DNA from: Paenibacillus sp. JNUCC32
Lineage (GTDB): Bacteria; Bacillota; Bacilli; Paenibacillales; Paenibacillaceae
Assembly: GCF_014863545.1 (NCBI RefSeq)
Contig: NZ_CP062260.1
Span: forward strand, 1,612,001-1,676,000
DNA length: 64,000 bases
Direction: 5' to 3'
Made by a program: the position numbers and the translations under genes. This document shows, one piece after another, positions 1-64,000 of the stretch. The notes under the pieces are model-generated. The model did no database searches. It was given only the letters and a program-made list of their open reading frames with translations, and was not told where the DNA came from. Position 1 is the stretch's first letter. Every line of letters starts with the position of its first letter.

Positions 1-650
1 TGAGCACGCCGTTCTTGTCACGCTACGCCGGGATGACAGGCGATTCCTCCTATCTGGACGAAGCGGCCAGGCAGTTCTTGAGGTACCGGGAGTATCTGTT
101 CATGCCGGAGGAAGGCGTGATGAGCCACGTATTCGATTTCAAATACGGGAAAGCGACCCGAATTCCTTGGGGGCGCGGAAACGGATGGAGCCTGTTCTCC
201 TTATCGGAACTGCTGGAACGTCTGCCGGAGGATCATAAGGACCGGCCTGCGCTGCTTGAGTTTTTCCGTAAATTGTGCGCCGGAATTGCTTCTTATCAGG
301 GGGAGTCAGGACTCTGGAGGCAGGTTATTACCGATTCGGAAGCTTATGAGGAAGCTTCCTGCTCGGCCATGTTCGCCTATGCCTTTGCCAGAGGCGTCCG
401 GTTCGGCTGGCTGGAGGAACCGGCACCTTTTGCCGATGCAGCCGTTCGAGCATGGCAGGGGTTGACCGAGCAGGCCATCGACCGTCACGGCAGCGTGCAC
501 GGAGTGTGCAGCGGATCCCGTTATTCATTCACCGGGGACTATTATAAGCATGATCTGCTCACGGTGGTCAATGACAACCACGGGATCGGGATCATGATGC
601 TGGCGTGCGCGGAGATCATGAAATTGAAAGGCATGCTGAACGGCAAGTAA
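1..650 (+). CDS. GH88/GH105-type unsaturated glycuronyl hydrolase, 3' part
   Basis: This is the C-terminal part of an (alpha/alpha)6-barrel hydrolase that removes unsaturated uronic acid residues from pectin (rhamnogalacturonan) oligosaccharides. The frame is open back to the window edge (first full codon at base 3), so the in-frame TTG at 15 is probably internal and the gene is cut at its 5' end. Family signatures are WGRGNGW, then a GLWRQV stretch, then the SAMFAYAFARGVRFGWL stretch. The last residues read MMLACAEIMKL, a normal C-terminus for the family. It lies directly upstream of the iol operon and its repressor-type dyads. Exact substrate cannot be told from this fragment; YteR/YesR-like enzymes are the nearest kind. 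Confidence 0.85.
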   Translation, partial: STPFLSRYAGMTGDSSYLDEAARQFLRYREYLFMPEEGVMSHVFDFKYGKATRIPWGRGNGWSLFSLSELLERLPEDHKDRPALLEFFRKLCAGIASYQGESGLWRQVITDSEAYEEASCSAMFAYAFARGVRFGWLEEPAPFADAAVRAWQGLTEQAIDRHGSVHGVCSGSRYSFTGDYYKHDLLTVVNDNHGIGIMMLACAEIMKLKGMLNGK

Positions 651-664
651 GGCATACACTTTCA

Positions 665-727
665 TTAAAGCGCTTAACCGTTAACTGGTTAGGCGTTTCG
701 GTACGATGAGTTAAGCGCTTAATTCAT
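665..727. promoter_or_regulatory. iol operator region: two AAGCGCTT dyads
   Basis: Two CG-centred palindromes with the core AAGCGCTT lie 45 bp apart, centred near 671.5 and 716.5. The second sits in a 22-bp near-perfect palindrome (706-727, one mismatched pair) with the perfect core TTAAGCGCTTAA at 711-722. A weaker dyad (TAACC/GGTTA arms) lies between them at 676-692. CG-centred dyads of this kind are typical LacI/CcpA-family operators. The LacI-family gene at the end of the iol operon is the obvious candidate, with two sites allowing looping. CcpA is an alternative, but the outer TG/CA bases of a cre site are absent. Confidence 0.7.
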
Positions 728-777
728 AAATGGCTTTCTTCACAGGATATATTGACGATGAAAAGGAGATGAACCGG

Positions 778-2643
778 TTGACAACGATTCGATTAACGAT
801 GGCACAGGCGCTGCTGAAATTTTTGGATGCACAGTATGTTTCCGTCGATGGGGTAGAGACGAAGTTTGTGCGCGGGGTAATGGGAATCTTCGGCCACGGC
901 AACGTGACCGGCCTTGGCGAGGCTTTGGAACGAAGCGCCGGGGATCTGGTTTATATGCAGGGCAAAAACGAACAGGGCATGGTGCACGCCGCGACGGCGT
1001 ACGCCAAGCAAAAGAACCGGCGGCAAATCTGGGCCTGCACTTCCTCCATCGGACCCGGCGCGCTGAATATGGTCACCGCGGCGGCAACGGCAACCGTGAA
1101 CCGTATTCCGGTACTGCTGCTGCCTGGGGACAACTTTGCCTGCCGCCAGCCTGATCCGGTACTTCAGCAGATCGAAGCCTCGTCGGACTACACCGTATCG
1201 GCCGCCGATGCATTCAAGCCGGTGAGCCGGTACTGGGACCGGATCTCCCGGCCGGAGCAGCTGATCGCGGCGGCCGGGCAGGCGATCCGCGTCTTGACGG
1301 ATCCGGCGGAGACGGGAGCGGTCACCCTCGCGCTGCCGCAGGACGTGCAGGCTGAAGCTTACGATTACCCCGAATCGCTGTTCGAGAAAACCGTGCACGC
1401 CATCGACCGCCGACCGCCTGCGGCAGATGGACTGATGCGGGCGGCGGCGCGGTTTGCAGCAAGCAAGCGGCCGCTCATCATCGCCGGAGGCGGCGTGCAC
1501 TACAGCGAGGCAACCGGGGATTTGGCAGCCTTTGCGGAAGCCTTCGGTATCCCGGTCGCAGAAACGCAGGCCGGTAAAAGCGCGCTTCCCTGGAATCACC
1601 CCCTGAACCTGGGGGCGATGGGCGTAACCGGCTCGCTGGCGGCGAACCGCGCAGCGGCAAAGGCCGATCTGATTATCGGCATCGGCACCCGCTATTCGGA
1701 CTTTACGACGTCCTCCAAATGGGCGTTTCAACGGGAGGACGTATCGTTCCTGAACCTGAACGTCAACAGCGCGGACGGAGCCAAGCTCGGCGGCGAAGCG
1801 CTGATCGCCGATGCGAAGGAAGGGCTGCAGGCACTGAAGGAGATCCTGTCTCAAAAAGGCTATCAAGCCGGGTACGAAAAAGGCGAGCTTGCTGAGCTGA
1901 AAGCCGAGTGGGACAGCGAGGTAGACCGTCTGTACGCTGCGGAGCATCCCGACGGCTTGTCGCAGACGAGGGCGCTCGGCGTCATCAACGAGGTCATCTC
2001 CCCGTCATCGGTCATCGTCTGTGCGGCTGGCAGTCTTCCGGGAGATCTGCACCGGTTATGGAGACCGGCCGAACCGAAAACGTACCACATGGAATATGGT
2101 TTCTCCTGCATGGGATATGAGGTAAGCGGCGCCTTGGGCGTGGCCCTGGCGGAACCGGACCGCGAGGTCTACGCGCTGGTGGGGGACGGCAGTTATTTGA
2201 TGATGCACTCGGAGCTGGTCACCAGCTTGCAGGAAGGCCGCAAGATAACGATACTGCTGTTCGACAACCACGGCTTCCAATGCATTCACAATTTGCAGCG
2301 GAGCAACGGCAGCGACGGCTTCGGCAACGAGTTCCGCCGCCGCGAGGAAGGCACGGGACGACTCACCGGCGATTATCTTCCGATTGATTTTGCCGCCCAC
2401 GCACGCGCGCTAGGGGCTAAAGCCTACAAGGGCCGCACGCCGGCAGAACTGCATGCAGCGCTGCTTCAGGCACGGAAGGAAACGGTGACAACGCTGATCG
2501 AAATTCCGGTCGTTCCGGGAACGAACACCGACGGTTACGAGTCCTGGTGGCGCGTGGAGGTGCCGGAGGTGTCGGCCTCAAGCAAGGTAACCGATGCGCA
2601 GCGCCAGATGGCGGCTCGAAGCAAGGAAGCCAGGCCCTACTAA
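778..2643 (+). CDS. iolD: 3D-(3,5/4)-trihydroxycyclohexane-1,2-dione hydrolase
   Basis: Thiamine-diphosphate enzyme that opens the ring of 3D-trihydroxycyclohexane-1,2-dione to 5-deoxy-glucuronate in myo-inositol catabolism. At 621 residues it has the length of IolD. The cofactor glutamate is in [11 protein letters not shown], and the diphosphate motif begins [13 protein letters not shown] and closes with LLFDN about 25 residues later. Other IolD-like stretches are [15 protein letters not shown] and [10 protein letters not shown] chose TTG at 778 because AAAAGGAG at 761-768 is 9 nt upstream; the ATG at 769 touches the Shine-Dalgarno sequence and the GTT-to-ATG extension back to 730 has none. 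First gene of iolDECAGB, directly downstream of the AAGCGCTT dyads. Confidence 0.95.
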
Positions 2644-2852
2644 GCGGCTGCGCTGAAAGGCCTTTAACTTTATAGCCTAAGGATGTGGTTGATGACCGTC
2701 ATCCAACGCGAAACATCTGCGCCGGAGAAAGGCTGTCAAGGTAGCCCGATAGACGGAAGGCCATGAAGGTGTTCGGGGCAAGAAAGCCGCCTGCTAAGGG
2801 CACTTGAGCAAGGAAGCATGCCCCTACCTCACAAAGCAAAGGAGTGCTGAAA
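2644..2852 (+). ncRNA. Structured spacer between iolD and iolE (possible group II intron remnant)
   Basis: This 209-nt gap is unusually long for the middle of an iol operon. It is dense with short perfect helices: GATGA/TCATC (2691-2703), GCC/GGC (2721-2733), GGCT/AGCC (2731-2746), GGC/GCC (2777-2788) and GGGCA/TGCCC (2798-2823). Loops are rich in GAAA, AAGAAA and AAGGAA, as in large folded RNAs. No convincing reading frame is present. The style resembles domains I-III of a bacterial group II intron upstream of its reading frame, but no clear GUGYG 5' end was found. A leader or processing element for iolE is the alternative. The sequence is seen; the RNA identity is inference. Confidence 0.35.
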
Positions 2853-3767
2853 ATGAGCAACAGGCTGTTTAAGCTTGGGATCCATCCCATCAACTGGGTC
2901 GGCGAGGATGTAAAAGAGCATGGAGACGGCACGGCGTTTGAGACGATTGTGGACGATATTGCGGCTTTGGGGCTGAAAGGCACGGAGATGGGCCGTAAAT
3001 TCCCGAAGGATCCTGCGGTTCTGAAGCGGGAGCTGGATGCCCGCGGTATCCAGCTGGTTTCCCAGTGGAAATCGGTGCTGTTCTCCGATCCCGATTACCG
3101 GAAGCAGGAGCTGGAGGACTACCGCCGGCATGCGGAGTTTCTGGCGGGGTTCGGCAGCAAAGTCATCAGCACGGCGGAGGTAGGCGGCTCGCTGCATTTC
3201 GATCCCCGCCGGACGCCGAATGAGAGCATCGTGCTCCGGTTGGATGACGCCGGATGGGAAAGCCTGGCGGAAGGGCTGAACCAGGCAGGGGAGATTGCGG
3301 CGAGTTACGGCATGAAGCTGGCTTATCATCATCATGGCGGTACGGTTGTGGAGCAGCCTTACGAGGTCGACAGGCTGATGGCCATGACCGACGCTTCGCT
3401 GGTGTCTCTCCTGTACGATACCGGTCATGCCTATTACGGGGGGAACGACCCGCTGGAGCTGCTCCGCAAGCATTATGACCGGATCGCGTATATCCACCTG
3501 AAGGATATCCGGCCTGATGTGCTGGAACAGGCGAGACTGGACAACTGCGATTTCGTAAGCTGCATCCGCAGGGGCGTGTTTACGGTTCCCGGCGATGGAT
3601 GCATCGATTTCGCGCCGATAATCGGAGAGCTCGTTGAACGCGGCTATGACGGCTGGGCGATGCTGGAGGGTGAGCAGGATCCGGTGCTGCATCCGGCCAA
3701 GGAGTACGCTCAACGGGCGATTGAATACTTGGACAGCTTGGACGGACTGAAGAAGATACAGGGTTGA
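2853..3767 (+). CDS. iolE: Inosose dehydratase
   Basis: Removes water from scyllo-inosose (2-keto-myo-inositol) to give 3D-trihydroxycyclohexane-1,2-dione, the IolD substrate. The 304-residue protein is a TIM-barrel AP-endonuclease-2-like sugar enzyme; characteristic stretches are LGIHPINWVGED near the N-terminus, LAYHHHGGTVVE, LYDTGHAYYGG and YIHLKDIRPDV, which carry the metal-binding Glu/Asp/His residues of the family. ATG at 2853 is 8 nt after AAAGGAG (2838-2844), and is better than the in-frame GTG at 2844, which lies inside the Shine-Dalgarno sequence. It is flanked on both sides by long structured spacers, unlike the tight spacing downstream in this operon. Confidence 0.94.
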   Translation: MSNRLFKLGIHPINWVGEDVKEHGDGTAFETIVDDIAALGLKGTEMGRKFPKDPAVLKRELDARGIQLVSQWKSVLFSDPDYRKQELEDYRRHAEFLAGFGSKVISTAEVGGSLHFDPRRTPNESIVLRLDDAGWESLAEGLNQAGEIAASYGMKLAYHHHGGTVVEQPYEVDRLMAMTDASLVSLLYDTGHAYYGGNDPLELLRKHYDRIAYIHLKDIRPDVLEQARLDNCDFVSCIRRGVFTVPGDGCIDFAPIIGELVERGYDGWAMLEGEQDPVLHPAKEYAQRAIEYLDSLDGLKKIQG

Positions 3768-4017
3768 AGTCCACCTCTCGAGGGTCGAGCTTGGCTCAAG
3801 GCGACATGACTCCCGTTTGGGGAGGAATCGTAACTTACTCATCCCCCAGTAACGAACTCAAATGTGAGTGGCTTGAGCGGGGAGTATTTACCGTTTGGAA
3901 GTTTTTAACTGAAAGTATTACGAGCTGTAAGCGATACGGTCCATAGAAGAGCGGAGCCATGGAGTCAGAATCATATGGTTGCTCGGCCAGGGCCGATCCG
4001 AACGAGGAGGTTTATCC
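3768..4017 (+). ncRNA. Structured spacer between iolE and iolC (possible group II intron 3' remnant)
   Basis: A 250-nt gene-free stretch with several perfect hairpins: CTCGA/TCGAG (3777-3789), GAGC/GCTC (3787-3797), ACTCA/TGAGT (3856-3869) and CGGCC/GGCCG (3984-3995), plus a GGGG/CCCC pairing across 3820-3847. The run ending GGCTTGAGC near 3879 resembles, from memory, sequence just before domain V of group II introns, and a short GAGCTGTA...TACGGTCC pairing follows at 3921-3942, but a full 34-nt domain V is not present. It ends with the iolC Shine-Dalgarno sequence. Together with the spacer before iolE it may be the other half of a decayed intron. Confidence 0.3.
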
Positions 4018-5031
4018 ATGAGTGAAATCACGTTCAATAACGAAAAACCGATGGATTTCGTGGCCGTGGGCAGACTGTGCATCGACCTGAACGCCAATGA
4101 GATTAACCGGCCGATGGAAGAGACGAGCACGTTTACCAAATATGTGGGCGGATCCCCCGCCAATATCTGTATCGGGATGGCCCGCCTGGGCCTGAATACA
4201 GGCTTCATCGGCAAGGTGGCGGACGATCAGATGGGGCGTTTTATTACCAAATATCTGGAGGATAACGGGATTGCGACGAACGGCGTCTCCACCGACCACA
4301 CGCGGGCCGTAACGGGTCTGGCTTTTACCGAGATCAAGAGCCCGAGTGACTGCAGCATTCTGATGTATCGGGACAACGCCGCGGACTTGCTGCTGGAGAC
4401 GGGGGAAGTGAGCGAGGAGCTGATCGCATCCGCCAAAATGGTACTCATCTCCGGGACCGCGCTCGCGGCCAGCCCCTCCCGGGAAGCCGTGTTTCTGGCT
4501 CTGGACTATGCCAAGCGCCACGGCGCCGTGATCGCGTTCGACCTCGATTACCGTCCGTACACCTGGAAATCCCCGCAGGAGACGGCAACCTATTACAATT
4601 TAGCGGCGGAAAAATGCGACATTGTCCTCGGCACGCGCGAGGAGTTCGATATGATGGAGCAGTTCGGCGGCAACCCGGAACGAAGCGACCGCGTCACGGC
4701 TGCCAATTGGTTTGATTACAGGGCCAAAATCGTCATTATCAAGCACGGCAAGGAGGGGTCCATCGCTTATACCCCCGGCGGTGCCAGCCATACGGCCCAA
4801 AGCTTTCCGGCGAAGGTCATCAAGACGTTCGGAGCGGGGGATTCGTATGCCGCCGGCCTCCTGTACGGCCTGATGCAGGGCTGGGCCATCGAACGCTGCA
4901 TGGAGTTCGGAAGTGCTGCAGCGAGCATCGTCATCTCCAGCCACAGCTGCTCCGATGCGATGCCGACAAGCGCCGCCGTTCTCGATTATATCGAGCGCTG
5001 CAAGCGAGGCGAAATTACCGCCAATTCTTGA
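4018..5031 (+). CDS. iolC: 5-dehydro-2-deoxygluconokinase
   Basis: PfkB-family sugar kinase that phosphorylates 5-dehydro-2-deoxy-gluconate (DKG) to DKG 6-phosphate in inositol catabolism. The 337-residue protein shows the PfkB N-terminal signature (YVGGSPANICIGMARLG near residue 43) and the C-terminal ATP/catalytic motif KTFGAGDSYAAGLLYGL, whose Asp is the catalytic base. FDLDYRPYTW is typical of IolC. ATG at 4018 follows GAGGAGG at 4002-4008 by 9 nt; the ORF could extend 13 codons upstream but without a ribosome binding site. Separated from iolA by 52 nt. Confidence 0.95.
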   Translation: MSEITFNNEKPMDFVAVGRLCIDLNANEINRPMEETSTFTKYVGGSPANICIGMARLGLNTGFIGKVADDQMGRFITKYLEDNGIATNGVSTDHTRAVTGLAFTEIKSPSDCSILMYRDNAADLLLETGEVSEELIASAKMVLISGTALAASPSREAVFLALDYAKRHGAVIAFDLDYRPYTWKSPQETATYYNLAAEKCDIVLGTREEFDMMEQFGGNPERSDRVTAANWFDYRAKIVIIKHGKEGSIAYTPGGASHTAQSFPAKVIKTFGAGDSYAAGLLYGLMQGWAIERCMEFGSAAASIVISSHSCSDAMPTSAAVLDYIERCKRGEITANS

Positions 5032-5083
5032 AGGAGCATTCATTATTTTATTCTGACTGATTCATCGAAAGGAGCCAACGCGT

Positions 5084-6529
5084 ATGACGCAAATCCTGAA
5101 CAATTATATCGGCGGAGAATTCGTGCCATCCCGATCGGAACGCAGCGATCCGGTCTACAACCCGGCGACGGAAGAAATCCTTGCTTACGTTCCGCTTTCC
5201 ACCAAGGAGGATGTGGACCAGGCGGTGCAGGCCGCCGCCAAAGCTGGACGCGACTGGGCCAAGACCGCCGTGCCGCGACGCGCGCGGATTCTGTTCAAGT
5301 ATCAGCAGCTGCTCGTGGAGCACTGGGAGGAGCTGGCACGCCTGATTACGGCGGAGAACGGCAAAAGCTATGCCGAAGCCTACGGCGAAGTCCAGCGCGG
5401 CATCGAATGCGTCGAGTTTGCCGCAGGCGCGCCGACGCTGATGATGGGCAAACAGCTTCCGGACATCGCCACCCATTTGGAATCCGGCATGTACCGGTAT
5501 CCGGTCGGCGTTGTGGCCGGCATCACGCCGTTCAATTTTCCGATGATGGTGCCATGCTGGATGTTTCCGCTCGCCATCGCTTGCGGCAACGCGTTCGTGC
5601 TGAAGCCTTCGGAACGTACGCCGCTCCTGGCTCAGCGCCTGGCAGAGCTGTTCTCGGAAGCGGGCCTGCCGGACGGCGTCCTGAACCTCGTTCACGGCGC
5701 CCATGATGTAGTCAACGCTTTGCTGGAGCATCCCGGCATCGCCGCCGTGTCCTTCGTCGGCTCCCAACCGGTGGCGGAGCATGTGTACAAAACCGCTTCT
5801 TCCCATGGCAAGCGCGTGCAGGCCTTGGCCGGAGCAAAAAACCACAGCATCGTGATGCCGACAGCCGATTTGGACGCCGCTGTCACCCAGATCGTCAGCG
5901 CTGCCTTCGGCTCTGCCGGTGAGCGCTGCATGGCCTGCTCCGTGGTGGTGGCCGTAGGGGACGTAGCCGAACCGCTGATCGCGAAGCTGAAGCAGGCGGC
6001 CGATGAAATCTCCATCGGCAACGGAGCGGACGAAGGCGTCTTCCTGGGGCCGGTGATCCGGCAAGCCCACAAGGAGCGCACGCTCTTTTATATCGAAGCG
6101 GGCGAGCGGGAAGGAGCGAAGCTGATTCGTGACGGCCGCGCGGACGAGGCCGTGAACGGGGCCGGATATTTCGTCGGACCGACGATTTTCGATGAAGTGA
6201 CAAGCGAAATGAAGATTTGGAAGGACGAAATTTTCGCCCCGGTGTTGTCCATCATGCGGGCGGAAACGCTGGAGGAAGCAATTCAAATCTCCAACCGCTC
6301 GGACTTCGCGAACGGGGCCTGCCTGTTCACGCAGGACGGCAGCGATGTGCGCCAGTTCCGCGAACATATCGATGCCGGCATGCTGGGCGTAAACCTCGGC
6401 GTTCCTGCGCCGATGGCTTTCTTTCCGTTCTCCGGCTGGAAAAACTCCTTCTATGGAGACCTGCATGCCAACGGCACGGACGGCGTGGAATTCTATACCC
6501 GCAAAAAAATGGTGACGGCGCGCTGGTAG
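5084..6529 (+). CDS. iolA: (Methyl)malonate-semialdehyde dehydrogenase, CoA-acylating
   Basis: NAD-dependent aldehyde dehydrogenase (481 residues) converting malonic semialdehyde to acetyl-CoA and CO2, the last step of the inositol pathway; it also acts on methylmalonate semialdehyde. Seen: the mmsA-type stretch [19 protein letters not shown], the NAD-fold VSFVGSQPV segment, and the catalytic cysteine in [11 protein letters not shown]. The C-terminal [21 protein letters not shown] stretch is MmsA-like. Start ATG has GAAAGGAG 8-9 nt upstream. Followed by iolG after 24 nt, so co-transcribed. Confidence 0.95.
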
Positions 6530-6553
6530 CCCTGAAGCAGAGGAGACGTTCAT

Positions 6554-7585
6554 ATGAAAACCATTCATATCGGAATCATCGGTGCCGGACGAATCGGCAA
6601 AATCCATGCGGATAACCTGCTGCGCATCCCCGGCGCGAAAATTTCGGCCATCGGCGACCTGTTCGCCGGCGATGAGCTGCGTGCCTGGGCGGCGTCGCGG
6701 GGCATCCCCGTCGTCACAAACAACAGCATCGAAATCTTGGAAAGCCCGGATATCGATGCCGTGTTGATCTGCTCCTCGACGGATACGCATGTCCCGTTCA
6801 TTAAGCAGGCCGCCGCAAACGGCAAGCATATTTTCTGCGAGAAGCCGGTCAGTTTGAGCGTGGACCAGACCCTCGAAGCGCTGGCGGCCGTAAAAGCGGC
6901 AGGCGTTAGCCTGCAGATCGGCTTCAACCGCAGGTTCGACCACAACTTCAGACGCGTTCGGGAGATTGTATCCGAGGGAAGGATCGGGGAACCGCATCTG
7001 ATCAAGATCACCTCGCGCGATCCGAACCCGCCGCATCCGGAATATATTAAAGGTTCCGGCGGCCTGTTTATGGATATGGCGATTCATGATTTTGACATCG
7101 CCCGTTACCTATCGGGCAGCGAGGTGGTCGAGGTGTTTGCCCAAGGCGCGGTGCTGGTGGACCCCGCCATCGGCGAGCAGGGCGATATTGACACAGCCGT
7201 GACGATGCTTCGGTTTGAAAACGGCGCGCTCGGCGTCATCGACAACAGCCGCCAAGCCGTCTACGGGTATGATCAGCGGGTGGAGGTATTCGGCTCCGGC
7301 GGCAGCGTGACCGCCGACAACGATTATCCGAGCACCACGGTGGTCAGCGGCCCGGAAGGCGTCACCCGTGACAAGCCGTTGTATTTCTTTCTGGAACGGT
7401 ACACGGAAGCGTACATGAACGAGGCGAAGCAGTTTATCGAAAGCCTTCAGAACGGCACGCCAGTGCCGGTTAACGGTCACGACGGCCTGCAGGCGGAGCT
7501 GATTGCGCTGGCGGCTAAACGCTCGCTGGAACAGGGCCGTCCGGTGAAGCTGGCCGAGCTGACCGCCGGTACTTCAGTGGGTTAA
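6554..7585 (+). CDS. iolG: Inositol 2-dehydrogenase
   Basis: Gfo/Idh/MocA-family NAD-dependent enzyme oxidising myo-inositol (and often D-chiro-inositol) to 2-keto-myo-inositol, the first step of the pathway. The N-terminal Rossmann motif is GIIGAGRIGKIHADNL, followed by the family EKPVS lysine motif near residue 97 and the catalytic-type GGLFMDMAIHDFDIARYL stretch (Asp/His). Length 343 residues agrees with IolG. Start has GAGGAG about 8 nt upstream. Placed late in the operon (fifth gene) although it acts first. Confidence 0.94.
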   Translation: MKTIHIGIIGAGRIGKIHADNLLRIPGAKISAIGDLFAGDELRAWAASRGIPVVTNNSIEILESPDIDAVLICSSTDTHVPFIKQAAANGKHIFCEKPVSLSVDQTLEALAAVKAAGVSLQIGFNRRFDHNFRRVREIVSEGRIGEPHLIKITSRDPNPPHPEYIKGSGGLFMDMAIHDFDIARYLSGSEVVEVFAQGAVLVDPAIGEQGDIDTAVTMLRFENGALGVIDNSRQAVYGYDQRVEVFGSGGSVTADNDYPSTTVVSGPEGVTRDKPLYFFLERYTEAYMNEAKQFIESLQNGTPVPVNGHDGLQAELIALAAKRSLEQGRPVKLAELTAGTSVG

Positions 7586-7634
7586 TAGCTTCGTGATTAT
7601 CAGATCTGATCCACGACAAAGGAGGAGAAAGACC

Positions 7635-8435
7635 ATGCCGAACTTCATTGTACCCGCAACGACTCCGGACCGGGAGGGATGCGTGCTGTCGATTACGCCG
7701 CAGACGGCAGGATGGGAGTACGTAGGCTTCCAGGTTTTCCGTTTGAGCGAAGGCCAGACGCTGAGCCGGGCCACGGGAGATCAGGAGGCGGCCCTTGTTC
7801 TGCTGTCCGGGCGGGCCGACGTGAAGGCCGCGGGAGAAGGCTGGGACAACATTGGCAAACGCATGAGCGTGTTCGAAAAGACGCCCCCCTTTACCGTTTA
7901 TGTGCCTTCGAAACAGCAATATGAGGTCAAGGCTCTTACTGAAACGGAGCTGGCGGTGTGCCTTGCCCCGGGGCAAGGGAATCATCGGGCACGTCTGATT
8001 GAGCCGCAGGATGTGGGCGTCGAGAACCGGGGCAGCGGCAGCATGTCGCGCCTGGTGCACAATATTCTGCCGGAGCAAAAGCCGGCCGACAGTTTGCTGG
8101 TGGTCGAGGTGTTCACGGACGGAGGCAACTGGTCCAGTTACCCGCCCCACAAGCATGACCGCGACGAGCTGCCGGAGGAGTCGCTGCTGGAGGAAACCTA
8201 CTATTTCCGGATTGAGCCGGAGCAGGGGTTTGCCGTGCAGCGGGTCTACACGGATGACCGGTCGCTGAACGAAACGATGGCGGTCAAAGACGGCGAGGCC
8301 GTGATGGTCCCTGAAGGCTACCATCCGGTTTCCGCCCCTCCGGGTTATGACGTATATTACCTGAACGTCATGGCAGGTCCGAAGCGAATATGGAAATTCC
8401 GCAACGACCCGGATCATGACTGGCTGATGAGATAA
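7635..8435 (+). CDS. iolB: 5-deoxy-glucuronate isomerase
   Basis: Cupin-type isomerase (266 residues) converting 5-deoxy-glucuronic acid, the IolD product, to 5-dehydro-2-deoxy-gluconate, the IolC substrate. Supporting stretches are WSSYPPHKHDRDELPEES, which holds the His and Glu metal ligands, YYFRIEPEQGFAVQRVYTD, and the EGYHPVSAPPGYDVYYLNVM C-terminal cupin strand. I chose ATG at 7635 because AAAGGAGGAG lies immediately upstream; the ORF could start at 7593 without such support. Last enzyme gene of the operon. Confidence 0.95.
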   Translation: MPNFIVPATTPDREGCVLSITPQTAGWEYVGFQVFRLSEGQTLSRATGDQEAALVLLSGRADVKAAGEGWDNIGKRMSVFEKTPPFTVYVPSKQQYEVKALTETELAVCLAPGQGNHRARLIEPQDVGVENRGSGSMSRLVHNILPEQKPADSLLVVEVFTDGGNWSSYPPHKHDRDELPEESLLEETYYFRIEPEQGFAVQRVYTDDRSLNETMAVKDGEAVMVPEGYHPVSAPPGYDVYYLNVMAGPKRIWKFRNDPDHDWLMR

Positions 8436-8571
8436 AGTCAGATAAGATCCAGGCAAGGGTTCTTGATTGAATGTTTGCAGGCGGCATTAACGATAAATCG
8501 GCCTTGCGCTAAAAGAGAGGAAGGCGCATAATAAATTGAAATTCCAAAATTAAACAAATGGAGCACAAGGG

Positions 8572-9582
8572 ATGATAAGAGCGACTATTTATGACGTTGC
8601 GCGCGAAGCCGGCGTCTCCATTGCCACCGTTTCTCATGTCATCAACGGCAAGGGCAAGATCAGCCGCGAACGGCGTGAGGAAATTCTGGATATCATGAAG
8701 CGCCTGAACTATCGGCCGAACGCGATTGCTTCCGCCCTCGCCGGCAAAAGAACCTTTACTCTTGGATTGCTCGTTCCCGATATCTCCAACCCGTTTTTTG
8801 CCGAGATGGCTCGCTCCGTCGAGGATCAAGGACATCAGCTCGGTTACAGCGTGATCATCTGCAGCACGGACAACCAAGAAGAGAAAGTAAAGCGCTACGT
8901 TAATCTGTTGAGGCAGAAGCAAGTGGATGGCGTGATTATCGGGACGGGTATATCCCATGGCGAGCTGCTTAAGCCGCTTCAAGAGCATTCGCTGGCGATA
9001 GCGCTTATTGCCCGGGACAATCCTGCGCTTGATGCCAGCAGCGTCCGGGTACATGACCTGGAGGGAGGACGGCTGGCTGCGGAGCATCTGCTACAATTGG
9101 GTCATCGCAGACTCGCAGTGCTTGCTGAGAATGAACGGGTGACAAGCAGCAGCGAGCGGGTAAGGGGATTTGTTGAAGCTGCCGCTTCACACGGTTTGGA
9201 GCTGTCCCCCGGCTGTATTGCGGCCTGTGACCATAAGATCGAGGATGGTTACCGACGAGCTAAAGCCATGCTGGAGCTAGCGGTAAGACCCACGGCACTG
9301 TTCTGCTGCAACGACCTGCTGGCGGTCGGTGCCCTTCGGGCGGCCCGCGAACTCGGACTGCGCGTACCGGAGGAATGTTCGGTCGTCAGCTTTGACGATA
9401 CGATTCTGGCCAGCGTCACCGATCCGCCGCTGACCGTTATTGCCCAGCCGATCGAGCAGATGGGCCGCATGGCGGTTGATCTTGTCGTAAGGGGGCTGTC
9501 CGGCAAGGGTGATCCTGCCCGTCGAATCGTGCTCCCCCCGGAGCTGATCGTCCGCCAATCGACGACCCTGCCGCCGGCTTAA
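8572..9582 (+). CDS. LacI-family transcriptional regulator, probable iol repressor
   Basis: A 336-residue LacI/GalR-type DNA-binding protein. The N-terminal helix-turn-helix reads IYDVAREAGVSIATVSHVINGKG, with hinge helix YRPNAIASALAGKRT, followed by a periplasmic-binding-protein-like sensor domain (LGLLVPDISNPFFAEMARSVE, RPTALFCCNDLLAVGALRA). It sits 136 nt after iolB in the same direction, and AAGCGCTT dyads of LacI-family type precede iolD, so control of the iol genes is a reasonable inference. Bacillus subtilis uses a DeoR-type IolR instead. The HTH has His where CcpA has Arg (VSHV versus VSRV), which fits non-cre outer bases. The inducer is unknown. Confidence 0.88.
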   Translation: MIRATIYDVAREAGVSIATVSHVINGKGKISRERREEILDIMKRLNYRPNAIASALAGKRTFTLGLLVPDISNPFFAEMARSVEDQGHQLGYSVIICSTDNQEEKVKRYVNLLRQKQVDGVIIGTGISHGELLKPLQEHSLAIALIARDNPALDASSVRVHDLEGGRLAAEHLLQLGHRRLAVLAENERVTSSSERVRGFVEAAASHGLELSPGCIAACDHKIEDGYRRAKAMLELAVRPTALFCCNDLLAVGALRAARELGLRVPEECSVVSFDDTILASVTDPPLTVIAQPIEQMGRMAVDLVVRGLSGKGDPARRIVLPPELIVRQSTTLPPA

Positions 9583-9710
9583 GATGTTTCGATCCTGACG
9601 GTAATCTAAACCTCCTGTCCATTTGCTACAGCAATGGGGGCGTATGATCACGGTTTATTGAGGAGGATCGGCAAATTGGTTCAGATGCAAAATTGATCGG
9701 CTTCAAGAAT

Positions 9711-9762
9711 AGGCCGTCTCCAAGGGGAGTTTCAAGCTCCCTGTGGAGACGGCCTTTGGCTT
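9711..9762. terminator. Intrinsic terminator after the LacI-family gene
   Basis: A long stem formed by AGGCCGTCTCC (9711-9721) and GGAGACGGCCT (9745-9755), with an inner GGGAG/CTCCC helix, followed by TTTGGCTTTT. It ends the iol-regulator unit and lies between convergent genes. Confidence 0.8.
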
Positions 9763-9812
9763 TTCTATTGAATTGCGCAAGTTAACGACTAAGTTGCTTG
9801 AGTTCGCAGTCA

Positions 9813-10793
9813 TTAAACTAAGGTCAGCATTTTTTTACCGAAATTTGCATCTTCCAGCAATGGGCGGCCGATGGCTATCATATCTGCCATCCCATCTGCT
9901 AGAATGAAATTGGCGAACGCCTGGGTGCGTATATTGCCGACCGCGATTACCGGAATGTTTACATATTGTTTGATCACCGCCGCATAAGGTGTTTGGTAGC
10001 CTTCCGGCGTGGCTAAAGGCGCAGCAGGAACGAGACCGCCTGAAGATACATGCACGGCATCCAGTTCGGACTGAAGGTACGTCAAGGCCAGCGCAACCTC
10101 TGCCGGCGTCAGGCCGCCATCGGCAAAGTCGGATGCAGAAACCCGCAATTGCACCGGGTAGGCGTTTCCTACTTCGGTACGGATGCCCGCCAGAACTTCA
10201 TGGATGAAGCGGACTCTGTTTTCAAGGCTCCCACCATATGCGTCCGTTCGCCGATTCGACAGCGGAGAGAGGAATTGGTGGAGGAGATGACCATGGGCGG
10301 CATGAAGCTCGATTCCATCAAAGCCGGCCTGGAGGCTTCGGCGGGCAGCCATCCGGAACTGGTCGATGACCGCGTTAATGTCCGCTTGGGACATCGTTTC
10401 GGGAAGTCCATATTGATCATCGTAGGCAATCGCACTAGGAGCCAGACTTTTTTCGGTGACGGTAGGCCATGCTTTTCTGCCAGCGTGGGTCAATTGGATG
10501 AAGATCGGCGTTCCTTTCGCATGGACCGCATCGACAATTCTGCGTAGGGAATCTGCATGCAGTTCGGTATATATTCCAATATCGTCCGGGAACAACCGGC
10601 CGTTTGCCGACACGACGGTAGATTCGATAATGATCATACTGACATGTTCCGCCCGTTCACTGTAAAATTTCACATGATAATCGGTTGCATGAGAATCCGG
10701 CGTTCCTTGATTTTGCTGCATAGGAGCCATGATCATTCGGTTCTTCAATTGTAAGGTTCCGATTCGTATGGAATCGTGTAGGCTGATCATCAT
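9813..10793 (-). CDS. NADH:flavin oxidoreductase, Old Yellow Enzyme family
   Basis: FMN-dependent ene-reductase of 326 residues, reducing activated C=C bonds or related electrophiles with NAD(P)H. Seen: the N-terminal LKNRMIMAPM strand, the LTHAGRKA flavin segment, the substrate-binding HAAHGHLLHQFLSPLSNRR stretch with paired His residues, YGGSLENR, and a C-terminal DMIAIGRPLL phosphate-binding segment. AGGAGG lies 8 nt before the ATG. It is transcribed away from the Lrp-type regulator at 10963, which probably controls it. NamA/YqjM-like detoxification is the likely role; the physiological substrate cannot be read from sequence. Confidence 0.9.
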   Translation of the reverse strand: MMISLHDSIRIGTLQLKNRMIMAPMQQNQGTPDSHATDYHVKFYSERAEHVSMIIIESTVVSANGRLFPDDIGIYTELHADSLRRIVDAVHAKGTPIFIQLTHAGRKAWPTVTEKSLAPSAIAYDDQYGLPETMSQADINAVIDQFRMAARRSLQAGFDGIELHAAHGHLLHQFLSPLSNRRTDAYGGSLENRVRFIHEVLAGIRTEVGNAYPVQLRVSASDFADGGLTPAEVALALTYLQSELDAVHVSSGGLVPAAPLATPEGYQTPYAAVIKQYVNIPVIAVGNIRTQAFANFILADGMADMIAIGRPLLEDANFGKKMLTLV

Positions 10794-10962
10794 TGTATTT
10801 ACCTCCTAGAATGTGGCTTGTTAACCTAGTTCCATTGTATAAATCAGAGCCGGATAGTTACAGATGATAATCAAGGAATTCCTACCGTAATACTTTGAAA
10901 TCATAGCTGTTTCGTACATTCGACTTGGAAATTGTAGTTGGGAAGGCAGGGAGTGTGTAATC

Positions 10963-11379
10963 ATGGATCAAATTGATCTTCAAATCTTGGAGCTGTTAAA
11001 GCATAATGCAAGAATCTCCTTCTCCGAATTGGGGAGAAAGGTCAACATGACGCAGCCTGCGGTATCCGAGCGTGTGAAGCGTTTGGAGGAGAAAGGCGTA
11101 ATTACAGAGTATCGTACGGTTCTTTCAGCTGAAAAAATGGGGAAGGGCGTAACGGCCTTCATCCTGATCCAGGCCAGTCATTGCGGCCGTCTGACGACAT
11201 TCGCCAAACAATCGCAGGAGGTCGTCGAGATATACCAAGTCAGCGGTCAATACAATTTTCTGATGAAAATCGAAACAGGTTCGATGAAGTCTCTCGAAAC
11301 CTTTATCTATCAGTGCAGCGAGTATGGGCATACAACGACGATGACGGTCCTATCCATGCCTTTAGACCAACAAGAATAA
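10963..11379 (+). CDS. Lrp/AsnC-family transcriptional regulator
   Basis: A 138-residue Lrp-type regulator with an N-terminal winged HTH (DLQILELLKHNARISFSELG, MTQPAVSERVKRLEEKGVI) and a C-terminal RAM/effector-binding fold (VVEIYQVSGQYNFLMKIE). It is divergent from the Old Yellow Enzyme gene, with 169 bp between start codons, the usual arrangement for a local regulator and target. Members usually sense amino acids. The adjacent target being a flavin oxidoreductase is somewhat unusual, and the effector is unknown. Confidence 0.88.
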   Translation: MDQIDLQILELLKHNARISFSELGRKVNMTQPAVSERVKRLEEKGVITEYRTVLSAEKMGKGVTAFILIQASHCGRLTTFAKQSQEVVEIYQVSGQYNFLMKIETGSMKSLETFIYQCSEYGHTTTMTVLSMPLDQQE

Positions 11380-11486
11380 GAATCCGGTTGTAAGAAAAGC
11401 GGGTTCATGATCGATTAACCGCTGAGGAACCTGTGAAGGAAAGGAGAAAGCGTATTTTAAATGGTGTTCTATGGCAGATCGACGTT

Positions 11487-11537
11487 GAAAAACCATGAAT
11501 CCTTTCACTTGCTTAAGAAAGGGCTCATGGTTTTTCT
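11487..11537. terminator. Bidirectional terminator between lrp-type and tetR-type genes
   Basis: AAAAACCATGA pairs with TCATGGTTTTT (11488-11498 with 11525-11535), with inner CCTTTC/GAAAGG pairing. A-tract and T-tract flanks let it serve both convergent genes. Confidence 0.8.
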
Positions 11538-11567
11538 ACTTACTTATCAAGGTTATCAACGCCGATT

Positions 11568-12176
11568 TCATGTAGGGTCCGTCCGCTTGATCTGCGTCCT
11601 AACGCTTCGCGGCCTCCAGTTGATCATAAGAATCAGCTGATCCCTCATATAAGGGACGGAATAGTGGAAATTGTTCTCGATCCAGTGGAATACCAGGCCG
11701 ATTAAGGCGTTCATATTATAAATGATGAGAAGTTCATGATTGAGCTCTTCGCCCGGATAGTCCAAATCCTCCAAGGCGATTTGCTTAAGGGCGGAGAACA
11801 TTTTATCCCGGACCAGCGGCAGCACATCGCTTTTGAACAGGGACGTGTACACGCCGGCATTTTGATGGATATGGTCGAATATTTTGACCGCGTTGGCGGG
11901 CAGCTCATCGATATGAAAAACGTCGACATCCCCGTATGGAGCTCTAAATGAAGCGATTAGCTCCTCCATGAGCGGAGTCAGGATATCATCCAGCAGAGCC
12001 TCTTTGTTGTCATAGTGGGTATAGAAGGTACCTCGATTATAGTTGGCCGATTCGACGATTTCCGTGATGGAAATGCTGGAGAAGCTTTTTTGCGAGAGCA
12101 GCGACAGCAGCGACTGCTTTAAAGCCTCTTTGCTGCGGACGATGCGCCGGTCGCTCCTTTTTCTGTTCGTTTGCAT
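11568..12176 (-). CDS. TetR/AcrR-family regulator
   Basis: A TetR-type repressor of 202 residues. The N-terminal HTH is seen as SKEALKQSLLSLLSQKSFSSISITEIVESA and NRGTFYTHYDNKEALL. The C-terminal half (VFHWIENNFHYSVPYMRDQL) resembles the TetR_C type common in Bacillales. The annotated start is ATG at 12176, 9 nt after AAAGGA; an in-frame TTG two codons earlier is too close to that site. Divergent from the SDR gene at 12399, the likely target. Ligand unknown. Confidence 0.88.
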   Translation of the reverse strand: MQTNRKRSDRRIVRSKEALKQSLLSLLSQKSFSSISITEIVESANYNRGTFYTHYDNKEALLDDILTPLMEELIASFRAPYGDVDVFHIDELPANAVKIFDHIHQNAGVYTSLFKSDVLPLVRDKMFSALKQIALEDLDYPGEELNHELLIIYNMNALIGLVFHWIENNFHYSVPYMRDQLILMINWRPRSVRTQIKRTDPT

Positions 12177-12398
12177 AGGCAAGAGTCCTTTCGGTGAAAA
12201 TATAACGTATTTAATTATTTCAAATATAAACAGATCCCCGTATTTTGTTCGTTAACGCACACTTTTGCGTTTTTTAATGATTGTGACCTATATCATACTT
12301 TGATTATACTAGATTTGACATATGTCTGGTATTGAACAGCTGTTGATATATTGTGCCTGATATTAAAATTTGATCAACGAATAATGGGGGTATGAAGC

Positions 12399-13157
12399 AT
12401 GAGATTATCTGGTAAAGTTGCGATTGTAACCGGGGCTGCTTCCGGAATGGGAAAAGCGACGGCAGAATTGTTTGCTGCAGAAGGCGCAAAAGTCGTGGTG
12501 TCCGACCTTCGGCTTGAGGCGGCGCAAGCCGTAGTGGACGGAATCGCAGCGAATGGCGGCACGGCCTTGGCTGTGGCCGCGAATGTTGCCAAGGAAGAAG
12601 AAGTGCAGCAGTTGGTGGACGCCACCGTTAAAGAATACGGAACACTTGATATCTTGATCAACAATGCCGGCATCATGGACAATTTCGTGCCGGCAGCGGA
12701 CGTGACGGATGAGCTGTGGGACCGCGTATTCGCCATCAACGCAACGGGGCCGATGAGAACCATTCGTAAAGCATTGCCGATCTTCTTGGAGAAGAAAAGC
12801 GGAGTCATTGTGAACATTGCTTCTGCCGGAGGCCTGATGGGGTCCAGGGCAGGCGCTTCGTATACGGCGGCCAAACATGCCGTGGTCGGCTTGACCAAAA
12901 ATGTCGGCTTCCAGTATGCGACGCAGGGCATCCGCTGTAATGCGGTTGCTCCGGGCGGCGTCAGCACCAATATCGGCACCACCATCAACGCGCCGAATTC
13001 GTTCGGCATGGAACGAGCCATGGCCGGCATGAACCTGAACCCGCGGGCGGGCGAACCGGAAGAGATCGCGAAGGTGGTATTGTTCCTCGCTTCGGACGAA
13101 GCCAGCTTTGTCAACGGCACCGTCGTCACAGCCGATGCGGGCTGGACTGCTTATTAA
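12399..13157 (+). CDS. Short-chain dehydrogenase/reductase
   Basis: Classical SDR oxidoreductase of 252 residues, Rossmann fold, NAD(P)-dependent. Cofactor motif TGAASGMGKA near residue 11, structural NNAG motif (LINNAGIMDNF), catalytic Ser (IVNIASAGG) and YxxxK (YTAAKHAVVG). The C-terminal VNGTVVTADAGW segment is typical of FabG-like members. Aspartate in VSDLRLEA after strand 2 suggests preference for NAD. Divergent from a TetR regulator, so probably inducible. The substrate is not predictable; it is too generic to be called FabG. Confidence 0.9.
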   Translation: MRLSGKVAIVTGAASGMGKATAELFAAEGAKVVVSDLRLEAAQAVVDGIAANGGTALAVAANVAKEEEVQQLVDATVKEYGTLDILINNAGIMDNFVPAADVTDELWDRVFAINATGPMRTIRKALPIFLEKKSGVIVNIASAGGLMGSRAGASYTAAKHAVVGLTKNVGFQYATQGIRCNAVAPGGVSTNIGTTINAPNSFGMERAMAGMNLNPRAGEPEEIAKVVLFLASDEASFVNGTVVTADAGWTAY

Positions 13158-13177
13158 TACGAAACGGCTGGTTAAAT

Positions 13178-13214
13178 AGGCTTCCTAAAGGACACTCTTT
13201 AGGGGGCCTTTTTA
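13178..13214 (+). terminator. Intrinsic terminator after the SDR gene
   Basis: AGGCTTCCTAAAG (13178-13190) pairs with CTTTAGGGGGCCT (13197-13209), loop GACACT, then TTTTT. Confidence 0.8.
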
Positions 13215-13347
13215 TGATCAAGGCAAAAGGCTGAAACTTTACCGCGTCATTAATAAACCATCGTTATTCTACACAACCTAAACCCGTCTATTGAAAGGCA
13301 GTGAATGTTACATAGATGAATCCCCTCAGAAAAGGAGCGAATGCAGG

Positions 13348-15351
13348 GTGGAAATATTTTTAATGGTCCTTATTTTTCTGGTTTTGATCGGGATCTCCAA
13401 TATGATCCATCGATTTCTGCCGTTCATTCCGGTCCCGCTGATCCAGATCGCCCTCGGAATCGGGGTGGCCTATGTCCAAGGTTTTCATCATGTGCCGCTG
13501 AATCCCGAATTGTTCATGGTTCTGTTCATCGCGCCGCTCTTGTTCAATGATGGAAAGCTGACCCCGCGCGACGAGTTATGGAAGCTGAGATCGTACATCC
13601 TGCTGCTGGCGCTGGGTCTCGTATTTGCTACGGTCTTCATCGCGGGGCCTTTCATTCACTGGCTCATTCCGGCAATCCCGTTATCGGCGGCCTTCGCCCT
13701 GGCAGCGATACTGTCGCCTACGGACGCGGTAGCGGTAGGCTCCTTGTCGGGTAGAGTGAAGCTGCCGGGTAAAATCATGCATTTGCTTGAAGGCGAAGCT
13801 CTGATGAATGATGCATCCGGTCTGGTTGCATTCAACTTTGCAATTGCAGCAACGGTGACGGGTTATTTCTCCCTGACGAAGGCTATCGGCAGTTTTTTGG
13901 TTATCGCGGTCGGAGGAATCATCATCGGTGCATTGCTGGGATTTCTTGTGATCTGGTTCAGAATGCTGCTGCGCCGGCTCGGTATGGAGGATGTCACGCT
14001 TCATATGTTGATCATCATCCTGACGCCGTTTATCATTTACCTCATAGCCGAGGAGTTTCATGTATCCGGGATTCTGGCCGTCGTTGCGGCGGGCGTCACC
14101 CACGCAGTGGAGAGGGATCGCATGCGCTCGGCGTCCATCAAGCTCAGAGTGGTATCGGACAGCACCTGGTCCGTCATTCTTTTTACGCTAAACGGATTAG
14201 TGTTCATTCTGCTAGGGCATGAAATTCCGGGCGTCGTGAATCAAATATGGAGTGACCCTGCCTATAATAACGGACAAGTCGTCGGTTACATATTTTTGAT
14301 AACGGCTGTGCTGATATTGCTGCGATTCGCATGGGTATGGGTATCAACGAACCGTCAGTTCAAATCTTCCCTGCTGACGGCCCTCTCGGGCGTTAGGGGA
14401 GCATTGACGCTGGCCGCGGCCTTCTCCATTCCGCTGACCCTTGCGGACAACCGTCCTTTTCCGGAGAGAAGCTTGATGCTGTTTATCTGTGCGGGCGTCA
14501 TTCTCTTAACCCTGGTGATCGCGAGTGTCCTGCTCCCGCTGTTGACCCGGGAAAAAAATGCCGATACGGCGACGATGATCGATCCTGGAAAAGAAGCACG
14601 GATTCAAATGCTCCAGGCGGGTCTTCGCACCGTACGGGAAGAAATGACCGACGAGAACAAGGAAGAGGCAGTCCAGCTCATCTATGCGTATACCAAGCGG
14701 CTTCAGCAATCTCATATCACGGATAAGAGCGACATGAAGGAGTTCTGGGAAGCCACGATCGCAGTTAGAAAAATCGGCCTGGCGGCGGAGCGAAGCGTTG
14801 CCGAAGCATGGCTTAAGGAACATAAAGCCTCAACGCGAGCAGCCGAGCTGTTCCTATCCTCGCTTGACAGAGTCGAAATGCTGCTTGCCAGCCGATACAA
14901 AATCAAGCTGTTAATGAGAACATTATGGCAGAATTTGAAGCGCTTGCTGACAAACAACGAGCCCAAAGAAGTGCCGATGTCTCCGGATCATCCGGATTGG
15001 GACCAGTATAAGGCGTTGAAGCTCGAGGCCATTCGTGCGGCGATCGTCGAGATTCAAGCGGTGAAGCCGGCGGAGAAGAAGGAAATCTTGCAAGCTGTAA
15101 TCGCGGATTATCGTGCAATGGAGCATTTTCTCCAGAACGATCGCGTTTGGAGCCGAAGAAAACAGAAGCTGAGCAGTGAACGCATGGAACTGGAACTTAA
15201 AGCGATTCAATCCGAGCGTAACGAGATTCAGAGCATGTTCGAGCAAGGCGATATAGACCGGACGCAGGCAAGCCAGCTTAGAATGGACGTGAATTACCGG
15301 GAGGCGAATTTGTTTGAGTCGCAAGCGCTGGTCGAGGACGAGGGCCATTAA
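13348..15351 (+). CDS. Na+/H+ antiporter, CPA1 (NhaP/NHE-like) family
   Basis: Integral membrane cation/proton antiporter of 667 residues. The N-terminal ~410 residues hold about 12 hydrophobic segments with the CPA1 transport motifs LSPTDAVAVGSL and EGEALMNDASGLVAF (the ND pair is the ion site). The C-terminal ~250 residues are hydrophilic and largely helical, probably a cytoplasmic regulatory domain as in Bacillus YjcE/NhaG-like proteins. GTG at 13348 is chosen because AAAGGAG (13331-13337) is 10 nt upstream and the protein then begins directly with the first membrane segment. Likely role: pH and Na+ homeostasis. Monocistronic. Confidence 0.9.
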   Translation: MEIFLMVLIFLVLIGISNMIHRFLPFIPVPLIQIALGIGVAYVQGFHHVPLNPELFMVLFIAPLLFNDGKLTPRDELWKLRSYILLLALGLVFATVFIAGPFIHWLIPAIPLSAAFALAAILSPTDAVAVGSLSGRVKLPGKIMHLLEGEALMNDASGLVAFNFAIAATVTGYFSLTKAIGSFLVIAVGGIIIGALLGFLVIWFRMLLRRLGMEDVTLHMLIIILTPFIIYLIAEEFHVSGILAVVAAGVTHAVERDRMRSASIKLRVVSDSTWSVILFTLNGLVFILLGHEIPGVVNQIWSDPAYNNGQVVGYIFLITAVLILLRFAWVWVSTNRQFKSSLLTALSGVRGALTLAAAFSIPLTLADNRPFPERSLMLFICAGVILLTLVIASVLLPLLTREKNADTATMIDPGKEARIQMLQAGLRTVREEMTDENKEEAVQLIYAYTKRLQQSHITDKSDMKEFWEATIAVRKIGLAAERSVAEAWLKEHKASTRAAELFLSSLDRVEMLLASRYKIKLLMRTLWQNLKRLLTNNEPKEVPMSPDHPDWDQYKALKLEAIRAAIVEIQAVKPAEKKEILQAVIADYRAMEHFLQNDRVWSRRKQKLSSERMELELKAIQSERNEIQSMFEQGDIDRTQASQLRMDVNYREANLFESQALVEDEGH

Positions 15352-15480
15352 GCAGCGGCCCTTATGTTCTTGAAGGAGTGTCAGGATTACGTTACAATAA
15401 TGAAAAGCTGGATGGGAACATCTGCTTCTGCCGGTGAGTACCCATTCAAGGGCTTTTTATTCTAAAAAGGGGGTAGGAAC

Positions 15481-15930
15481 ATGAGCATAAATAAAGAAGC
15501 GGCCTCCAAAAAATCGACAATGGCCTGCCCGTCCACCTATAAAACCTTCAGTATTGCCGTGCAAGCGCTTGTGACCCTTGAGCGTCACTCCGGCAAGTGT
15601 TCTAGCGGCGATATCGCATCGTATCTCCACTCGGAGTCGACGTTGATTCGGCGCGTGCTGAAAACTCTTGCCCAAGCGGATCTGATTGAATCGCGTGAAG
15701 GAAGGGACGGGGGATACCGTCTGAGGAAGAATGCCCACGATATTTCGCTGGCTGAAGTATACTCGATTCTTCAGGTTCACAGCTCGATTAGCGACAGCAT
15801 GCTGGACGCGGCAGCAGGGCATTGTTTTGCCGAGGAAATCAAGGAGTCCTTTGCCGGCATCTTGTCCGAGATTGAGGAGAGCACCTTGAAAATACTGGAG
15901 TCGCGCACGATCGCGGACATCGCTCAATGA
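15481..15930 (+). CDS. Rrf2-family transcriptional regulator
   Basis: A 149-residue Rrf2-type regulator: winged HTH (FSIAVQALVTLERH, SSGDIASYLHSESTLIRRVLKTLAQADLI) followed by the family wing EGRDGGYRLRK. It has cysteines near positions 16, 40 and 120 but lacks the clustered three-cysteine Fe-S signature of NsrR/IscR, so a thiol-redox or other signal is more likely. It lies 122 nt upstream of a nitroreductase in the same direction, with inverted repeats between them that could be its operator. Confidence 0.88.
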   Translation: MSINKEAASKKSTMACPSTYKTFSIAVQALVTLERHSGKCSSGDIASYLHSESTLIRRVLKTLAQADLIESREGRDGGYRLRKNAHDISLAEVYSILQVHSSISDSMLDAAAGHCFAEEIKESFAGILSEIEESTLKILESRTIADIAQ

Positions 15931-15946
15931 ACCCTTCTAAATTGGG

Positions 15947-16030
15947 TTGACAAAGAATTTAGGTGTGCTTTATACTGTGCATTAAACAACACAGTTAAGT
16001 CGCGATATAAACTGTGCAGAATATTGCACA
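15947..16030 (+). promoter_or_regulatory. Promoter and dyad operators of the nitroreductase gene
   Basis: A -35 TTGACA (15947-15952) and -10 TATACT (15971-15976) are 18 nt apart. Overlapping and downstream are ACTGTG/CACAGT (15974-15995) and a perfect TGTGCA-N6-TGCACA dyad (16013-16030). The repeated ACTGTG half-site downstream of the Rrf2 gene suggests repression by that protein. Confidence 0.65.
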
Positions 16031-16052
16031 ATATAAATTTGGAGGGATAACC

Positions 16053-16694
16053 ATGTCTGCAACAACGACAACAAAACCCGATTTTCAAACGGTGATTCAG
16101 GAACGCCACTCGGTTCGTCAATACGACCCATCGGTGAAGATTCCAAGAGAAGAGATGGAAGCGATCTTGAAGGATGCTACACTGGCGCCTTCTTCAAGCA
16201 ACCTGCAGCCATGGCGTTTTCTTGTGATCGATGATGCGGACCTCTTGAAGAAGCTGCATCCGATTGCCAACAATCAGGAGCATGTTCTTCAAGCATCGGC
16301 CGTCATCGCTGTATTGGGCGATCTGAAATGGTATGAGAAGGGCGAGAAAATTTATTCCATGTCTGAAGAAGCCGGTTATATGACCGAAGAGGTGAAGCAG
16401 CGCTTCATTCATACGGCCGAAAATATGTATGCGAACCTGGCTCCGTCCATTAAGGAAAGCATCGTGGACGTGGATGCCGGACTGATCTCCATGCAGCTGA
16501 TGCTGAGCGCTCGCGCCAGAGGATACGATACCGTTCCGATGGGCGGATATAACAAGGATCGGTTTGTGGAGGAGTTCCATATTCCTTCCCATTACCGCAG
16601 CGTGATGCTGATCGCCATCGGGAAAGCAGCCGCTCCAGGCCGTCCGACGGTAAGATTGCCGCTGGAAGACGTTGCGTTCTGGAATGAAATCTAA
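16053..16694 (+). CDS. Nitroreductase-family protein
   Basis: FMN-dependent NAD(P)H oxidoreductase of 213 residues. Typical features: ERHSVRQYDP near the N-terminus (FMN phosphate), LAPSSSNLQPWRFLVI, and the C-terminal GYDTVPMGGYN and LIAIGKAAAPGRPTVR segments. ATG at 16053 follows GGAGGG by 6 nt; the open frame back to 16014 runs through the dyad region and is not expected to be translated. Likely involved in reduction of quinones or nitro compounds under stress, controlled by the adjacent Rrf2 protein. The true substrate is unknown. Confidence 0.9.
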   Translation: MSATTTTKPDFQTVIQERHSVRQYDPSVKIPREEMEAILKDATLAPSSSNLQPWRFLVIDDADLLKKLHPIANNQEHVLQASAVIAVLGDLKWYEKGEKIYSMSEEAGYMTEEVKQRFIHTAENMYANLAPSIKESIVDVDAGLISMQLMLSARARGYDTVPMGGYNKDRFVEEFHIPSHYRSVMLIAIGKAAAPGRPTVRLPLEDVAFWNEI

Positions 16695-16703
16695 ACAGGC
16701 ATC

Positions 16704-16742
16704 AAAAAGAACGGAGGTCATTAACAGACCTCCGTTCTTTTT
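16704..16742. terminator. Bidirectional terminator between nitroreductase and tetR genes
   Basis: A perfect 16-bp stem, AAAAAGAACGGAGGTC with GACCTCCGTTCTTTTT, loop ATTAACA. Symmetric A and T tracts allow use from both convergent genes. Confidence 0.88.
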
Positions 16743-16797
16743 GGTTGTAGTCGTTGAAACTCTTCTAGTCTAGAAATTTGCCCGATTATGCTTGGAA

Positions 16798-17436
16798 TTA
16801 CACATCGAGATTCTCGTTGGAAGGCCTTACAGCCCCATGCAGGAATAAATCAACGATGTCAACAGCCATATCACGGGAGCTGGCATAACCGCTTCGGGTG
16901 TCTTCACGATTGCCCAGCATCAGCATGGCCGAGAAAGCCTGTGCCATTAGCAAGGCGTTGCCTTCCCGAAGCTCGCCCGATTGCATGGCTTGATGAATCT
17001 GTTCGGCAAGGACTTCATGAATCCGCTGTTCCGCCTCACGGATAGCGGCCATTTGCTCCTTAGACAAGAAAGGCTCCGCTTCCCGCATCATGGTCTCCAT
17101 TTCGGCATGAGGCTTGGCAATCTTCGCTTCGGCTACCCGGATCAATCCAGCCTCTAGGGTATCGGCTTCCTGCAAAAAGCGATGTGTAGAAGCATAAGCT
17201 TTATCTAGAATCGTGGTTACCGCTATTTTAAACAGCTCGGGTTTACTTGTGAAATGATAATAGATGGAAGCCTTGGTCACTTGGCAAGCCTTCGCGATCT
17301 GCTGCAACGATACGGACTCGTAGCCATTCTCCATGAACAATTTGGAGGCGGTCCAGAGGATCGTTTCCTGGATGGGAATCTGATCGGCAGCTGCTTTGGG
17401 ACGTCCGGGATTTCGGGGGTTACGTATTTTTGTCAT
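16798..17436 (-). CDS. TetR/AcrR-family regulator of the MMPL exporter
   Basis: A 212-residue TetR repressor: HTH in ILWTASKLFMENGYESVSLQ and CQVTKASIYYHFTSKPELF, with a C-terminal ligand domain. AGGAGG precedes the ATG. The gene is divergent from the MMPL-family exporter at 17606, and an ACCGACCGGT dyad lies between them. By analogy with TetR/efflux pairs it probably represses the exporter and itself until a toxic or hydrophobic ligand binds. The ligand cannot be predicted. Confidence 0.88.
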   Translation of the reverse strand: MTKIRNPRNPGRPKAAADQIPIQETILWTASKLFMENGYESVSLQQIAKACQVTKASIYYHFTSKPELFKIAVTTILDKAYASTHRFLQEADTLEAGLIRVAEAKIAKPHAEMETMMREAEPFLSKEQMAAIREAEQRIHEVLAEQIHQAMQSGELREGNALLMAQAFSAMLMLGNREDTRSGYASSRDMAVDIVDLFLHGAVRPSNENLDV

Positions 17437-17495
17437 GATGACCTCCTGTGTATAGTGTAAGACATGAGGGGCGCATTTTCAAAATAAATATTGAA

Positions 17496-17515
17496 TATTA
17501 ACCGACCGGTATATA
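17496..17515. promoter_or_regulatory. Candidate TetR operator between tetR and mmpL
   Basis: The dyad ACCGACCGGT (17501-17510) lies within an otherwise AT-rich divergent promoter region. Arms ACCG/CGGT around a 2-bp centre are short but stand out from the flanking sequence. Confidence 0.4.
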
Positions 17516-17561
17516 TAATTAATTTGCAATGTTGCATCGAAAGGTTTACGAAGGAAGAACC

Positions 17562-17642
17562 ATGATGAAGTACAAAGACTACGTAGGAATGGAGAGGATC
17601 TGCATATGCACGGATCAGGACCGAATTACGGAAAATGGGTAG
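17562..17642 (+). CDS. Possible 26-residue upstream ORF overlapping the MMPL start
   Basis: Starting with ATGATG after a GAAGGAAG ribosome binding site, this frame encodes MMKYKDYVGMERICICTDQD and six more residues, stopping at 17642, which is 37 nt inside the MMPL gene in another frame. The Shine-Dalgarno sequence here is better than the one directly before the MMPL ATG (GGAGAGG). It could couple translation of the exporter or simply be chance. Not recognised. Confidence 0.25.
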   Translation: MMKYKDYVGMERICICTDQDRITENG

Positions 17643-19843
17643 CGGGAAAGCGAAGCAAATGGGTCACGCTCTGTGTATGGATACTCATCGCGCTGGCGTT
17701 GAATTTGCTATGGCCGGCTGTTGGAGATAAAGAGGATAACAATGCAGCCAATCTGAAGGAGGATGTTCCGTCCGTCGTAGCGGAAGCGATGGCCGACAAG
17801 GAATTTCCGAGCAACGGCGGCGTGCCGGCTCTCGTCGTATGGCATAAAGAAAGCGGATTAAACGAAGAGGATCTGACCAAGCTGCAGGAATTGACGGCAA
17901 GCCTTGAGTCCGATCCGCTCCCGTATCAGACGTTCGTCGTTCCTTTCCATCAGCTGCCTCCGCAAGCCTTAAGCGCACAGTTATCAGAGGATCGGAGCAC
18001 GCTGGTGATGCCTGTATTTTTTGAAGAAGATCAGGAGACGGACCAGCTTAAGGAAGGAACGGCCGAGCTGGAGAAGCGGTCGGAACAATTGCTGGGCAGC
18101 AATCCGTTTCAGGCTGCCGTTCAGAGCGGAGACGGAATCAGCGCTCGCGTAACGGGACCGGTGGGAATATCTATTGATGCAACCGGATTGTTTGAGGATG
18201 CCGACGTATCGCTCATGATTGCAACCGTGCTTCTTGTTCTGATATTGCTGCTGTTGATTTACCGTTCACCGATTCTGGCCCTGATTCCTTTGGTTGCGGT
18301 CGGCTTTGCGTATATGGTAACAAGCCCGATTCTCGGGTTCATGGCGGATCAAGGCTGGATCACGGTGGATTCCCAGTCCATCGCCATTATGACCGTGCTG
18401 CTCTTTGGAGCCGGAACGGATTATTGCTTGTTCCTGATCTCGAGATTCCGCCAGCTGTTATGGCACGAGCCCGATAAACGCAAGGCCTTGTTTCAGGCGA
18501 TTACCAGCTCATCAGGCGCTATTGCGATGAGCGGCTTCACGGTTGTATTGTCTCTGTTCGCGCTGCTGCTGGCTCAGTACGGGGCATATCAACGTTTTGC
18601 CGTGCCTTTCAGTTTGTCGATTCTCATCATGTTTATAGCCAGTCTGACATTGGTGCCCGCATTGTTGGCTATTTTCGGCAGAGGTTCGTTCTATCCTTTC
18701 ATTCCGAGAACCCCGGAGATGCAAGCGGAACGCGCCCGGAAAAAAGGAAAGCCGGTTCCTGCCCCTCACAAGGAGAAGGAGAGCCGGATCGGCCGCTTGG
18801 TGACAACGAAGCCTTGGACCGTCGTTTTGGCAGCATTGGTATTACTGGGTGGACTCGCGACGTTCTCGTCCCAAATCAAGTTCACTTACGATCTCTTATC
18901 CTCTTTCCCTGAGGATGTACCTTCGCGTGAAGGATTCGCCGTCATCGGCGAGCAGTTCTCGGAAGGAGAGCTTGCGCCGGTTCGCGTGATGGTGGACAGC
19001 GGGGGGCAAGCTTTGGACCTCGAGGAGCGGCTGAAAGCGCTGGATTACGTGGATCGCGTATCCGAGCCGCAGAATGGGGCCGAGAATAACGATATCATCG
19101 GTTATGAAATCGAGCTGTCCATGAATCCTTACTCCATGGAAGCAATGCAGCACATTCCGGATCTTCGGGAGATCGCGGAGGCTTCACTGGAGAAGGCAGG
19201 TGTCGGCAATCCGGCCGAAGCCGTGTGGATCTCCGGTCAAACGGCTACCCAGTACGACACCGAGATCGCTGGCGAGCATGATGCCAAATTGATCATCCCC
19301 GTCGTTATCGGCTTGATTACGTTGCTCTTATTGGTGTATTTGAGATCCGTTGTAGCTACCGTTTATCTGATTGCAACCGTCATTTTGTCTTACTTCTCGG
19401 CCCTCGGGCTTGGCTGGATCATCATTCATTACGGCCTGGGCGCCGAAGCCATCCAGGGAGCGATTCCGTTGTATTCGTTTGTGTTCCTGGTTGCGTTAGG
19501 CGAGGATTACAACATCTTCATGATCTCGAGCATATGGCAAAAGCGGAAGCAAATGCCGCTGAAGCAAGCGATCAAAGAAGGCGTTGGAGAGACCAGCTCG
19601 GTGATCACCTCGGCCGGCTTGATCCTGGCAGGAACCTTTGCCGTACTGGCCACGCTTCCGATTCAAGTGCTGGTACAGTTTGGGATCATCACGGCCATCG
19701 GGGTTATGCTGGATACGTTCATCGTGAGACCTTTCCTGGTACCCGCAATCACGACGCTGTTGGGCAAGTGGGCGTTCTGGCCGGGCAAAGCCCATATGGC
19801 GGCTGAGGAAAAGCCAGCTTTGAACGTTGAGAACAAAGCATAA
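17606..19843 (+). CDS. MMPL-family RND-type transporter
   Basis: A 745-residue membrane exporter with two homologous halves, each with one membrane segment, a large extracytoplasmic loop and a five-helix membrane bundle. The conserved Asp-Tyr motifs of the proton relay are FGAGTDYCLFLISRFR in the first half and ALGEDYNIFMISSIW in the second. A hydrophilic segment of about 30 residues (ERARKKGKPVPAPHKEKESR) divides the halves. Bacillus YdgH/YerP-type proteins are similar in plan. Likely exports lipids or amphipathic antimicrobials. Divergent from a TetR repressor. Confidence 0.9.
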   Translation: MHGSGPNYGKWVAGKRSKWVTLCVWILIALALNLLWPAVGDKEDNNAANLKEDVPSVVAEAMADKEFPSNGGVPALVVWHKESGLNEEDLTKLQELTASLESDPLPYQTFVVPFHQLPPQALSAQLSEDRSTLVMPVFFEEDQETDQLKEGTAELEKRSEQLLGSNPFQAAVQSGDGISARVTGPVGISIDATGLFEDADVSLMIATVLLVLILLLLIYRSPILALIPLVAVGFAYMVTSPILGFMADQGWITVDSQSIAIMTVLLFGAGTDYCLFLISRFRQLLWHEPDKRKALFQAITSSSGAIAMSGFTVVLSLFALLLAQYGAYQRFAVPFSLSILIMFIASLTLVPALLAIFGRGSFYPFIPRTPEMQAERARKKGKPVPAPHKEKESRIGRLVTTKPWTVVLAALVLLGGLATFSSQIKFTYDLLSSFPEDVPSREGFAVIGEQFSEGELAPVRVMVDSGGQALDLEERLKALDYVDRVSEPQNGAENNDIIGYEIELSMNPYSMEAMQHIPDLREIAEASLEKAGVGNPAEAVWISGQTATQYDTEIAGEHDAKLIIPVVIGLITLLLLVYLRSVVATVYLIATVILSYFSALGLGWIIIHYGLGAEAIQGAIPLYSFVFLVALGEDYNIFMISSIWQKRKQMPLKQAIKEGVGETSSVITSAGLILAGTFAVLATLPIQVLVQFGIITAIGVMLDTFIVRPFLVPAITTLLGKWAFWPGKAHMAAEEKPALNVENKA

Positions 19844-19860
19844 ACATTAGCAGCCTGTGA

Positions 19861-19906
19861 CACCCGCCTCATCTTTAGACTATTTATAAGATGAGGCGGG
19901 TGTTGC
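19861..19906. terminator. Intrinsic terminator after the MMPL gene
   Basis: A 15-bp stem CACCCGCCTCATCTT / AAGATGAGGCGGGTG (19861-19902), followed by TTGCATTTT. Confidence 0.75.
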
Positions 19907-19979
19907 ATTTTGACCAGTGCGGATGGCGTCTGGTAAGATAAGGTAGGAAACGCGGATAAAACTCAGAGGGATGTGCCCC

Positions 19980-20462
19980 ATGACAACGATACAACAAGCC
20001 ATTGAACTTCGTGCCGAAGGCAAACCGGAGGAAGCGAAAAAAATTCTCCTTGAGCTGCTGCCCCAATCCCCGGATGATCCGGATATCCATTATCAGCTGG
20101 CCTGGGTGCATGATATGATGGGCCTTGAGAGCGAAGCGGTTCCTTATTACGAGAAGGCGATCTCTTTAGGGCTGAAGGATCCCGAACGGTGCGGCGCCTT
20201 GCTTGGACTTGGAAGCACATACCGCACATTGGGGATGTACGGCAAATCCAAGGAGACATTCGAGCAGGGACTGCGGGATTACCCCGGGGCGCGGGAGTTC
20301 AGGGTGTTCTACGCGATGACCTTGTACAATTTGCGACAGTATGACAAGGCGATGGAACTGCTGCTTAGAGAATTAAGCGAAACCAGTAATGACGAGGGGA
20401 CCAGGAGCTACCAGAGAGCCATTGCTTTTTATTCTGATAAGCTTGATCAGGTTTGGAAATAA
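19980..20462 (+). CDS. Tetratricopeptide repeat protein
   Basis: A 160-residue soluble helical protein built of about three to four TPR units: IQQAIELRAEGKPEEAKKIL, PDIHYQLAWVHDMMGLESEA, GALLGLGSTYRTLGMYGKSK and FYAMTLYNLRQYDKAMELL. No signal peptide or catalytic domain. ATG at 19980 is preferred to the in-frame ATG at 19971 because AGAGGGATG precedes it at suitable distance. Such proteins serve as binding scaffolds; the partner is unknown. Confidence 0.85.
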   Translation: MTTIQQAIELRAEGKPEEAKKILLELLPQSPDDPDIHYQLAWVHDMMGLESEAVPYYEKAISLGLKDPERCGALLGLGSTYRTLGMYGKSKETFEQGLRDYPGAREFRVFYAMTLYNLRQYDKAMELLLRELSETSNDEGTRSYQRAIAFYSDKLDQVWK

Positions 20463-20675
20463 ACGTTATCGGCATCACTTTATTATTCTTGTTAGGCGAA
20501 CGATTCGTTCGAGTCTATGAAAAAACAATGTTATGCATCCAGCCCAAAGACGGACTATCATGAAATTGATCCTATCGTCACTTGCTTAACTGAATTTTAG
20601 ATTGCTTTCATCTCTCACTAAGGTTTGGACCTTATACTAAGTATGTCACTACAAGTGATGGAAGGAGCAACGACG

Positions 20676-20924
20676 ATGAACAAGAAAAACAAAATGAGTA
20701 TGTGGTCGATCGGATTGGGAAGTGCTTTTTTGATGATGATGTTAGCCAACCATGATAACGTTCATGATGGTCAAGCCCGAACCGGTATCGCTTCGAATGG
20801 AGTCAGATCCAACGTAGCCATTCAATCTGTCGACAAGAACGCAGCCGTTACAACCATGCCTGAGAAGCAGGAAATAACCCCTGAAATGATCAATCAATTC
20901 TTGAAAATAGTTGCAGAGACATAA
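20676..20924 (+). CDS. Small hypothetical protein with N-terminal signal/anchor
   Basis: An 82-residue protein. Residues 1-8 are basic (MNKKNKMS) and 9-25 hydrophobic (MWSIGLGSAFLMMMLAN), so it is probably membrane-anchored or secreted; the rest is polar and ends with a short predicted helix (TPEMINQFLKIVAET). GGAAGGAG stands 8 nt before the ATG. I do not recognise a family. It stands alone between the TPR protein and the ABC exporter pair. Confidence 0.65.
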   Translation: MNKKNKMSMWSIGLGSAFLMMMLANHDNVHDGQARTGIASNGVRSNVAIQSVDKNAAVTTMPEKQEITPEMINQFLKIVAET

Positions 20925-20953
20925 GAAATCTTGATTCCTATACGTAATCTGTT

Positions 20954-20990
20954 AGAAGACCAGCTCCCATGCCGAGGGGCTGGTCTTCTT
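20954..20990 (+). terminator. Likely terminator hairpin after the small anchored protein
   Basis: AGAAGACCAGC(CC) pairs with GGGGCTGGTCTTCT (20954-20989). The stem is strong but the following tract (TGGCG) has few T residues, so termination may be weak. Confidence 0.45.
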
Positions 20991-21155
20991 GGCGTGATCC
21001 AGAAGCTAGGGCTCAGGTTTTACTTGGTGCTGGTGCGTCCCATAACGATTTCTAGTAATTTATTTGAAAAACGGGAACCCACGTTCTTGTCATATCTTAC
21101 CATGGAGCTTATTATTATCAATAGGGTTAACCGAAGCGGAGGGATTATAAACGAA

Positions 21156-22943
21156 ATGCAAAGCGATCACACGTTAAACAGCAAGCGAAGGACCACGGGG
21201 ATTGGGATGTATCGGGAGATGCTCGCCAGGTACGTATTCCCCCATAAGAAGCTTCTGGCAGCCCTGACGGTGCTGCTGTTATTTTCCATTGGACTCCAAT
21301 TGATCAATCCGCAGATCATCCGGTATTTCATCGATACGGCTCAAGGAGAGGGAAGCCTGACCTCCCTTTATTATGCGGCAGGATTTTTTATTCTCTTTTC
21401 ATTGCTTCAACAAGGCGTTTCCATAGCGGCTGCTTATTATAGCGAGAACCTGGGCTGGACGACCACCAACAAGCTTCGTGCCGAGTTGGCGGAGCACTGC
21501 CTGTCGCTGGATATGAGCTTTCACAAAACCCAAACCTCCGGATCTCTAATTGAACGGGTGGATGGCGATGTGAATGCGCTCGCCAATTTCTTCTCCAGTT
21601 TCATTATCCATCTGTTCGGCAATCTGATCCTCATGCTCGGGATCCTGGCTTTGCTGTATCGGGAGAACTTCTGGATCGGCCTTGTCATGACGGTGTTTGT
21701 GGTCGGCAGCATTTACGTCATTCAACATATCCGGCGATTTGCGATACCGATCTGGAAGCGGTGGCGCGAGCTGAATGCGGATTTCTACGGATTCATCGGC
21801 GAGCACCTTGAAGGAACCGAAGATACGCGTGCCAACGGGGCGGCCGGATATGTCATGAATCGATTTTATGAGATGGCCAGGCGGATGCTGCCGGTTCGCG
21901 TTCGTGCGTTCATCGGATTTTTCTTGATGTGGAGCACCACGATATTGGTGTTTGCGCTTGGCAATGCAGCGGCTTTTATCGTGTGCGCCATACTGTGGAA
22001 GAACGGACAGGGCGGCTTGACGATCGGCTCCATCTATCTCGTGTTTTATTATACGGAGCTGCTGGCCAAGCCTATTGAGAAGATTCGCACCCAATTGGAG
22101 GATTTGCAAAAAGCGGATGCCAGCTTGATGCGGGTCCGCGACCTGCTTGCAACCGAGCCCAGGATCAAAGACGGCCCTGGCGCGCCGCTTCCGTCAGGCC
22201 CATTGTCGGTGGAATTCCGGAACCTTAACTTCGCTTACGAAGAGGGCGGGCAGGCTACGCTTGAAAATCTGCAGCTGCGCCTTGAGCCGGGCCAGACTCT
22301 TGGGCTGCTCGGCCGTACAGGCAGCGGCAAAACGACGATCGCACGCCTGCTGCTACGCTTCTATGATCCACAGGAGGGAAGCATCGAGCTGGCGGGAACC
22401 GATATTCGAGGCTGCAAGCTCCATGAACTAAGGCGGAAGGTCGCCATGGTCACGCAGAATATTGAGATTCTTGAGGGAACCGTCCGGGATAATCTGACCT
22501 TGTTTGATGAAGGCATAGCCGATACCCGTATTATATCCGTGTTAGAAGAGCTTGGACTAGGGGATTGGTACGGCTCGCTTCCCGAAGGGCTGGATACCAA
22601 TCTGGCTTCTGGAGGCGGAAGCCTGTCTGCGGGCGAGGCCCAGCTGCTGGCGTTTGCACGCGTATTTTTGACGGATCCGGGTCTTGTCATTCTTGATGAG
22701 GCTTCCTCCCGGCTTGATCCGTTAACGGAATACCGGATCGAAGCAGCCATTTCGCGTCTGCTGCAGGAGAAGACCTGCATTATAATTGCCCATCGTCTGG
22801 CTACGGTTCAGCGCGCCGACCGGATTCTCATACTGGAGAACGGAAGAATGCTCGAAAGCGGCCGCAGGGAAGAGCTGGCCTCAGATCCGCAATCGCGGTT
22901 CAGCCGCATGCTTGCCGTTGGAATGGAGGAGGTGCTGGCATGA
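21156..22943 (+). CDS. ABC exporter half-transporter A (canonical Walker B, degenerate signature)
   Basis: A 595-residue ABC half-transporter: membrane domain (~1-340) then nucleotide-binding domain. Walker A GRTGSGKTTI, Q-loop VTQNI, signature LSAGEAQ (degenerate from LSGGQ), Walker B VILDEASS with the catalytic Glu, H-loop IIAHRLAT. ATG at 21156 is the first plausible start; the open frame upstream contains a terminator-like hairpin. It overlaps the next gene by 4 nt (ATGA). Its intact Walker B would pair with the intact signature of the partner, as in heterodimeric exporters such as BmrCD or TM287/288. Confidence 0.9.
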   Translation: MQSDHTLNSKRRTTGIGMYREMLARYVFPHKKLLAALTVLLLFSIGLQLINPQIIRYFIDTAQGEGSLTSLYYAAGFFILFSLLQQGVSIAAAYYSENLGWTTTNKLRAELAEHCLSLDMSFHKTQTSGSLIERVDGDVNALANFFSSFIIHLFGNLILMLGILALLYRENFWIGLVMTVFVVGSIYVIQHIRRFAIPIWKRWRELNADFYGFIGEHLEGTEDTRANGAAGYVMNRFYEMARRMLPVRVRAFIGFFLMWSTTILVFALGNAAAFIVCAILWKNGQGGLTIGSIYLVFYYTELLAKPIEKIRTQLEDLQKADASLMRVRDLLATEPRIKDGPGAPLPSGPLSVEFRNLNFAYEEGGQATLENLQLRLEPGQTLGLLGRTGSGKTTIARLLLRFYDPQEGSIELAGTDIRGCKLHELRRKVAMVTQNIEILEGTVRDNLTLFDEGIADTRIISVLEELGLGDWYGSLPEGLDTNLASGGGSLSAGEAQLLAFARVFLTDPGLVILDEASSRLDPLTEYRIEAAISRLLQEKTCIIIAHRLATVQRADRILILENGRMLESGRREELASDPQSRFSRMLAVGMEEVLA

Positions 22944-24796
22944 AAACTAGGCATTTTTTCTGGCGGTTGATTATGTACCGCCCGGGGTTGTACCTCATCA
23001 ACCTGTTCGCGTGGTCCCTTATCCATATGGCCCCGCTTGTGCCCGGACTGTTAACCAAGGCCTTCTTCGACCATTTGGAAGGCACTTATTCTTTTCCTTA
23101 CGGCGTTTGGGCGATTGCGGTGCTGCTTATCGGCGCTGCCTTGGCACGGATTGCGCTGATCTTCGGCGGCTTTATGACAGACGTGCATTTCCGCTTCCGC
23201 ATCAGCACCTTGCTCCGCCGTAATATGCTGTCGCATGTCATGAAGGAGCCCGGCGCGCGAGCGATCCCTTGCTCGCCCGGAGAAGCCATCAGCAATTTCC
23301 GGGATGACGTGGATCAGGCCGAAGAAGCGACGAGCTGGTCAGTAGATACATTAGGGCTTGTCGGTTTCGTCATTGTCGCCAGCTGGATTCTCATATCCAT
23401 CGATCTGCAGCTTACGATTCTCGTGTTCGTTCCTTTGATTCTGGTGGTGACCGCAGCCCAGATCGCAACCGCGCGCATCCAGAAATACAGGGCGGCAAGC
23501 CGGGAATCGACCGCCAAGGTAACCGGGGCGATCAGCGAAATGTTTGCCAACGTGCAGGCGATCCAGGTCGCAGGAGCGGAGAAACGCGTGGTGGAGCGTT
23601 TCGTAAGTCTGAGCGAGAAACGGCGCCAATCCATGGTGAAGGATAAACTTCTGACGGAAACTTTGTCCTCCGTATTCACGAACTCCGTTAACCTCGGTAC
23701 CGGCCTGATCCTCGTGCTCGCAAGCCTTAAGATGCGAAACGGCGATTTTACCGTCGGGGATTTGTCCCTCTTTGTATATTATTTAACATTTGTTACCCAG
23801 CTCATATCGAACGTCGGCAATTTCATGACGTATTACAAGCAGATGGGCGTCAGCTTTCAGCGCATCAAATCCATGCTGCAAGGAGCACCGGCTTCTCTGC
23901 TTACCGCAGCCCATTACATTGGTATCGGCAAGGTTAAGAGCAAGCGAACCCATGAAGAGAATTCCGGTCATCATGCCGCAGGATATGGGCAACCGCATGG
24001 GGCATCCAATCACGCTGCCGGCGCTCCGATCAAAGACGGGATGGAAACGGCATATATCGAGGCACCTCCGCTCTCGCTGCTGGAAGCGCAAGGGCTGTCG
24101 TACCAGTATCCCGAAACCGGACGGGGCATTTCGAATATCAATCTGAGACTCGCGCGCGGTACCTTTACGGTCGTAACCGGGATGATAGGCAGCGGAAAAA
24201 CGACGCTGGTTCGCACATTGCTGGGCTTGCTGCCAGCCGAAAAGGGCGAAATCCGATGGAACGGCGAAAGGGTAACGGAGCCGGCTGATTTCTTCATACC
24301 GCCACAAAGTGCTTATACTGCGCAGATCCCAAGGCTGTACAGCGACAAACTGCGCAACAACATTCTGTTGGGTATATCCGAGCAGCCGGGCAGTCTGGAA
24401 CGCGCGCTTCATGCGGCCGTAATGGAAGAAGATATCAAACATCTGCAAAATGGGTTGGAGACGATGGTGGGTCCGCGCGGAGTCAAGCTGTCCGGCGGTC
24501 AAGCGCAGCGGACAGCCGCGGCAAGAATGTTGGTACGGGATGCGGAACTCTACGTATTCGACGATTTATCCAGTGCATTGGATGTTGAGACGGAGCGCAA
24601 GTTATGGGAGAGGCTGTTCAGCGAGCGCGGAGGTGCGACTTGTCTTGTGGTATCGCATCGGAAGGCTGCGCTTAACCATGCTGACCATATCATCGTGTTG
24701 AACGGCGGTGAGATTGAGGCCGAGGGCACGGCGGAGCAGCTGCTGGCTTCCAGCGAAAGCTTCCGACAGCTATGGTACGGCGAAGAAACAGGATAA
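22940..24796 (+). CDS. ABC exporter half-transporter B (canonical signature, degenerate Walker B)
   Basis: The 618-residue partner of the preceding gene. Membrane domain first, then an unusual polar linker (roughly residues 325-370) rich in His, Gly and Asn, then the ATPase domain: Walker A GMIGSGKTTL, signature LSGGQAQ, Walker B YVFDDLSSALD, where Asp replaces the catalytic Glu, and H-loop VVSHRKAA. The site formed by its Walker B and the partner's LSAGE should therefore be non-hydrolytic. Translationally coupled through the ATGA overlap. Substrate unknown; peptide or drug export are the usual roles. Confidence 0.9.
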   Translation: MKTRHFFWRLIMYRPGLYLINLFAWSLIHMAPLVPGLLTKAFFDHLEGTYSFPYGVWAIAVLLIGAALARIALIFGGFMTDVHFRFRISTLLRRNMLSHVMKEPGARAIPCSPGEAISNFRDDVDQAEEATSWSVDTLGLVGFVIVASWILISIDLQLTILVFVPLILVVTAAQIATARIQKYRAASRESTAKVTGAISEMFANVQAIQVAGAEKRVVERFVSLSEKRRQSMVKDKLLTETLSSVFTNSVNLGTGLILVLASLKMRNGDFTVGDLSLFVYYLTFVTQLISNVGNFMTYYKQMGVSFQRIKSMLQGAPASLLTAAHYIGIGKVKSKRTHEENSGHHAAGYGQPHGASNHAAGAPIKDGMETAYIEAPPLSLLEAQGLSYQYPETGRGISNINLRLARGTFTVVTGMIGSGKTTLVRTLLGLLPAEKGEIRWNGERVTEPADFFIPPQSAYTAQIPRLYSDKLRNNILLGISEQPGSLERALHAAVMEEDIKHLQNGLETMVGPRGVKLSGGQAQRTAAARMLVRDAELYVFDDLSSALDVETERKLWERLFSERGGATCLVVSHRKAALNHADHIIVLNGGEIEAEGTAEQLLASSESFRQLWYGEETG

Positions 24797-24872
24797 TTAG
24801 GCGGGAACAAATGTTCAACGCGAAGAAGACTTGATTAAATCAACGTCACCTTAGACAGAGGAGTGAGGGCCC

Positions 24873-25349
24873 ATGCCAATCGCAGAACAAATCCAGCTTG
24901 TTGTCCGCACGGCAGAACATCTGCCCGTCTTGAAAGAATTCGAGCTACCGGAGGACCAAGTCCAATTCACCTCTCATCCGAAAGAAGTTTTACACCTAGG
25001 GGAAGGTCAGTTTCCCATCGTCATTTTAGCTGATGGTCATCCTGTCGGTTTCTTTATCCTGCATGCTACGGAGCGCGTCAAGGAATATACAAGTCATTCT
25101 CATGCGATGCTGTTGACTGCTTTATCCATTGATCATCGACAGCAGCGTAAAGGTTACGCCAAACGAGGGATGCTTGCGCTGCCAGCGTTCATTAGGAGAG
25201 AATTTCCTTCCTGCAATGAGGTGGTGCTGGTCGTGAATCATAAGAATGTACCGGCTCAGCAGCTGTATGCAAGTGTTGGTTTCAAAGATACAGGCAGAAG
25301 AAGAATGGGGCCGATCGGAGAGCAATGGGTGATGAATCTAACCATCTGA
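24873..25349 (+). CDS. GNAT-family N-acetyltransferase
   Basis: A 158-residue acetyl-CoA-dependent transferase. Strand 4 and the pyrophosphate loop are visible as LTALSIDHRQQRKGYAKRG (Q/RxxG/A variant QRKGYA), and the C-terminal VVLVVNHKNVPAQQLYASVGF is the typical GNAT motif B. GAGGAG is upstream of the ATG. It follows the ABC pair by 76 nt and may share the transcript, but an independent promoter cannot be excluded. Substrate not predictable. Confidence 0.85.
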   Translation: MPIAEQIQLVVRTAEHLPVLKEFELPEDQVQFTSHPKEVLHLGEGQFPIVILADGHPVGFFILHATERVKEYTSHSHAMLLTALSIDHRQQRKGYAKRGMLALPAFIRREFPSCNEVVLVVNHKNVPAQQLYASVGFKDTGRRRMGPIGEQWVMNLTI

Positions 25350-25450
25350 TATAACAGCAGCTTTCTAAAGTGAAAAACATGCTGCCATCTTCGATCAACG
25401 TTGGAATTGGTGCTTAAGTTCATTCTATGATCGGATCATCATATAGGAGC

Positions 25451-25490
25451 AATGCCGCAAAGATCCTATGTCTTTGCGGCATTGCTTATT
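25451..25490. terminator. Bidirectional terminator between GNAT and hydrolase-like genes
   Basis: AATGCCGCAAAGA and TCTTTGCGGCATT form a perfect 13-bp stem (25451-25483) with loop TCCTATG. Tails are modest on both sides. Confidence 0.7.
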
Positions 25491-26331
25491 TAACCTGATT
25501 TATGCTCCGCCAGGTCGCTTCCAATTGCGAAGCGATATATTCGAGAATCGGTTTACTGTAGAAATATCCGCTGTGCGACAACGGATTCCAGCTTGTCAGC
25601 CAGTTACCCACGTTAACGGATATGTCTTGGCGTACCGTGCGGTCATACTCTTCGTTAATGCTTTTGAGGGGGTAAGCAAGGATATCGTCCTTATCATAGA
25701 AATTGACCCATTCACCCAGCAGATGTTCATAATAGAGCTTCAGCTGAGCTGAAGGAACCACGATCGGCTTGTCAAAGTCACGATAACGCATGCTCCACAG
25801 CGGCAAAGTGGTTCCGAGCGAATAGAACAAGGTCAGAAGTTCTCCTCGCTCCAGCGGTGCTTCGGGATTAACGACCAGACGATGCCCGCGGGAGGAAAAT
25901 TGCAGATCGTAGAAAAAATTGCTGGCGATCACGGACCCCAAGCTATGGGAGATTACGCATAACGGAGCACGGGGGCCGGCTGACAGGGCAAGGCGGTGCA
26001 GCGCCTCGCTAATCGTCCGATGAATGGCCTCGTAGTTCTGATCTTCGGATTCCACGGGCTGATAAGCCACGGCATCCGCCAGATTGTTGATTACGTACTG
26101 CCGGAGGTGCTGATAACGTAAACGGTAAGGTTTAATGCTGCTGCCGATTAATTCATCCTCGCGTGCCGCAAAAACATCGGCCCAATGCACGGCCTCCATG
26201 GCCAACTGCTCATGCGGGATGCCGGAGGTCCGGGAGAAGGTGTCCCTCAAGTTTTTCATGAATTTATCCGCATAACTTTTCTTTTGTGTTCCCAATCCGT
26301 GTACAATGATCACTGCAATTTTTTGCGTCAT
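25486..26331 (-). CDS. Alpha/beta-hydrolase-like protein
   Basis: A 281-residue protein with the features of a lipase/esterase fold: an N-terminal strand plus oxyanion region IAVIIVHGLGTQKK, a nucleophile elbow VISHSLGSVIAS (G-x-S-x-G variant SHSLGS), and a C-terminal His in NPLSHSGYFY, next to the family's usual catalytic position. No signal peptide, so probably cytoplasmic. It is an isolated gene between convergent and divergent neighbours. Substrate unknown; it could be a non-catalytic relative since the elbow lacks the first Gly. Confidence 0.7.
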   Translation of the reverse strand: MTQKIAVIIVHGLGTQKKSYADKFMKNLRDTFSRTSGIPHEQLAMEAVHWADVFAAREDELIGSSIKPYRLRYQHLRQYVINNLADAVAYQPVESEDQNYEAIHRTISEALHRLALSAGPRAPLCVISHSLGSVIASNFFYDLQFSSRGHRLVVNPEAPLERGELLTLFYSLGTTLPLWSMRYRDFDKPIVVPSAQLKLYYEHLLGEWVNFYDKDDILAYPLKSINEEYDRTVRQDISVNVGNWLTSWNPLSHSGYFYSKPILEYIASQLEATWRSINQVK

Positions 26332-26486
26332 CCAACTGCAGCCCCCTTCATCGGAAATGGAATGAATGGATATCTTTTACTCTTTATAAGCGATTAGCAC
26401 TTGAATTGTAAATAGGTTATTACAGCACGAGAGAATCCGGTGATTATTCGTAGCTCTATTGAGTCATTCCGCTCATGAACGATTTT

Positions 26487-26516
26487 GGTTACAATGAAGG
26501 GATAACCAATGGTAAC
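26487..26516. promoter_or_regulatory. Dyads upstream of the two-component genes
   Basis: GGTTA (26487-26491) and TAACC (26503-26507) are inverted repeats, and GTTAC/GTAAC arms (26488-26492, 26512-26516) overlap them. They lie 60-90 nt before the kinase start and could be an autoregulatory site of the response regulator. Weak evidence. Confidence 0.3.
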
Positions 26517-26575
26517 ATGGTAGGAAGAAAGGCGGGGTCATTACATTACTTTTATATTGAAATAGGAGGCAGGGT

Positions 26576-27403
26576 ATGTCTTATAAACAAATGAAATGGT
26601 TGATACTCATCATTCCAACCTTGACGATTGGCATATGGGAATATGTTCGCCATGAGTTCCTGCTGCCTTATATATCGATGGATCTTGGCAATCTGCTGGC
26701 ACCTGTCATCGTTTTTTTGGTTTCCATACTGTTCCTTACCCAGTTATTTTCGTTGATTGAACGGAATCAAGAGGAGTTGAACCGATCGAGGGCATTGCAA
26801 GCAGCCATGCATGAACGGGAGAAGATCGGCCGGGAGCTCCATGACGGAATCGCCCAATCCTTGTTCCTGCTGAACGCCCAGATCGACCGAATCGAGAAGT
26901 CAGGCCGTACGGGAGACATTCCGTATCAGGAAATCAAGGAAAGCGTTCATCGTACCAATACCTACGTAAGAGAAGCTATTGCGAATCTCCGCTACCCGGC
27001 AGATCCGCAAGCCATTCCGTGGATGCACAGCATGAGCAGCCTGATCGAGGAAATCAAGCAGGAGACGGACCTGCATTTCGACATCAAGTGGGGAATTCCG
27101 GACGCCATGCTGTCAGCCAAAGAAAAGGTGGAGCTGCTGGCTTCGATCAGGGAATCCTTATTGAATATCCATAAGCACGCCGAGGCGAAACACGTCAAGA
27201 TTACCGCGAATACAACGGATTCGGGCTGGCATTGCACTGTCACCGACGATGGAAAAGGCTTTGATCTGGACAAGCCGCTCGGCAGCAACCGGTATGGTAT
27301 CAAAATCATGAAGGATCGGGCGGAGGCCATGGGCTGGAAGTTCAAGATGGAAAGGCGGCACGACCAGACGATTATCAACATCAGGAAGGAGAGCACAGCA
27401 TGA
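26576..27403 (+). CDS. Sensor histidine kinase, NarL/HisKA_3 type
   Basis: A 275-residue membrane kinase. Two hydrophobic segments (about residues 8-25 and 38-60) separated by a short exposed loop, then the HisKA_3 dimerisation box with the phosphorylated His in GRELHDGIAQSLFLLNAQID, and the ATPase domain (N-box ESLLNIHKHAEA, G1 VTDDGKGF, G2 RYGIKIMKDRAEAMGW). The sensing loop is tiny, suggesting a membrane or cell-envelope stimulus, as in LiaS/VraS-like kinases. It overlaps the response-regulator gene by 4 nt. Target genes are not evident nearby. Confidence 0.92.
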   Translation: MSYKQMKWLILIIPTLTIGIWEYVRHEFLLPYISMDLGNLLAPVIVFLVSILFLTQLFSLIERNQEELNRSRALQAAMHEREKIGRELHDGIAQSLFLLNAQIDRIEKSGRTGDIPYQEIKESVHRTNTYVREAIANLRYPADPQAIPWMHSMSSLIEEIKQETDLHFDIKWGIPDAMLSAKEKVELLASIRESLLNIHKHAEAKHVKITANTTDSGWHCTVTDDGKGFDLDKPLGSNRYGIKIMKDRAEAMGWKFKMERRHDQTIINIRKESTA

Positions 27404-28059
27404 ACAGTCAACCTTTTCGCGTGTTAATCATCGATGACAGCGATCTGGCAAGAGAAGGAATTCGCACCATTTTGAGCAGCGATCCGACCTTTGAGGTCGT
27501 GGCGGAAGGGCAAAGCGGTGAGGATGCCCTGGAACTGACCGAAATATGGATGCCCGATATCATCTTGATGGATATTCAGATGCCCGGCATGGGCGGTTTG
27601 GAAGCGACCAAGCGGGTGAAGGACAAGTTCCCTTACGTTAAGATCGTTATGGTCACGGTATCCGACGACATCGCCCATTTGTTTGATGCCCTGAAGCGTG
27701 GAGCCCAGGGGTATTTGTTAAAGAACTTGAATCCCGAATCATGGCACGAGTACCTGAAAGCCATTGCGGTGGACGAAGCACCGGTGAGCAGGGAACTCGC
27801 ATTCCGCATCCTGAAGGAATTTTCGCAATACGACAAGCCGGACCCGAGCAAAAGTCCCTTAACGGCGCGGGAAAAGGAAATTCTGGGACTCGTCGCCGAG
27901 GGATTGTCCAACCGCGATATTTCGAGCGACCTCTGCATTTCCGAAAATACGGTCAAGAACCATTTGAAGAACATTTTGCAAAAGCTGCATTTGGAAAATC
28001 GGGTACAGCTGACCCGCTATGCCTTCGAACAAGGCTGGATGGGGAAGAGACAGCGATAA
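27400..28059 (+). CDS. Response regulator, NarL/FixJ (LuxR-type HTH)
   Basis: A 219-residue partner of the preceding kinase. The receiver domain has the acidic pair (IIDDSD), the phosphorylated Asp in DIILMDIQMPGMGG, and Lys in the ALKRGAQGYLLKN region. The C-terminal LuxR-type HTH reads LTAREKEILGLVAEGLSNRDI and CISENTVKNHLKNILQKLHL. Translationally coupled by ATGA overlap. It probably activates promoters elsewhere, and possibly its own operon. Confidence 0.93.
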   Translation: MNSQPFRVLIIDDSDLAREGIRTILSSDPTFEVVAEGQSGEDALELTEIWMPDIILMDIQMPGMGGLEATKRVKDKFPYVKIVMVTVSDDIAHLFDALKRGAQGYLLKNLNPESWHEYLKAIAVDEAPVSRELAFRILKEFSQYDKPDPSKSPLTAREKEILGLVAEGLSNRDISSDLCISENTVKNHLKNILQKLHLENRVQLTRYAFEQGWMGKRQR

Positions 28060-28133
28060 GCAAGGTACCGATGTCCGAAGGATGTTGGCGAAGAATGAAT
28101 TTAGGCAAAACAGGCATCCGTGCGCACGGGCGC

Positions 28134-28481
28134 TCATTTCTGCTTCACCAGAAAGATCCCGAGCGCAATAATGCCGATCCCCGCCCAGTTTTTCCAGGTG
28201 GGAACCTCCTTCAGGAACAAGTAAGCCACGCCCAACGATATCAGGATCTCCAGACATTTGGAGAAGATCAACGTGTACCCCAGCTGATCGGTGGCTTTGT
28301 AACCAAAGCGGATCCCGTACCCGATGCACATATTGGCAATGACAAAGAGCGGAAGCATCCACAACTGAAACTGCAGGGTAGGCCAGAACAGATGCTGGAT
28401 ATGCTTGGTTTGGTACGAGAAGACCAGATTGATGATCGACAGTCCGCCGAAGAGCAAACCGACACTGTAGATATAAAACAT
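28134..28481 (-). CDS. Small four-helix DMT/EamA-like membrane protein
   Basis: A 115-residue protein of four hydrophobic segments (GLLFGGLSIINLVF, LWMLPLFVIANMCIGYG, YTLIFSKCLEILISLGVAYLF, WAGIGIIALGIFLV), the size and plan of small multidrug-resistance or half-EamA transporters; such proteins act as dimers. EVPTWKNWAGIGII before the last segment is typical of the fold. ATG at 28481 has AGGAGG 5-6 nt upstream; the longer open frame up to 28739 overlaps a terminator and is not credible. Substrate unknown. Confidence 0.75.
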   Translation of the reverse strand: MFYIYSVGLLFGGLSIINLVFSYQTKHIQHLFWPTLQFQLWMLPLFVIANMCIGYGIRFGYKATDQLGYTLIFSKCLEILISLGVAYLFLKEVPTWKNWAGIGIIALGIFLVKQK

Positions 28482-28629
28482 ATAGCCCTCCTGTAACGAT
28501 GGTCTTTGTAGTACGCCATTAATGTTTCCCTGTGACAACTTTCTTATCCATGTACAATTTGCAAGGATCCTCTCAACAATATTCTGATTGCTCAAAATCA
28601 GCAGGATGCTTCTTATAGGTGCGCGGCAA

Positions 28630-28667
28630 AAAAAGGATGACTCCCTTTCGCTGGGAGCCATCCTTTT
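28630..28667 (-). terminator. Intrinsic terminator of the ABC exporter unit
   Basis: Read leftward: AAAAGGATGGCTCCC pairs with GGGAGTCATCCTTTT, loop AGCGAAA, followed by a run of seven T. It lies about 70 nt after the stop of the exporter gene. Confidence 0.88.
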
Positions 28668-28738
28668 CAGTATTAATGCGGGATGTTCATTTCTTGCAGG
28701 CGAATCTTCATCCACAACCAAACCATTCATCGGCTTCA

Positions 28739-30445
28739 TTAGTGAACTTGGTGAAGTCTGCTGTACGCACCGCCGGAGTGAATCAATTCCTGATGCGTGC
28801 CTTGTTCGGCAATGCCTTCCGAATTGACGACGATAATTCGGTCCGCGCTCTGAATGGTGGTCAGTCGGTGAGCGATCACTAGCGTTGTTCTGCCGACGGA
28901 CAGCTCAGCCAGGGACTTTTGGATTTGCGCTTCCGTCTCCGTGTCCAGTGCCGAGGTAGCTTCATCCAGAATCAAGATCGGCGGATTCTTCAGGAACATT
29001 CTCGCAATGGACAGACGCTGCTTCTGGCCGCCGGACAGCTTAACCCCGCGTTCCCCGATGACCGTCTCCATGCCGTCCGGCAGGCTTCGGATCAGTTCAT
29101 CCAACGAAGCGCGCCGTGCGGCTTCCCAGATTTGATGGTCGGTTGCATTCAAGTCGCCGTAGGCGATATTGTCACGGATCGTGCCGGAGAACAGGAACAC
29201 GTCCTGCTGCACGATACCGATATGCTTGCGCAGGTTTTGCAATTTGATATTCCGGATGTCGATCCCGTCCACCGTGATCGAGCCCTGATCCACGTCATAG
29301 AAACGGGGGAGTAGGCTGCAGATCGTGGTCTTTCCGGCACCGGACGGCCCAACGAATGCAACCGTTTCTCCGGCACGGATCGTCAGGTGAATGTTATTCA
29401 GTATCGTTCGGGAAGGCTCGTACCCGAAGGTGACGCCTTCGAAGCGGATATCTCCCCGTACCGATGAAAGGGATACGGCATCAGGCACATCGGCGATTTC
29501 CGGCTCGGTATCCATGATTTCCAGGTAGCGTTTAAAGCCGGCAATGCCTTTGGGATAACTCTCAATAACCGCGTTGATCTTCTCGATCGGACGGAAGAAG
29601 ATGTTGGAGAGCAGCAGGAATGCCATGAATTCGCCCATCTCGATTTTGCCTTGAATGAAGAACCATGCGCCGCAGATCATCACGAATACCGTGATCAAAC
29701 GCATCAGCATATAGCTGACGGACGTGCTTTTTGCCATCGTTTTATAAGCCAGCAGCTTGGTGGCGCGGAACTGCTTGTTCTCTTCCTGAAACAGCTTATT
29801 CTCATGCTCTTCGTTCGCAAACGATTGAACCACGCGGATGCCGCCGACATTGTCTTCGATGCGGGCATTGAAATTGCCCACGTTTCGGAACAATTGACGA
29901 TAAGTCGTGGTCATTCTGCCGCCGAACTTAATGATCAGCCATGCCATCAGCGGCACGATAATAAAGGTCAGCAGCGCAAGCTCCAGGTTGATGTAGGCCA
30001 TCAAGGAGAAGGAACCGAGCAGCGTCATGACGGCGATGAACACGTCTTCCGGGCCATGGTGGGCCACTTCGCCGACGTCGTTAAGATCGTTCGTGATACG
30101 GCCCATCAGGTGGCCGGTTTTGTTGTTATCAAAGAAGCGGAAGGACAACTTCTGAATGTGGGAGAACATTTTCTCCCGCATGTCCGTCTCGATGTTGATG
30201 CCGAGCATATGACCCCAGTACGTCACGATATACTGCAGCGCGGTATTCAGCGCATAGATGGACAGCAGGACGATACAGGCAATAAGGATAAGCGGCCAAT
30301 CCTGGCTGGGCAGCAGCTCGTCGATGAATTTGCTGACGGCAAGCGGGAAAGCAAGCTCCAGCAGTCCCGCAATGACGGCGCACGTAAAATCCAGTACAAA
30401 AAGTCCCTTATAGGGCCGATAGTATGAAAAAAACTTTCTAATCAA
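28739..30445 (-). CDS. ABC exporter, homodimer type (MsbA/Sav1866-like)
   Basis: A 568-residue half-transporter: six-helix membrane domain (~1-320) and ATPase domain with intact motifs: Walker A GPSGAGKTTI, Q-loop VQQDVFLF, signature LSGGQKQR, Walker B ILILDEATSALD, H-loop VIAHRLTT. Because all motifs are canonical it probably works as a homodimer, in contrast to the pair at 21156-24796. The start is TTG at 30445; GGAG lies somewhat far upstream (about 12 nt). It follows a small Arg/His-rich protein by 62 nt in the same direction and probably shares its promoter. Likely drug or lipid export. Confidence 0.9.
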   Translation of the reverse strand: MIRKFFSYYRPYKGLFVLDFTCAVIAGLLELAFPLAVSKFIDELLPSQDWPLILIACIVLLSIYALNTALQYIVTYWGHMLGINIETDMREKMFSHIQKLSFRFFDNNKTGHLMGRITNDLNDVGEVAHHGPEDVFIAVMTLLGSFSLMAYINLELALLTFIIVPLMAWLIIKFGGRMTTTYRQLFRNVGNFNARIEDNVGGIRVVQSFANEEHENKLFQEENKQFRATKLLAYKTMAKSTSVSYMLMRLITVFVMICGAWFFIQGKIEMGEFMAFLLLSNIFFRPIEKINAVIESYPKGIAGFKRYLEIMDTEPEIADVPDAVSLSSVRGDIRFEGVTFGYEPSRTILNNIHLTIRAGETVAFVGPSGAGKTTICSLLPRFYDVDQGSITVDGIDIRNIKLQNLRKHIGIVQQDVFLFSGTIRDNIAYGDLNATDHQIWEAARRASLDELIRSLPDGMETVIGERGVKLSGGQKQRLSIARMFLKNPPILILDEATSALDTETEAQIQKSLAELSVGRTTLVIAHRLTTIQSADRIIVVNSEGIAEQGTHQELIHSGGAYSRLHQVH

Positions 30446-30507
30446 AAATCATCACGCTCCAAGTCCTACCTCTGTCATGGTTATTGGTTTATCAATGGCC
30501 TGGGCCA

Positions 30508-30852
30508 TTATTGCTGGCCGTCCTGAGACTGCCTCGTATCATACAATTCAAAAGCCTGAATGTACTCCTGAATGATCTGGTCCACCGCTTTCAGCTCTCC
30601 GCTGACCACGTCCCGAATAGCTTGCAGGTCCGGATCATTGACCTGTTTCTTCAGGGTCTCCCGTTTCACAACCAGGTTGTCCAGAAAAGAGAGCGCACGT
30701 CCCCGGCGGAACGTTTGCGCCATCTTCCCGCCTTCCCTGCCGCCATGCCCTTCCTCGCGCCGTCTTCCGTGGCGTCCGCCTTGCCGGTGGCTGTCCCGGT
30801 CGCGATGCTCCGACCGGCTCTGGCCCGGCATAGGTGGTTCCTCTTGCCGCAT
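30508..30852 (-). CDS. Small Arg/His-rich protein of unknown function
   Basis: A 114-residue protein with two parts. Residues ~1-45 are disordered-looking and rich in Arg, His, Gly and Glu (RGGRHGRRREEGHGGREGG written in part). Residues ~46-110 are an ordered helical core beginning FRRGRALSFLDNLVVKR and ending IIQEYIQAFELY. No HTH, signal or membrane segment. ATG at 30852 follows AGGAGG; the upstream extension is excluded because it enters the dyads. It leads a unit with an ABC exporter and so may be an accessory or regulator of it. I do not recognise a named family. Confidence 0.7.
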   Translation of the reverse strand: MRQEEPPMPGQSRSEHRDRDSHRQGGRHGRRREEGHGGREGGKMAQTFRRGRALSFLDNLVVKRETLKKQVNDPDLQAIRDVVSGELKAVDQIIQEYIQAFELYDTRQSQDGQQ

Positions 30853-30877
30853 GTAACCAACCTCCTTCAACCTCAAA

Positions 30878-30934
30878 TGTATACGTTTGTATACCAATAC
30901 TCGTGATTGTATACGTTTGTATACGGTTCGTCAA
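30878..30934 (-). promoter_or_regulatory. Promoter with twin TGTATACGTTTGTATAC dyads
   Basis: Two exact copies of a 17-bp dyad (30878-30894 and 30908-30924 on the + strand) are spaced 30 bp apart, about three helical turns. Reading leftward, TTGACG (30934-30929) and TACAAT (30911-30906) form a promoter with 17-bp spacing, so one dyad occupies the spacer and the other lies just downstream. This is a clear repressor layout for the small-protein/ABC-exporter unit. The cognate regulator is not encoded next to it. Confidence 0.75.
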
Positions 30935-31072
30935 TCCATTTTAGCGAAAAGATTGGAAAATGAAGGAGATCGAAAGAAGATATGCTATGATGAGAGTTAG
31001 CCGCCCGGTCGATCAGGATGTTTGATTACGCACACCGGGAACGGGATGAACATGGGAAGGGAGCTGTACATA

Positions 31073-31552
31073 ATGAATGATCATAATCATGAGTACTGGA
31101 TGCATCAGGCGATTGCAGAAGCCCATCGAAACGTTCAACATGTGGAAGGAGGTCCGTTTGGGGCGATTGTGGTTAAGGATGGCCAAGTGATCGGCAGGGG
31201 CCGTAATTTGGTTACTGCGTTGAACGACCCTACCGCTCATGCCGAGGTGCAAGCCATACGGGAAGCCTGCCTGCATTTAGAGGATTTTCAATTGAAAGGT
31301 TGCACGATCTATACCAGCTGCGAACCCTGTCCGATGTGCCTGGGGGCTATCTACTGGTCAAGGCCCGATGCCGTTTATTATGCAAGCACGAAGCAGGATG
31401 CGGCCGAGATCGGGTTTGATGATCATTTCATATACGATGAAATCGCCATGCCGATGGATCAGCGTTCCATCCCCATGAAGCAGGTTCGGACAGCGGATTA
31501 TTTGCTGCCATTCCAAGCGTGGAGCTCTGCGGAGCGAAAAATTGAATATTAA
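31073..31552 (+). CDS. guaD: Guanine deaminase (cytidine deaminase-like fold)
   Basis: Zinc hydrolase of 159 residues converting guanine to xanthine in purine salvage. The zinc and catalytic residues are in PTAHAEVQAIREAC (His, Glu) and CEPCPMCLGAIYW (two Cys). The GGPFGAIVVKDG segment, FDDHFIYDEI and the C-terminal PFQAW closely match Bacillus GuaD and separate it from TadA. ATG at 31073 is supported by GGAAGGGAG some 10 nt upstream. Monocistronic, ended by a bidirectional terminator. Confidence 0.9.
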   Translation: MNDHNHEYWMHQAIAEAHRNVQHVEGGPFGAIVVKDGQVIGRGRNLVTALNDPTAHAEVQAIREACLHLEDFQLKGCTIYTSCEPCPMCLGAIYWSRPDAVYYASTKQDAAEIGFDDHFIYDEIAMPMDQRSIPMKQVRTADYLLPFQAWSSAERKIEY

Positions 31553-31556
31553 TCGT

Positions 31557-31595
31557 AAAAACCGGGCTCCCTGCTAGGGGGAAGCCCGGTTTATT
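31557..31595. terminator. Bidirectional terminator between guaD and the NAT gene
   Basis: AAAAACCGGGCT and AGCCCGGTTTA form the main stem (31557-31593) with an inner CCC/GGG helix, between convergent genes. Confidence 0.75.
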
Positions 31596-31596
31596 G

Positions 31597-32379
31597 TTAT
31601 TTATCGATAGGGATACCGAAATAAGTATGAAGCGCTTCGGCATATTCCTGTGGATTTCCCGGTTTAAAGGTGTGGACGCCGCCGGACTTGTAGATTCTGA
31701 ACTCGTCGTCATCCACGGTGTTTCTGCCTTCAGCGGTACGTATGGATACCCGGGCCGTTTTATTAAACGGTGAATCGGGGGCATGCTCGCACCAGAAGGA
31801 GGTGGTGATGAAATCTTTCGGTAGATTAGGTTCTTCCGTAAAAGAGAAGACCGGATCCCAGGCATCTTTTTTCCACTCCTCGAGCATCCAGCCATAAGCC
31901 TCGGTCTGAACCAGCCGGTAGGTTTCGTTCCCCTGGGTTTGTTCCAGGCCATCTACCAACTCCAAAGGGTGGCGAGGTCCGGCGCCTCCCACTCCGACGT
32001 CGGCAATATATCGCTGGTCTTCGATATCCACCTGCAGGATATGGTGCCGCCGCTTAGCAGGCGTATCGGTCTCATCCCGCCAGAAGCGACCGAAGTAATG
32101 AGTGACCTTAAAGCCCAGTTCCTGCAGCAGCCAGCCAAACAACGCATTGAGCTCGAAGCAGTAGCCGCCGCGATGGCGGGTGACGATTTTATCGTAGAGA
32201 TGGGGAACATCCAGGGAAAGCGGAATTCGGTCAAGGATATCGAGATTTTCATAGGGGACGGTATGCACATGCTGCTCCTGCAGCCTGGCGAGCATATAAG
32301 CGCTGTTCACAATCGGGCCCGTATATCCAATACGGTCAAGATACTGGTTAACGTCCAGGCCATATGTCGGGTTACTCAT
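31597..32379 (-). CDS. nat: Arylamine N-acetyltransferase
   Basis: Acetyl-CoA-dependent enzyme of 260 residues that acetylates aromatic amines and hydrazines. The catalytic triad is visible: Cys in RGGYCFELNALF (about residue 70), His in HHILQVDI and Asp in YIADVGVGG. The N-terminal PYENLDI stretch is also family-typical. It is alone in its unit. The natural substrate in soil bacilli is usually unknown; detoxification or a specialised metabolic step are both possible. Confidence 0.92.
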   Translation of the reverse strand: MSNPTYGLDVNQYLDRIGYTGPIVNSAYMLARLQEQHVHTVPYENLDILDRIPLSLDVPHLYDKIVTRHRGGYCFELNALFGWLLQELGFKVTHYFGRFWRDETDTPAKRRHHILQVDIEDQRYIADVGVGGAGPRHPLELVDGLEQTQGNETYRLVQTEAYGWMLEEWKKDAWDPVFSFTEEPNLPKDFITTSFWCEHAPDSPFNKTARVSIRTAEGRNTVDDDEFRIYKSGGVHTFKPGNPQEYAEALHTYFGIPIDK

Positions 32380-32498
32380 TCGATCACCGCATCTTTCGTA
32401 AATTGTCAGCTTGGTAGAAGTAAGCCGTATATAATTATATACTTTATATCATAAAATAGAGCTTTCTAATAGAGAAGGAGAAGGAGGCAAAGCGGGAT

Positions 32499-34148
32499 AT
32501 GACCATGGATATCCAGGCGCTCCGGGCAGCTGCAGGAACGATCACCTTCATACCTGAGCATTATGAACTTGTCATGGAGGATAACACCCCTAAGGGGTTC
32601 GATGAAAAAGAGAGAACGTTTATTTGGGAGGACCCTCATTCCGAGAACAGCCGAATTGAGGTTTCATTAAGCCTGGAGACCGGTCAGCTGATGAGGCTTC
32701 AAATCGATCAAGAGCGTGATGACACGATACGGGGAAGCGCGATAGAGGCAGGAAGCACGACGGAGCAGGCAGCGGACATAGCTAAAGCGTTCATGATCCG
32801 GCATCATCCGAATTATGCAGCGCTTACCTGGATTCGATCAGAGATCAAACGAAATTATGTTGAGATTGAGTTTAGGGCAGAGGTCGGCGGATTGCCGCTG
32901 CCGCGCTCCGGTTGTGAGATCCGGCTTGACGCCGATTTCAATATCGTGCTTTACAAGGCGGAAGAATTCACGGGAATGGAGCTGCCGGTTTGGCCGGACA
33001 GGCTGCTCGTTAGTGCGGAGGCTGCGAAGCAAAGGATCCTTCAGGATATGGAGATGCAGCCCATCATAACCACACTGTATCCCTCTATATATGACATGGA
33101 GGGGGAGGAGGATCAACATCGGCTGGTTTATGAACCGATTCAGGGGCGTCGTAAGATCGATGCCGTTACGGGCGAGCCCTTACATAACCTGCAGCATGAT
33201 TTGCTGCCGCCGACTGTTTCAATCACGCCTGCGGATCCCGGTAATTTAGATAACGCCTATACTGTTAAGCCTGTTCTCCCATCAAGGACCGGAACCGAAC
33301 ATTCAAGCCCAGATGAAGATTCAGATTTAATTCCATTCTGGGAGGCCCAGCTGGGCATTGATACGGAGCGGTATGTTCTGGATAAGCCCAGGGGAGACGA
33401 TCAAAACCTGATTTTATTGTACTTTGATAAAAGCGATATGAACGAGGATGAAGCGGATCAATCGGCAACCGATCCGTTATCGGTGGACCGATATTTTGAA
33501 CGACGATGGGGAAAAACGCTTCGCAATCTTCAAGCAGCTTACATGATACATATAGATAAGGCCACAGGCAGATTAGAGGCGTACCATTATAAACCGGAAA
33601 GCTCCGACGGAGAGGCGGTGCTCACTCGCGAGCAATGCTGGGAACGAGCAGAGCTGTTCTTGCAGAGATTTTTTCCGTCATACGCCAAGTATTTGCGACT
33701 GGAAGTGAAATGGGATTGGAAAGACGGGGTAACGAACAGTGAGCAAGAGGGAGATGAGGGCGAAGCAGAGAAGCGAGATCGGGAATTCTTCCACTTGCCG
33801 CTGTATATCGATCAATACCGGGTACGTCTGGAGCGTGTAAATATTTGCGTAAGCACGATGACGGGAGAAGTGCTTCTGTACCGCAGTGTGTCTCATGAGA
33901 AAATCCGTGAGCTGGAGGCTTGCGGGTTTAAGGCTGCGGTTTCTGCGGCATCGGCACTCGCACGATATGCGGAACGGCTGGAGATGTCGCTCAGGTGGTA
34001 TATGGATGGTGATGACGGCCCGGCCCGCTACCGGTTAATCTATGATCCCGTGCACAAGAGACGAGCCAAAACAGGAGTAAGCGTTTCAGAGTATCTTTTG
34101 GAATATATAGATGCCGTGAGCGGAGAACTGATATGGTCCAAATTGTGA
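32499..34148 (+). CDS. YcdB/YcdC-like repeat protein
   Basis: A 549-residue protein with two copies of a YcdB/PepSY-like unit. The repeats are recognisable by paired endings: LVYEPIQGRRKIDAVTGEPL around residue 215 and LIYDPVHKRRAK ... YIDAVSGELIWSKL at the C-terminus; each begins with an SxExAxxIA-type helix (TEQAADIAKAFMIRHHP, LTREQCWERAELFLQRFFP). No signal peptide or membrane segment is seen, which is unusual because most relatives are extracytoplasmic. A good AGGAGAAGGAGG site is upstream. Function unknown; PepSY-type domains may inhibit peptidases. Confidence 0.75.
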   Translation: MTMDIQALRAAAGTITFIPEHYELVMEDNTPKGFDEKERTFIWEDPHSENSRIEVSLSLETGQLMRLQIDQERDDTIRGSAIEAGSTTEQAADIAKAFMIRHHPNYAALTWIRSEIKRNYVEIEFRAEVGGLPLPRSGCEIRLDADFNIVLYKAEEFTGMELPVWPDRLLVSAEAAKQRILQDMEMQPIITTLYPSIYDMEGEEDQHRLVYEPIQGRRKIDAVTGEPLHNLQHDLLPPTVSITPADPGNLDNAYTVKPVLPSRTGTEHSSPDEDSDLIPFWEAQLGIDTERYVLDKPRGDDQNLILLYFDKSDMNEDEADQSATDPLSVDRYFERRWGKTLRNLQAAYMIHIDKATGRLEAYHYKPESSDGEAVLTREQCWERAELFLQRFFPSYAKYLRLEVKWDWKDGVTNSEQEGDEGEAEKRDREFFHLPLYIDQYRVRLERVNICVSTMTGEVLLYRSVSHEKIRELEACGFKAAVSAASALARYAERLEMSLRWYMDGDDGPARYRLIYDPVHKRRAKTGVSVSEYLLEYIDAVSGELIWSKL

Positions 34149-34515
34149 GCCATTGAGCGATGCTGAATCGTTGGCATGGGTAGTACCAGGAATGACCGTA
34201 GGTTTATTGAGATAGATGGAAAGGGCCAGCCATTGTCCCTAGGGTGTCAGAGCATCATGTGGGGGCAAGTGGGCTGCTGTGTGTCTGAGATCCTACAGAT
34301 GCTTTAAGCCTTATATTATGCAACATAAAAAAGGGTGTCCCAACAGCCGCTTGTGCGGTGAGGGACACCCTTTCTTATGAGATTAGAGAGCATGAAATTC
34401 AGAGACGTTCCACATCTAATCTTTAGCTTGCAAGAAAACAGCCGCTGTATGCGGTCTGGCTTCTCAGAAGGCATGTCGATAGCTGTTAAGCTATTATAAC
34501 GGATCAACTCCTGCG
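34149..34515. other. Gene-free interval between convergent genes
   Basis: No credible reading frame is present. The right half holds the terminator of the gcv operon (34329-34375). The rest has no repeats or promoter-like elements I can support. Confidence 0.6.
34329..34375 (-). terminator. Intrinsic terminator of gcvT-gcvPA-gcvPB
   Basis: AAAGGGTGTCCC (34330-34341) pairs with GGGACACCCTTT (34362-34373), with an inner CCGC/GCGG hairpin. Read leftward the stem is followed by a T run. Confidence 0.8.
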
Positions 34516-35973
34516 CTATCCGCAGGTGCAGTTTAATACCGGTTTGCGCGCGGCCGTCGTTTCGTCGAGTCGCTTCACAACCGTGGTGTAAGGGGCGTTA
34601 ATGACAACGTCAGGCGTAGACTCTGCTTCTTTTGCGATTTGGATCATCGTGTCGATGAAACCGTCCAGCGTTTCTTTGCTCTCCGTTTCGGTCGGCTCGA
34701 TCATGATGCATTCCTCCACGTTGAGCGGGAAATAGATGGTTGGCGGATGATAGCCGAAATCGAGCAACCGCTTGGCAACGTCCAGGGTTCGCACGCCGTA
34801 CTCCTTCAGCTTTCTGCCGGACAACACGAATTCGTGCTTGCATAGGCCCGGGTAGGCTACTTCGTAATAAGGAGCCAGACGATGCATCATGTAGTTCGCA
34901 TTCAGCACGGCGAGCTCGGAGACGCGGCGAAGTCCTTCCGGTCCATAGGTGCGAATATACGCATAGGCACGAACCAGAATGCCGAAGTTGCCATAGAACG
35001 CCTTCACGCGGCCGATCGACTGGGGACGGTCGTAATCCCAGTAGAAGGTGCCGTCCTCTCGCTTGGACACGATCGGTTTCGGGAGGAACGGGATCAGCAG
35101 GTTTTTCACGCCGACAGGGCCTGCGCCGGGGCCGCCTCCGCCATGGGGTGTGCTCATCGTTTTGTGCAGGTTGAGATGGACCACGTCAAAGCCCATGTCG
35201 CCTGGCCGGGTAATTCCCATGATGGCGTTGGAATTGGCTCCGTCATAATACAGCAGACCGCCGGCGTCGTGCACGATTTCCGCAATTTCCACGATCTGCT
35301 CCTCGAACAGGCCAAGCGTACTCGGGTTCGTCAGCATAAGGGCCGCCGTATCCTCACCAACGACGGCGCGGAGGGCATCCAGATCCACCATGCCCCGTTC
35401 ATTGGATTTAATCGTTATCGTGTCGTAACCGGCTACCGTTGCGCTGGCTGGGTTTGTGCCGTGAGAGGAGTCGGGTACGATGACCTTGGTGCGTTTCTCG
35501 CCGCGGCTCTCATGGTAGGCGCGAATCAGCATCAGCCCCGTCCATTCGCCATGGGCACCCGCAGCAGGCTGCAGCGTTACTTGATCCATGCCGGTCAATG
35601 CGGCTAGGTCGTTCTGCAGGGTATACAGCAGCTCTAGTGCGCCTTGAATGCTTTCCTCAGGCTGGTACGGATGAATCTTGGCAAAACCGGCAAAACGGGC
35701 AACATCCTCGTTGATCTTCGGGTTGTATTTCATCGTGCATGAGCCGAGCGGATAGAAACCGTTATCGATGCCGAAATTCCGTCGCGACAGCTCGGTATAA
35801 TGACGGATGACATCCACTTCGTATACCTCCGGCAGTTCGGCCGGTTTGCTGCGCAGCAGGCTCTCCGGTATGAATGAAGCGGCGTCGGTTTCCGGTACGT
35901 CGCATTCGGGCAGGGAATAGGCGACGCGGCCGGGCTTGCTGAGTTCAAATATCAAGGCTTTTTCCGGTTTCAT
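34516..35973 (-). CDS. gcvPB: Glycine dehydrogenase (decarboxylating), subunit 2
   Basis: The PLP-bearing half of P-protein, 485 residues, which decarboxylates glycine and passes aminomethyl to lipoylated GcvH. The PLP lysine is in [20 protein letters not shown], preceded by the [14 protein letters not shown] segment; HGTNPASA and [11 protein letters not shown] are further P-protein signatures. It overlaps gcvPA by 4 nt (ATGA). The split P-protein is the Gram-positive/archaeal form. Last gene of the riboswitch-controlled operon. Confidence 0.97.
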
Positions 35974-37319
35974 ACAATCGCCTCCATTTCACCAATAAAC
36001 TGGTCGATTTCGTCCTTCGTCCGCCGTTCGGTCACGGCGATCAGCATGCATCCATGAAGCTCAGGGTACGAAGAGCCAAGATCGTAACCGCCGATATAAC
36101 CGGCCTCCAGCAGCTTCGAGTTGACCTCCTTCACGTTCGTTCCCTCAGGCAGCTTCACTACGAATTCATTGAAGAACGGAGAGCTGAATGGGAGGGATAG
36201 GGAGCCCTTGGCGACAAGGTCGGCAGCGTAATGGGATTTGCGCACATTCAGAAGCGCTGCCTCCTGCATGCCGGCTTTACCCAGCGTAGACATATAAACG
36301 GAGGCACACAGCGCGAGCAGCGCTTGGTTCGAGCAGATGTTCGACGTTGCTTTTTCCCTGCGAATATGTTGTTCCCGTGCCTGCAGCGTCAGCACAAAGC
36401 CGCGCTTTCCGTCCTTATCGACGGTTTGGCCCACGATCCGGCCGGGAATGCGGCGCATCAGCGGTTCGGATACCGCAAAGAATCCGCAGGTCGGCCCGCC
36501 GAGAGAGGCAGGAATGCCAAGCGGCTGGGCATCGCCAACAACGATGTCGGCCCCAAGCACGCCAGGGGATTCGAGCAGCCCGAGCGACAGCGGGTTTACG
36601 CTCAGCACGAGCAATGCTTTTTTGTCATGAACCAAGGGTTCGATCGATCTCACGTCCTCAATGCAGCCGAAGAAGTTCGGCGATTGCAGAAGCACGGCTG
36701 CCGTGTCATCCGTAACGGCAGCGGCGAGCGCATCCGGGTCGGTAACGCCGTTAACGATGCCGACTTCAACGACTTCCAGATCGAGACCGTGAGCCGAAGT
36801 CAGAACGATCTCCCGGGCTTCCGGGTGAACGGCTCGGGAAATAACGATTTTCTTTCGTTTGGTCGCCCCGCTGGCAAGCGCCGCTGCCTCAGCCAGTGCC
36901 GTTGAACCGTCATACATGCTGGCATTGGCTACTTTCATGCCGGTCAATTCACAGATATAAGATTGAAATTCAAAGATCGCTTGCAGCTCGCCTTGGCTGA
37001 TCTCCGGTTGGTAGGGCGTGTACGCCGTGTAAAATTCGGAGCGGGAAATCACATGATTGAGGACGACGGGAATGTGGTGGTCATACAATCCGGCTCCGAG
37101 AAAGCTGGTATACCGGTCGAAATCGGCATTTCGATCCGCCAAGCGGCGCATATGCTTCAGCAGCTCTGGCTCGCCCAGCCGTTTCGACATCGGGAGGACG
37201 CCGTTGTATCGGACGGATTTAGGGATATCGGCAAACAGGTCTTCGATGGTCTCCGCTCCGACGGCGGCAAGCATGTCGGCCTGATCTTGATCTGTCATAG
37301 GCAAGTAACGATGCTTCAT
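35970..37319 (-). CDS. gcvPA: Glycine dehydrogenase (decarboxylating), subunit 1
   Basis: The 449-residue companion half of P-protein, with a degenerate aminotransferase fold lacking the PLP lysine. Signatures: the N-terminal [42 protein letters not shown] and [15 protein letters not shown]. It forms an alpha2beta2 complex with GcvPB. Overlaps gcvT by 4 nt and gcvPB by 4 nt, so the three are translationally coupled. Confidence 0.97.
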
Positions 37320-38428
37320 GATAAGGCAGCTCCTCTTTTATAGAATGGTGTCTTAACCACTTTGGCTTTTAATTTCTTACCGCGAATCTCGACCCATACC
37401 TCGGAATCCAAGCTTGCATAAGGGGTTTCGATCAAGGCCAATCCGAGATTTCGCTTAAGCGAGGGAGATTGAGTACCGCTGGTCACTTCACCGATCGGTT
37501 CACCATTACCGTTGAATACAGGGTAATGGGACCGCGGGATACCGCGATCAATAAGCTCAATGCCAACCAGCTTACGCGGCACACCGTCTTGTTTCTGCTG
37601 TTGAAGCGCTTCCCGCCCGATGAAATCGCCGCTGTCCAGCTTCACGAAATAACCGAGGCTGGCTTCAAGGGGTGAGATCGTGCTCGAAAGCTCCTGTCCG
37701 TACAATGGCAGTTTCGCCTCGAAGCGGAGCGTATCGCGCGCACCAAGTCCGGCCGGAATGAGTCCATGGTCTTTCCCCGCGGTTAACAGGCCTCTCCAGA
37801 TATCCGGCGCATCCCCGGCGGAGCAATAAATTTCAAAGCCGTCTTCACCGGTATAACCGGTCCGTGAGAGCAAGGCGGCATGGCCGCATACTTGCGCGTT
37901 CTGAATAAAATGGAAGGAGGGGAGAACGCCGAGCGTCTCCGAGGTTGCCTTCGACAAGATGTTCTCGGCGGCAGGTCCTTGGAGTGCAATCAGTGCCGTC
38001 TCCGCGGATACGTTCCGGATGGCGACATCACCTGTGACGTGTTCATGAAGCCACTGAAGATCCTTATCGATGTTGGATGCGTTCACAACCAGCATGAATC
38101 GATCCGACGACAGTTTATAAACTAGCAGGTCATCGACCGTACCGCCGTTGTCATTACACATTAGCGTATATTGGGCCTGACCGACCGTAATTCGGGTGAC
38201 GTCATTCGTGGTCATGTTCTGGATGAAAGCTTCGGCGTCTTGTCCGCTGATCATAAATTCGCCCATGTGGGAGACGTCGAACAGGCCGGCGTGCTTGCGT
38301 ACGGCTTCATGTTCTTGCACGATGCCGGAAAATTGCACGGGCAATTCCCAGCCGCCGAAATCGATGCAGCGAGTAGAAGGAAAATCGGAATAAAGCGGGT
38401 AAAGCGGTGTACGTTGTAATGAACTCAT
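37316..38428 (-). CDS. gcvT: Aminomethyltransferase (T-protein)
   Basis: A 370-residue T-protein moving the methylene group from aminomethyl-GcvH to tetrahydrofolate and releasing ammonia. Family features: [19 protein letters not shown], the folate-site region [34 protein letters not shown] and [20 protein letters not shown]. The C-terminal barrel ends [19 protein letters not shown]. First gene of its operon, about 90 nt downstream of the terminator arm of a tandem glycine riboswitch. Confidence 0.97.
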
Positions 38429-38464
38429 CTCTTCACCTCTTTAATTGGCATGGTCTATCGGGGA

Positions 38465-38755
38465 AACACCAAAAAAGGACAGACAGAAGGATAACAAGCC
38501 GTGCCCAAAAAGCCCGCTCGTTGCGTAATCCTTCTGCTCTGTCCTTTGTACCTGAGAGTTACCCCACATGTCATGTTAGTGTTGTGTCAAGCGTGTGTGA
38601 GTTTCCCCGTGGGTGATTCCTTATTCAGAATTCTCTCCAGAGGTGCGTCCGGTAAAGGTCCTTTTGCCTGAGAGATTCACCGTGTGATCCGGCTTACTCC
38701 TTCGGCGCTACCTGTCAGTCTGTCGGTAATCTCTCCCAATACCATCATCCGCGTG
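38465..38755 (-). promoter_or_regulatory. Tandem glycine riboswitch with terminator, upstream of gcvT
   Basis: Read leftward, two aptamers follow one another. The first starts with GGGAGAGATTACCGACAG near 38750 and closes with ATCTCTCAGGCAAAAGGAC (about 38670-38650); the second starts near CTGGAGAGAATTC (38645) and closes with AACTCTCAGGTACAAAGGAC (about 38555-38535). These are the hallmark glycine-aptamer elements. Downstream, GGACAGAGCAGAAGGAT and ATCCTTCTGTCTGTCC pair to form a long terminator ending in TTTTTT (to 38465). Glycine should favour read-through into gcvT. Confidence 0.92.
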
Positions 38756-38794
38756 AAACATATTGAGTTGTCATCTTCCTACGTTCTTGTGATT

Positions 38795-38825
38795 ATTATA
38801 AACGTGCCTCTCCATAAAGTGTCAA
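38795..38825 (-). promoter_or_regulatory. Promoter of the gcvT operon
   Basis: Leftward TTGACA (38825-38820) and TATAAT (38800-38795) with a 19-bp spacer, upstream of the riboswitch. The boxes are consensus but the spacer is long. Confidence 0.55.
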
Positions 38826-38875
38826 CCTTTATTTCATCAAAAATTTGTTCATGTTTAAAATTTTTGTTAGAAATC

Positions 38876-38904
38876 TTGACATCGACTCGTCCCTGTTTTA
38901 TTCT
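38876..38904 (+). promoter_or_regulatory. Promoter of gcvH
   Basis: TTGACA (38876-38881) and TATTCT (38899-38904) with the ideal 17-bp spacer, just upstream of the gcvH riboswitch. Confidence 0.75.
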
Positions 38905-38934
38905 GTGGGAGAATAAGCCAACCGAATATGCGAA

Positions 38935-39182
38935 TGACGATGGATGGGAGAGACCGCTAACGAGTTGGGGATAACCCGAGCGGCACCGAAGGAGCAAACC
39001 GTTATGCCTGCCGGGCTGACGAGTAATCTCTCAGGTAAACGAACCGCCATCCGACGCAGCTCTGGAGAGTGCGCAAGCCACCCAAGGGGAAAGATCGAAC
39101 CGTTAAGAGGCGGCCGATCACAAACTCTCAGGTACCGAGGACAGAGAGAAGGCGAAAGCCTTTTTTCGCGTCCTTTTTTTCA
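38935..39182 (+). promoter_or_regulatory. Tandem glycine riboswitch with terminator, upstream of gcvH
   Basis: A second, independent pair of glycine aptamers. The first runs from GATGGGAGAGACCGC (near 38941) to ATCTCTCAGGTAAACGAAC (about 39045); the second from CTCTGGAGAGTGCGC (near 39060) to AACTCTCAGGTACCGAGGAC (about 39143). A GGAC...GTCC stem enclosing GAAGGC-GAAA-GCCTT, with T runs, follows to about 39182 as expression platform. It faces away from the gcvT riboswitch. Confidence 0.92.
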
Positions 39183-39225
39183 TTCACCTTAATTTCATTT
39201 TTTAAGAAAAGAGGAGTATTCGAAA

Positions 39226-39615
39226 ATGAGCGAAATCAGAGAGAATTTGGTGTACAGCGACGATCATGAATGGGCATTGAGGGTCGATGGGAATGTGGTG
39301 CGCGTCGGTATTTCCGATCATGCGCAGTGCCAGCTGGGCGATATCGTATTCGTAGAGCTTCCCGAGACGGGCGCTGCGGTTTCCGCAGGCGATAGCATCG
39401 GCACCATTGAGTCGGTCAAAACCGTTTCGGAGCTGTATTCCCCTGTTTCCGGAACCATTACGAAAGTGAATACCTCCTTGGAAGACCAGCCTGAGCTTGT
39501 GAACGGAGAGCCGTATGAAGGCGGATGGATTATGGAGGTAGAGGTGGAAGGCGATCTGGACGAAGCGCTAGGCAAACTGCTGACCGCGGATGCTTATCGT
39601 GCCAAAGTGGATTAG
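39226..39615 (+). CDS. gcvH: Glycine cleavage system H protein
   Basis: Lipoyl carrier of 129 residues shuttling intermediates between P, T and L proteins. The lipoylated Lys is in IGTIESVKTVSELYSP, about residue 64, and YSDDHEWALRVDGN at the N-terminus and EPYEGGWIMEVE are typical. Unlike gcvT-PA-PB it is a single-gene unit with its own promoter and riboswitch. The lipoamide dehydrogenase gene is not in this window. Confidence 0.97.
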   Translation: MSEIRENLVYSDDHEWALRVDGNVVRVGISDHAQCQLGDIVFVELPETGAAVSAGDSIGTIESVKTVSELYSPVSGTITKVNTSLEDQPELVNGEPYEGGWIMEVEVEGDLDEALGKLLTADAYRAKVD

Positions 39616-39653
39616 GAATCGTAACATAACAATAGGAACGAACGCATAGCATA

Positions 39654-39697
39654 ACGGCTGCGACACGTAACGAGAATTACGGGTCGCAGCCGTTTCC
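39654..39697. terminator. Intrinsic terminator after gcvH
   Basis: ACGGCTGCGAC...GTAA pairs with TTAC..GTCGCAGCCGT (39654-39693), loop CGAGAA, followed by TTTCCGTTT. Lies between convergent genes. Confidence 0.75.
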
Positions 39698-39731
39698 GTT
39701 TGTCCATTCATTCGGGGAACCATGCCACGCT

Positions 39732-40649
39732 TTATCCTGAGCTTGATGCCATGCGGCGCGACATGAAACGTGTCCGGAGCTCAGGCAGATTCACGATCAG
39801 AATCCCGCCGATAATGAACAAACTGCCTAGGACCGAATAAAGTGAAATCGTTTCGCCGTACAGAAATGCACCGAGTCCCAGCGCGATGATCGGCGACACG
39901 AAGAGCCAGGTGGACGGGAAAAAGGCATTCGTCGCTTTTAGCAGCCAGGCATACAGGCTATGGCCCAGCATCGAACCGACGATTGTCAAATATAAGACGG
40001 ATCCTATGGCCGGCATCGTTGTCAGCCCAGTCCATTGCCCGCGTTCACTGAACAAGGATAGAAGCAATAAAGCCAAGCCCCCATGCATCATCTGCACCGC
40101 ATTGATCGTAATCGGCGAGATATCCGGCATGTCAAAGGACAGTTTGCGGGTAGCAAGCGAGCCCACGCTGTAACCGATTTCGCCTATAAGGATGACCATG
40201 CAGCTCAGAATCCAGATGAGGTCGCTCCCGATCGCCAGCTTGGGCATGATGAGCACGCACACGCCCGCAAATCCGACCGCGCAGCCCCAGTAATCGCTGC
40301 GCCGGGCTTTCTTCCGCATGACTACGGATTGAATCATCAGGATCATCATGGGGCCCGTAGCCGACAGAATGGCGGCAATGCCAGAAGCTACATGCTGCTC
40401 GGCCCAATACAGCGTCGCAAACGTCAGAAACGTGCTGGTCATCCCGATCAGAAGGAATTCCTTGCGCAAGAGCAGGCTCGGTTTTGCCTTGCGCTGCAAT
40501 ATCATCCACAGGAAGATGAAGGCGCCCGCCAGAAGAAATCGAAGCCCCGCCGAGAGAAATGGCGGTAGCCCAGCCTCCACGCCGATTTTGATCGAGAGAA
40601 ACGTGGTGCTGAAAATGGCGCACATTAATAAGTAGTTAAAAATAATCAT
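39732..40649 (-). CDS. EamA/DMT-family transporter
   Basis: A 305-residue inner-membrane metabolite exporter with ten hydrophobic segments in two EamA repeats; the repeats end in TGPMMILMIQSVVM and FLYGETISLYSVLGSLFIIGGILIV. WAEQHVASGIAAILSATGPM is a common DMT motif. AGGAGG is 7 nt before the ATG. It is divergent from a MocR-type regulator at 40751, with twin direct repeats between, so it is probably the regulator's target. Relatives export amino acids, drugs or vitamins; the substrate here is unknown. Confidence 0.9.
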   Translation of the reverse strand: MIIFNYLLMCAIFSTTFLSIKIGVEAGLPPFLSAGLRFLLAGAFIFLWMILQRKAKPSLLLRKEFLLIGMTSTFLTFATLYWAEQHVASGIAAILSATGPMMILMIQSVVMRKKARRSDYWGCAVGFAGVCVLIMPKLAIGSDLIWILSCMVILIGEIGYSVGSLATRKLSFDMPDISPITINAVQMMHGGLALLLLSLFSERGQWTGLTTMPAIGSVLYLTIVGSMLGHSLYAWLLKATNAFFPSTWLFVSPIIALGLGAFLYGETISLYSVLGSLFIIGGILIVNLPELRTRFMSRRMASSSG

Positions 40650-40687
40650 GCTGCATCCTCCTTTTTCTATACTATAATAGGTAGTTA

Positions 40688-40718
40688 ATAGAACAGATTT
40701 GGGTCTGATAGAACAGAT
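40688..40718. promoter_or_regulatory. Direct repeats ATAGAACAGAT, candidate MocR operator
   Basis: Two exact 11-bp copies of ATAGAACAGAT (40688-40698 and 40708-40718) are spaced 20 bp apart, two helical turns, in the divergent promoter region of the EamA and MocR genes. MocR/PdxR-type regulators commonly bind direct repeats of this sort. Confidence 0.6.
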
Positions 40719-40750
40719 ACGCCTGCAAATAGGTCAGGGGGAAAGAACGG

Positions 40751-42199
40751 ATGAAGCTTTCGATGATGGATGAAAAGGCAGGAAAAGGGTCATTGCAGCA
40801 GCTGGTTTACGACACCATTGCAAAAGGCATTGCAACAGGGGAGTGGAAGGAGTCTGACAAGCTGCCGTCAGTTAGGGTCATGGCGGAGCGTTTGAAGGTT
40901 CATCGATTAACGGTGTTGAAGGCTTATCAGCAGCTGTTAGAGGATGGCATCGTGGAAGTGAAATATAAATCAGGGTATTTTGTGGCGAGTAAGGCAGAAG
41001 ACGTTTCGGCGGAACCCCTTGCATTCAGCCCGCCTTGGGAATATCAGGCCAGATCGCTGTACGTCAATCGCAGCCGCTTGTCCGACATTCACAGGCATCA
41101 GGTCGATTACCAGATGTCGGAAGCGCTCATCGATCCTGCGCTGCTGCCGAATGCATTCTTGTCCAACCACGTCAAACAAGTGTTTGACATGTATCCGAAG
41201 GTATTAAGCACTTATTCTTCGGTGTCCGGAGATTTGGAGCTGCGCGAGGAAATGGCCCGGTATTTCATGGAGAAGCAGGGCATAGCGGTTCATCCGGAAG
41301 AACTGCTGATTACGACGGGATCCCAGCAAGCGATTGATCTGATTTCGCGTTCGCTCGTCAAAAGCGGAGATGCTGTATTGATCGAACGGCCGACATATAG
41401 CCCGGCGATTGATGTTTTTGTTCAGCAAAATGTCAATCTGCTCCCCATCGAGATTACGCCGCAAGGATACGACCTGGAACATATCGAATATATGATGCGG
41501 ACGGAGAAGCCGAAGCTGTTCTACATGAACCCGACGTTTCAAAACCCGACAGGATATACGGTACCGGTAACGCAGCGCAAGGCGCTGGTTGAACTAGCCG
41601 AACGATATGAATGCATTCTGGTGGAGGATGAGGTTTATCATGACATTTATTTTGGAGATCCGCCGCCGCTGCCCTTTTTTTATTACGATACCGAGGGTTA
41701 CGTCATTCATATTCGAAGCTTCAGCAAATACGTTGCCCCTGGCCTGCGGATATCGGTCCTGGCCGCACGTCCGGAGCTGATGAAGGTAATCGTACCGGTC
41801 AAGGCGCTTTCGGACAACGGTACGCCCTTGTTGACGCAAAAGATTTTTCAGCATTATTTCTTCTCCAGCAGGCTGCAGGAGCATGTGGCCAAGCTTCGGA
41901 TTGCGCTGGAGCTTCGAAAAGCGAGGATGGAGAACCTGCTGGCGGCTACGGATTGGAGCTGGAGCAGCCCGGGAGGCGGCTTGAATCTATGGGTACGGCT
42001 GCCGGAAACGATCAACGTGGATGCGTTATTGCAGCAATGCCTGGCGGAATCGGTAGCGTTTGTTCCCGGACGGATATGCGATCCGCTGGATCGGATGGAA
42101 TCGTGGATCAGGCTTAGTTACTCTTATATCAGCGAGGTTCAGCTGGATGAGGGAATACGTCGCCTCGTCGAGATATCGGGCCGTATGAAGCTGAATTAG
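40751..42199 (+). CDS. MocR-family (GntR-HTH/aminotransferase) regulator
   Basis: A 482-residue fusion of an N-terminal GntR winged HTH (LPSVRVMAERLKVHRLTVLKAYQQLLEDGIVEVK) and a fold-type I aminotransferase-like domain. The PLP lysine motif is visible as IHIRSFSKYVAPGLRISVL, with the Asp/Tyr cofactor region LVEDEVYHDIYF and the phosphate region TTGSQQAIDLI. Such regulators bind PLP and an amino compound as signal. GGGGGAAAG is upstream of ATG 40751. It probably regulates the divergent EamA transporter. Confidence 0.92.
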   Translation: MKLSMMDEKAGKGSLQQLVYDTIAKGIATGEWKESDKLPSVRVMAERLKVHRLTVLKAYQQLLEDGIVEVKYKSGYFVASKAEDVSAEPLAFSPPWEYQARSLYVNRSRLSDIHRHQVDYQMSEALIDPALLPNAFLSNHVKQVFDMYPKVLSTYSSVSGDLELREEMARYFMEKQGIAVHPEELLITTGSQQAIDLISRSLVKSGDAVLIERPTYSPAIDVFVQQNVNLLPIEITPQGYDLEHIEYMMRTEKPKLFYMNPTFQNPTGYTVPVTQRKALVELAERYECILVEDEVYHDIYFGDPPPLPFFYYDTEGYVIHIRSFSKYVAPGLRISVLAARPELMKVIVPVKALSDNGTPLLTQKIFQHYFFSSRLQEHVAKLRIALELRKARMENLLAATDWSWSSPGGGLNLWVRLPETINVDALLQQCLAESVAFVPGRICDPLDRMESWIRLSYSYISEVQLDEGIRRLVEISGRMKLN

Positions 42200-42304
42200 C
42201 GGACATATTGGCATGATTTTAAGGATGAATCGGACAGCAAAGAGAGTATTTATGGGGCTTGCTGATGAAGAGCAGCCGGTTTCCTTAAAAAAGGTTGGCG
42301 GTCA

Positions 42305-42331
42305 TGTCACAAAAGCAGCCCCCTCCTCGTG
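42305..42331 (+). promoter_or_regulatory. Candidate ECF41-type promoter of the FAD oxidoreductase
   Basis: TGTCACA (42305-42311) is followed after 16 nt by CGTG (42328-42331), 40 nt before the oxidoreductase start. The published ECF41 promoter, as I recall it, is TGTCACA with a 16-nt spacer and CGTC. The ECF41-type sigma gene is two genes on, so autocontrol of this locus is likely. Confidence 0.7.
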
Positions 42332-42370
42332 TTATGTGCAAATCGCATAAACCAAAGGAGATGGGTTGTA

Positions 42371-43558
42371 TTGATAAAGGATTTCACATGCGTTGTCGTA
42401 GGGGGAGGCTTTGCCGGCATACATGCCCTCAAAGCCATTCATAAAGGCTGCCAGAAAGGGCTGAACGGAAGAAAGCTAAGATTGTTCCTTATCGATCAAG
42501 GTTCCGCCCATGTGCGGAAAGTGCTTTTATTCCGCCCTGCCGTAAGTGGGGAAAGCATAACCGTCCCGTGGGAACAGGTCATGCCGGAAGGCACCCGCTT
42601 CATACAGGGCAGGGTGACTAACATTGACAAGGAGAGCAAGCTGCTGAACTTGGAAGACGGCAGAGGGCAGGAGCATAGGATGGAGTATGATGTCCTTGTG
42701 ATGGCGGTTGGAAGCGTCGTGCGCCAGGCAGCACCGGAACAAGGCGGCATATCGCTGACAGGCATGGAAGCGGCGGAACGTATCCGGGAACGCTGGCAGT
42801 CCAATCTTAGGCTTGCGGCAGCAGAAACGGATGCGCAGGAGAAGCAGCGGCTGATGAGTATTGCCGTAGCCGGTGCAGGCATTACCGGAATCGAGACGTC
42901 GGCCGAGCTGATTTACGCGATGCGGGCTGAGGCGGGTAAGCTCCGTTTAGACCCGGAACATATTCGGGTGCATCTGTTCAATGCTCAGGATCGCTTGTTC
43001 CTCGAAGGGTCTGCCAAAGTAGGGAAACGGCTTGAACGATATCTAACCGAGCTTGGCATAGTCCTTCATCAGGGGAGAAGAGCGCTTAAGGAGGAACAGG
43101 GGCAGCTTCATTTTCTTGAAGGAGCTCCCATCCCTGTCGGCCTTACGGTGTGGACGCTTGGTCTGGCTCCGAATCCCGCCCTGCTTAACCTGGGGCTGCC
43201 CGTGACGGCGGACGGGCAGATCGTTGTGGATGAAAGCTACCGTGTCAAGGATGCGCCGGGAATATACGGCATTGGCGATTGCGCGCATGTGGTCGATCCC
43301 GCAAGCGGTGCTGCAGACCGGATGACATGCAAGGAAGCGATTCCGCAAGCGGCGCGGCTTGGCGGCATCGTGCAGGCGGATGTAACCGGAACCCCAGCCG
43401 CCAAGCACAGGAGCGTAAATGAAGGGTATACGGTTGGATTGGGACCCGGACACGGCCTGGTGTGGTCCCGTGCCTGGGGAATGGATCTGATGATCACAGG
43501 AAAGCTGGCTTACAAGGTCAAATCGTTCATGTGGAATTATTCCAGCATGGTTCGTTAG
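42371..43558 (+). CDS. FAD-dependent pyridine nucleotide-disulfide-type oxidoreductase (NDH-2-like)
   Basis: A 395-residue flavoprotein. N-terminal FAD-binding dinucleotide fold CVVVGGGFAGIHAL, a second NAD(P) fold SIAVAGAGITGIETSAEL, and the C-terminal FAD motif GIYGIGDCAHVVDP. It resembles NADH dehydrogenase-2/AIF-like enzymes. I chose TTG at 42371, 10 nt after AAAGGAG; the ORF extends to 42329 but would run into the promoter. It is followed 38 nt later by an ECF41-type sigma factor, whose partners are usually oxidoreductases or carboxymuconolactone decarboxylases. Electron acceptor unknown. Confidence 0.85.
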   Translation: MIKDFTCVVVGGGFAGIHALKAIHKGCQKGLNGRKLRLFLIDQGSAHVRKVLLFRPAVSGESITVPWEQVMPEGTRFIQGRVTNIDKESKLLNLEDGRGQEHRMEYDVLVMAVGSVVRQAAPEQGGISLTGMEAAERIRERWQSNLRLAAAETDAQEKQRLMSIAVAGAGITGIETSAELIYAMRAEAGKLRLDPEHIRVHLFNAQDRLFLEGSAKVGKRLERYLTELGIVLHQGRRALKEEQGQLHFLEGAPIPVGLTVWTLGLAPNPALLNLGLPVTADGQIVVDESYRVKDAPGIYGIGDCAHVVDPASGAADRMTCKEAIPQAARLGGIVQADVTGTPAAKHRSVNEGYTVGLGPGHGLVWSRAWGMDLMITGKLAYKVKSFMWNYSSMVR

Positions 43559-43596
43559 ATATGGGACGATCCTGCTTGAAAGGATGAAAAGACGGT

Positions 43597-44457
43597 ATGT
43601 TAGAGCTGTATGAACAGTATAAGGGTCTTCTGTTTCATCTGGCGTATCAAATGACCGGAACGGTTACGGATGCAGAGGATGCGGTACAGGATGTGTTCGT
43701 GAAGGTCCAAAGCCTTCCCATCGGACAAATACGGGAGCCCAAAGCCTATTTGTGCAAAATGGTGACGAATCGCTGTCTCGACGAGATCAAGTCAGCCAGA
43801 AATCGGAGAGAGCAGTATTTCGGTCCTTGGCTTCCCGAGCCGATTCCGGAATCCTACGGCGAGACCTATGAGACCGTCGAGAACCAAGAGCTGCTCTCTT
43901 ATGCCATGCTGGTTCTGCTCGAACGGCTGTCTCCCTCGGAGCGGGCCGTATTCGTCCTGCGGGAAGCCCTGGGATTCGATTACCCGGAAATCGCCGGGCT
44001 GATCGATAAAACCGAGGCCAACTGCCGCAAGCTCATGAGCAGGGCAAGAGGAAAAATGGGGATCACGGAGGAAGACCTGATTGGCGTAGGGTCCGTTGAG
44101 GAGGAATGGGTAAACCGATTCTTCACGGCCCTGTCCGAGGGAAACGCCGAACATGTCCTGTCCCTGCTGGCGGACGATGCCGTCCTTCTGTCCGACGGCG
44201 GCGGTAAAGTGATCGCCGCGGCAAGGCCGGTCGAAACCCGGGAGCGGGTTGCCCGTTTTCTCAGCGGCATTCTGCGCCAAGCACTGCTGGAGGATGGTGT
44301 TGCGCCGGAGATCGAGGTCAGGGAATTGAACCATCAAACCGGGGTTGTTTTCCGGCAAGCCGGGAACGTAACGGGCGTCGTTTTCTTCAATATCCGGAAT
44401 GGATTGCTGCAGGATATCTATATCGTGAGAAATCCGGATAAACTGACAGGGATTTAA
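43597..44457 (+). CDS. ECF41-type RNA polymerase sigma factor with SnoaL-like C-terminal domain
   Basis: A 286-residue extracytoplasmic-function sigma factor. Region 2 (YQMTGTVTDAEDAVQDVFVK) and region 4 (LSPSERAVFVLREALGFDYPEIA, NCRKLMSRARGK) flank a linker carrying WLPEP. The C-terminal NTF2/SnoaL-like domain has DGGGK and ends NPDKL. WLPEP, DGGGR/K and NPDKL are the three hallmark motifs of the ECF41 group, where the C-terminal domain replaces an anti-sigma factor as an internal regulator. Same direction as the oxidoreductase, whose promoter matches ECF41 consensus. Confidence 0.93.
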   Translation: MLELYEQYKGLLFHLAYQMTGTVTDAEDAVQDVFVKVQSLPIGQIREPKAYLCKMVTNRCLDEIKSARNRREQYFGPWLPEPIPESYGETYETVENQELLSYAMLVLLERLSPSERAVFVLREALGFDYPEIAGLIDKTEANCRKLMSRARGKMGITEEDLIGVGSVEEEWVNRFFTALSEGNAEHVLSLLADDAVLLSDGGGKVIAAARPVETRERVARFLSGILRQALLEDGVAPEIEVRELNHQTGVVFRQAGNVTGVVFFNIRNGLLQDIYIVRNPDKLTGI

Positions 44458-44474
44458 GCCATTACAGTTTACAT

Positions 44475-44512
44475 TGCGGCCGACCTTTTGAAGAGGGAGG
44501 CTGCTTTTTTTA
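44475..44512 (+). terminator. Intrinsic terminator after the ECF41 gene
   Basis: GCGGCC pairs with GGCTGC (one G-U pair) around a loop with TTTT/GAGG content, followed by TTTTTTT (to 44512). Confidence 0.6.
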
Positions 44513-44707
44513 TTGGCAAGGGAAAGACGTTGAATGTCCCGGCGCTAAGCCTGCAGCTCGATTGCATGAGCTTTTTATGAAGGTCGCATGAAACTGGATT
44601 CGTATTCCATATTGCAGGGTAATTAGATGTCGGGTCCGCAAGCGGACCTGTTACCAAGGGAAACACTTGTCAGAGACTCATCTACTACATACCAGGAGGT
44701 TCCGATC

Positions 44708-46777
44708 ATGGACAATTCAAATTCCAATTCGAATGTCAACAACAGCAACAACAAGACGAGCAAGGACCAACAGCTGGAACAATTTACGGTAGACAATGAC
44801 GGGAAGAACTTGACCACGAACCAGGGGCTTACGGTCTCTGAGGACGAGCATTCGCTTAAGGCCGGCGAACGCGGTCCGACGTTAATGGAGGACTTCCATT
44901 TCAGAGAGAAAATGACGCATTTCGACCATGAGCGAATTCCTGAGCGCATTGTGCATGCCCGCGGTTTTGGAGCCCATGGTTATTTTCAGTTATATGAATC
45001 GATGAAAGATTATACCAAAGCCAAATTCCTGCAGGATCCTTCCGTCGTGACGCCCGTATTTGTCCGGTTCTCGACGGTGGCGGGTTCCAGGGGCTCAGCC
45101 GATACCGTGCGGGACGTGCGCGGTTTCGCAACTAAATTTTATACGGAAGAGGGCAATTATGATCTGGTTGGCAACAACATGCCTGTATTCTTCGTACAGG
45201 ATGCGATGAAGTTTCCCGATTTCGTTCACGCGGTAAAGCCCGAGCCCCATAACGAGATTCCGCAGGCGCAGTCCGCTCACGATACGTTCTGGGATTTTGT
45301 AGCTAACAACACGGAAAGCGCGCACATGGTGATGTGGGCGATGTCCGACCGTTCGCTTCCGCGAAGCTTCCGAATGATGGAGGGCTTCGGCGTGCATACC
45401 TTCCGTTTCGTGAACGAGGAAGGAAAAGCGCATTTTGTGAAATTCCACTGGAAGCCCGTGCTGGGCACTCATTCTCTCGTGTGGGACGAAACGCAGAAGC
45501 TGGCAGGTAAGGATCCCGACTTTAACCGCCGCGACCTATGGGATGCCATCGACACGGGGAACTATCCGGAATTCGAATTTGGCGTTCAAATGATCGGGGA
45601 GGACGAGGAATTCAATTTTGATTTTGATATCCTCGATCCGACGAAGATATGGCCGGAAGAGATCATTCCGGTCAGAATCATCGGAAAAATGACGCTTAAT
45701 CGCAATACGGATAATTTCTTTGCGGAGACGGAACAGATTGCATTCCATCCGGGTCATGTCGTGCCCGGCATCGATTTTACCAATGATCCGCTGCTGCAGG
45801 GACGTCTGTTCTCCTATACCGATACGCAACTGTCCCGTCTGGGCGGGCCGAATTTCCATGAAATTCCGATCAATCGTCCGATTGCGCCGGTTCATAACAA
45901 CCAACGGGACGGGATGCACCGCATGACCATCAATAAGGGGCCGGTCAGCTATCATAAGAACGGCATTGCGGGCAACACGCCCAAGCCCGTTCCAGCCGAA
46001 CGAGGCGGCTACGAGCATTATACCGAGAAGGTAGAGGGTCGCAAGGTGCAAGCCCGAAGCGACAGCTTCAAGGATCACTTCAGCCAGGCGGCTTTGTTCT
46101 GGAACAGCATGTCCGAGGTGGAGAAGCAGCATATCGTATCCGCATTCCAGTTCGAGCTTGGCAAAGTGCAGCGGAAGGAGATCCGCCAGCAGATCGTCGA
46201 CCTGTTTGCAAATGTGGACAGCGAACTCGCGACAAGAATTTCGGAAGGGTTAGGAACCATTCCTCCCCAAACCAGCGGCTCCGCTTCCAAAGACTCCTCT
46301 CCGGCTCTCAGCATGATGAACACCGTGAAGCTCCCGTTAACGCGCAAGGTAGCTGTGCTTGCAGGCAATGGATTCACGGACGAGCTTCCGTTCGTGCTTG
46401 CGCAGCTTCAGCAAGCCGGCATCATCACCGAAGTGGTTAGCCCGAAGCTTGGCGTCATTACAGGCAAATCCGGCGGAGAACTGGAAGTGAAACATTCGCT
46501 CCTGGGGGCGGATTCCGTGTTATTCGACGCGGTGCTTGTGGCGGGCGGGGCGCTAAGCGTGTCAGAGCTCCTGACGGAGCAGAAGGTGCTGGACTTCATC
46601 AAGGAAGCTTATCAGCATTTCAAACCGATCGCGGCCATCGCCGAAGGAATGAATCTGCTTCCGGCGGCGAGCGGTGAAGGGATCGTGGTCGCTCAAGAGA
46701 ATGAGGATTCGAAGCTGTTCGGCCAAGCCTTCATTGATGCGATTGCGGCACATCGCCATTGGTCCCGAACCATCTAA
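44708..46777 (+). CDS. katE: Large-subunit catalase (HPII-like, with GATase1-like C-terminal domain)
   Basis: Haem catalase of 689 residues decomposing hydrogen peroxide. The catalytic His is in RIVHARGFGAHG, the Asn in GNNMPVFFVQD, and the proximal Tyr in RLFSYTDTQLSRLG. After the core (~30-510) comes a flavodoxin/GATase1-like domain (KVAVLAGNGFTDELPFVLAQL) characteristic of clade 2 large catalases. The N-terminus is a low-complexity Asn/Ser run (MDNSNSNSNVNNSNNK). ATG at 44708 follows AGGAGG by 8 nt, which excludes the upstream extension to 44627. Could equally be labelled katX or katA by some databases. Confidence 0.9.
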   Translation: MDNSNSNSNVNNSNNKTSKDQQLEQFTVDNDGKNLTTNQGLTVSEDEHSLKAGERGPTLMEDFHFREKMTHFDHERIPERIVHARGFGAHGYFQLYESMKDYTKAKFLQDPSVVTPVFVRFSTVAGSRGSADTVRDVRGFATKFYTEEGNYDLVGNNMPVFFVQDAMKFPDFVHAVKPEPHNEIPQAQSAHDTFWDFVANNTESAHMVMWAMSDRSLPRSFRMMEGFGVHTFRFVNEEGKAHFVKFHWKPVLGTHSLVWDETQKLAGKDPDFNRRDLWDAIDTGNYPEFEFGVQMIGEDEEFNFDFDILDPTKIWPEEIIPVRIIGKMTLNRNTDNFFAETEQIAFHPGHVVPGIDFTNDPLLQGRLFSYTDTQLSRLGGPNFHEIPINRPIAPVHNNQRDGMHRMTINKGPVSYHKNGIAGNTPKPVPAERGGYEHYTEKVEGRKVQARSDSFKDHFSQAALFWNSMSEVEKQHIVSAFQFELGKVQRKEIRQQIVDLFANVDSELATRISEGLGTIPPQTSGSASKDSSPALSMMNTVKLPLTRKVAVLAGNGFTDELPFVLAQLQQAGIITEVVSPKLGVITGKSGGELEVKHSLLGADSVLFDAVLVAGGALSVSELLTEQKVLDFIKEAYQHFKPIAAIAEGMNLLPAASGEGIVVAQENEDSKLFGQAFIDAIAAHRHWSRTI

Positions 46778-46789
46778 GAGGAATTGCCC

Positions 46790-46818
46790 TTGAATATATA
46801 GATCAGCTGCGCTATAAT
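46790..46818 (+). promoter_or_regulatory. Promoter of the his-leader/hisS2 unit
   Basis: TTGAAT (46790-46795) and TATAAT (46813-46818) are separated by an ideal 17-bp spacer, directly after the catalase stop codon. The transcript would start near 46825 and include the leader peptide and attenuator. Confidence 0.8.
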
Positions 46819-46857
46819 TCCCCTTAATCAATGGCTCAAAGTGAAGGGGATTATGAC

Positions 46858-46905
46858 ATGAACAGCATCAAATCGAATCAACTTCATCATCACAAGCAGC
46901 GTTAG
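46858..46905 (+). CDS. His-codon leader peptide of the attenuator
   Basis: A 15-codon frame encoding MNSIKSNQLHHHKQR, with GAAGGGGA 7 nt before the ATG. Three consecutive His codons (CAT CAT CAC, 46885-46893) lie immediately before segment A of a multi-hairpin attenuator and upstream of a histidyl-tRNA synthetase gene. This is the classical arrangement by which ribosome stalling at scarce His-tRNA controls termination. No T-box consensus is present, though T-boxes are what one expects for such genes in Bacillota. Confidence 0.7.
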   Translation: MNSIKSNQLHHHKQR

Positions 46906-47003
46906 CACGCCTGTAAATCTACAGGGCGGGCTAACGCTGTTCGCGTTGGCCTCCCTGCCGCATACCAAGCGCGCGGGACCATGAGGTCCGGCGCGTTTTT
47001 TAT
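46897..47003 (+). promoter_or_regulatory. Histidine attenuator with intrinsic terminator
   Basis: Competing helices can be seen: A:B is a perfect CAGCGTTAGC/GCTAACGCTG pair (46897-46906 with 46930-46939); B:C pairs GCTAACGC with GCGTTGGC (46944-46950 region); C:D pairs GCGTTGG with CCAAGCGC. The terminator is CGCGCGGGACC-ATGA-GGTCCGGCGCG (46970-46995, one mismatch) followed by TTTTTTATTTT. A CCCTGCCGC segment (46953-46961) can also pair with the terminator's left arm as an antiterminator. The A-to-F logic is like the E. coli his leader; exact switching needs folding. Confidence 0.65.
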
Positions 47004-47030
47004 TTTCTCGGAACGAAAGGATGAGCAGCG

Positions 47031-48317
47031 ATGCAGAACGTAAAAGGGACATATGATTATTTTGGACAGGAACAGGCTGTAAGGAGAAAGGTGCAATCGA
47101 CGCTACGCGAAGTGTTTGAATGTTACGATTTCGCGGAGATGGAGTCAACCATCCTGAATGAATTGGAGCTGCTGTCTTCCAAGTATGCTGGAGGAGAAGA
47201 AATACTCAAGGAGATGTATCATCTGACGGATCAGGGAGCGCGACAGCTGGGGTTGCGCTACGACCTGACGATACCGTTCGCCAAGGTGATCGCGCTGAAC
47301 CCAGGCATCAGCCAGCCATTCAAGCGATATGAGATGGGGAAGGTATTTCGGGACGGCCCCGTCAAAAGGGGCAGATTGCGGGAGTTTCTGCAGTGCGACG
47401 TCGATGTGGTGGGGGTTGCGGGTCCGGAAGCGGAAGCGGAGCTGATGCAGCTCGCAGCCGAGGTGTTCCGAAGACTTGAAATTCCGATCGTCCTCAGGTG
47501 GAACAATCGTGGCTTTCTGGGTGAACTCCTGGGAGCTATGGGTGTACCGGCCGACCTAAGTTCATCCGTCATGTTGACACTGGATAAGCTGGACAAGATC
47601 GGGAGGGAAGGGGTTCGGAAAGAGCTCGCGGATAAGGTGATTGATCCGGAAATTTGCCGCAGCGTCCTGAGTTTCGTGGATCTCAAGGAACCGACGTTCG
47701 AGCAGATTACCAGAACATACAACCTGGAGCCGGGGCGGGGCGCGCGCGAAGTTCAAATCCTGCAAAGCCTGCTGCAGCGTGTCGGTTTGCAGGACGTCTG
47801 CGTATTTGATCCGTTTCTTTCCCGGGGGTTGTCGTTTTACACGGGAACCGTTTACGAAATTTACGACGCGTCCCATGCTTTTCGATCAAGCCTGGGCGGC
47901 GGCGGCAGATATGACGCGATCATCGGGCAGCTTGTTGGACGGGAAGATATGGCATATCCGACGGTAGGGCTTTCGTTCGGCATGGAATCCATCATGGAGA
48001 TGCTTCGGGACCGGGTGGTTGAAACGAACAGGCCACACGTTGTGGTCATCCCGATAGGAGAAGCTGTCCCGGAAGGATTGATGGCTGCTGCGGCACTTCG
48101 GAATCGCGGGATTCGTACCCGATTGGCTACCCAGCGGCGCAAATTGAAAAAGACCTTAGCCTCAGCTTCGGCGGAAGGCATCCCTTATGCCATTCTGATC
48201 GGCGAAGATGAAGCGGCGGCCGGCGTGCTTCGATTGAAGAACATGTCCGACGGCATGGAGCTTACATTAAAATTGAAGGAAGCGGAGGAGTTCATAAGCC
48301 GGAACTTGATGGCTTGA
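47031..48317 (+). CDS. hisS: Histidyl-tRNA synthetase, second (HisS2-like) type
   Basis: Class II aminoacyl-tRNA synthetase of 428 residues. Motif 1 region GTYDYFGQEQAVRRKVQ, motif 2 KRYEMGKVFRDGPVKRGRLREF, HisA-type motif RGLSFYTGTVYEI, and motif 3 YPTVGLSFGMESI, followed by an anticodon-binding domain (HVVVIPIGEAVPEGLMAA, ending KLKEAEEFI). Catalytic and ATP-binding residues look intact, so it should charge tRNA-His, unlike HisZ. The RYDLTIPFAKVIALNP stretch marks the HisS2 lineage found as an extra copy in some Bacillales. It sits behind a His leader peptide and attenuator, so is probably induced by histidine shortage. Confidence 0.85.
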   Translation: MQNVKGTYDYFGQEQAVRRKVQSTLREVFECYDFAEMESTILNELELLSSKYAGGEEILKEMYHLTDQGARQLGLRYDLTIPFAKVIALNPGISQPFKRYEMGKVFRDGPVKRGRLREFLQCDVDVVGVAGPEAEAELMQLAAEVFRRLEIPIVLRWNNRGFLGELLGAMGVPADLSSSVMLTLDKLDKIGREGVRKELADKVIDPEICRSVLSFVDLKEPTFEQITRTYNLEPGRGAREVQILQSLLQRVGLQDVCVFDPFLSRGLSFYTGTVYEIYDASHAFRSSLGGGGRYDAIIGQLVGREDMAYPTVGLSFGMESIMEMLRDRVVETNRPHVVVIPIGEAVPEGLMAAAALRNRGIRTRLATQRRKLKKTLASASAEGIPYAILIGEDEAAAGVLRLKNMSDGMELTLKLKEAEEFISRNLMA

Positions 48318-48497
48318 TATGAAACGAAGGGCTTCTGTGATGTAACAAGGATGTGCAGTTTAAGGCTAACGGTTTAGGGGGAATGGAGCCGTTCTTTTTT
48401 GAATATAATGGATTTCTACCGAAAAGGTACTCGCGCTCGAAACGATCTCCAAGTAGAATAAACGTATTGGATATTACCAAGGGGGGAGCGGATCGCA

Positions 48498-50285
48498 ATG
48501 CTGTACGAACAATTTTTCATGCTGCACCGGAAGCTTGCTGTTAACGCTCCAGTCCATACCGCTACGGAAGTGACGCTTGAGCAGATTGCCGACACGCTTT
48601 ATTGCACGTCGCGCAACGCGAAGCTCGTTTTGCGCAAGCTCGAAGAGAAGGGCTGGATTCTGTGGAAAGCCGGACGCGGGCGAGGAAACCGGTCCAAGCT
48701 GACCTTTCAAGCGGATCAAGCAGAGCTGCTTCAGGAAGCGGCACAGCAGCTCGCGGAAAAAGGGGAATACAAGCAAGCCTTTGAGCTGCTTCGTACCTAC
48801 GGACAAGGCATTCGGACCAACGACTCCTACGTGGAGTGGATGAACGGGCATTTTGGCTTTTGCAAGGAGATGAAGGAAGGGGAGGAAGAAGCCAGGGACT
48901 CGCTGCGGCTGCCGGTTTATCGGCTGATCGAAACCTTGGACCCCGCCGAGTGCTATTACAGTTTTCAAGCTCATATGATCCAGCAAATATTCGATCGATT
49001 GGTGGTATACGATAAAGCAAAGGATCAATACATGCCTGTGATTGCGCATCATTGGGAGAGCAGCGAGGATGGAACGAGCTGGACGTTTCATCTTCGTAAA
49101 GGGATTCTGTTCCATGACGGCAAGGAATTAACGGCAGAGGACGTGAAATTCACGGTGGAGCGCTTGGGTCAGGATCGACGGAATGCTTGGATCGTGCGAG
49201 AACTTCACAGCGTAGAGGCGGTGTCGCCCCGCGAGGTCCATTTTATCCTGAATAAGCCGAATCGGATTTTCATCCGGTTTCTCAGTTCCATATGCATGTC
49301 CATCGTGCCTAAACATCTGCTGATTCAGGATGAAGAACAGTTCTGGAGGCTTCCTGTCGGAACGGGGCCCTTTCAGGTGGAGGAATGGACCGAGGAAAGG
49401 CTGACCATTCATGCGAATGCCCACTATTATCAAGGGCGGCCGCATTTGGACAGCATCCAAATCATTATGATGCCGGAAGATGCCGAGCACTGCAACGTCA
49501 GTTGGGAGCGGCTGCTGCAGGATTCGGAGCAATTCGGTCATGGCGGCGACCATCATGCTGTGGATATCATAGAATCCTCCGAAGGCTGCACGACTTTGAT
49601 TACATGGAATATGAAAAAACAGGGGCCGTTTCAATCCGTCGAATTTCGCCGCGCATTCAATCTGATCCTGAACCGTTCGGAGATGATCCGGGAGCTGGGC
49701 GACAATCGTCTTTATCCGGCCAGAGGGTTCATTATGGATGAACAAGCGCCTTACCGCAAAGACCGTTATGATCCCGAGTTCGCCAAGTCGCTGTTGAGGC
49801 AGTCGGGTTACGACGGTTCCCCCGTCATCATGGCAACGCTGGCCAATCATATCAAGGATGCCGAATGGATCCAGAATCAGTGTGCTTCCGTTGGGATTTC
49901 ATTGATGATCCGGGAGATACGTATGGATACCATGCTGCATCCCGACGTGGTGAATAGTATGGACTGCATTTTGCACGGCCTAGTTCTTCCGGGCGAAGAA
50001 GTATGCATCATCGAGAATTACGAGCAGGAGGGCAGCATTGTCAAAGAGTTCCTGGATCCGTCCCTGCAGGATTGGGTAAAAGAATGCATCGATGACGCGC
50101 TTGCCAGCGAACGGTGCGAGGAGCGGTTGAGCATTTTATCGAACATCGAGGAGAGGCTGCGGGAAGAAGCGCATGTATCATTCCTGATTCATACGAGATT
50201 CTTCGCAAGTTTGCATCCTTCTTACAAGGGAGTCGTCATTAATAATCTGGGATGGCTGGATTTTAAGCAGATCTGGCGGGCGTGA
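48498..50285 (+). CDS. SgrR-like regulator with solute-binding domain
   Basis: A 595-residue protein with an N-terminal SgrR-type winged HTH (EVTLEQIADTLYCTSRNAKLVLRKLEEKGWI) and a C-terminal SBP family 5 (oligopeptide/nickel-binding) domain (SSEDGTSWTFHLRKGILFHDGKELTAEDV, RRAFNLILNRSEMI). There is no signal peptide, so the binding domain is an intracellular sensor. GGGGGGAG precedes ATG 48498. In Bacillales such proteins are often next to MFS exporters, but none is adjacent here, so the target is unknown. Confidence 0.88.
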   Translation: MLYEQFFMLHRKLAVNAPVHTATEVTLEQIADTLYCTSRNAKLVLRKLEEKGWILWKAGRGRGNRSKLTFQADQAELLQEAAQQLAEKGEYKQAFELLRTYGQGIRTNDSYVEWMNGHFGFCKEMKEGEEEARDSLRLPVYRLIETLDPAECYYSFQAHMIQQIFDRLVVYDKAKDQYMPVIAHHWESSEDGTSWTFHLRKGILFHDGKELTAEDVKFTVERLGQDRRNAWIVRELHSVEAVSPREVHFILNKPNRIFIRFLSSICMSIVPKHLLIQDEEQFWRLPVGTGPFQVEEWTEERLTIHANAHYYQGRPHLDSIQIIMMPEDAEHCNVSWERLLQDSEQFGHGGDHHAVDIIESSEGCTTLITWNMKKQGPFQSVEFRRAFNLILNRSEMIRELGDNRLYPARGFIMDEQAPYRKDRYDPEFAKSLLRQSGYDGSPVIMATLANHIKDAEWIQNQCASVGISLMIREIRMDTMLHPDVVNSMDCILHGLVLPGEEVCIIENYEQEGSIVKEFLDPSLQDWVKECIDDALASERCEERLSILSNIEERLREEAHVSFLIHTRFFASLHPSYKGVVINNLGWLDFKQIWRA

Positions 50286-50294
50286 TTCCCGTAA

Positions 50295-50330
50295 AAAAGA
50301 GCAAGCGCGTACAACCGCGCTTGCTCTTTT
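50295..50330. terminator. Bidirectional terminator after the SgrR-like gene
   Basis: A perfect 15-bp stem AAAAGAGCAAGCGCG / CGCGCTTGCTCTTTT with loop TACAAC. Ends both the SgrR-like gene and the small leftward gene. Confidence 0.88.
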
Positions 50331-50333
50331 GGC

Positions 50334-50543
50334 TTATAAGGATTTTGAATGGGTTTTTCGTGATCTCCGCTTTCGAAAGAACCCGTAAAGCTTATCGATA
50401 AGTCGACGATTCCTCGCATTTGACTCCGATTCACCAACGCCGATCTCATCATGAATAATGAATCTTCCTTGACGATCCAGTTCGTCCCAATGTGCTTGCC
50501 GATATTCATTTAGCTTCTCCAGCGTATATATATCGTTATTCAT
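50334..50543 (-). CDS. Small hypothetical protein
   Basis: A 69-residue basic, polar protein (DIYTLEKLNEYRQAHWDELD near the start; the C-terminus FFRKRRSRKTHSKSL is strongly basic). ATG at 50543 follows GGGAGG 7 nt upstream; the in-frame extension to 50564 has no such site. Helical, no membrane segment. I do not recognise the family. Its strong terminator and ribosome binding site argue that it is a real gene. Confidence 0.6.
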   Translation of the reverse strand: MNNDIYTLEKLNEYRQAHWDELDRQGRFIIHDEIGVGESESNARNRRLIDKLYGFFRKRRSRKTHSKSL

Positions 50544-50699
50544 GGCAACCTCCCTATCAGACATTCAGGATTTCGCGGTAACTTACGTAGAATGTCTTGA
50601 TAGTCTCATTATGGAGGTCAACCGAGCTTGTAAAAAGTGTAAACCTCGGCAGCCGGATTTCCCCTTTTCATGAACGGAAGGACTACCGCAGGAACCAGA

Positions 50700-51623
50700 T
50701 CACACTTTATATTCTTTATGAGCGATGGCGCTGTTCTCAATCTGGATGGTTGAATGCTCAATGTGGAATCGACTTTCCAGAAGATCAATCGCTTGTTGAA
50801 GGATCTCATAACCAGTCACGTCATCTTTCACGACAAGATGGCAGCTCAAGGAGTCGAAATTGGACGTAATCGTCCAAATATGGAGATCATGGATGCCCGT
50901 GACTCCCGGAATGGACAGCAGGGATTTCGTTACCTCATCAGGGTTAATCGCTGCAGGTGCACCCTCCATCAGGATATGAACGGTATTCTGTATAATTCTC
51001 CAGGCGCTTTTCAGGATCAGGATCGAAACCAGAATGGAAATCATAGGATCTGCAATATACCATCCAAATGCAATCATGAGAATCCCGGCGACAATAGCAC
51101 CTACGGAGCCAAGCGCATCGCCGATGACATGGAGGTAGGCGCTTCGCAGGTTCACATTGTTCTTCACGTCGCCCATCCGCATCAAGGACCATGCACTCAA
51201 AAGATTAGCCAACAAGCCGATGGATGCAATGAGCATCATGCTGCCGCTGGCAACGGCCGGCGGGTCATCAAAGCGTTGAATCGCCTCCCAGACGATAAAG
51301 CCGGCGATGACAAACAGGGCGACGCCATTCAATAGTGCTGCCAGTATTTCGAAACGGTAAAAGCCGTAGGTCTTGTTCGGCGATGAGGGCCTTGCGGCAA
51401 ACCATAAAGCGACCAGACTGAGCAGCAAAGCGCTGGCATCGCTTAGCATATGGCCGGAATCGGATAACAGGGCCAGACTGTTGGTAAGCAAGCCTCCCAC
51501 AAATTCTAGAATCATAATGCCGAGCGTGATGATCAGGGCGATGGCAAGACCTTTCTTATTCCCTGAGCGGGCGTGATCATGGTGACTGTGGTCATGACCG
51601 TGCTGGTGGTTGTGATGGTGCAT
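50700..51623 (-). CDS. czcD: Cation diffusion facilitator (zinc/cadmium/cobalt exporter)
   Basis: A 307-residue CDF transporter exporting Zn2+ or similar ions in exchange for protons. Six membrane segments; the HxxxD site pairs LLSDSGHMLSDASALL and YLHVIGDALGSVG form the transport site. The N-terminus is His-rich (MHHHNHQHGHDHSHHDH), a metal-binding tail, and the C-terminal cytoplasmic domain begins about residue 210. A near-palindromic ArsR/CzrA-like operator lies 72-91 nt upstream of the start. The ArsR regulator gene is not adjacent. Zinc is likeliest; symbol by similarity to Bacillus CzcD. Confidence 0.9.
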   Translation of the reverse strand: MHHHNHQHGHDHSHHDHARSGNKKGLAIALIITLGIMILEFVGGLLTNSLALLSDSGHMLSDASALLLSLVALWFAARPSSPNKTYGFYRFEILAALLNGVALFVIAGFIVWEAIQRFDDPPAVASGSMMLIASIGLLANLLSAWSLMRMGDVKNNVNLRSAYLHVIGDALGSVGAIVAGILMIAFGWYIADPMISILVSILILKSAWRIIQNTVHILMEGAPAAINPDEVTKSLLSIPGVTGIHDLHIWTITSNFDSLSCHLVVKDDVTGYEILQQAIDLLESRFHIEHSTIQIENSAIAHKEYKV

Positions 51624-51694
51624 AATCGAAAACTCCCTTCAGATAAACCCTAAGAATGTTGAACGAATGATTCAAAAAAGCCAATTAAATTTTA

Positions 51695-51714
51695 ATATGA
51701 ACATATGCTCATAT
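51695..51714. promoter_or_regulatory. CzrA/ArsR-like operator upstream of the CDF gene
   Basis: ATATGAACATATGCTCATAT is a 20-bp palindrome with one mismatched pair, of the TGAACA-type seen for ArsR/SmtB-family zinc repressors. It is in the promoter region of the leftward CDF exporter. Confidence 0.6.
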
Positions 51715-51876
51715 ACAATGTTATTTCAGACTGCTCCTGTTGTCAAGTTTTTCCGAAAAGTTAGGTCATCCAAATTATTTTTCACTTGCTCATTTATCTA
51801 GTATGCTTAAAGGGTGGTTCATTCAATGTAAAGAGAATAGGCTCAAAATCGATGGAACAAGGGGAGTTATTGCGAC

Positions 51877-52980
51877 ATGGGAGAACAGCGGAAATCGCTT
51901 GGCGAGGCTTACGGCGAAACAGCATACCCATTGATTGGCCATAGCCGCAGGAATGTTGAAGTTCTGCTCGAGGCATTTCGCAGCGCGGATGGGTCGCAGA
52001 TGGGGGATACATACGGCAAGGGCGCCATCATCGAAGAGTTTCAGACGCGAATGGCAGAGGTTCTGGGTAAGGAATCGGCGGTATTCTTTCCCAGCGGAAC
52101 GATGGCGCAGCAGATTGCTTTGCGGATCTGGTGCGATGATGCGGATCTGAAGCGAGTGGCGTATCACCCGCTTTGCCATTTGGAGATTCACGAGGAGGAC
52201 GGGCTTAAAGAGCTGCATCATATCGAGCCGATTCTGCTTGGCGATCAGGAGCGTTTGATTACGCTTGAGGACGTGCTGGGTTTGGATCGTGACATTGCAT
52301 GTCTGCTTCTGGAATTGCCGCAGCGTGAAATCGGAGGGCAGCTGCCTGATTACGCGGAGTTGGAGGCCATTTCGGCCTATTGCCGTACTCAAGGCATCAA
52401 GCTGCATCTGGACGGGGCAAGATTGTTCGAGATTACACCGTATTATCAGAAAACGGCTGCAGAAATCTGTGCTCTTTTTGACAGCGTGTATGTATCTTTC
52501 TATAAAGGCATCGGCGGGATTGCCGGCGCCATTCTGGCCGGCGGGACCGATTTCACGGCAAAGTCCAAAGTGTGGAAGAGACGGCATGGCGGCGATCTGG
52601 TCAGTCTTTACCCGTATATTATCAGCTCATATTATTATTATGCGGAAAGAATAGGCAGCATGGGCCGGTATTACGAAGAAGCCAAAGAGCTAGCAGCGAT
52701 GTTCGGCCAGTGCCGAGGCGTGAAGACGAAGCCTGCCGTGCCCGTATCGAATATGTTCCATGTGTACTTTGAAATGGACAAGGAACAGCTGGAACCGATC
52801 CTGATTGATGTGTACCGTGCGACGGGGGTCGGATTGGTCGCTTATCTGAACGAGGCAGGGGAAGATCAGTGTTACTCGGAAGTCAACATCGGGGAGAGGT
52901 ACGGCAAGACGCCAAAAGAGAGCATTCACGAAGCCTTCCGAATGTTGAACGAAAAATTGCAGGAAGCTGCAGGCATATAA
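51877..52980 (+). CDS. Threonine aldolase-type beta-eliminating lyase
   Basis: A PLP enzyme of 367 residues in the threonine aldolase/aromatic lyase fold, which cleaves L-threonine or other beta-hydroxy amino acids to glycine and an aldehyde. The PLP lysine is in VYVSFYKGIGGIAGAILAGG, the Asp pairing with the pyridine nitrogen in LHLDGARLFE, and GDTYGKG, VFFPSGTMAQQ and HLEIHEEDG are further family stretches. GGGGAG is 9 nt before the ATG. The spacing VSFYKG replaces the more common SFCLSKG-like motif, so side activities may differ. Confidence 0.85.
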   Translation: MGEQRKSLGEAYGETAYPLIGHSRRNVEVLLEAFRSADGSQMGDTYGKGAIIEEFQTRMAEVLGKESAVFFPSGTMAQQIALRIWCDDADLKRVAYHPLCHLEIHEEDGLKELHHIEPILLGDQERLITLEDVLGLDRDIACLLLELPQREIGGQLPDYAELEAISAYCRTQGIKLHLDGARLFEITPYYQKTAAEICALFDSVYVSFYKGIGGIAGAILAGGTDFTAKSKVWKRRHGGDLVSLYPYIISSYYYYAERIGSMGRYYEEAKELAAMFGQCRGVKTKPAVPVSNMFHVYFEMDKEQLEPILIDVYRATGVGLVAYLNEAGEDQCYSEVNIGERYGKTPKESIHEAFRMLNEKLQEAAGI

Positions 52981-52984
52981 CAAC

Positions 52985-53011
52985 AAAAAGGACCTGATTC
53001 AGGTCCTTTTT
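52985..53011. terminator. Terminator between lyase and 137-residue protein genes
   Basis: AAAAAGGACCTGA pairs with TTCAGGTCCTTTTT, a nearly perfect symmetric hairpin between convergent genes. Confidence 0.85.
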
Positions 53012-53022
53012 ACGTGGCGCAT

Positions 53023-53436
53023 TCAGCTTATCAGCCCCATATAGACCAGTTCCGATGGATTGGCTGGATGCTGAGCGAGGCCGATGGTATCACCGGCTCT
53101 CGGAATTTGCAGTTTCGATACGAGCGTTTCCAGCGTTTTGGTATATTGCTTTCCTCCGTTCTCGGTGACATCCAGTTCTAGGATGACGACGGGATCGAAA
53201 TTGATCAGCTTTCCGGTATCCCGTATGGATCGTACGTTGGCGGTCGCCGTTAACGAAAGGGCGCCTGTCGCTGCCATCTGTGCCTGTTTCGCTTGCTCCA
53301 GACTTTGATTGATGGCGTGTCGATGTTCTTTCGGCACTAAACCCTTCATCATCATACCCGTCAAACCTTTGTTCATCATTTGATCTGCTTTCTCCAGCGC
53401 ATCCTGCGGACTTTTCTTTTTGCTAAACCATCCCAT
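53023..53436 (-). CDS. Conserved-looking small hypothetical protein
   Basis: A 137-residue soluble protein. Residues ~1-60 are helical and Met/Gln-rich (ADQMMNKGLTGMMMKGLVP, LEQAKQAQMAATGALS); residues 62-137 form a beta-rich domain (TATANVRSIRDTGKLINFDP, VVILELDVTE, TIGLAQHPANPSELVYMG) resembling an OB- or NfeD-like barrel in outline. GAGGTG precedes the ATG. No signal or membrane segment. I do not recognise a named family with certainty. Confidence 0.65.
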   Translation of the reverse strand: MGWFSKKKSPQDALEKADQMMNKGLTGMMMKGLVPKEHRHAINQSLEQAKQAQMAATGALSLTATANVRSIRDTGKLINFDPVVILELDVTENGGKQYTKTLETLVSKLQIPRAGDTIGLAQHPANPSELVYMGLIS

Positions 53437-53684
53437 AATCGAGCACCTCGCTTAGATGAATTATTTATAATTCAATGTTAGCCTCGGTGAGCTGTGGCGA
53501 CAATGGTTTCGCAAGGAAACAAAACTTCGGGCAATATGATGGGATGAACCTCATCGTTTCGGAAAAACTTTTGCGGTATTCATAGGGTTCAATCAAGTTG
53601 ATTCGGTTGCAAAGCCAATGAACGGTAAGTCATGATGAAAGTTTTGCGAATGAAGTTGGTCGTTTCGACCTTCTAACGCATGAA

Positions 53685-54965
53685 TTATTTGTTTCGAAGC
53701 AGGTAGACCAGCTTTTTATAATAGACGGTCGACTCCTTGTACTTCCTTGATTCCTCCGATACGGCCGCCAATGCTTCATATAAGGATTCTAGTCGCATGG
53801 TGAGCTGAGCGGATTCGTAATACGGCAGGCATTTCAGGGCATATTCCATAAATTCTTCATGGTGTCCATGAGCCAAGGCGAGCTGGCATTGATAAAAAAA
53901 TGCGGACATCTCTTGATCCGTTGTCAGCTCCAACGATTGGAACTCTTGCATGTACTGGGTTAATAGCCCCCATTGCTTTTGAGCCGCAGCCGACTCGCAG
54001 CGGTAAATCAATAGGATCGGACGGAATTGCTCCCGTACCTCCGCCGATTCCCGTTCGAGAAGTTCCGCAAAGCGCCGGATTTCTTCCTCCGCTTTTTCAT
54101 GCTCTCCCTGCATCGTCAGCATGATGATCCGGTTGTTCATGATGGTGGATAACATATTCCCCTGGTTTACCGCATACACCAGATTGGCTTCCGCCATCGA
54201 CAGGGTGACTAGCGCTTCCTGATACAATCCCATCGAGTAACAATAACCGCTGTAAGCGATGTACAGATCGGTCAAGCGGTGAAATAGCCGTTCTTCATAA
54301 ACCCGTCGCATCGTTCCTTCAAACACCTGCTTGGCCTGGTCGTATAACTTCAAAAAAATGCTGGCCTCCATCTTGAAGTTTTGCGTGGTCAGCCATAAAT
54401 CGGTCCCTTCCCGCACATATTCGCTTAACCGGTTCGCGTGGCTTAAAGCCTCATGATAACGGTTCTTGGACCGGTAGAATTGGATTTTGTAGAAAAGCAT
54501 CGCTTTTTTCGCAGGCAGCGGGAGCTCGGCTTCATCGGGGCGCCCATACTTCTCGAGGTAAAAATTCAGATAGTTCTGGTGCAGGTAATCATGGGATACC
54601 GCATCATTCACTTGTTGGTAATAAACGGCTTTCATCAAAGCTACGGTGAGCTCCACCGTTAAACAGTCATGGCGATCCGGAAGATCGTGGATACGCTCTT
54701 CTGATAGAAGCGAAGCCGCTTGGGAAAGCTCTTCAAAAATGCGATTTGCGGTCTCCAGCGTATCTTGATCGGTGTTACCTGCCTTCACCAAGTAGGAAGG
54801 AGACACTTGAAGGCGCTGCGCCAGATGCCCGGCAAGGTCTTCGGGCAATGGATATCGTTCGGCAAGGATGTTCGCAAAGTGGGCAGTGGTCACGAATCCT
54901 TCAACCAGCTCTTTGCGGGATATTCCTTTCTTCTTGCACAAGTAGTCAATACGTTCTTTTAGCAC
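53685..54965 (-). CDS. XRE-HTH regulator with TPR domain (RNPP-like)
   Basis: A 426-residue protein with an N-terminal XRE-type HTH (RIDYLCKKKGISRKELVEGF, LAGHLAQRLQVSPSYLVKA) and a long all-helical C-terminal region of TPR units (YHEALSHANRLSEYVREG, RLTDLYIAYSGYCYSMGLYQEAL, EAALAAVSEESRKYKESTVYYKKL). That plan matches RNPP regulators (PlcR, NprR, AimR, Rap), which read secreted peptides. Start GTG at 54965, 8 nt after GGAG. No convincing signal-peptide gene was found beside it, so peptide sensing is inference. Target unknown. Confidence 0.75.
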   Translation of the reverse strand: MLKERIDYLCKKKGISRKELVEGFVTTAHFANILAERYPLPEDLAGHLAQRLQVSPSYLVKAGNTDQDTLETANRIFEELSQAASLLSEERIHDLPDRHDCLTVELTVALMKAVYYQQVNDAVSHDYLHQNYLNFYLEKYGRPDEAELPLPAKKAMLFYKIQFYRSKNRYHEALSHANRLSEYVREGTDLWLTTQNFKMEASIFLKLYDQAKQVFEGTMRRVYEERLFHRLTDLYIAYSGYCYSMGLYQEALVTLSMAEANLVYAVNQGNMLSTIMNNRIIMLTMQGEHEKAEEEIRRFAELLERESAEVREQFRPILLIYRCESAAAQKQWGLLTQYMQEFQSLELTTDQEMSAFFYQCQLALAHGHHEEFMEYALKCLPYYESAQLTMRLESLYEALAAVSEESRKYKESTVYYKKLVYLLRNK

Positions 54966-55417
54966 GGTACAGGCTCCTTAATCATTGAATGGTTGGGAAG
55001 AGTATACCATGCTCGGTGTCCGCCGGCCGGAATGAACGTTTAAAAGAGGAGAAAGGTCCTAGTATTAAGATTCTGAAATAAAACGTGCTTTAGCCTCAGC
55101 CTGGGGATTAGCTGGATTTCCGGCCCGAAACGATCAATCGGTGCTTGGCCGGAAGAGTGTATGCGGGTGCGTAAAAGAGGGGAAATATCTAATGGTTGTT
55201 GGTGACCATGATTTGAGTTTTGGAACCGATTAAGGCCATGAGAAACGTTAGCGCAGCAATGTTCTAAACAGGTCCGCGCGTTTAAGGTTAACCTGTGGTC
55301 AAGCACCGATTTCTAGGCTGAACCGCAAATCCTCCAGCTATACTCTTGTTATTCGCAAGCTGATGTTTTATATTGACATAAGAGTAGGTCAAAAAACAAA
55401 AGAGGTGAACGGACGAG
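54966..55417. other. Gene-free interval between divergent regulators
   Basis: About 450 nt without a supported gene. A leftward frame at 55040-55306 has no ribosome binding site and looks random. A TATACT box lies near 55005 for the leftward RNPP-like gene. The right end holds the TetR operator dyad (55373-55392). No repeat or pheromone-like frame is convincing. Confidence 0.5.
55373..55392. promoter_or_regulatory. Candidate autoregulatory operator of the TetR gene
   Basis: TTGAC and GTCAA arms flank a 10-bp centre (55373-55392), just 25 nt before the start codon, where a TetR protein would block its own expression. Confidence 0.45.
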
Positions 55418-56200
55418 ATGACTCCACGGACGAAGGAACAAAACGAAGAGATCCGGCTGCGGCGTCTGGCGCAAATCCGTAAAGCCGCTGCCGATGTGTT
55501 TTTGAATAAAGGGCCTTTACTGGAAATCCGCGATGTGGCTGCGCAGGCGGAACTCGGCTATGGAACGGTATACCATTATTACAGCAATAAGGGCGATTTG
55601 CTTCACGATCTGCTGTGGGACGCATTGGAGCGGGCCGGGAAATGGCTGGAGGTCCCGCTGAATGTCCCTCCGAAGGTCTCGCCGGATGCTCAACGGGAGG
55701 TCCCGCCAGAGATCCCGCGCGCATCTGCTTCGGGAGAGGCGCCTGTGGGCTGGCCTTTCGGCTTGGCTGCGGCGGCTGACATCGGCAATTCGGCTGCCGC
55801 GGATCCCCGCAGCGCAAGCCTCGAAACGGCTGCTGCCGCTGAGCTTGGCCCCGTCGCCGCCGCCGGCGTCCGGCTGCTGCAGCTTTGGGCGGAGGATCAC
55901 GCCCTATTCCTGCTGCATAAGCTGGCCGGTGAGGGCTTTGCCGCGCTGCCTGAAGCGCGCTCGGCCCCGCTTACGACCGCCTTTCGCCGAGAGGTGCTTG
56001 TGCCGCTTGCCGCGCTGCTGGAAACCGGGCGGGCGGCGAACGAGGCTGCCGCTTCCGGCGCAAACGCGGCGGAGCCGCCGTATCGGCTGCAGCGCGCGGA
56101 AATGCTGCTGGCCGCCTTGGTCGGCTGCGCCTCGCTCTCGCTTCGCCGCGGAAAGCTGCACGAGGAGGCCATGGATATCGTGCGGTTTTTAAAACTATAG
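55418..56200 (+). CDS. TetR-family regulator with Ala/Pro-rich insertion
   Basis: A 260-residue TetR-type protein. The HTH is intact (RRLAQIRKAAADVFLNKG, LGYGTVYHYYSNKGDLL). After about residue 75 comes a low-complexity stretch of some 60 residues rich in Ala, Pro, Gly and Glu (VPLNVPPKVSPDAQREVPPE, ASASGEAPVG, AAAADIGNSAAADP), then a normal ligand-domain tail. The central DNA is distinctly GC-rich compared with its neighbours. A TTGAC/GTCAA dyad precedes it. Only 26 nt separate it from map, so the two may be co-transcribed. Ligand unknown. Confidence 0.85.
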   Translation: MTPRTKEQNEEIRLRRLAQIRKAAADVFLNKGPLLEIRDVAAQAELGYGTVYHYYSNKGDLLHDLLWDALERAGKWLEVPLNVPPKVSPDAQREVPPEIPRASASGEAPVGWPFGLAAAADIGNSAAADPRSASLETAAAAELGPVAAAGVRLLQLWAEDHALFLLHKLAGEGFAALPEARSAPLTTAFRREVLVPLAALLETGRAANEAAASGANAAEPPYRLQRAEMLLAALVGCASLSLRRGKLHEEAMDIVRFLKL

Positions 56201-56226
56201 AGCTGATAAGGAGCGAATAAACATAG

Positions 56227-56973
56227 ATGATCATTTTAAAATCACCTAAGGAAATCGAAGAGATGAAGCCGGCGAGCCAAATCGTTGCGGACTGCTACCG
56301 CGAGGTGGCCAAACTGATCGAGCCCGGGATCACCACCCGGGAGATCAATGACTTTGTTGCCAGACACATCACCAAGCTGGGCGGCAAGCAGTTTACGAAA
56401 GGGTACAACGGTTTCCCCGCCGAAACCTGCACATCGGTCAACGATGTGGTGGCCCACGGCATTCCTTCGAACCGGGCGCTGATGGATGGGGACCTGCTGA
56501 AGCTCGACATCGTCGTGGAATACGGCGGATGGTTCGGCGATTCGTGCTGGTGCTATCCAGTGGGCAATATCCGGCCGGAGGCGCGAAACATAATGAAGGT
56601 GGCAAAGGAATGCCTGGATCTGGGGATCGCCCGGGCACTCCCCGGGGGCCGGCTTGGCGATATAACGTCGGCGATTCAACAGCATGCGGAAGCGAACGGG
56701 TTCTCGGTCGTGCGCGATCTGCTGGCGCACGGGATCGGACGGAGCCTGCACGAGGAGCCGAACTACGAGCATGTCGGCGTAGCCGGCAAAGGCATTCGGT
56801 TAAAGGAAGGCATGGTGTTTACGATTGAACCGATGATCAACGAAGGTACGTTCCGCATCACGATCGACGACGATCAGTGGACGGCGAGAACGGCCGACGG
56901 CAAGCTGTCGGCGCAATATGAGCATACGATCGCTATCACGAAGGATGGACCTCTGATTTTAACGGCCCAGTAA
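56227..56973 (+). CDS. map: Type I methionine aminopeptidase
   Basis: Metallopeptidase of 248 residues removing N-terminal Met from nascent proteins. Metal ligands and catalytic His are visible: LKLDIVVEYGGWFGDSCW (two Asp), HGIGRSLHEEPNYEH (His), TIEPMIN (Glu) and QYEHTIAI (Glu), plus the catalytic His in VNDVVAHGIPSN. It is probably an extra copy, since the housekeeping map is normally in the ribosomal-protein cluster. It follows a TetR regulator by 26 nt, which may control it. Confidence 0.95.
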   Translation: MIILKSPKEIEEMKPASQIVADCYREVAKLIEPGITTREINDFVARHITKLGGKQFTKGYNGFPAETCTSVNDVVAHGIPSNRALMDGDLLKLDIVVEYGGWFGDSCWCYPVGNIRPEARNIMKVAKECLDLGIARALPGGRLGDITSAIQQHAEANGFSVVRDLLAHGIGRSLHEEPNYEHVGVAGKGIRLKEGMVFTIEPMINEGTFRITIDDDQWTARTADGKLSAQYEHTIAITKDGPLILTAQ

Positions 56974-57315
56974 GCTTTTTTACATTCGTTTGTCTACTAG
57001 GTTGCTGGGTAGGTGTGGGATCGGGAGAACTCGTCATCTCGTTATTCGAACCTGACACAAAGGAAATCGAATTTGTTACAATAGAGGGAAGCGAACGAAC
57101 TTTGTATCATCCAATCGGGCGAGGTGAAAATGATGATGGCTCACGTTAGGAGCACGACCGTTCAAGTGGTTAAATCAGGCTCCGGGCAAAGCTGCACGGA
57201 AATAACGGGCAGAGAAATTGTTCGGAGCCTACTTCCAACATGAATTAGCCGCTGTTATATTTGTGCAGGCTTTGCTCACTATTTACACGATTCCATGTAG
57301 ATAGGGGCAAGGGGT
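56974..57315. other. Interval with one possible small gene
   Basis: About 340 nt between map and the CD3324-family gene. It contains a promoter-like TACAAT near 57075 and a 37-codon frame described separately. The rest shows no repeats or terminator that I can support. Confidence 0.5.
57130..57243 (+). CDS. Possible 37-residue small protein
   Basis: A frame with three successive ATG codons after GAGGTG, encoding MMMAHVRSTTVQVVKSGSGQ and 17 more residues, ending SLLPT. Downstream of a promoter-like TACAAT box. No hydrophobic segment; not recognised. It may be a real small gene or chance. Confidence 0.3.
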   Translation: MMMAHVRSTTVQVVKSGSGQSCTEITGREIVRSLLPT

Positions 57316-57591
57316 ATGAAATACGAAAAAGCACAACATATTTTGCCGGAACACGTAATCAAAACCATTCAGCAGTATATTGATGGAAGTTATATTTATA
57401 TTCCCAGAAAGTCGGAGAACCGCAAGGGCTGGGGAGAACAAACCGGAGCCAAGCGAGATCTGGACGAGCGGAATCGGAACATTTTCAAGTGTCATATGAA
57501 GGGTGATTCCATTCGTACCTTGTCTGAACGTTATTATTTAACGGAGCAATCGATACGAAGAATTATTCGGGCCGAACGAAGGAAAAGTTAG
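57316..57591 (+). CDS. CD3324-family protein (Mor-like HTH)
   Basis: A 91-residue DNA-binding-like protein of the CD3324 family, found singly in many Bacilli and Clostridia. Features are the opening KYEKAQHILPEHVIKTIQQYIDG, the YIYIPRKSENRKGWGE segment, and a C-terminal HTH reading IRTLSERYYLTEQSIRRIIR. The fold is related to the Mor transcription activator of phage Mu. GGGGCAAGGGG is upstream. The target is unknown. Confidence 0.85.
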   Translation: MKYEKAQHILPEHVIKTIQQYIDGSYIYIPRKSENRKGWGEQTGAKRDLDERNRNIFKCHMKGDSIRTLSERYYLTEQSIRRIIRAERRKS

Positions 57592-57752
57592 AATGCAGCG
57601 ATATTTGAAGGATCGGTGGCGATCTTCAGATATCGCTTTTTTATGGGTGTTTGATCCTGTTTAAGGCAGAAACAAACATAAACTTGAGAACCACGCATGA
57701 AGAAAGTAAGTTTAGGAGAGATATTCTAGACGAAGGAAGTGCTATAACGGTG

Positions 57753-58484
57753 ATGACGCAAAACATTTATGATGATGAAGGATTCTTTCAGGGTTACAGC
57801 CAATTAAGTCGTTCCGTTCATGGCTTGGACGGCGCTCCCGAGTGGGAGACGCTGCGATCGATGCTGCCGGATCTGAGCGGTGCCAGCGTTCTTGATTTAG
57901 GCTGCGGGTTCGGCTGGTTCAGCCGATGGGCGAGGGAGCATGGCGGCGCCGAGAAAGTGATCGGAGTTGACGTGTCCGAGAATATGCTGGAACGGGGGAA
58001 GGCCGAAACGCAGGACTCCAACATTAGCTATATCAAAGCGGATCTGGAGACGTTGGAGCTGGATTCTGAAAAGTATGATCTGGTGTATAGCTCGCTCGCT
58101 TTTCATTATATTGAAAACTTGCAGGGCCTCTTAAAGGAAGTGCACCGTTCACTTAAGCCCGGCGGAAGCCTGGTATGCTCCGTCGAGCATCCGATATACA
58201 CGGCTTCAAGCCGTCCCGAATGGATTCAGCATCCCAGCGGGCATCAAACTTGGCCGGTTGATCATTACCAGCAAGAAGGACCGCGTACAACGAATTGGCT
58301 TGCCGAAGGCGTAATTAAGCAGCATCGGACGATGGGCACCTATCTCAATATGTTGATCGGGCTTGGCTTTACCATAACTCATGTTGAGGACTGGGGTCCT
58401 TCTGAGGCACAATTGGCGGCACATCCCGAATGGGAGGAAGAAGGTCACCGTCCGATGTTTATGCTGATGTCGGCCAGAAAGTAG
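57753..58484 (+). CDS. SAM-dependent methyltransferase, class I
   Basis: A 243-residue methyltransferase. SAM motif I is VLDLGCGFGWFSRWARE, motif II region GVDVSENMLERGK, motif III/IV KYDLVYSSLAFHYIEN, and VHRSLKPGGSLVCSVEHP is the post-III loop. ATG at 57753 is supported by GAAGGAAG some 13 nt upstream and by alignment of YDDEGFFQGYSQL to the usual N-terminus; the longer frame to 57651 is less likely. Similar proteins methylate small molecules. Substrate unknown. Confidence 0.85.
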   Translation: MTQNIYDDEGFFQGYSQLSRSVHGLDGAPEWETLRSMLPDLSGASVLDLGCGFGWFSRWAREHGGAEKVIGVDVSENMLERGKAETQDSNISYIKADLETLELDSEKYDLVYSSLAFHYIENLQGLLKEVHRSLKPGGSLVCSVEHPIYTASSRPEWIQHPSGHQTWPVDHYQQEGPRTTNWLAEGVIKQHRTMGTYLNMLIGLGFTITHVEDWGPSEAQLAAHPEWEEEGHRPMFMLMSARK

Positions 58485-58674
58485 CAGAGACCGAGTTTTT
58501 TGCTTAGCAACAGGGTTATTTGTGGTAAAAATCGGGCAGCGGCCGGGACATTCGTCTTGGCCGTTTTGATTTCATGCATCAATTGCTTCGGAATGATTTA
58601 CCAAGTTAAGGAAAAGCATTAAAATAGAGGCTGACGGTACTCACCATACCAATACATAACAGCGAGGTAACCCT

Positions 58675-59187
58675 ATGGACATTACATTGAAAGTTTTGGA
58701 TAACGCAGACCTTAAACGTATTTGGAAAGATGCATTTGAACAGCAAAAAATACAACGCTCGGATGAGTATTATGATCGTTGTGAATTTGAAAACCAAATC
58801 GGCATACGCATCACGTTGTTGGCTTTTGTACAGGGTGAGCTGGCCGGCGTATCGCATTTGAAATATGAGTCGGCTTATCCGTATTTTCGGGATCAGAACA
58901 TTCCGGAAATCAATGATCTGAACGTGTTTCCCGAGTATCGAAAAAACGGGATCGCCAATCGGATCATAGAAGAATTCGAGATCATCGTGAGCAAGAAACT
59001 GCCGCGTATCGGCATCGGGGTGGGATTATACAGGGACTATGGAGCGGCTCAAAGAATCTATGTACGGCGCGGTTATATTCCGGACGGCAACGGGATCATG
59101 TACAACAACGAACCTGTGGTGCCGGGCGACATGGTATGCGCGGATGATGATCTGAATTTGTATTTGATTAAAGAGCTGATTTCATAA
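58675..59187 (+). CDS. GNAT-family N-acetyltransferase
   Basis: A 170-residue acetyltransferase-like protein. The core strand and CoA loop are EINDLNVFPEYRKNGIANRII (R-K-N-G-I-A), followed by IGVGLYRDYGAAQRIYVRRGYIPDG, the typical motif B with YG-AAxxY. GAGGTAACCC is upstream of the ATG. It is the first of several small genes running the same way with modest gaps. Substrate unknown. Confidence 0.85.
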   Translation: MDITLKVLDNADLKRIWKDAFEQQKIQRSDEYYDRCEFENQIGIRITLLAFVQGELAGVSHLKYESAYPYFRDQNIPEINDLNVFPEYRKNGIANRIIEEFEIIVSKKLPRIGIGVGLYRDYGAAQRIYVRRGYIPDGNGIMYNNEPVVPGDMVCADDDLNLYLIKELIS

Positions 59188-59238
59188 AGCGGCCTGCCGC
59201 ATATCGGTTACAGTTGAATGCGTGCAAGGAGAGTGGAT

Positions 59239-59679
59239 ATGAACTTCATCATTCGATTAAATATGGCGGCTGCTTTGTATGCGCTGTTCCCTTTTGCCGG
59301 GATTGAACTGATGGTCAACGTGTACCGGATTGGCAGATTGACAGGGTGGGACCTGGATCACGTGAATGCGCTGACCTTAGTCTATTGCGTTGCTGGATTC
59401 ATTCTGTCGGGTTGGGGGGTTCCGAAGCTGGTCCGATATTGGTTAAACGGTCGCAAAGCAAGTTTTTTTGCTCTAATTTTATGGATTCCCTATTTCATGA
59501 TGCTGGTTTACATTACGGCTGCATGGTTCCCGATCACGAATCCGGCCGACAAACCCAGCCCTGTAACAGGACTCATTGCCATAGCGGGATTGGCGCTTTA
59601 CCCATTCTACTTAGCGATTCTTCATCTGTTTGGCATTGCGTCAATTTCTGTGGAACCGGGAGAAGATCCGGTCACATGA
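59239..59679 (+). CDS. Hypothetical membrane protein, four helices
   Basis: A 146-residue membrane protein with four hydrophobic segments (IIRLNMAAALYALFPFAGIE, NALTLVYCVAGFILSGWG, FFALILWIPYFMMLVYITAA, LIAIAGLALYPFYLAILHLF). ATG at 59239 follows AAGGAGAG; the in-frame ATG at 59218 is less well supported. No family recognised. The downstream VOC gene is 84 nt away. Confidence 0.7.
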   Translation: MNFIIRLNMAAALYALFPFAGIELMVNVYRIGRLTGWDLDHVNALTLVYCVAGFILSGWGVPKLVRYWLNGRKASFFALILWIPYFMMLVYITAAWFPITNPADKPSPVTGLIAIAGLALYPFYLAILHLFGIASISVEPGEDPVT

Positions 59680-59763
59680 GCGATCCGGGATATACGGGAA
59701 ATGAAGGATAAGCAGTTTAGTCGTTATGAAGAGGGCTAGAACAGGAGATAAGGAGATAGAACC

Positions 59764-60138
59764 ATGGGTACAGGGTTTTCCCATTGCCTGCAAATCTTTC
59801 CGACATCTGATATCAAGAGGACAAGTCAGTTTTATGAAGAAATCGGGTTCCGTGCCGTGAACTATCTTGATGCAGACGAACCGCATGTGTGCTTATACAG
59901 GGATTCCATTGAAATCGTATTAACGATGACAGACGTGGAGGTCGTGCCGAATCGAATCCGTTACGGTTACGGGTACGATGCCTATTTTGTTGCGTATGGA
60001 CTACAAGAGATCGAGCAGGAGCTCATGGAATTGAACGTGAAGATTGTCAGACCGTTAACCATAACGGATTATAACAATCATGAGCTTGTGTTTGAGGATG
60101 TGGACGGGCGCTGGATCGCCGTTGGCAACAAACAATAA
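59764..60138 (+). CDS. VOC-family (glyoxalase/bleomycin resistance-like) protein
   Basis: A 124-residue vicinal-oxygen-chelate protein with the beta-alpha-beta-beta-beta repeat: HCLQIFPTSDIKRTSQFYEEIGF in the first half and VFEDVDGRWIAVGN at the end, giving a Glu metal ligand in ELVFEDVDG. AGGAGATAG precedes the ATG. Members may be lyases, dioxygenases or binding proteins for antibiotics. No specific role can be given. Confidence 0.8.
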   Translation: MGTGFSHCLQIFPTSDIKRTSQFYEEIGFRAVNYLDADEPHVCLYRDSIEIVLTMTDVEVVPNRIRYGYGYDAYFVAYGLQEIEQELMELNVKIVRPLTITDYNNHELVFEDVDGRWIAVGNKQ

Positions 60139-60168
60139 TCACTGAAGGATGTAAGTGAGGGACTGCAT

Positions 60169-60795
60169 ATGGTTGAAATTCTAGTCGTCAGACATGGACA
60201 GTCGGAAGCGGATATTCTGAATCGGTGTGAAGGATGGGCGGATTATGCTTTAACAGACCTCGGTCAACAGCAAGCACGACTGCTGGCGGATTGGATTCAT
60301 CATGCATATGCGTTGGATGCGATTTTTTCCAGCACGCTTCAGCGGGCCAAGCAGACCGCTATCATGATCGCCGAAACGACAAAAGTACCCGTTACCTATG
60401 ATCCTGATTTGATGGAGCAAAATAATGGGGTTATCGCGGGTATGTTAAGGGAAGAGGCATTGATAAAGTACCCTCTGCCCCTGGGCGGAAGGAAGCGGCA
60501 TGATGCCATTAAAGGCGGAGAATCTGAAGTGCAGCTCAGAGCAAGGGCCAAGCAATTCATGTCCAAGCTGTTTACTACCTTCGATAACGAACCCGAGTTG
60601 AAAAGCGTCTGCATTGTTTCTCACGGCGGGATGATCTCGATGTTATTTCGGAGCTTCTTGAATCTTCCTTATCATACCGACATTCATGTCCCGACAGGAG
60701 ATACGGGTCTTCATCTGTGGAAATATGACCCGGCAAGCGGGAGAAAGGTTATTGCGGCTACGAATTTGCAGGAGCATTTGAACGTCGAACAATGA
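60169..60795 (+). CDS. Histidine phosphatase family protein
   Basis: A 208-residue phosphoglycerate-mutase-like phosphatase. The catalytic phospho-His is in LVVRHGQSEADILNR, the second His in VCIVSHGGMISMLFRSF, with phosphate-binding Arg in FSSTLQRAKQTA. Acidic residue in LMEQNNGVIAGM. Length fits small phosphatases rather than mutases. Starts 30 nt after the VOC gene and is probably co-transcribed. Substrate unknown. Confidence 0.88.
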   Translation: MVEILVVRHGQSEADILNRCEGWADYALTDLGQQQARLLADWIHHAYALDAIFSSTLQRAKQTAIMIAETTKVPVTYDPDLMEQNNGVIAGMLREEALIKYPLPLGGRKRHDAIKGGESEVQLRARAKQFMSKLFTTFDNEPELKSVCIVSHGGMISMLFRSFLNLPYHTDIHVPTGDTGLHLWKYDPASGRKVIAATNLQEHLNVEQ

Positions 60796-60920
60796 GCTCG
60801 GTTGATTACAATGCCTATATTGTATATTCCAAAATGATGATGAATCGGAACCTTAGGAAGGTTAATGGATTTATGAAATCTAGGAACATTTATATGAATT
60901 CTATCGTGTGACCAATAAGT

Positions 60921-60956
60921 CCCGTTTCAGCGTTGATGCTGTTTCGGGATTTTTTA
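60921..60956 (+). terminator. Intrinsic terminator after the phosphatase gene
   Basis: CCCG(TTT)CAGC pairs with GCTG(TTT)CGGG, loop GTTGAT, followed by ATTTTTT. Confidence 0.75.
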
Positions 60957-61084
60957 TAGGTTTTTAACAAAGTTCTACATCATCTTAAATATTATTCGCA
61001 GTTCAGAGAAACTTTTTTACCAAAATTTACGTCTAATAGTATGACCTCATTAAAATATCAAAAAGGATTAGAAGGAGTTATGGA

Positions 61085-63328
61085 ATGAAACTGAAGAAAC
61101 GATCATTGCTAACCGTATTGGCTGTTGCCCAATTGGCCGCAGCTTATCCGGCGAGCGCGGATGCCAATGCCGCAGACCAAACGCAACCGTCAGTCACCCA
61201 AGAAGTGTATGAGCAAAATTCAGCGGCAACGAAATCACTAAAATCCGGGGGTACAAACGCTTCAGGCGCTGCTCAAGAGACATCCGATACGACAGAGACA
61301 GAAGGAACTCAAGCGCCGGATGAAGCAGGAACCACTGAAACAGGTACAACCGAAACAGGAACGACCGAAGTGCCGGTGGAGGAGTCCGGTGAAGTCCAAG
61401 ATCCGGGAACGACTACGGTAGGGCAGGATAACCAGAATAACACGCCATCCGTGACGGGCAAGGAACTTATTCTTTATTTTAATAGCACGAAGATGGTTCA
61501 AGACGGCGTTACCTACAATGCACCGCAGCCGATGCAAGTCAAGAAGGGAGTATCCTATGTTCCCATCCGTGCCCTTGTGGATCGTGTAGGCTTCAAGGTC
61601 ACTTACGATAAGAAGACCAAAGAAACGATTATCACTAAAGGAAGCAATGAGCTCCGCTTCAAAACGGACAGCAGCAAGTATACCGTCAACGGCGTAACCA
61701 AAACTATGAAAGGCACCTCTTACCAAACCAAGAGCACCTTCATGGTTCCGCTGACAGCCATCACGCAAGCGCTGGACATTCAATATAAAGTGGACAATGT
61801 TGGCAAGCGCGTCATCATGAGTCTGGAAAGCAAGCCGGTTGCCAAGTTTACGGTAGGACCTAAAGAGATCTTTGCAGGGCAGACTACAGTTACCTATACA
61901 CCTCAGGTTGAGAATGTACAAGGTGAAATCATCGACGAGCGTTGGGAAGGCAAGCAAGATATATTTGATGCGCCAGGTCAATACATAGTCACTTACTCGG
62001 TTCAGGATTCGACGGGAGCTTGGAGTGAACCATACAGCCAAACGATTACGGTCGTTCAGCCGAACCTTCCGCCTGTAGCCATGTTCGAGACCGACAAGAT
62101 GGAATATAAAATGGGCGAGCTGATCACCTATACGGATCAAAGCTACGACGACCAAGATAAGAACGAGGACCTGACGTACAAGTGGGAGAACAAAGAGTAT
62201 GCCTTCTTCTCGCCTGGCGTGTATACCATCAAGTTGACCGTCACCGATAAGAAGGGACTTAGCTCCTCCTACGAGACGACCATCAACGTAACGAACGAGA
62301 CGTTGTATGAGCAAGACGACTTCAATATGCTGTTCATTCCGGAAGGAGAGAAATTCTCGTTCCTCGGCAATGTCACTTCGCGTCCGAAGATCAATTATGA
62401 TTTTTACGACGAGCCAAGCACGCTGATCCGCAGTAACAGCCCGGAAACCGTAAACAGCGAGGGCATCGTGTATCAAGAGACAGCGGTAGGCGACATGCGC
62501 TTCATGATTCACCACGTGAACAATCTGAACAAAAACGTGAAGATGTACGTGATTGCAACTAACAAGAACAGTACCCCGGTAACGCTCAGACAAGATTACC
62601 TGGGATTTGCAGGTCCATCGCCGATCGCGACGGCAGCAGGCAAAAAGTCCGTGCTGAATTATTTCCAATCCATGCAGGACGATTCGAAGCGAACTTCCGT
62701 AACGCTTGCACCTGGCGAACAGAAGCTGGTCATGACGGAGCTGAGCGAGATTCGAATGAAGCAGGGGCATGTCATTTCCCTGTACTCGGATATGTATAGC
62801 GACCTGCCGATCCAGTTCGACGTCGTAATGATTGACGAAAAATCCGATCCGTTGAAGGTGCTGAGCACGCTGCCGATCCTGGATCGCGATGGCGTTCATA
62901 ACCGCGGCACCTATCCGGATTCGACGCGGATCATCCGTTATTCCGAGCTGGTGGGGGCAGAATCCCAGCGTCTCGTTCTTGGAGACAACCAGGATGACCC
63001 TAACCTGCAAGGCATGGATCCAATGGTTGGCGACATTACGCACAATACCGGCAACTTCGGGGTCCTGTATAAAATCACGCTGGATCGCGTAGCGCCGAAT
63101 ACCCTGATCTCGTTTAACCCGCGGGGCGGCAAGTACTCGGGTTATGCCATGATGAACGGAACGATCGTACCGATTTATTCCTTGGGCCAGGTATCCCCAG
63201 GAGAGCAAGCGGTTCTCTACCGTACAGGCGATTTTGAGCAAAAGGTTGAAATCATGCTGACGGCTGCGCCGGGAAGCAATTTGCCGGTAAACCTGCTGTT
63301 TACCCAATTGCCGGAAGTGATTCATTAA
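61085..63328 (+). CDS. Secreted protein with copper-amine-oxidase-N-like and PKD domains
   Basis: A 747-residue exported protein. Residues 1-27 are a signal peptide (KLKKRSLLTVLAVAQLAAAYPASADA). A Thr/Glu/Gly-rich linker (about 30-125, with TETGTTE repeats) leads to a copper-amine-oxidase-N-like domain (about 128-250; PMQVKKGVSYVPIRALVDRVGF, FMVPLTAITQALDIQY), two PKD domains (about 255-330 and 330-405; PPVAMFETDKMEYKMGELI), and a 330-residue C-terminal region with no recognised domain. No sortase or S-layer-anchor motif. AGAAGGAG is upstream. Probably cell-wall associated; role unknown. Confidence 0.85.
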   Translation: MKLKKRSLLTVLAVAQLAAAYPASADANAADQTQPSVTQEVYEQNSAATKSLKSGGTNASGAAQETSDTTETEGTQAPDEAGTTETGTTETGTTEVPVEESGEVQDPGTTTVGQDNQNNTPSVTGKELILYFNSTKMVQDGVTYNAPQPMQVKKGVSYVPIRALVDRVGFKVTYDKKTKETIITKGSNELRFKTDSSKYTVNGVTKTMKGTSYQTKSTFMVPLTAITQALDIQYKVDNVGKRVIMSLESKPVAKFTVGPKEIFAGQTTVTYTPQVENVQGEIIDERWEGKQDIFDAPGQYIVTYSVQDSTGAWSEPYSQTITVVQPNLPPVAMFETDKMEYKMGELITYTDQSYDDQDKNEDLTYKWENKEYAFFSPGVYTIKLTVTDKKGLSSSYETTINVTNETLYEQDDFNMLFIPEGEKFSFLGNVTSRPKINYDFYDEPSTLIRSNSPETVNSEGIVYQETAVGDMRFMIHHVNNLNKNVKMYVIATNKNSTPVTLRQDYLGFAGPSPIATAAGKKSVLNYFQSMQDDSKRTSVTLAPGEQKLVMTELSEIRMKQGHVISLYSDMYSDLPIQFDVVMIDEKSDPLKVLSTLPILDRDGVHNRGTYPDSTRIIRYSELVGAESQRLVLGDNQDDPNLQGMDPMVGDITHNTGNFGVLYKITLDRVAPNTLISFNPRGGKYSGYAMMNGTIVPIYSLGQVSPGEQAVLYRTGDFEQKVEIMLTAAPGSNLPVNLLFTQLPEVIH

Positions 63329-63340
63329 GATTGGAAGGAT

Positions 63341-63387
63341 AAAGGCTTTGCGACTTGAGCTTCTGCTTGAGGAGCGAAGCCTTTTCT
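63341..63387 (+). terminator. Intrinsic terminator after the secreted PKD protein gene
   Basis: AAAGGCTTTGCG pairs with GCGAAGCCTTT (63341-63383, one wobble), followed by TCTTT. Confidence 0.65.
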
Positions 63388-63622
63388 TTAGAGCGTATCC
63401 CGTCGACGAGACGCGCTGAGTTGAGTTCAAAGGTACATAAGCAGGCGGGAGCATGGATTGTCATTCTCTATTTTTTAAGAGCGTGATGATTTATAATAGG
63501 GACACAACACAATATGAGCGTTCAACACGGCCTTTTTCTATGATAGCGTGAAAGTCATACGGGATTTTAGATGTAATCGTTGAGCTTGCTGACGGATATA
63601 TAAAACTTTGGAGTGATGGCTT

Positions 63623-63652
63623 GTGGTTAAAGCGGTGGATGTACCCTCCTGA
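63623..63652 (+). CDS. Chloramphenicol attenuator leader peptide
   Basis: A 9-codon frame starting with GTG and reading MVKAVDVPS, 9 nt after TTTGGAG. The last codons lie inside the left arm of a long hairpin that hides the cat ribosome binding site. It resembles the cat-86 leader MVKTDKISSS in opening MVK and in position, so a chloramphenicol-stalled ribosome should open the hairpin. No gene-level homology is claimed beyond layout. Confidence 0.7.
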   Translation: MVKAVDVPS

Positions 63653-63678
63653 AATAGAACGATTTTATTTTAGGAGGG
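63644..63678 (+). promoter_or_regulatory. Translational attenuator hairpin sequestering the cat Shine-Dalgarno
   Basis: CCCTCCTGAAATAGAA (63644-63659) pairs with TTTTATTTTAGGAGGG (63663-63678) over 16 bp with two G-U pairs and loop CGA. AGGAGGG is the ribosome binding site of the cat gene. In the off state it is fully paired. Confidence 0.85.
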
Positions 63679-63685
63679 CAAATAA

Positions 63686-64000
63686 ATGAATTTCCATACC
63701 ATTGATATCGAGCGGTGGAACAGACTCCCTTATTTCGAGCATTACACAAACGTAAATCAATGCACCTACAGCATGACTGTCGACACGGATATCACGCTGT
63801 TGCTTCAAGCACTGAAGATTCGGGGGTATAAGCTTTACCCGGCTTTTATTTACATGGTGACCCGGGTTGTCAATGAACGCGCAGAATTCAAAACCTCGTA
63901 TAGCCCAGAGGGACAACTGGGGTACTGGGATTCCATGACGCCAAGTTATACTTTTTTTCACAAGGATGATCATACCTTCTCCAGCTTATGGACTGAATTT
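63686..64000 (+). CDS. catA: Type A chloramphenicol acetyltransferase, 5' part
   Basis: The first 105 codons of a chloramphenicol O-acetyltransferase, cut by the window end. Visible family stretches: FHTIDIERWNRLPYFEHYTN, CTYSMTVDTDITLLLQALK, LYPAFIYMVTRVVNERAEF and SYTFFHKDD. The active-site HHxxxDG lies beyond the window. ATG at 63686 follows AGGAGGG by 7 nt, within the attenuator hairpin. The leader-peptide hairpin indicates chloramphenicol-inducible translation. It appears chromosomal, with no mobile element in sight. Confidence 0.9.
   Translation, partial: MNFHTIDIERWNRLPYFEHYTNVNQCTYSMTVDTDITLLLQALKIRGYKLYPAFIYMVTRVVNERAEFKTSYSPEGQLGYWDSMTPSYTFFHKDDHTFSSLWTEF

Follow-up and report, generated by a model that had tools for sequence, protein, structure and literature searches.

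The region directly upstream of the second histidyl-tRNA synthetase gene (hisS2) of Paenibacillus sp. JNUCC32 raises the question of how this gene is controlled. T-box riboswitches control histidyl-tRNA synthetase (HisRS) in response to uncharged tRNA-His. A preliminary description, made from the sequence alone, had read the region as an E. coli-like his leader-peptide attenuator.

In this study, we analyzed the locus in a window of 64,000 nucleotides, by which we mean the whole stretch of DNA under study (NZ_CP062260.1, positions 1,612,001 to 1,676,000, forward strand). Related genomes were used to follow the element and its leader codons, and the RNA was folded with the ribosome at different positions on the leader.

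Materials and methods

Genomes, elements, and alignments

We searched 295 genomes from the GTDB family of this strain for hisS2 at a threshold of E 1e-100 or better, and upstream regions were taken for 82 of the 83 genes obtained, one truncated match (G160) being left out. The alignment comprised 92 elements, namely 80 found by a search anchor, 11 named loci chosen from 24, and L135 from another family; merging of identical rows gave 89 distinct sequences, and L057 and L102 are not among the 92. A covariance model (R1) was built on this alignment. For an extended set of 116, 27 elements were added, 26 of them from elsewhere in the genomes and one being L227; L211, L216, L224, and L226 were omitted on sight, and L212 for want of a simple T run. 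At class level, 398 genomes were surveyed with NF009085 at E 1e-110 or better. A covariation scan with our own script and free G-U pairing was discarded as too noisy.

RNA folding

The ribosome footprint was modelled as 12 nt past the first A-site base, based on toeprints 15–16 nt from the A of the P-site AUG as reported in PMC6851288. For the partial-RNA test, the RNA was folded through the 5′ arm of the terminator (segment E); its values are equilibria of a shorter RNA and not a kinetic simulation.

Results

The two histidyl-tRNA synthetase genes

The preliminary description had placed a second histidyl-tRNA synthetase downstream of the element, and this was borne out: the hisS2 protein scored 623.7 bits against NF009085/PRK12420 (cut-off 540), and its residues 4–414 align to solved HisRS structures with 6nhi as the best. 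Another HisRS-like frame of the genome, 434 aa long and 30–31% identical to hisS2 in matched pieces, is taken as the canonical hisS. Directly 5′ of this other gene lies a T-box match of 76.2 bits (E 2.7e-16), which is below the Rfam cut-off of 93, and a T-box core is readable in the sequence there. Genome-wide, the T-box model RF00230 gave 31 matches at E 0.001 or better, 11 of them above the cut-off; at the hisS2 locus the search gave no T-box match, in agreement with what had been claimed. Rfam His_leader (RF00514) was not listed at the hisS2 leader up to E 10. The relaxed Rfam search around the leader (E up to 10) returned only five chance hits of snoRNA/miRNA type, which were dismissed. 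Elsewhere in the window, glycine riboswitch aptamers were seen on both strands between 38537 and 39056, two on the minus strand (38537–38748) and one on the plus strand (38934–39056).

Layout of the locus

Of the parts that had been described, a promoter-like site, a Shine-Dalgarno-like site, the 15-codon leader with HHH, mutually exclusive hairpins, and a terminator hairpin are present between 46790 and 47001 (Table 1). Just upstream of the promoter-like site, an ORF of 716 aa (44627–46777) stops. Two promoter-like sites in 400 bases were counted at the locus versus 0.8 in shuffles. Across the aligned leaders, a promoter-like pair with at least 8 of 12 matches lies upstream of 90 of the 92 (the best in a 100-base stretch; no control run), and 91 of the 92 have a loose Shine-Dalgarno-like motif with an in-frame start (again, no control run). 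An alternative start of the leader is possible at an in-frame ATG at 46831.

Table 1. Features of the hisS2 upstream region; positions are those of the window
Feature	Position	Strand	Basis
Promoter-like site TTGAAT-17-TATAAT	46790..46818	+	10/12 consensus matches
Leader Shine-Dalgarno-like motif GAAGGGG	46843..46849	+	sequence
Leader ORF MNSIKSNQLHHHKQR, ATG at 46858, stop TAG, 15 codons	46858..46905	+	sequence, conserved
Three His codons CAT CAT CAC, the first 14 nt before stem A	46885..46893	+	conserved
Segment A, GCGTTAGC (from the end of codon -2 through the last Arg codon to the stop)	46899..46906	+	A:B helix
Segment B, CAGGGCGGGCTAACGC, partner A or C/D	46922..46937	+	
Segments C/D, CGCGTTGGCCTCCCTGCC, partner B, or C with F and D with E	46942..46959	+	
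Segment E, terminator 5′ arm, CGCGCGGGACC	46970..46980	+	
Segment F, terminator 3′ arm, GGTCCGGCGCG	46985..46995	+	
Terminator U tract, T6	46996..47001	+	sequence
hisS2, class PRK12420 histidine--tRNA ligase, 428 aa	47031..48317	+	NF009085 above cut-off

The RNA of 46858–47030 folds with -66.6 kcal/mol (z -4.39), none of 200 shuffles being as low; the apical part of segment A extends to 46913, and the terminator hairpin spans 46970–46995. A simple terminator scan of the locus listed no terminator, probably because of one internal G-G mismatch in this stem. When the 64 kb were divided into 2548 overlapping stretches of 300 bases, 10 of these had a short ORF holding HHH, which corresponds to two places, and HHH alone could therefore be due to chance.

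Conservation of the element

hisS2 was found in 83 of the 295 family genomes. The search anchor recovered the element in 80 of the 82 upstream regions; that of L102 is visible by eye, and in L057 the element is absent adjoining the gene and present 756 nt upstream of hisS2. In L227 (G279), about 750 nt were noted between element and hisS2. The model R1 gave 114 matches in 105 of the 295 genomes. A match within 1 kb of hisS2 exists in 83 of 83 genomes, 80 of these being in the model alignment and thus matching by construction, and 31 of the 114 matches lie elsewhere than at hisS2, all of them outside the model alignment. In the genome of strain JNUCC32 itself no clear second copy was found, the two other hits overlapping the locus on the minus strand (E 0.04 and 0.12). 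Judged by these comparisons, the putative element is conserved before the hisS2 genes found in the GTDB family, and chance could not account for the conservation of a predicted HHH leader at this place.

Codons of the leader

An alignment of the leaders had been proposed as a check, and it supported the His-leader reading: at least one His codon is present in 92 of the 92 leaders, the first one at codon -6 relative to the stop in 72, at -7 in 17, at -5 in two, and at -4 in one. In 89 of the 92, the first His codon thus lies 6 or 7 codons before the stop, at a distance of 14 or 17 nt from stem A. Among the endings directly before the stop are QLHHHKQR, QLHHHHKQR, QLHYYHKQR, QLHHYKQR, and QLHHFTKR. 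At positions -6 to -4 (264 codons of 88 leaders), the codons other than His are 33 Tyr, 12 Phe, one Arg, and one Ile; replacement of His by Tyr or Phe codons is seen in several clades of alignment A1. Single His codons dominate at -4 (CAC in 67 of 68) and at -6 (CAT in 80 of 80).

Gln stands at -8 in 69 of the 92 leaders (CAA 46, CAG 23) and Lys at -3 in 77 (AAG 49, AAA 28), and a residue kept with both codons at these positions fits translation of the candidate leader. The conserved Gln, two codons 5′ of the usual first His, was also seen before Nudix-like genes. The K-x-R end is replaced in some clades by T-K-R, I-K-R, or E-K-R. Two apparent rules were dropped, one that codon -2 always ends in G, since the anchor requires this G and the anchor-missed L102 has A, and one that the first His codon must of necessity leave stem A free, since pauses at -7 to -2 fold much alike.

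Competing helices and covariation

The segments form a five-segment ladder, in which A pairs with B, B with C/D, D with E and C with F (together the rod), and E with F (the terminator). In the lower A:B helix 711 of 712 cells are paired, a count that is partly built in because the search anchor fixes most of the A side, though not B. On the 89 distinct rows, A:B plus rod reaches 94.9% pairing and shows 8 doubly changed pairs, compared with 2.4 in shuffles (none of 500 as high), and B:CD plus E:F is 92.8% paired; for the latter combination an excess of covariation was looked for in the same set and not found. Rod columns 81–116 (0-based) hold TA in 72 rows, TG in 11, and CG in 6, and columns 82–115 (0-based) hold CG in 81, AT in three, TA and GT in one each, with three unpaired. 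As these two co-varying rod pairs sit in the loop columns of E:F, they cannot stem from the terminator. The three changes of L135 fall in B, D, and E and preserve both B:D and D:E.

In the extended set of 116 elements (300 shuffles), doubly changed cells numbered 42 for A:B (shuffle maximum 20), 32 for B:CD (maximum 26), and 24 for C:F (maximum 14), counts in which related sequences enter one event repeatedly; doubly changed pairs were hardly above the shuffles (A:B 5 vs 4.0, B:CD 5 vs 4.4, C:F 3 vs 2.7). The arms of E:F are nearly invariant save for one internal pair, which is mismatched in 46 of the 89 sequences, and the D:E pair sharing the E base of this pair is intact in 89 of 89. The mean energies of the two states are near balance (-48.6 kcal/mol for A:B plus rod and -45.5 kcal/mol for B:CD plus E:F), A:B plus rod being lower in 59 of the 89.

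Ribosome position and folding

Full-length equilibrium folding was rejected as a test of direction, since the E. coli hisL control gave the terminator in all nine states; the direction therefore rests on the partial-RNA test. For E. coli hisL, partial-RNA folding gives the accepted picture: the terminator arm is paired upstream with 0.55–0.58 when the ribosome is on the first four His codons, with 0.51, 0.51, and 0.30 on the last three, with 0.09 at the stop, and with 0.04 without ribosome. By the same measure, the elements have 0.61 without ribosome, 0.61–0.62 at A-site positions -8 to -2, and 0.45 at -1 and the stop, and the element of the window falls from 0.67 to 0.39.

Pairing of the D core with E above 0.5 was obtained without ribosome in 83 of the 92 elements, with the A site at -7 to -2 in 85, 85, 85, 89, 90, and 89, and at -1 and the stop in 47 and 46. 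For the element of the window, D core:E is 0.93 without ribosome, 0.92, 0.91, 0.93, and 0.93 with the A site at -7, -6, -5, and -4, and within 0.91–0.97 overall up to -2, falling to 0.25 at -1 and 0.22 at the stop. Measured by a single D:E pair, the counts are 77 of 92 without ribosome, 80 of 92 at the first His codon, and 28 of 92 at the stop. Folding with and without a ribosome had been suggested for this locus, and a dependence on ribosome position was found; the antiterminator is favoured also without ribosome. The default state is probably the difference from E. coli in these calculations, with a ribosome on the last codon or the stop as the putative off signal. When the RNA extends through D only and the ribosome stalls at the first His codon, equilibrium favours B:CD, and A:B exceeds 0.5 in 5 of 92.

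At full-length equilibrium, the terminator has a probability above 0.5 in 92 of the 92 elements with the ribosome at the stop, in 70 without ribosome, and in 57 with a stall on the first His codon; with the ribosome on the last His codon, E:F forms in 91 of 92, though D:E forms in the partial RNA. For the element of the window, the full-length terminator probabilities are 0.13 without ribosome, 0.11 at the first His codon, and 1.0 both at the stop and at the last His codon. Only 36 of the 92 elements gain more than 0.2 in this probability when the ribosome moves from the first His codon to the stop. By these figures, most members need kinetic trapping under the mechanism proposed below.

Other leader classes and other downstream genes

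In the class-level survey, NF009085 was found in 33 of the 398 genomes. Eighteen loci of genus g41, presumably Brevibacillus, have leaders ending in QHHHT, QHHHG, LHHHH, or LHHHD before the stop and a different RNA sequence. In this second class, D:E exceeds 0.5 in 17–18 of the 18 leaders with the A site at -5 to -1 and in 2 of 18 at the stop; without ribosome this holds for only 7 of 18, and at full length E:F wins. Of 151 genomes of a further family, 26 have hisS2. A third class of His leaders was found in 27 of 27 loci (these 26 and L127 of another family); in 21 of these 27 (L127 counted), the first His codon lies 16 nt ahead of the stem. In the third class, looked at by eye and by consensus fold only, A:B and E:F were found in the 27 loci and no clear D:E. 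The loci L125, L126, and L163–L186 of this class have the stem AGUCUUGCUAU/AUAGGAAGACU. In each group opened, hisS2 was preceded by a putative His-codon leader, in at least three apparent RNA designs.

The 31 matches away from hisS2 were grouped largely by eye. Fourteen precede Nudix-like genes of about 157 aa with starts like MAIMTDSKGNIFLEF (L207–L210, L213–L215, L217–L222, and L225, the gene of L210 being interrupted); Pfam gave NUDIX in L213, the one such protein that was run, and in this group the leader stop is mostly UAA with segment B changed to match. Three (L198, L205, L212) lie before an orphan protein of about 130 aa, for which no Pfam match was found, and one (L223) before an N-acetyltransferase-like gene (PF00797). 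Three more (L202, L204, L206) precede short HisRS-like genes, of which L202 scores weakly to NF009085 and L204 not at all. Tyr-rich leaders (..YYHF..) and a second downstream ORF, methyltransferase-like on visual inspection, were noted at the same three loci. Six matches are, by eye, diverged or interrupted hisS2 copies, L201 being assigned by position and leader only, and four are partial.

Discussion

Proposed mechanism

Taking these results together, we find it rather probable that hisS2 is controlled by a transcription attenuator read by the ribosome that translates the His-rich leader, finishing of the leader being the OFF signal and histidine starvation preventing it. A:B (46899–46937) would form while the RNA emerges; with A:B standing, D would be free to catch E and C would catch F, and with this rod in place no terminator E:F would form and hisS2 would be transcribed. 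A ribosome finishing the leader would sit on the UAG inside stem A and open A, upon which B would take C/D, leaving E free, so that E:F would form and transcription would end. When charged tRNA-His is scarce, the ribosome would pause on the His codons and never reach the stop, and hisS2 would stay on. Of this mechanism, sequence and computation supply the conserved leader, the helices that compete, and a D:E pairing that changes with ribosome position; we infer in addition that the rod does not terminate, that uncharged tRNA-His causes the pausing, and that the RNA folds fast enough to follow RNA polymerase. Against finishing as the OFF signal stands that 46 of the 92 members still have D:E above 0.5 at the stop, and the mean arm pairing of 0.45 there, versus 0.61, is not near zero.

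The classical his/trp logic, in which stalling on the His codons places the ribosome over A and B:C/D acts as the antiterminator, would explain the tandem His codons just 5′ of the first hairpin, the ladder, and the terminator, as in E. coli hisL. We consider it unlikely, since masking of A gives a B:CD pairing that leaves E free, with E:F formed at full length in 92 of 92 (ribosome at the stop) and 91 of 92 (last His codon), and since the footprint at the first His codon reaches to about the start of stem A; the full-length calculation gives the terminator in all nine hisL states as well, so that only the partial-RNA test discriminates here. An arrest peptide, sensed by its aromatics (His, Tyr, Phe), its Gln, and the C-terminal K-x-R and not only by its codons, possibly with a drug, appears quite unlikely. 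The substitutes for His at -6 to -4 being almost only Tyr or Phe, the Gln at -8 and Lys at -3 kept as residues with both codons, and the RYR arrest motif reported for the B. subtilis tlrB leader (PMC6851288) speak for such a peptide, but every one of the 92 leaders contains a His codon, and K-x-R is swapped for T-K-R, I-K-R, or E-K-R in some clades.

The rod, whose end adjoins the U tract, might be a terminator too, in which case hisS2 would be controlled at the level of translation or through some other rod-reading factor. This alternative, which accords with the rod being the stem directly 5′ of the U tract, seems very unlikely to us, as rod (by paired changes) and E:F are both kept, which is hard to explain if both had the same output. 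Since the 716-aa ORF ends just before the promoter-like site, the hairpin could also be the terminator of that upstream gene, or the leader could be unregulated with an incidental ladder; the promoter-like site and Shine-Dalgarno sequence between ORF and terminator, the element occurring with hisS2 in 83 of 83 genomes and before unrelated genes too, and the covariation make this extremely improbable.

Returning to control by the finishing ribosome, we give about an even chance to the wider reading of a reverse-default attenuator, in which finishing makes the terminator and starvation or missing translation gives readthrough, as a device that is portable in the Paenibacillaceae before hisS2 and other genes. 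Under this reading, the device would serve hisS2, the Nudix-type gene, the orphan of about 130 aa, the N-acetyltransferase-like gene, and the shortened HisRS-like genes, some with mixed His/Tyr/Phe codons. The candidate element would thereby place genes whose role is unknown under the influence of histidine supply. Tight coupling between ribosome and RNA polymerase is regarded as a requirement of leader-peptide attenuation, and such coupling is doubted for Bacillota; if the proposed mechanism is true, an on-by-default ladder switched off by the finishing ribosome would tolerate late ribosomes differently.

Comparison with known systems

The T-box (RF00230) is found on the other hisS of this genome, with a match below the cut-off, and has no match at hisS2; this suggests that a single genome uses a T-box for hisS and a leader peptide for hisS2. 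With E. coli hisL (L228; RF00514), the element shares that ribosome position on a His-rich leader picks the hairpin, but it has no Rfam match, and the computed state without ribosome is the opposite. In E. coli his/trp-type attenuators, the first hairpin leads to termination without translation. Here the arm pairing without ribosome is 0.61 versus 0.04 in hisL, while the full-length terminator still forms in 70 of 92, so that this departure is a computed and not a final one. From the E. coli-like his attenuator of the preliminary description, the His leader-peptide attenuator is thus retained, and the likeness in default state and to Rfam His_leader is not.

In 2010, a His leader peptide was predicted before a Bacillus hisS paralogue (hisS*) and hisZ (Naville and Gautheret, PMC2965389), and the kind was therefore already known. 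These leaders of bacilli are alike in having a His-codon leader and a terminator with the canonical hisS under a T-box, and unlike in that they were found by terminator screening with no ladder worked out in the section concerned (PMC2965389); Paenibacillus is absent from the main text of that paper, and the hisS*/hisZ leaders are compared here by description. His-leader attenuators of his operons were reported for the Bacillus cereus group, Eubacteriales, and Erysipelotrichales (Ashniev et al. 2022, PMC9413887), likewise with 3–5 consecutive His codons and terminator plus antiterminator in Bacillota, but they control his operons, the term hisS being absent from that text, which lists the Paenibacillus his operon under HisR control. 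The B. subtilis tlrB (yxjB) leader also combines ribosome stalling on a leader peptide with attenuation in Bacillus, but it is drug-dependent, and its authors report that they identified no overlapping antiterminator (PMC6851288).

Among the matches listed in the open-access literature, to which the search was confined, no Paenibacillus hisS2 leader and no reverse-default ladder was found. Relative to the open-access literature covered, the organism group and the RNA are new, and the kind is known. Like the known leader-peptide transcription attenuators, the locus has an ORF with cognate codons and mutually exclusive hairpins with a terminator; according to the folding calculations, its switch logic is probably reversed in its default.
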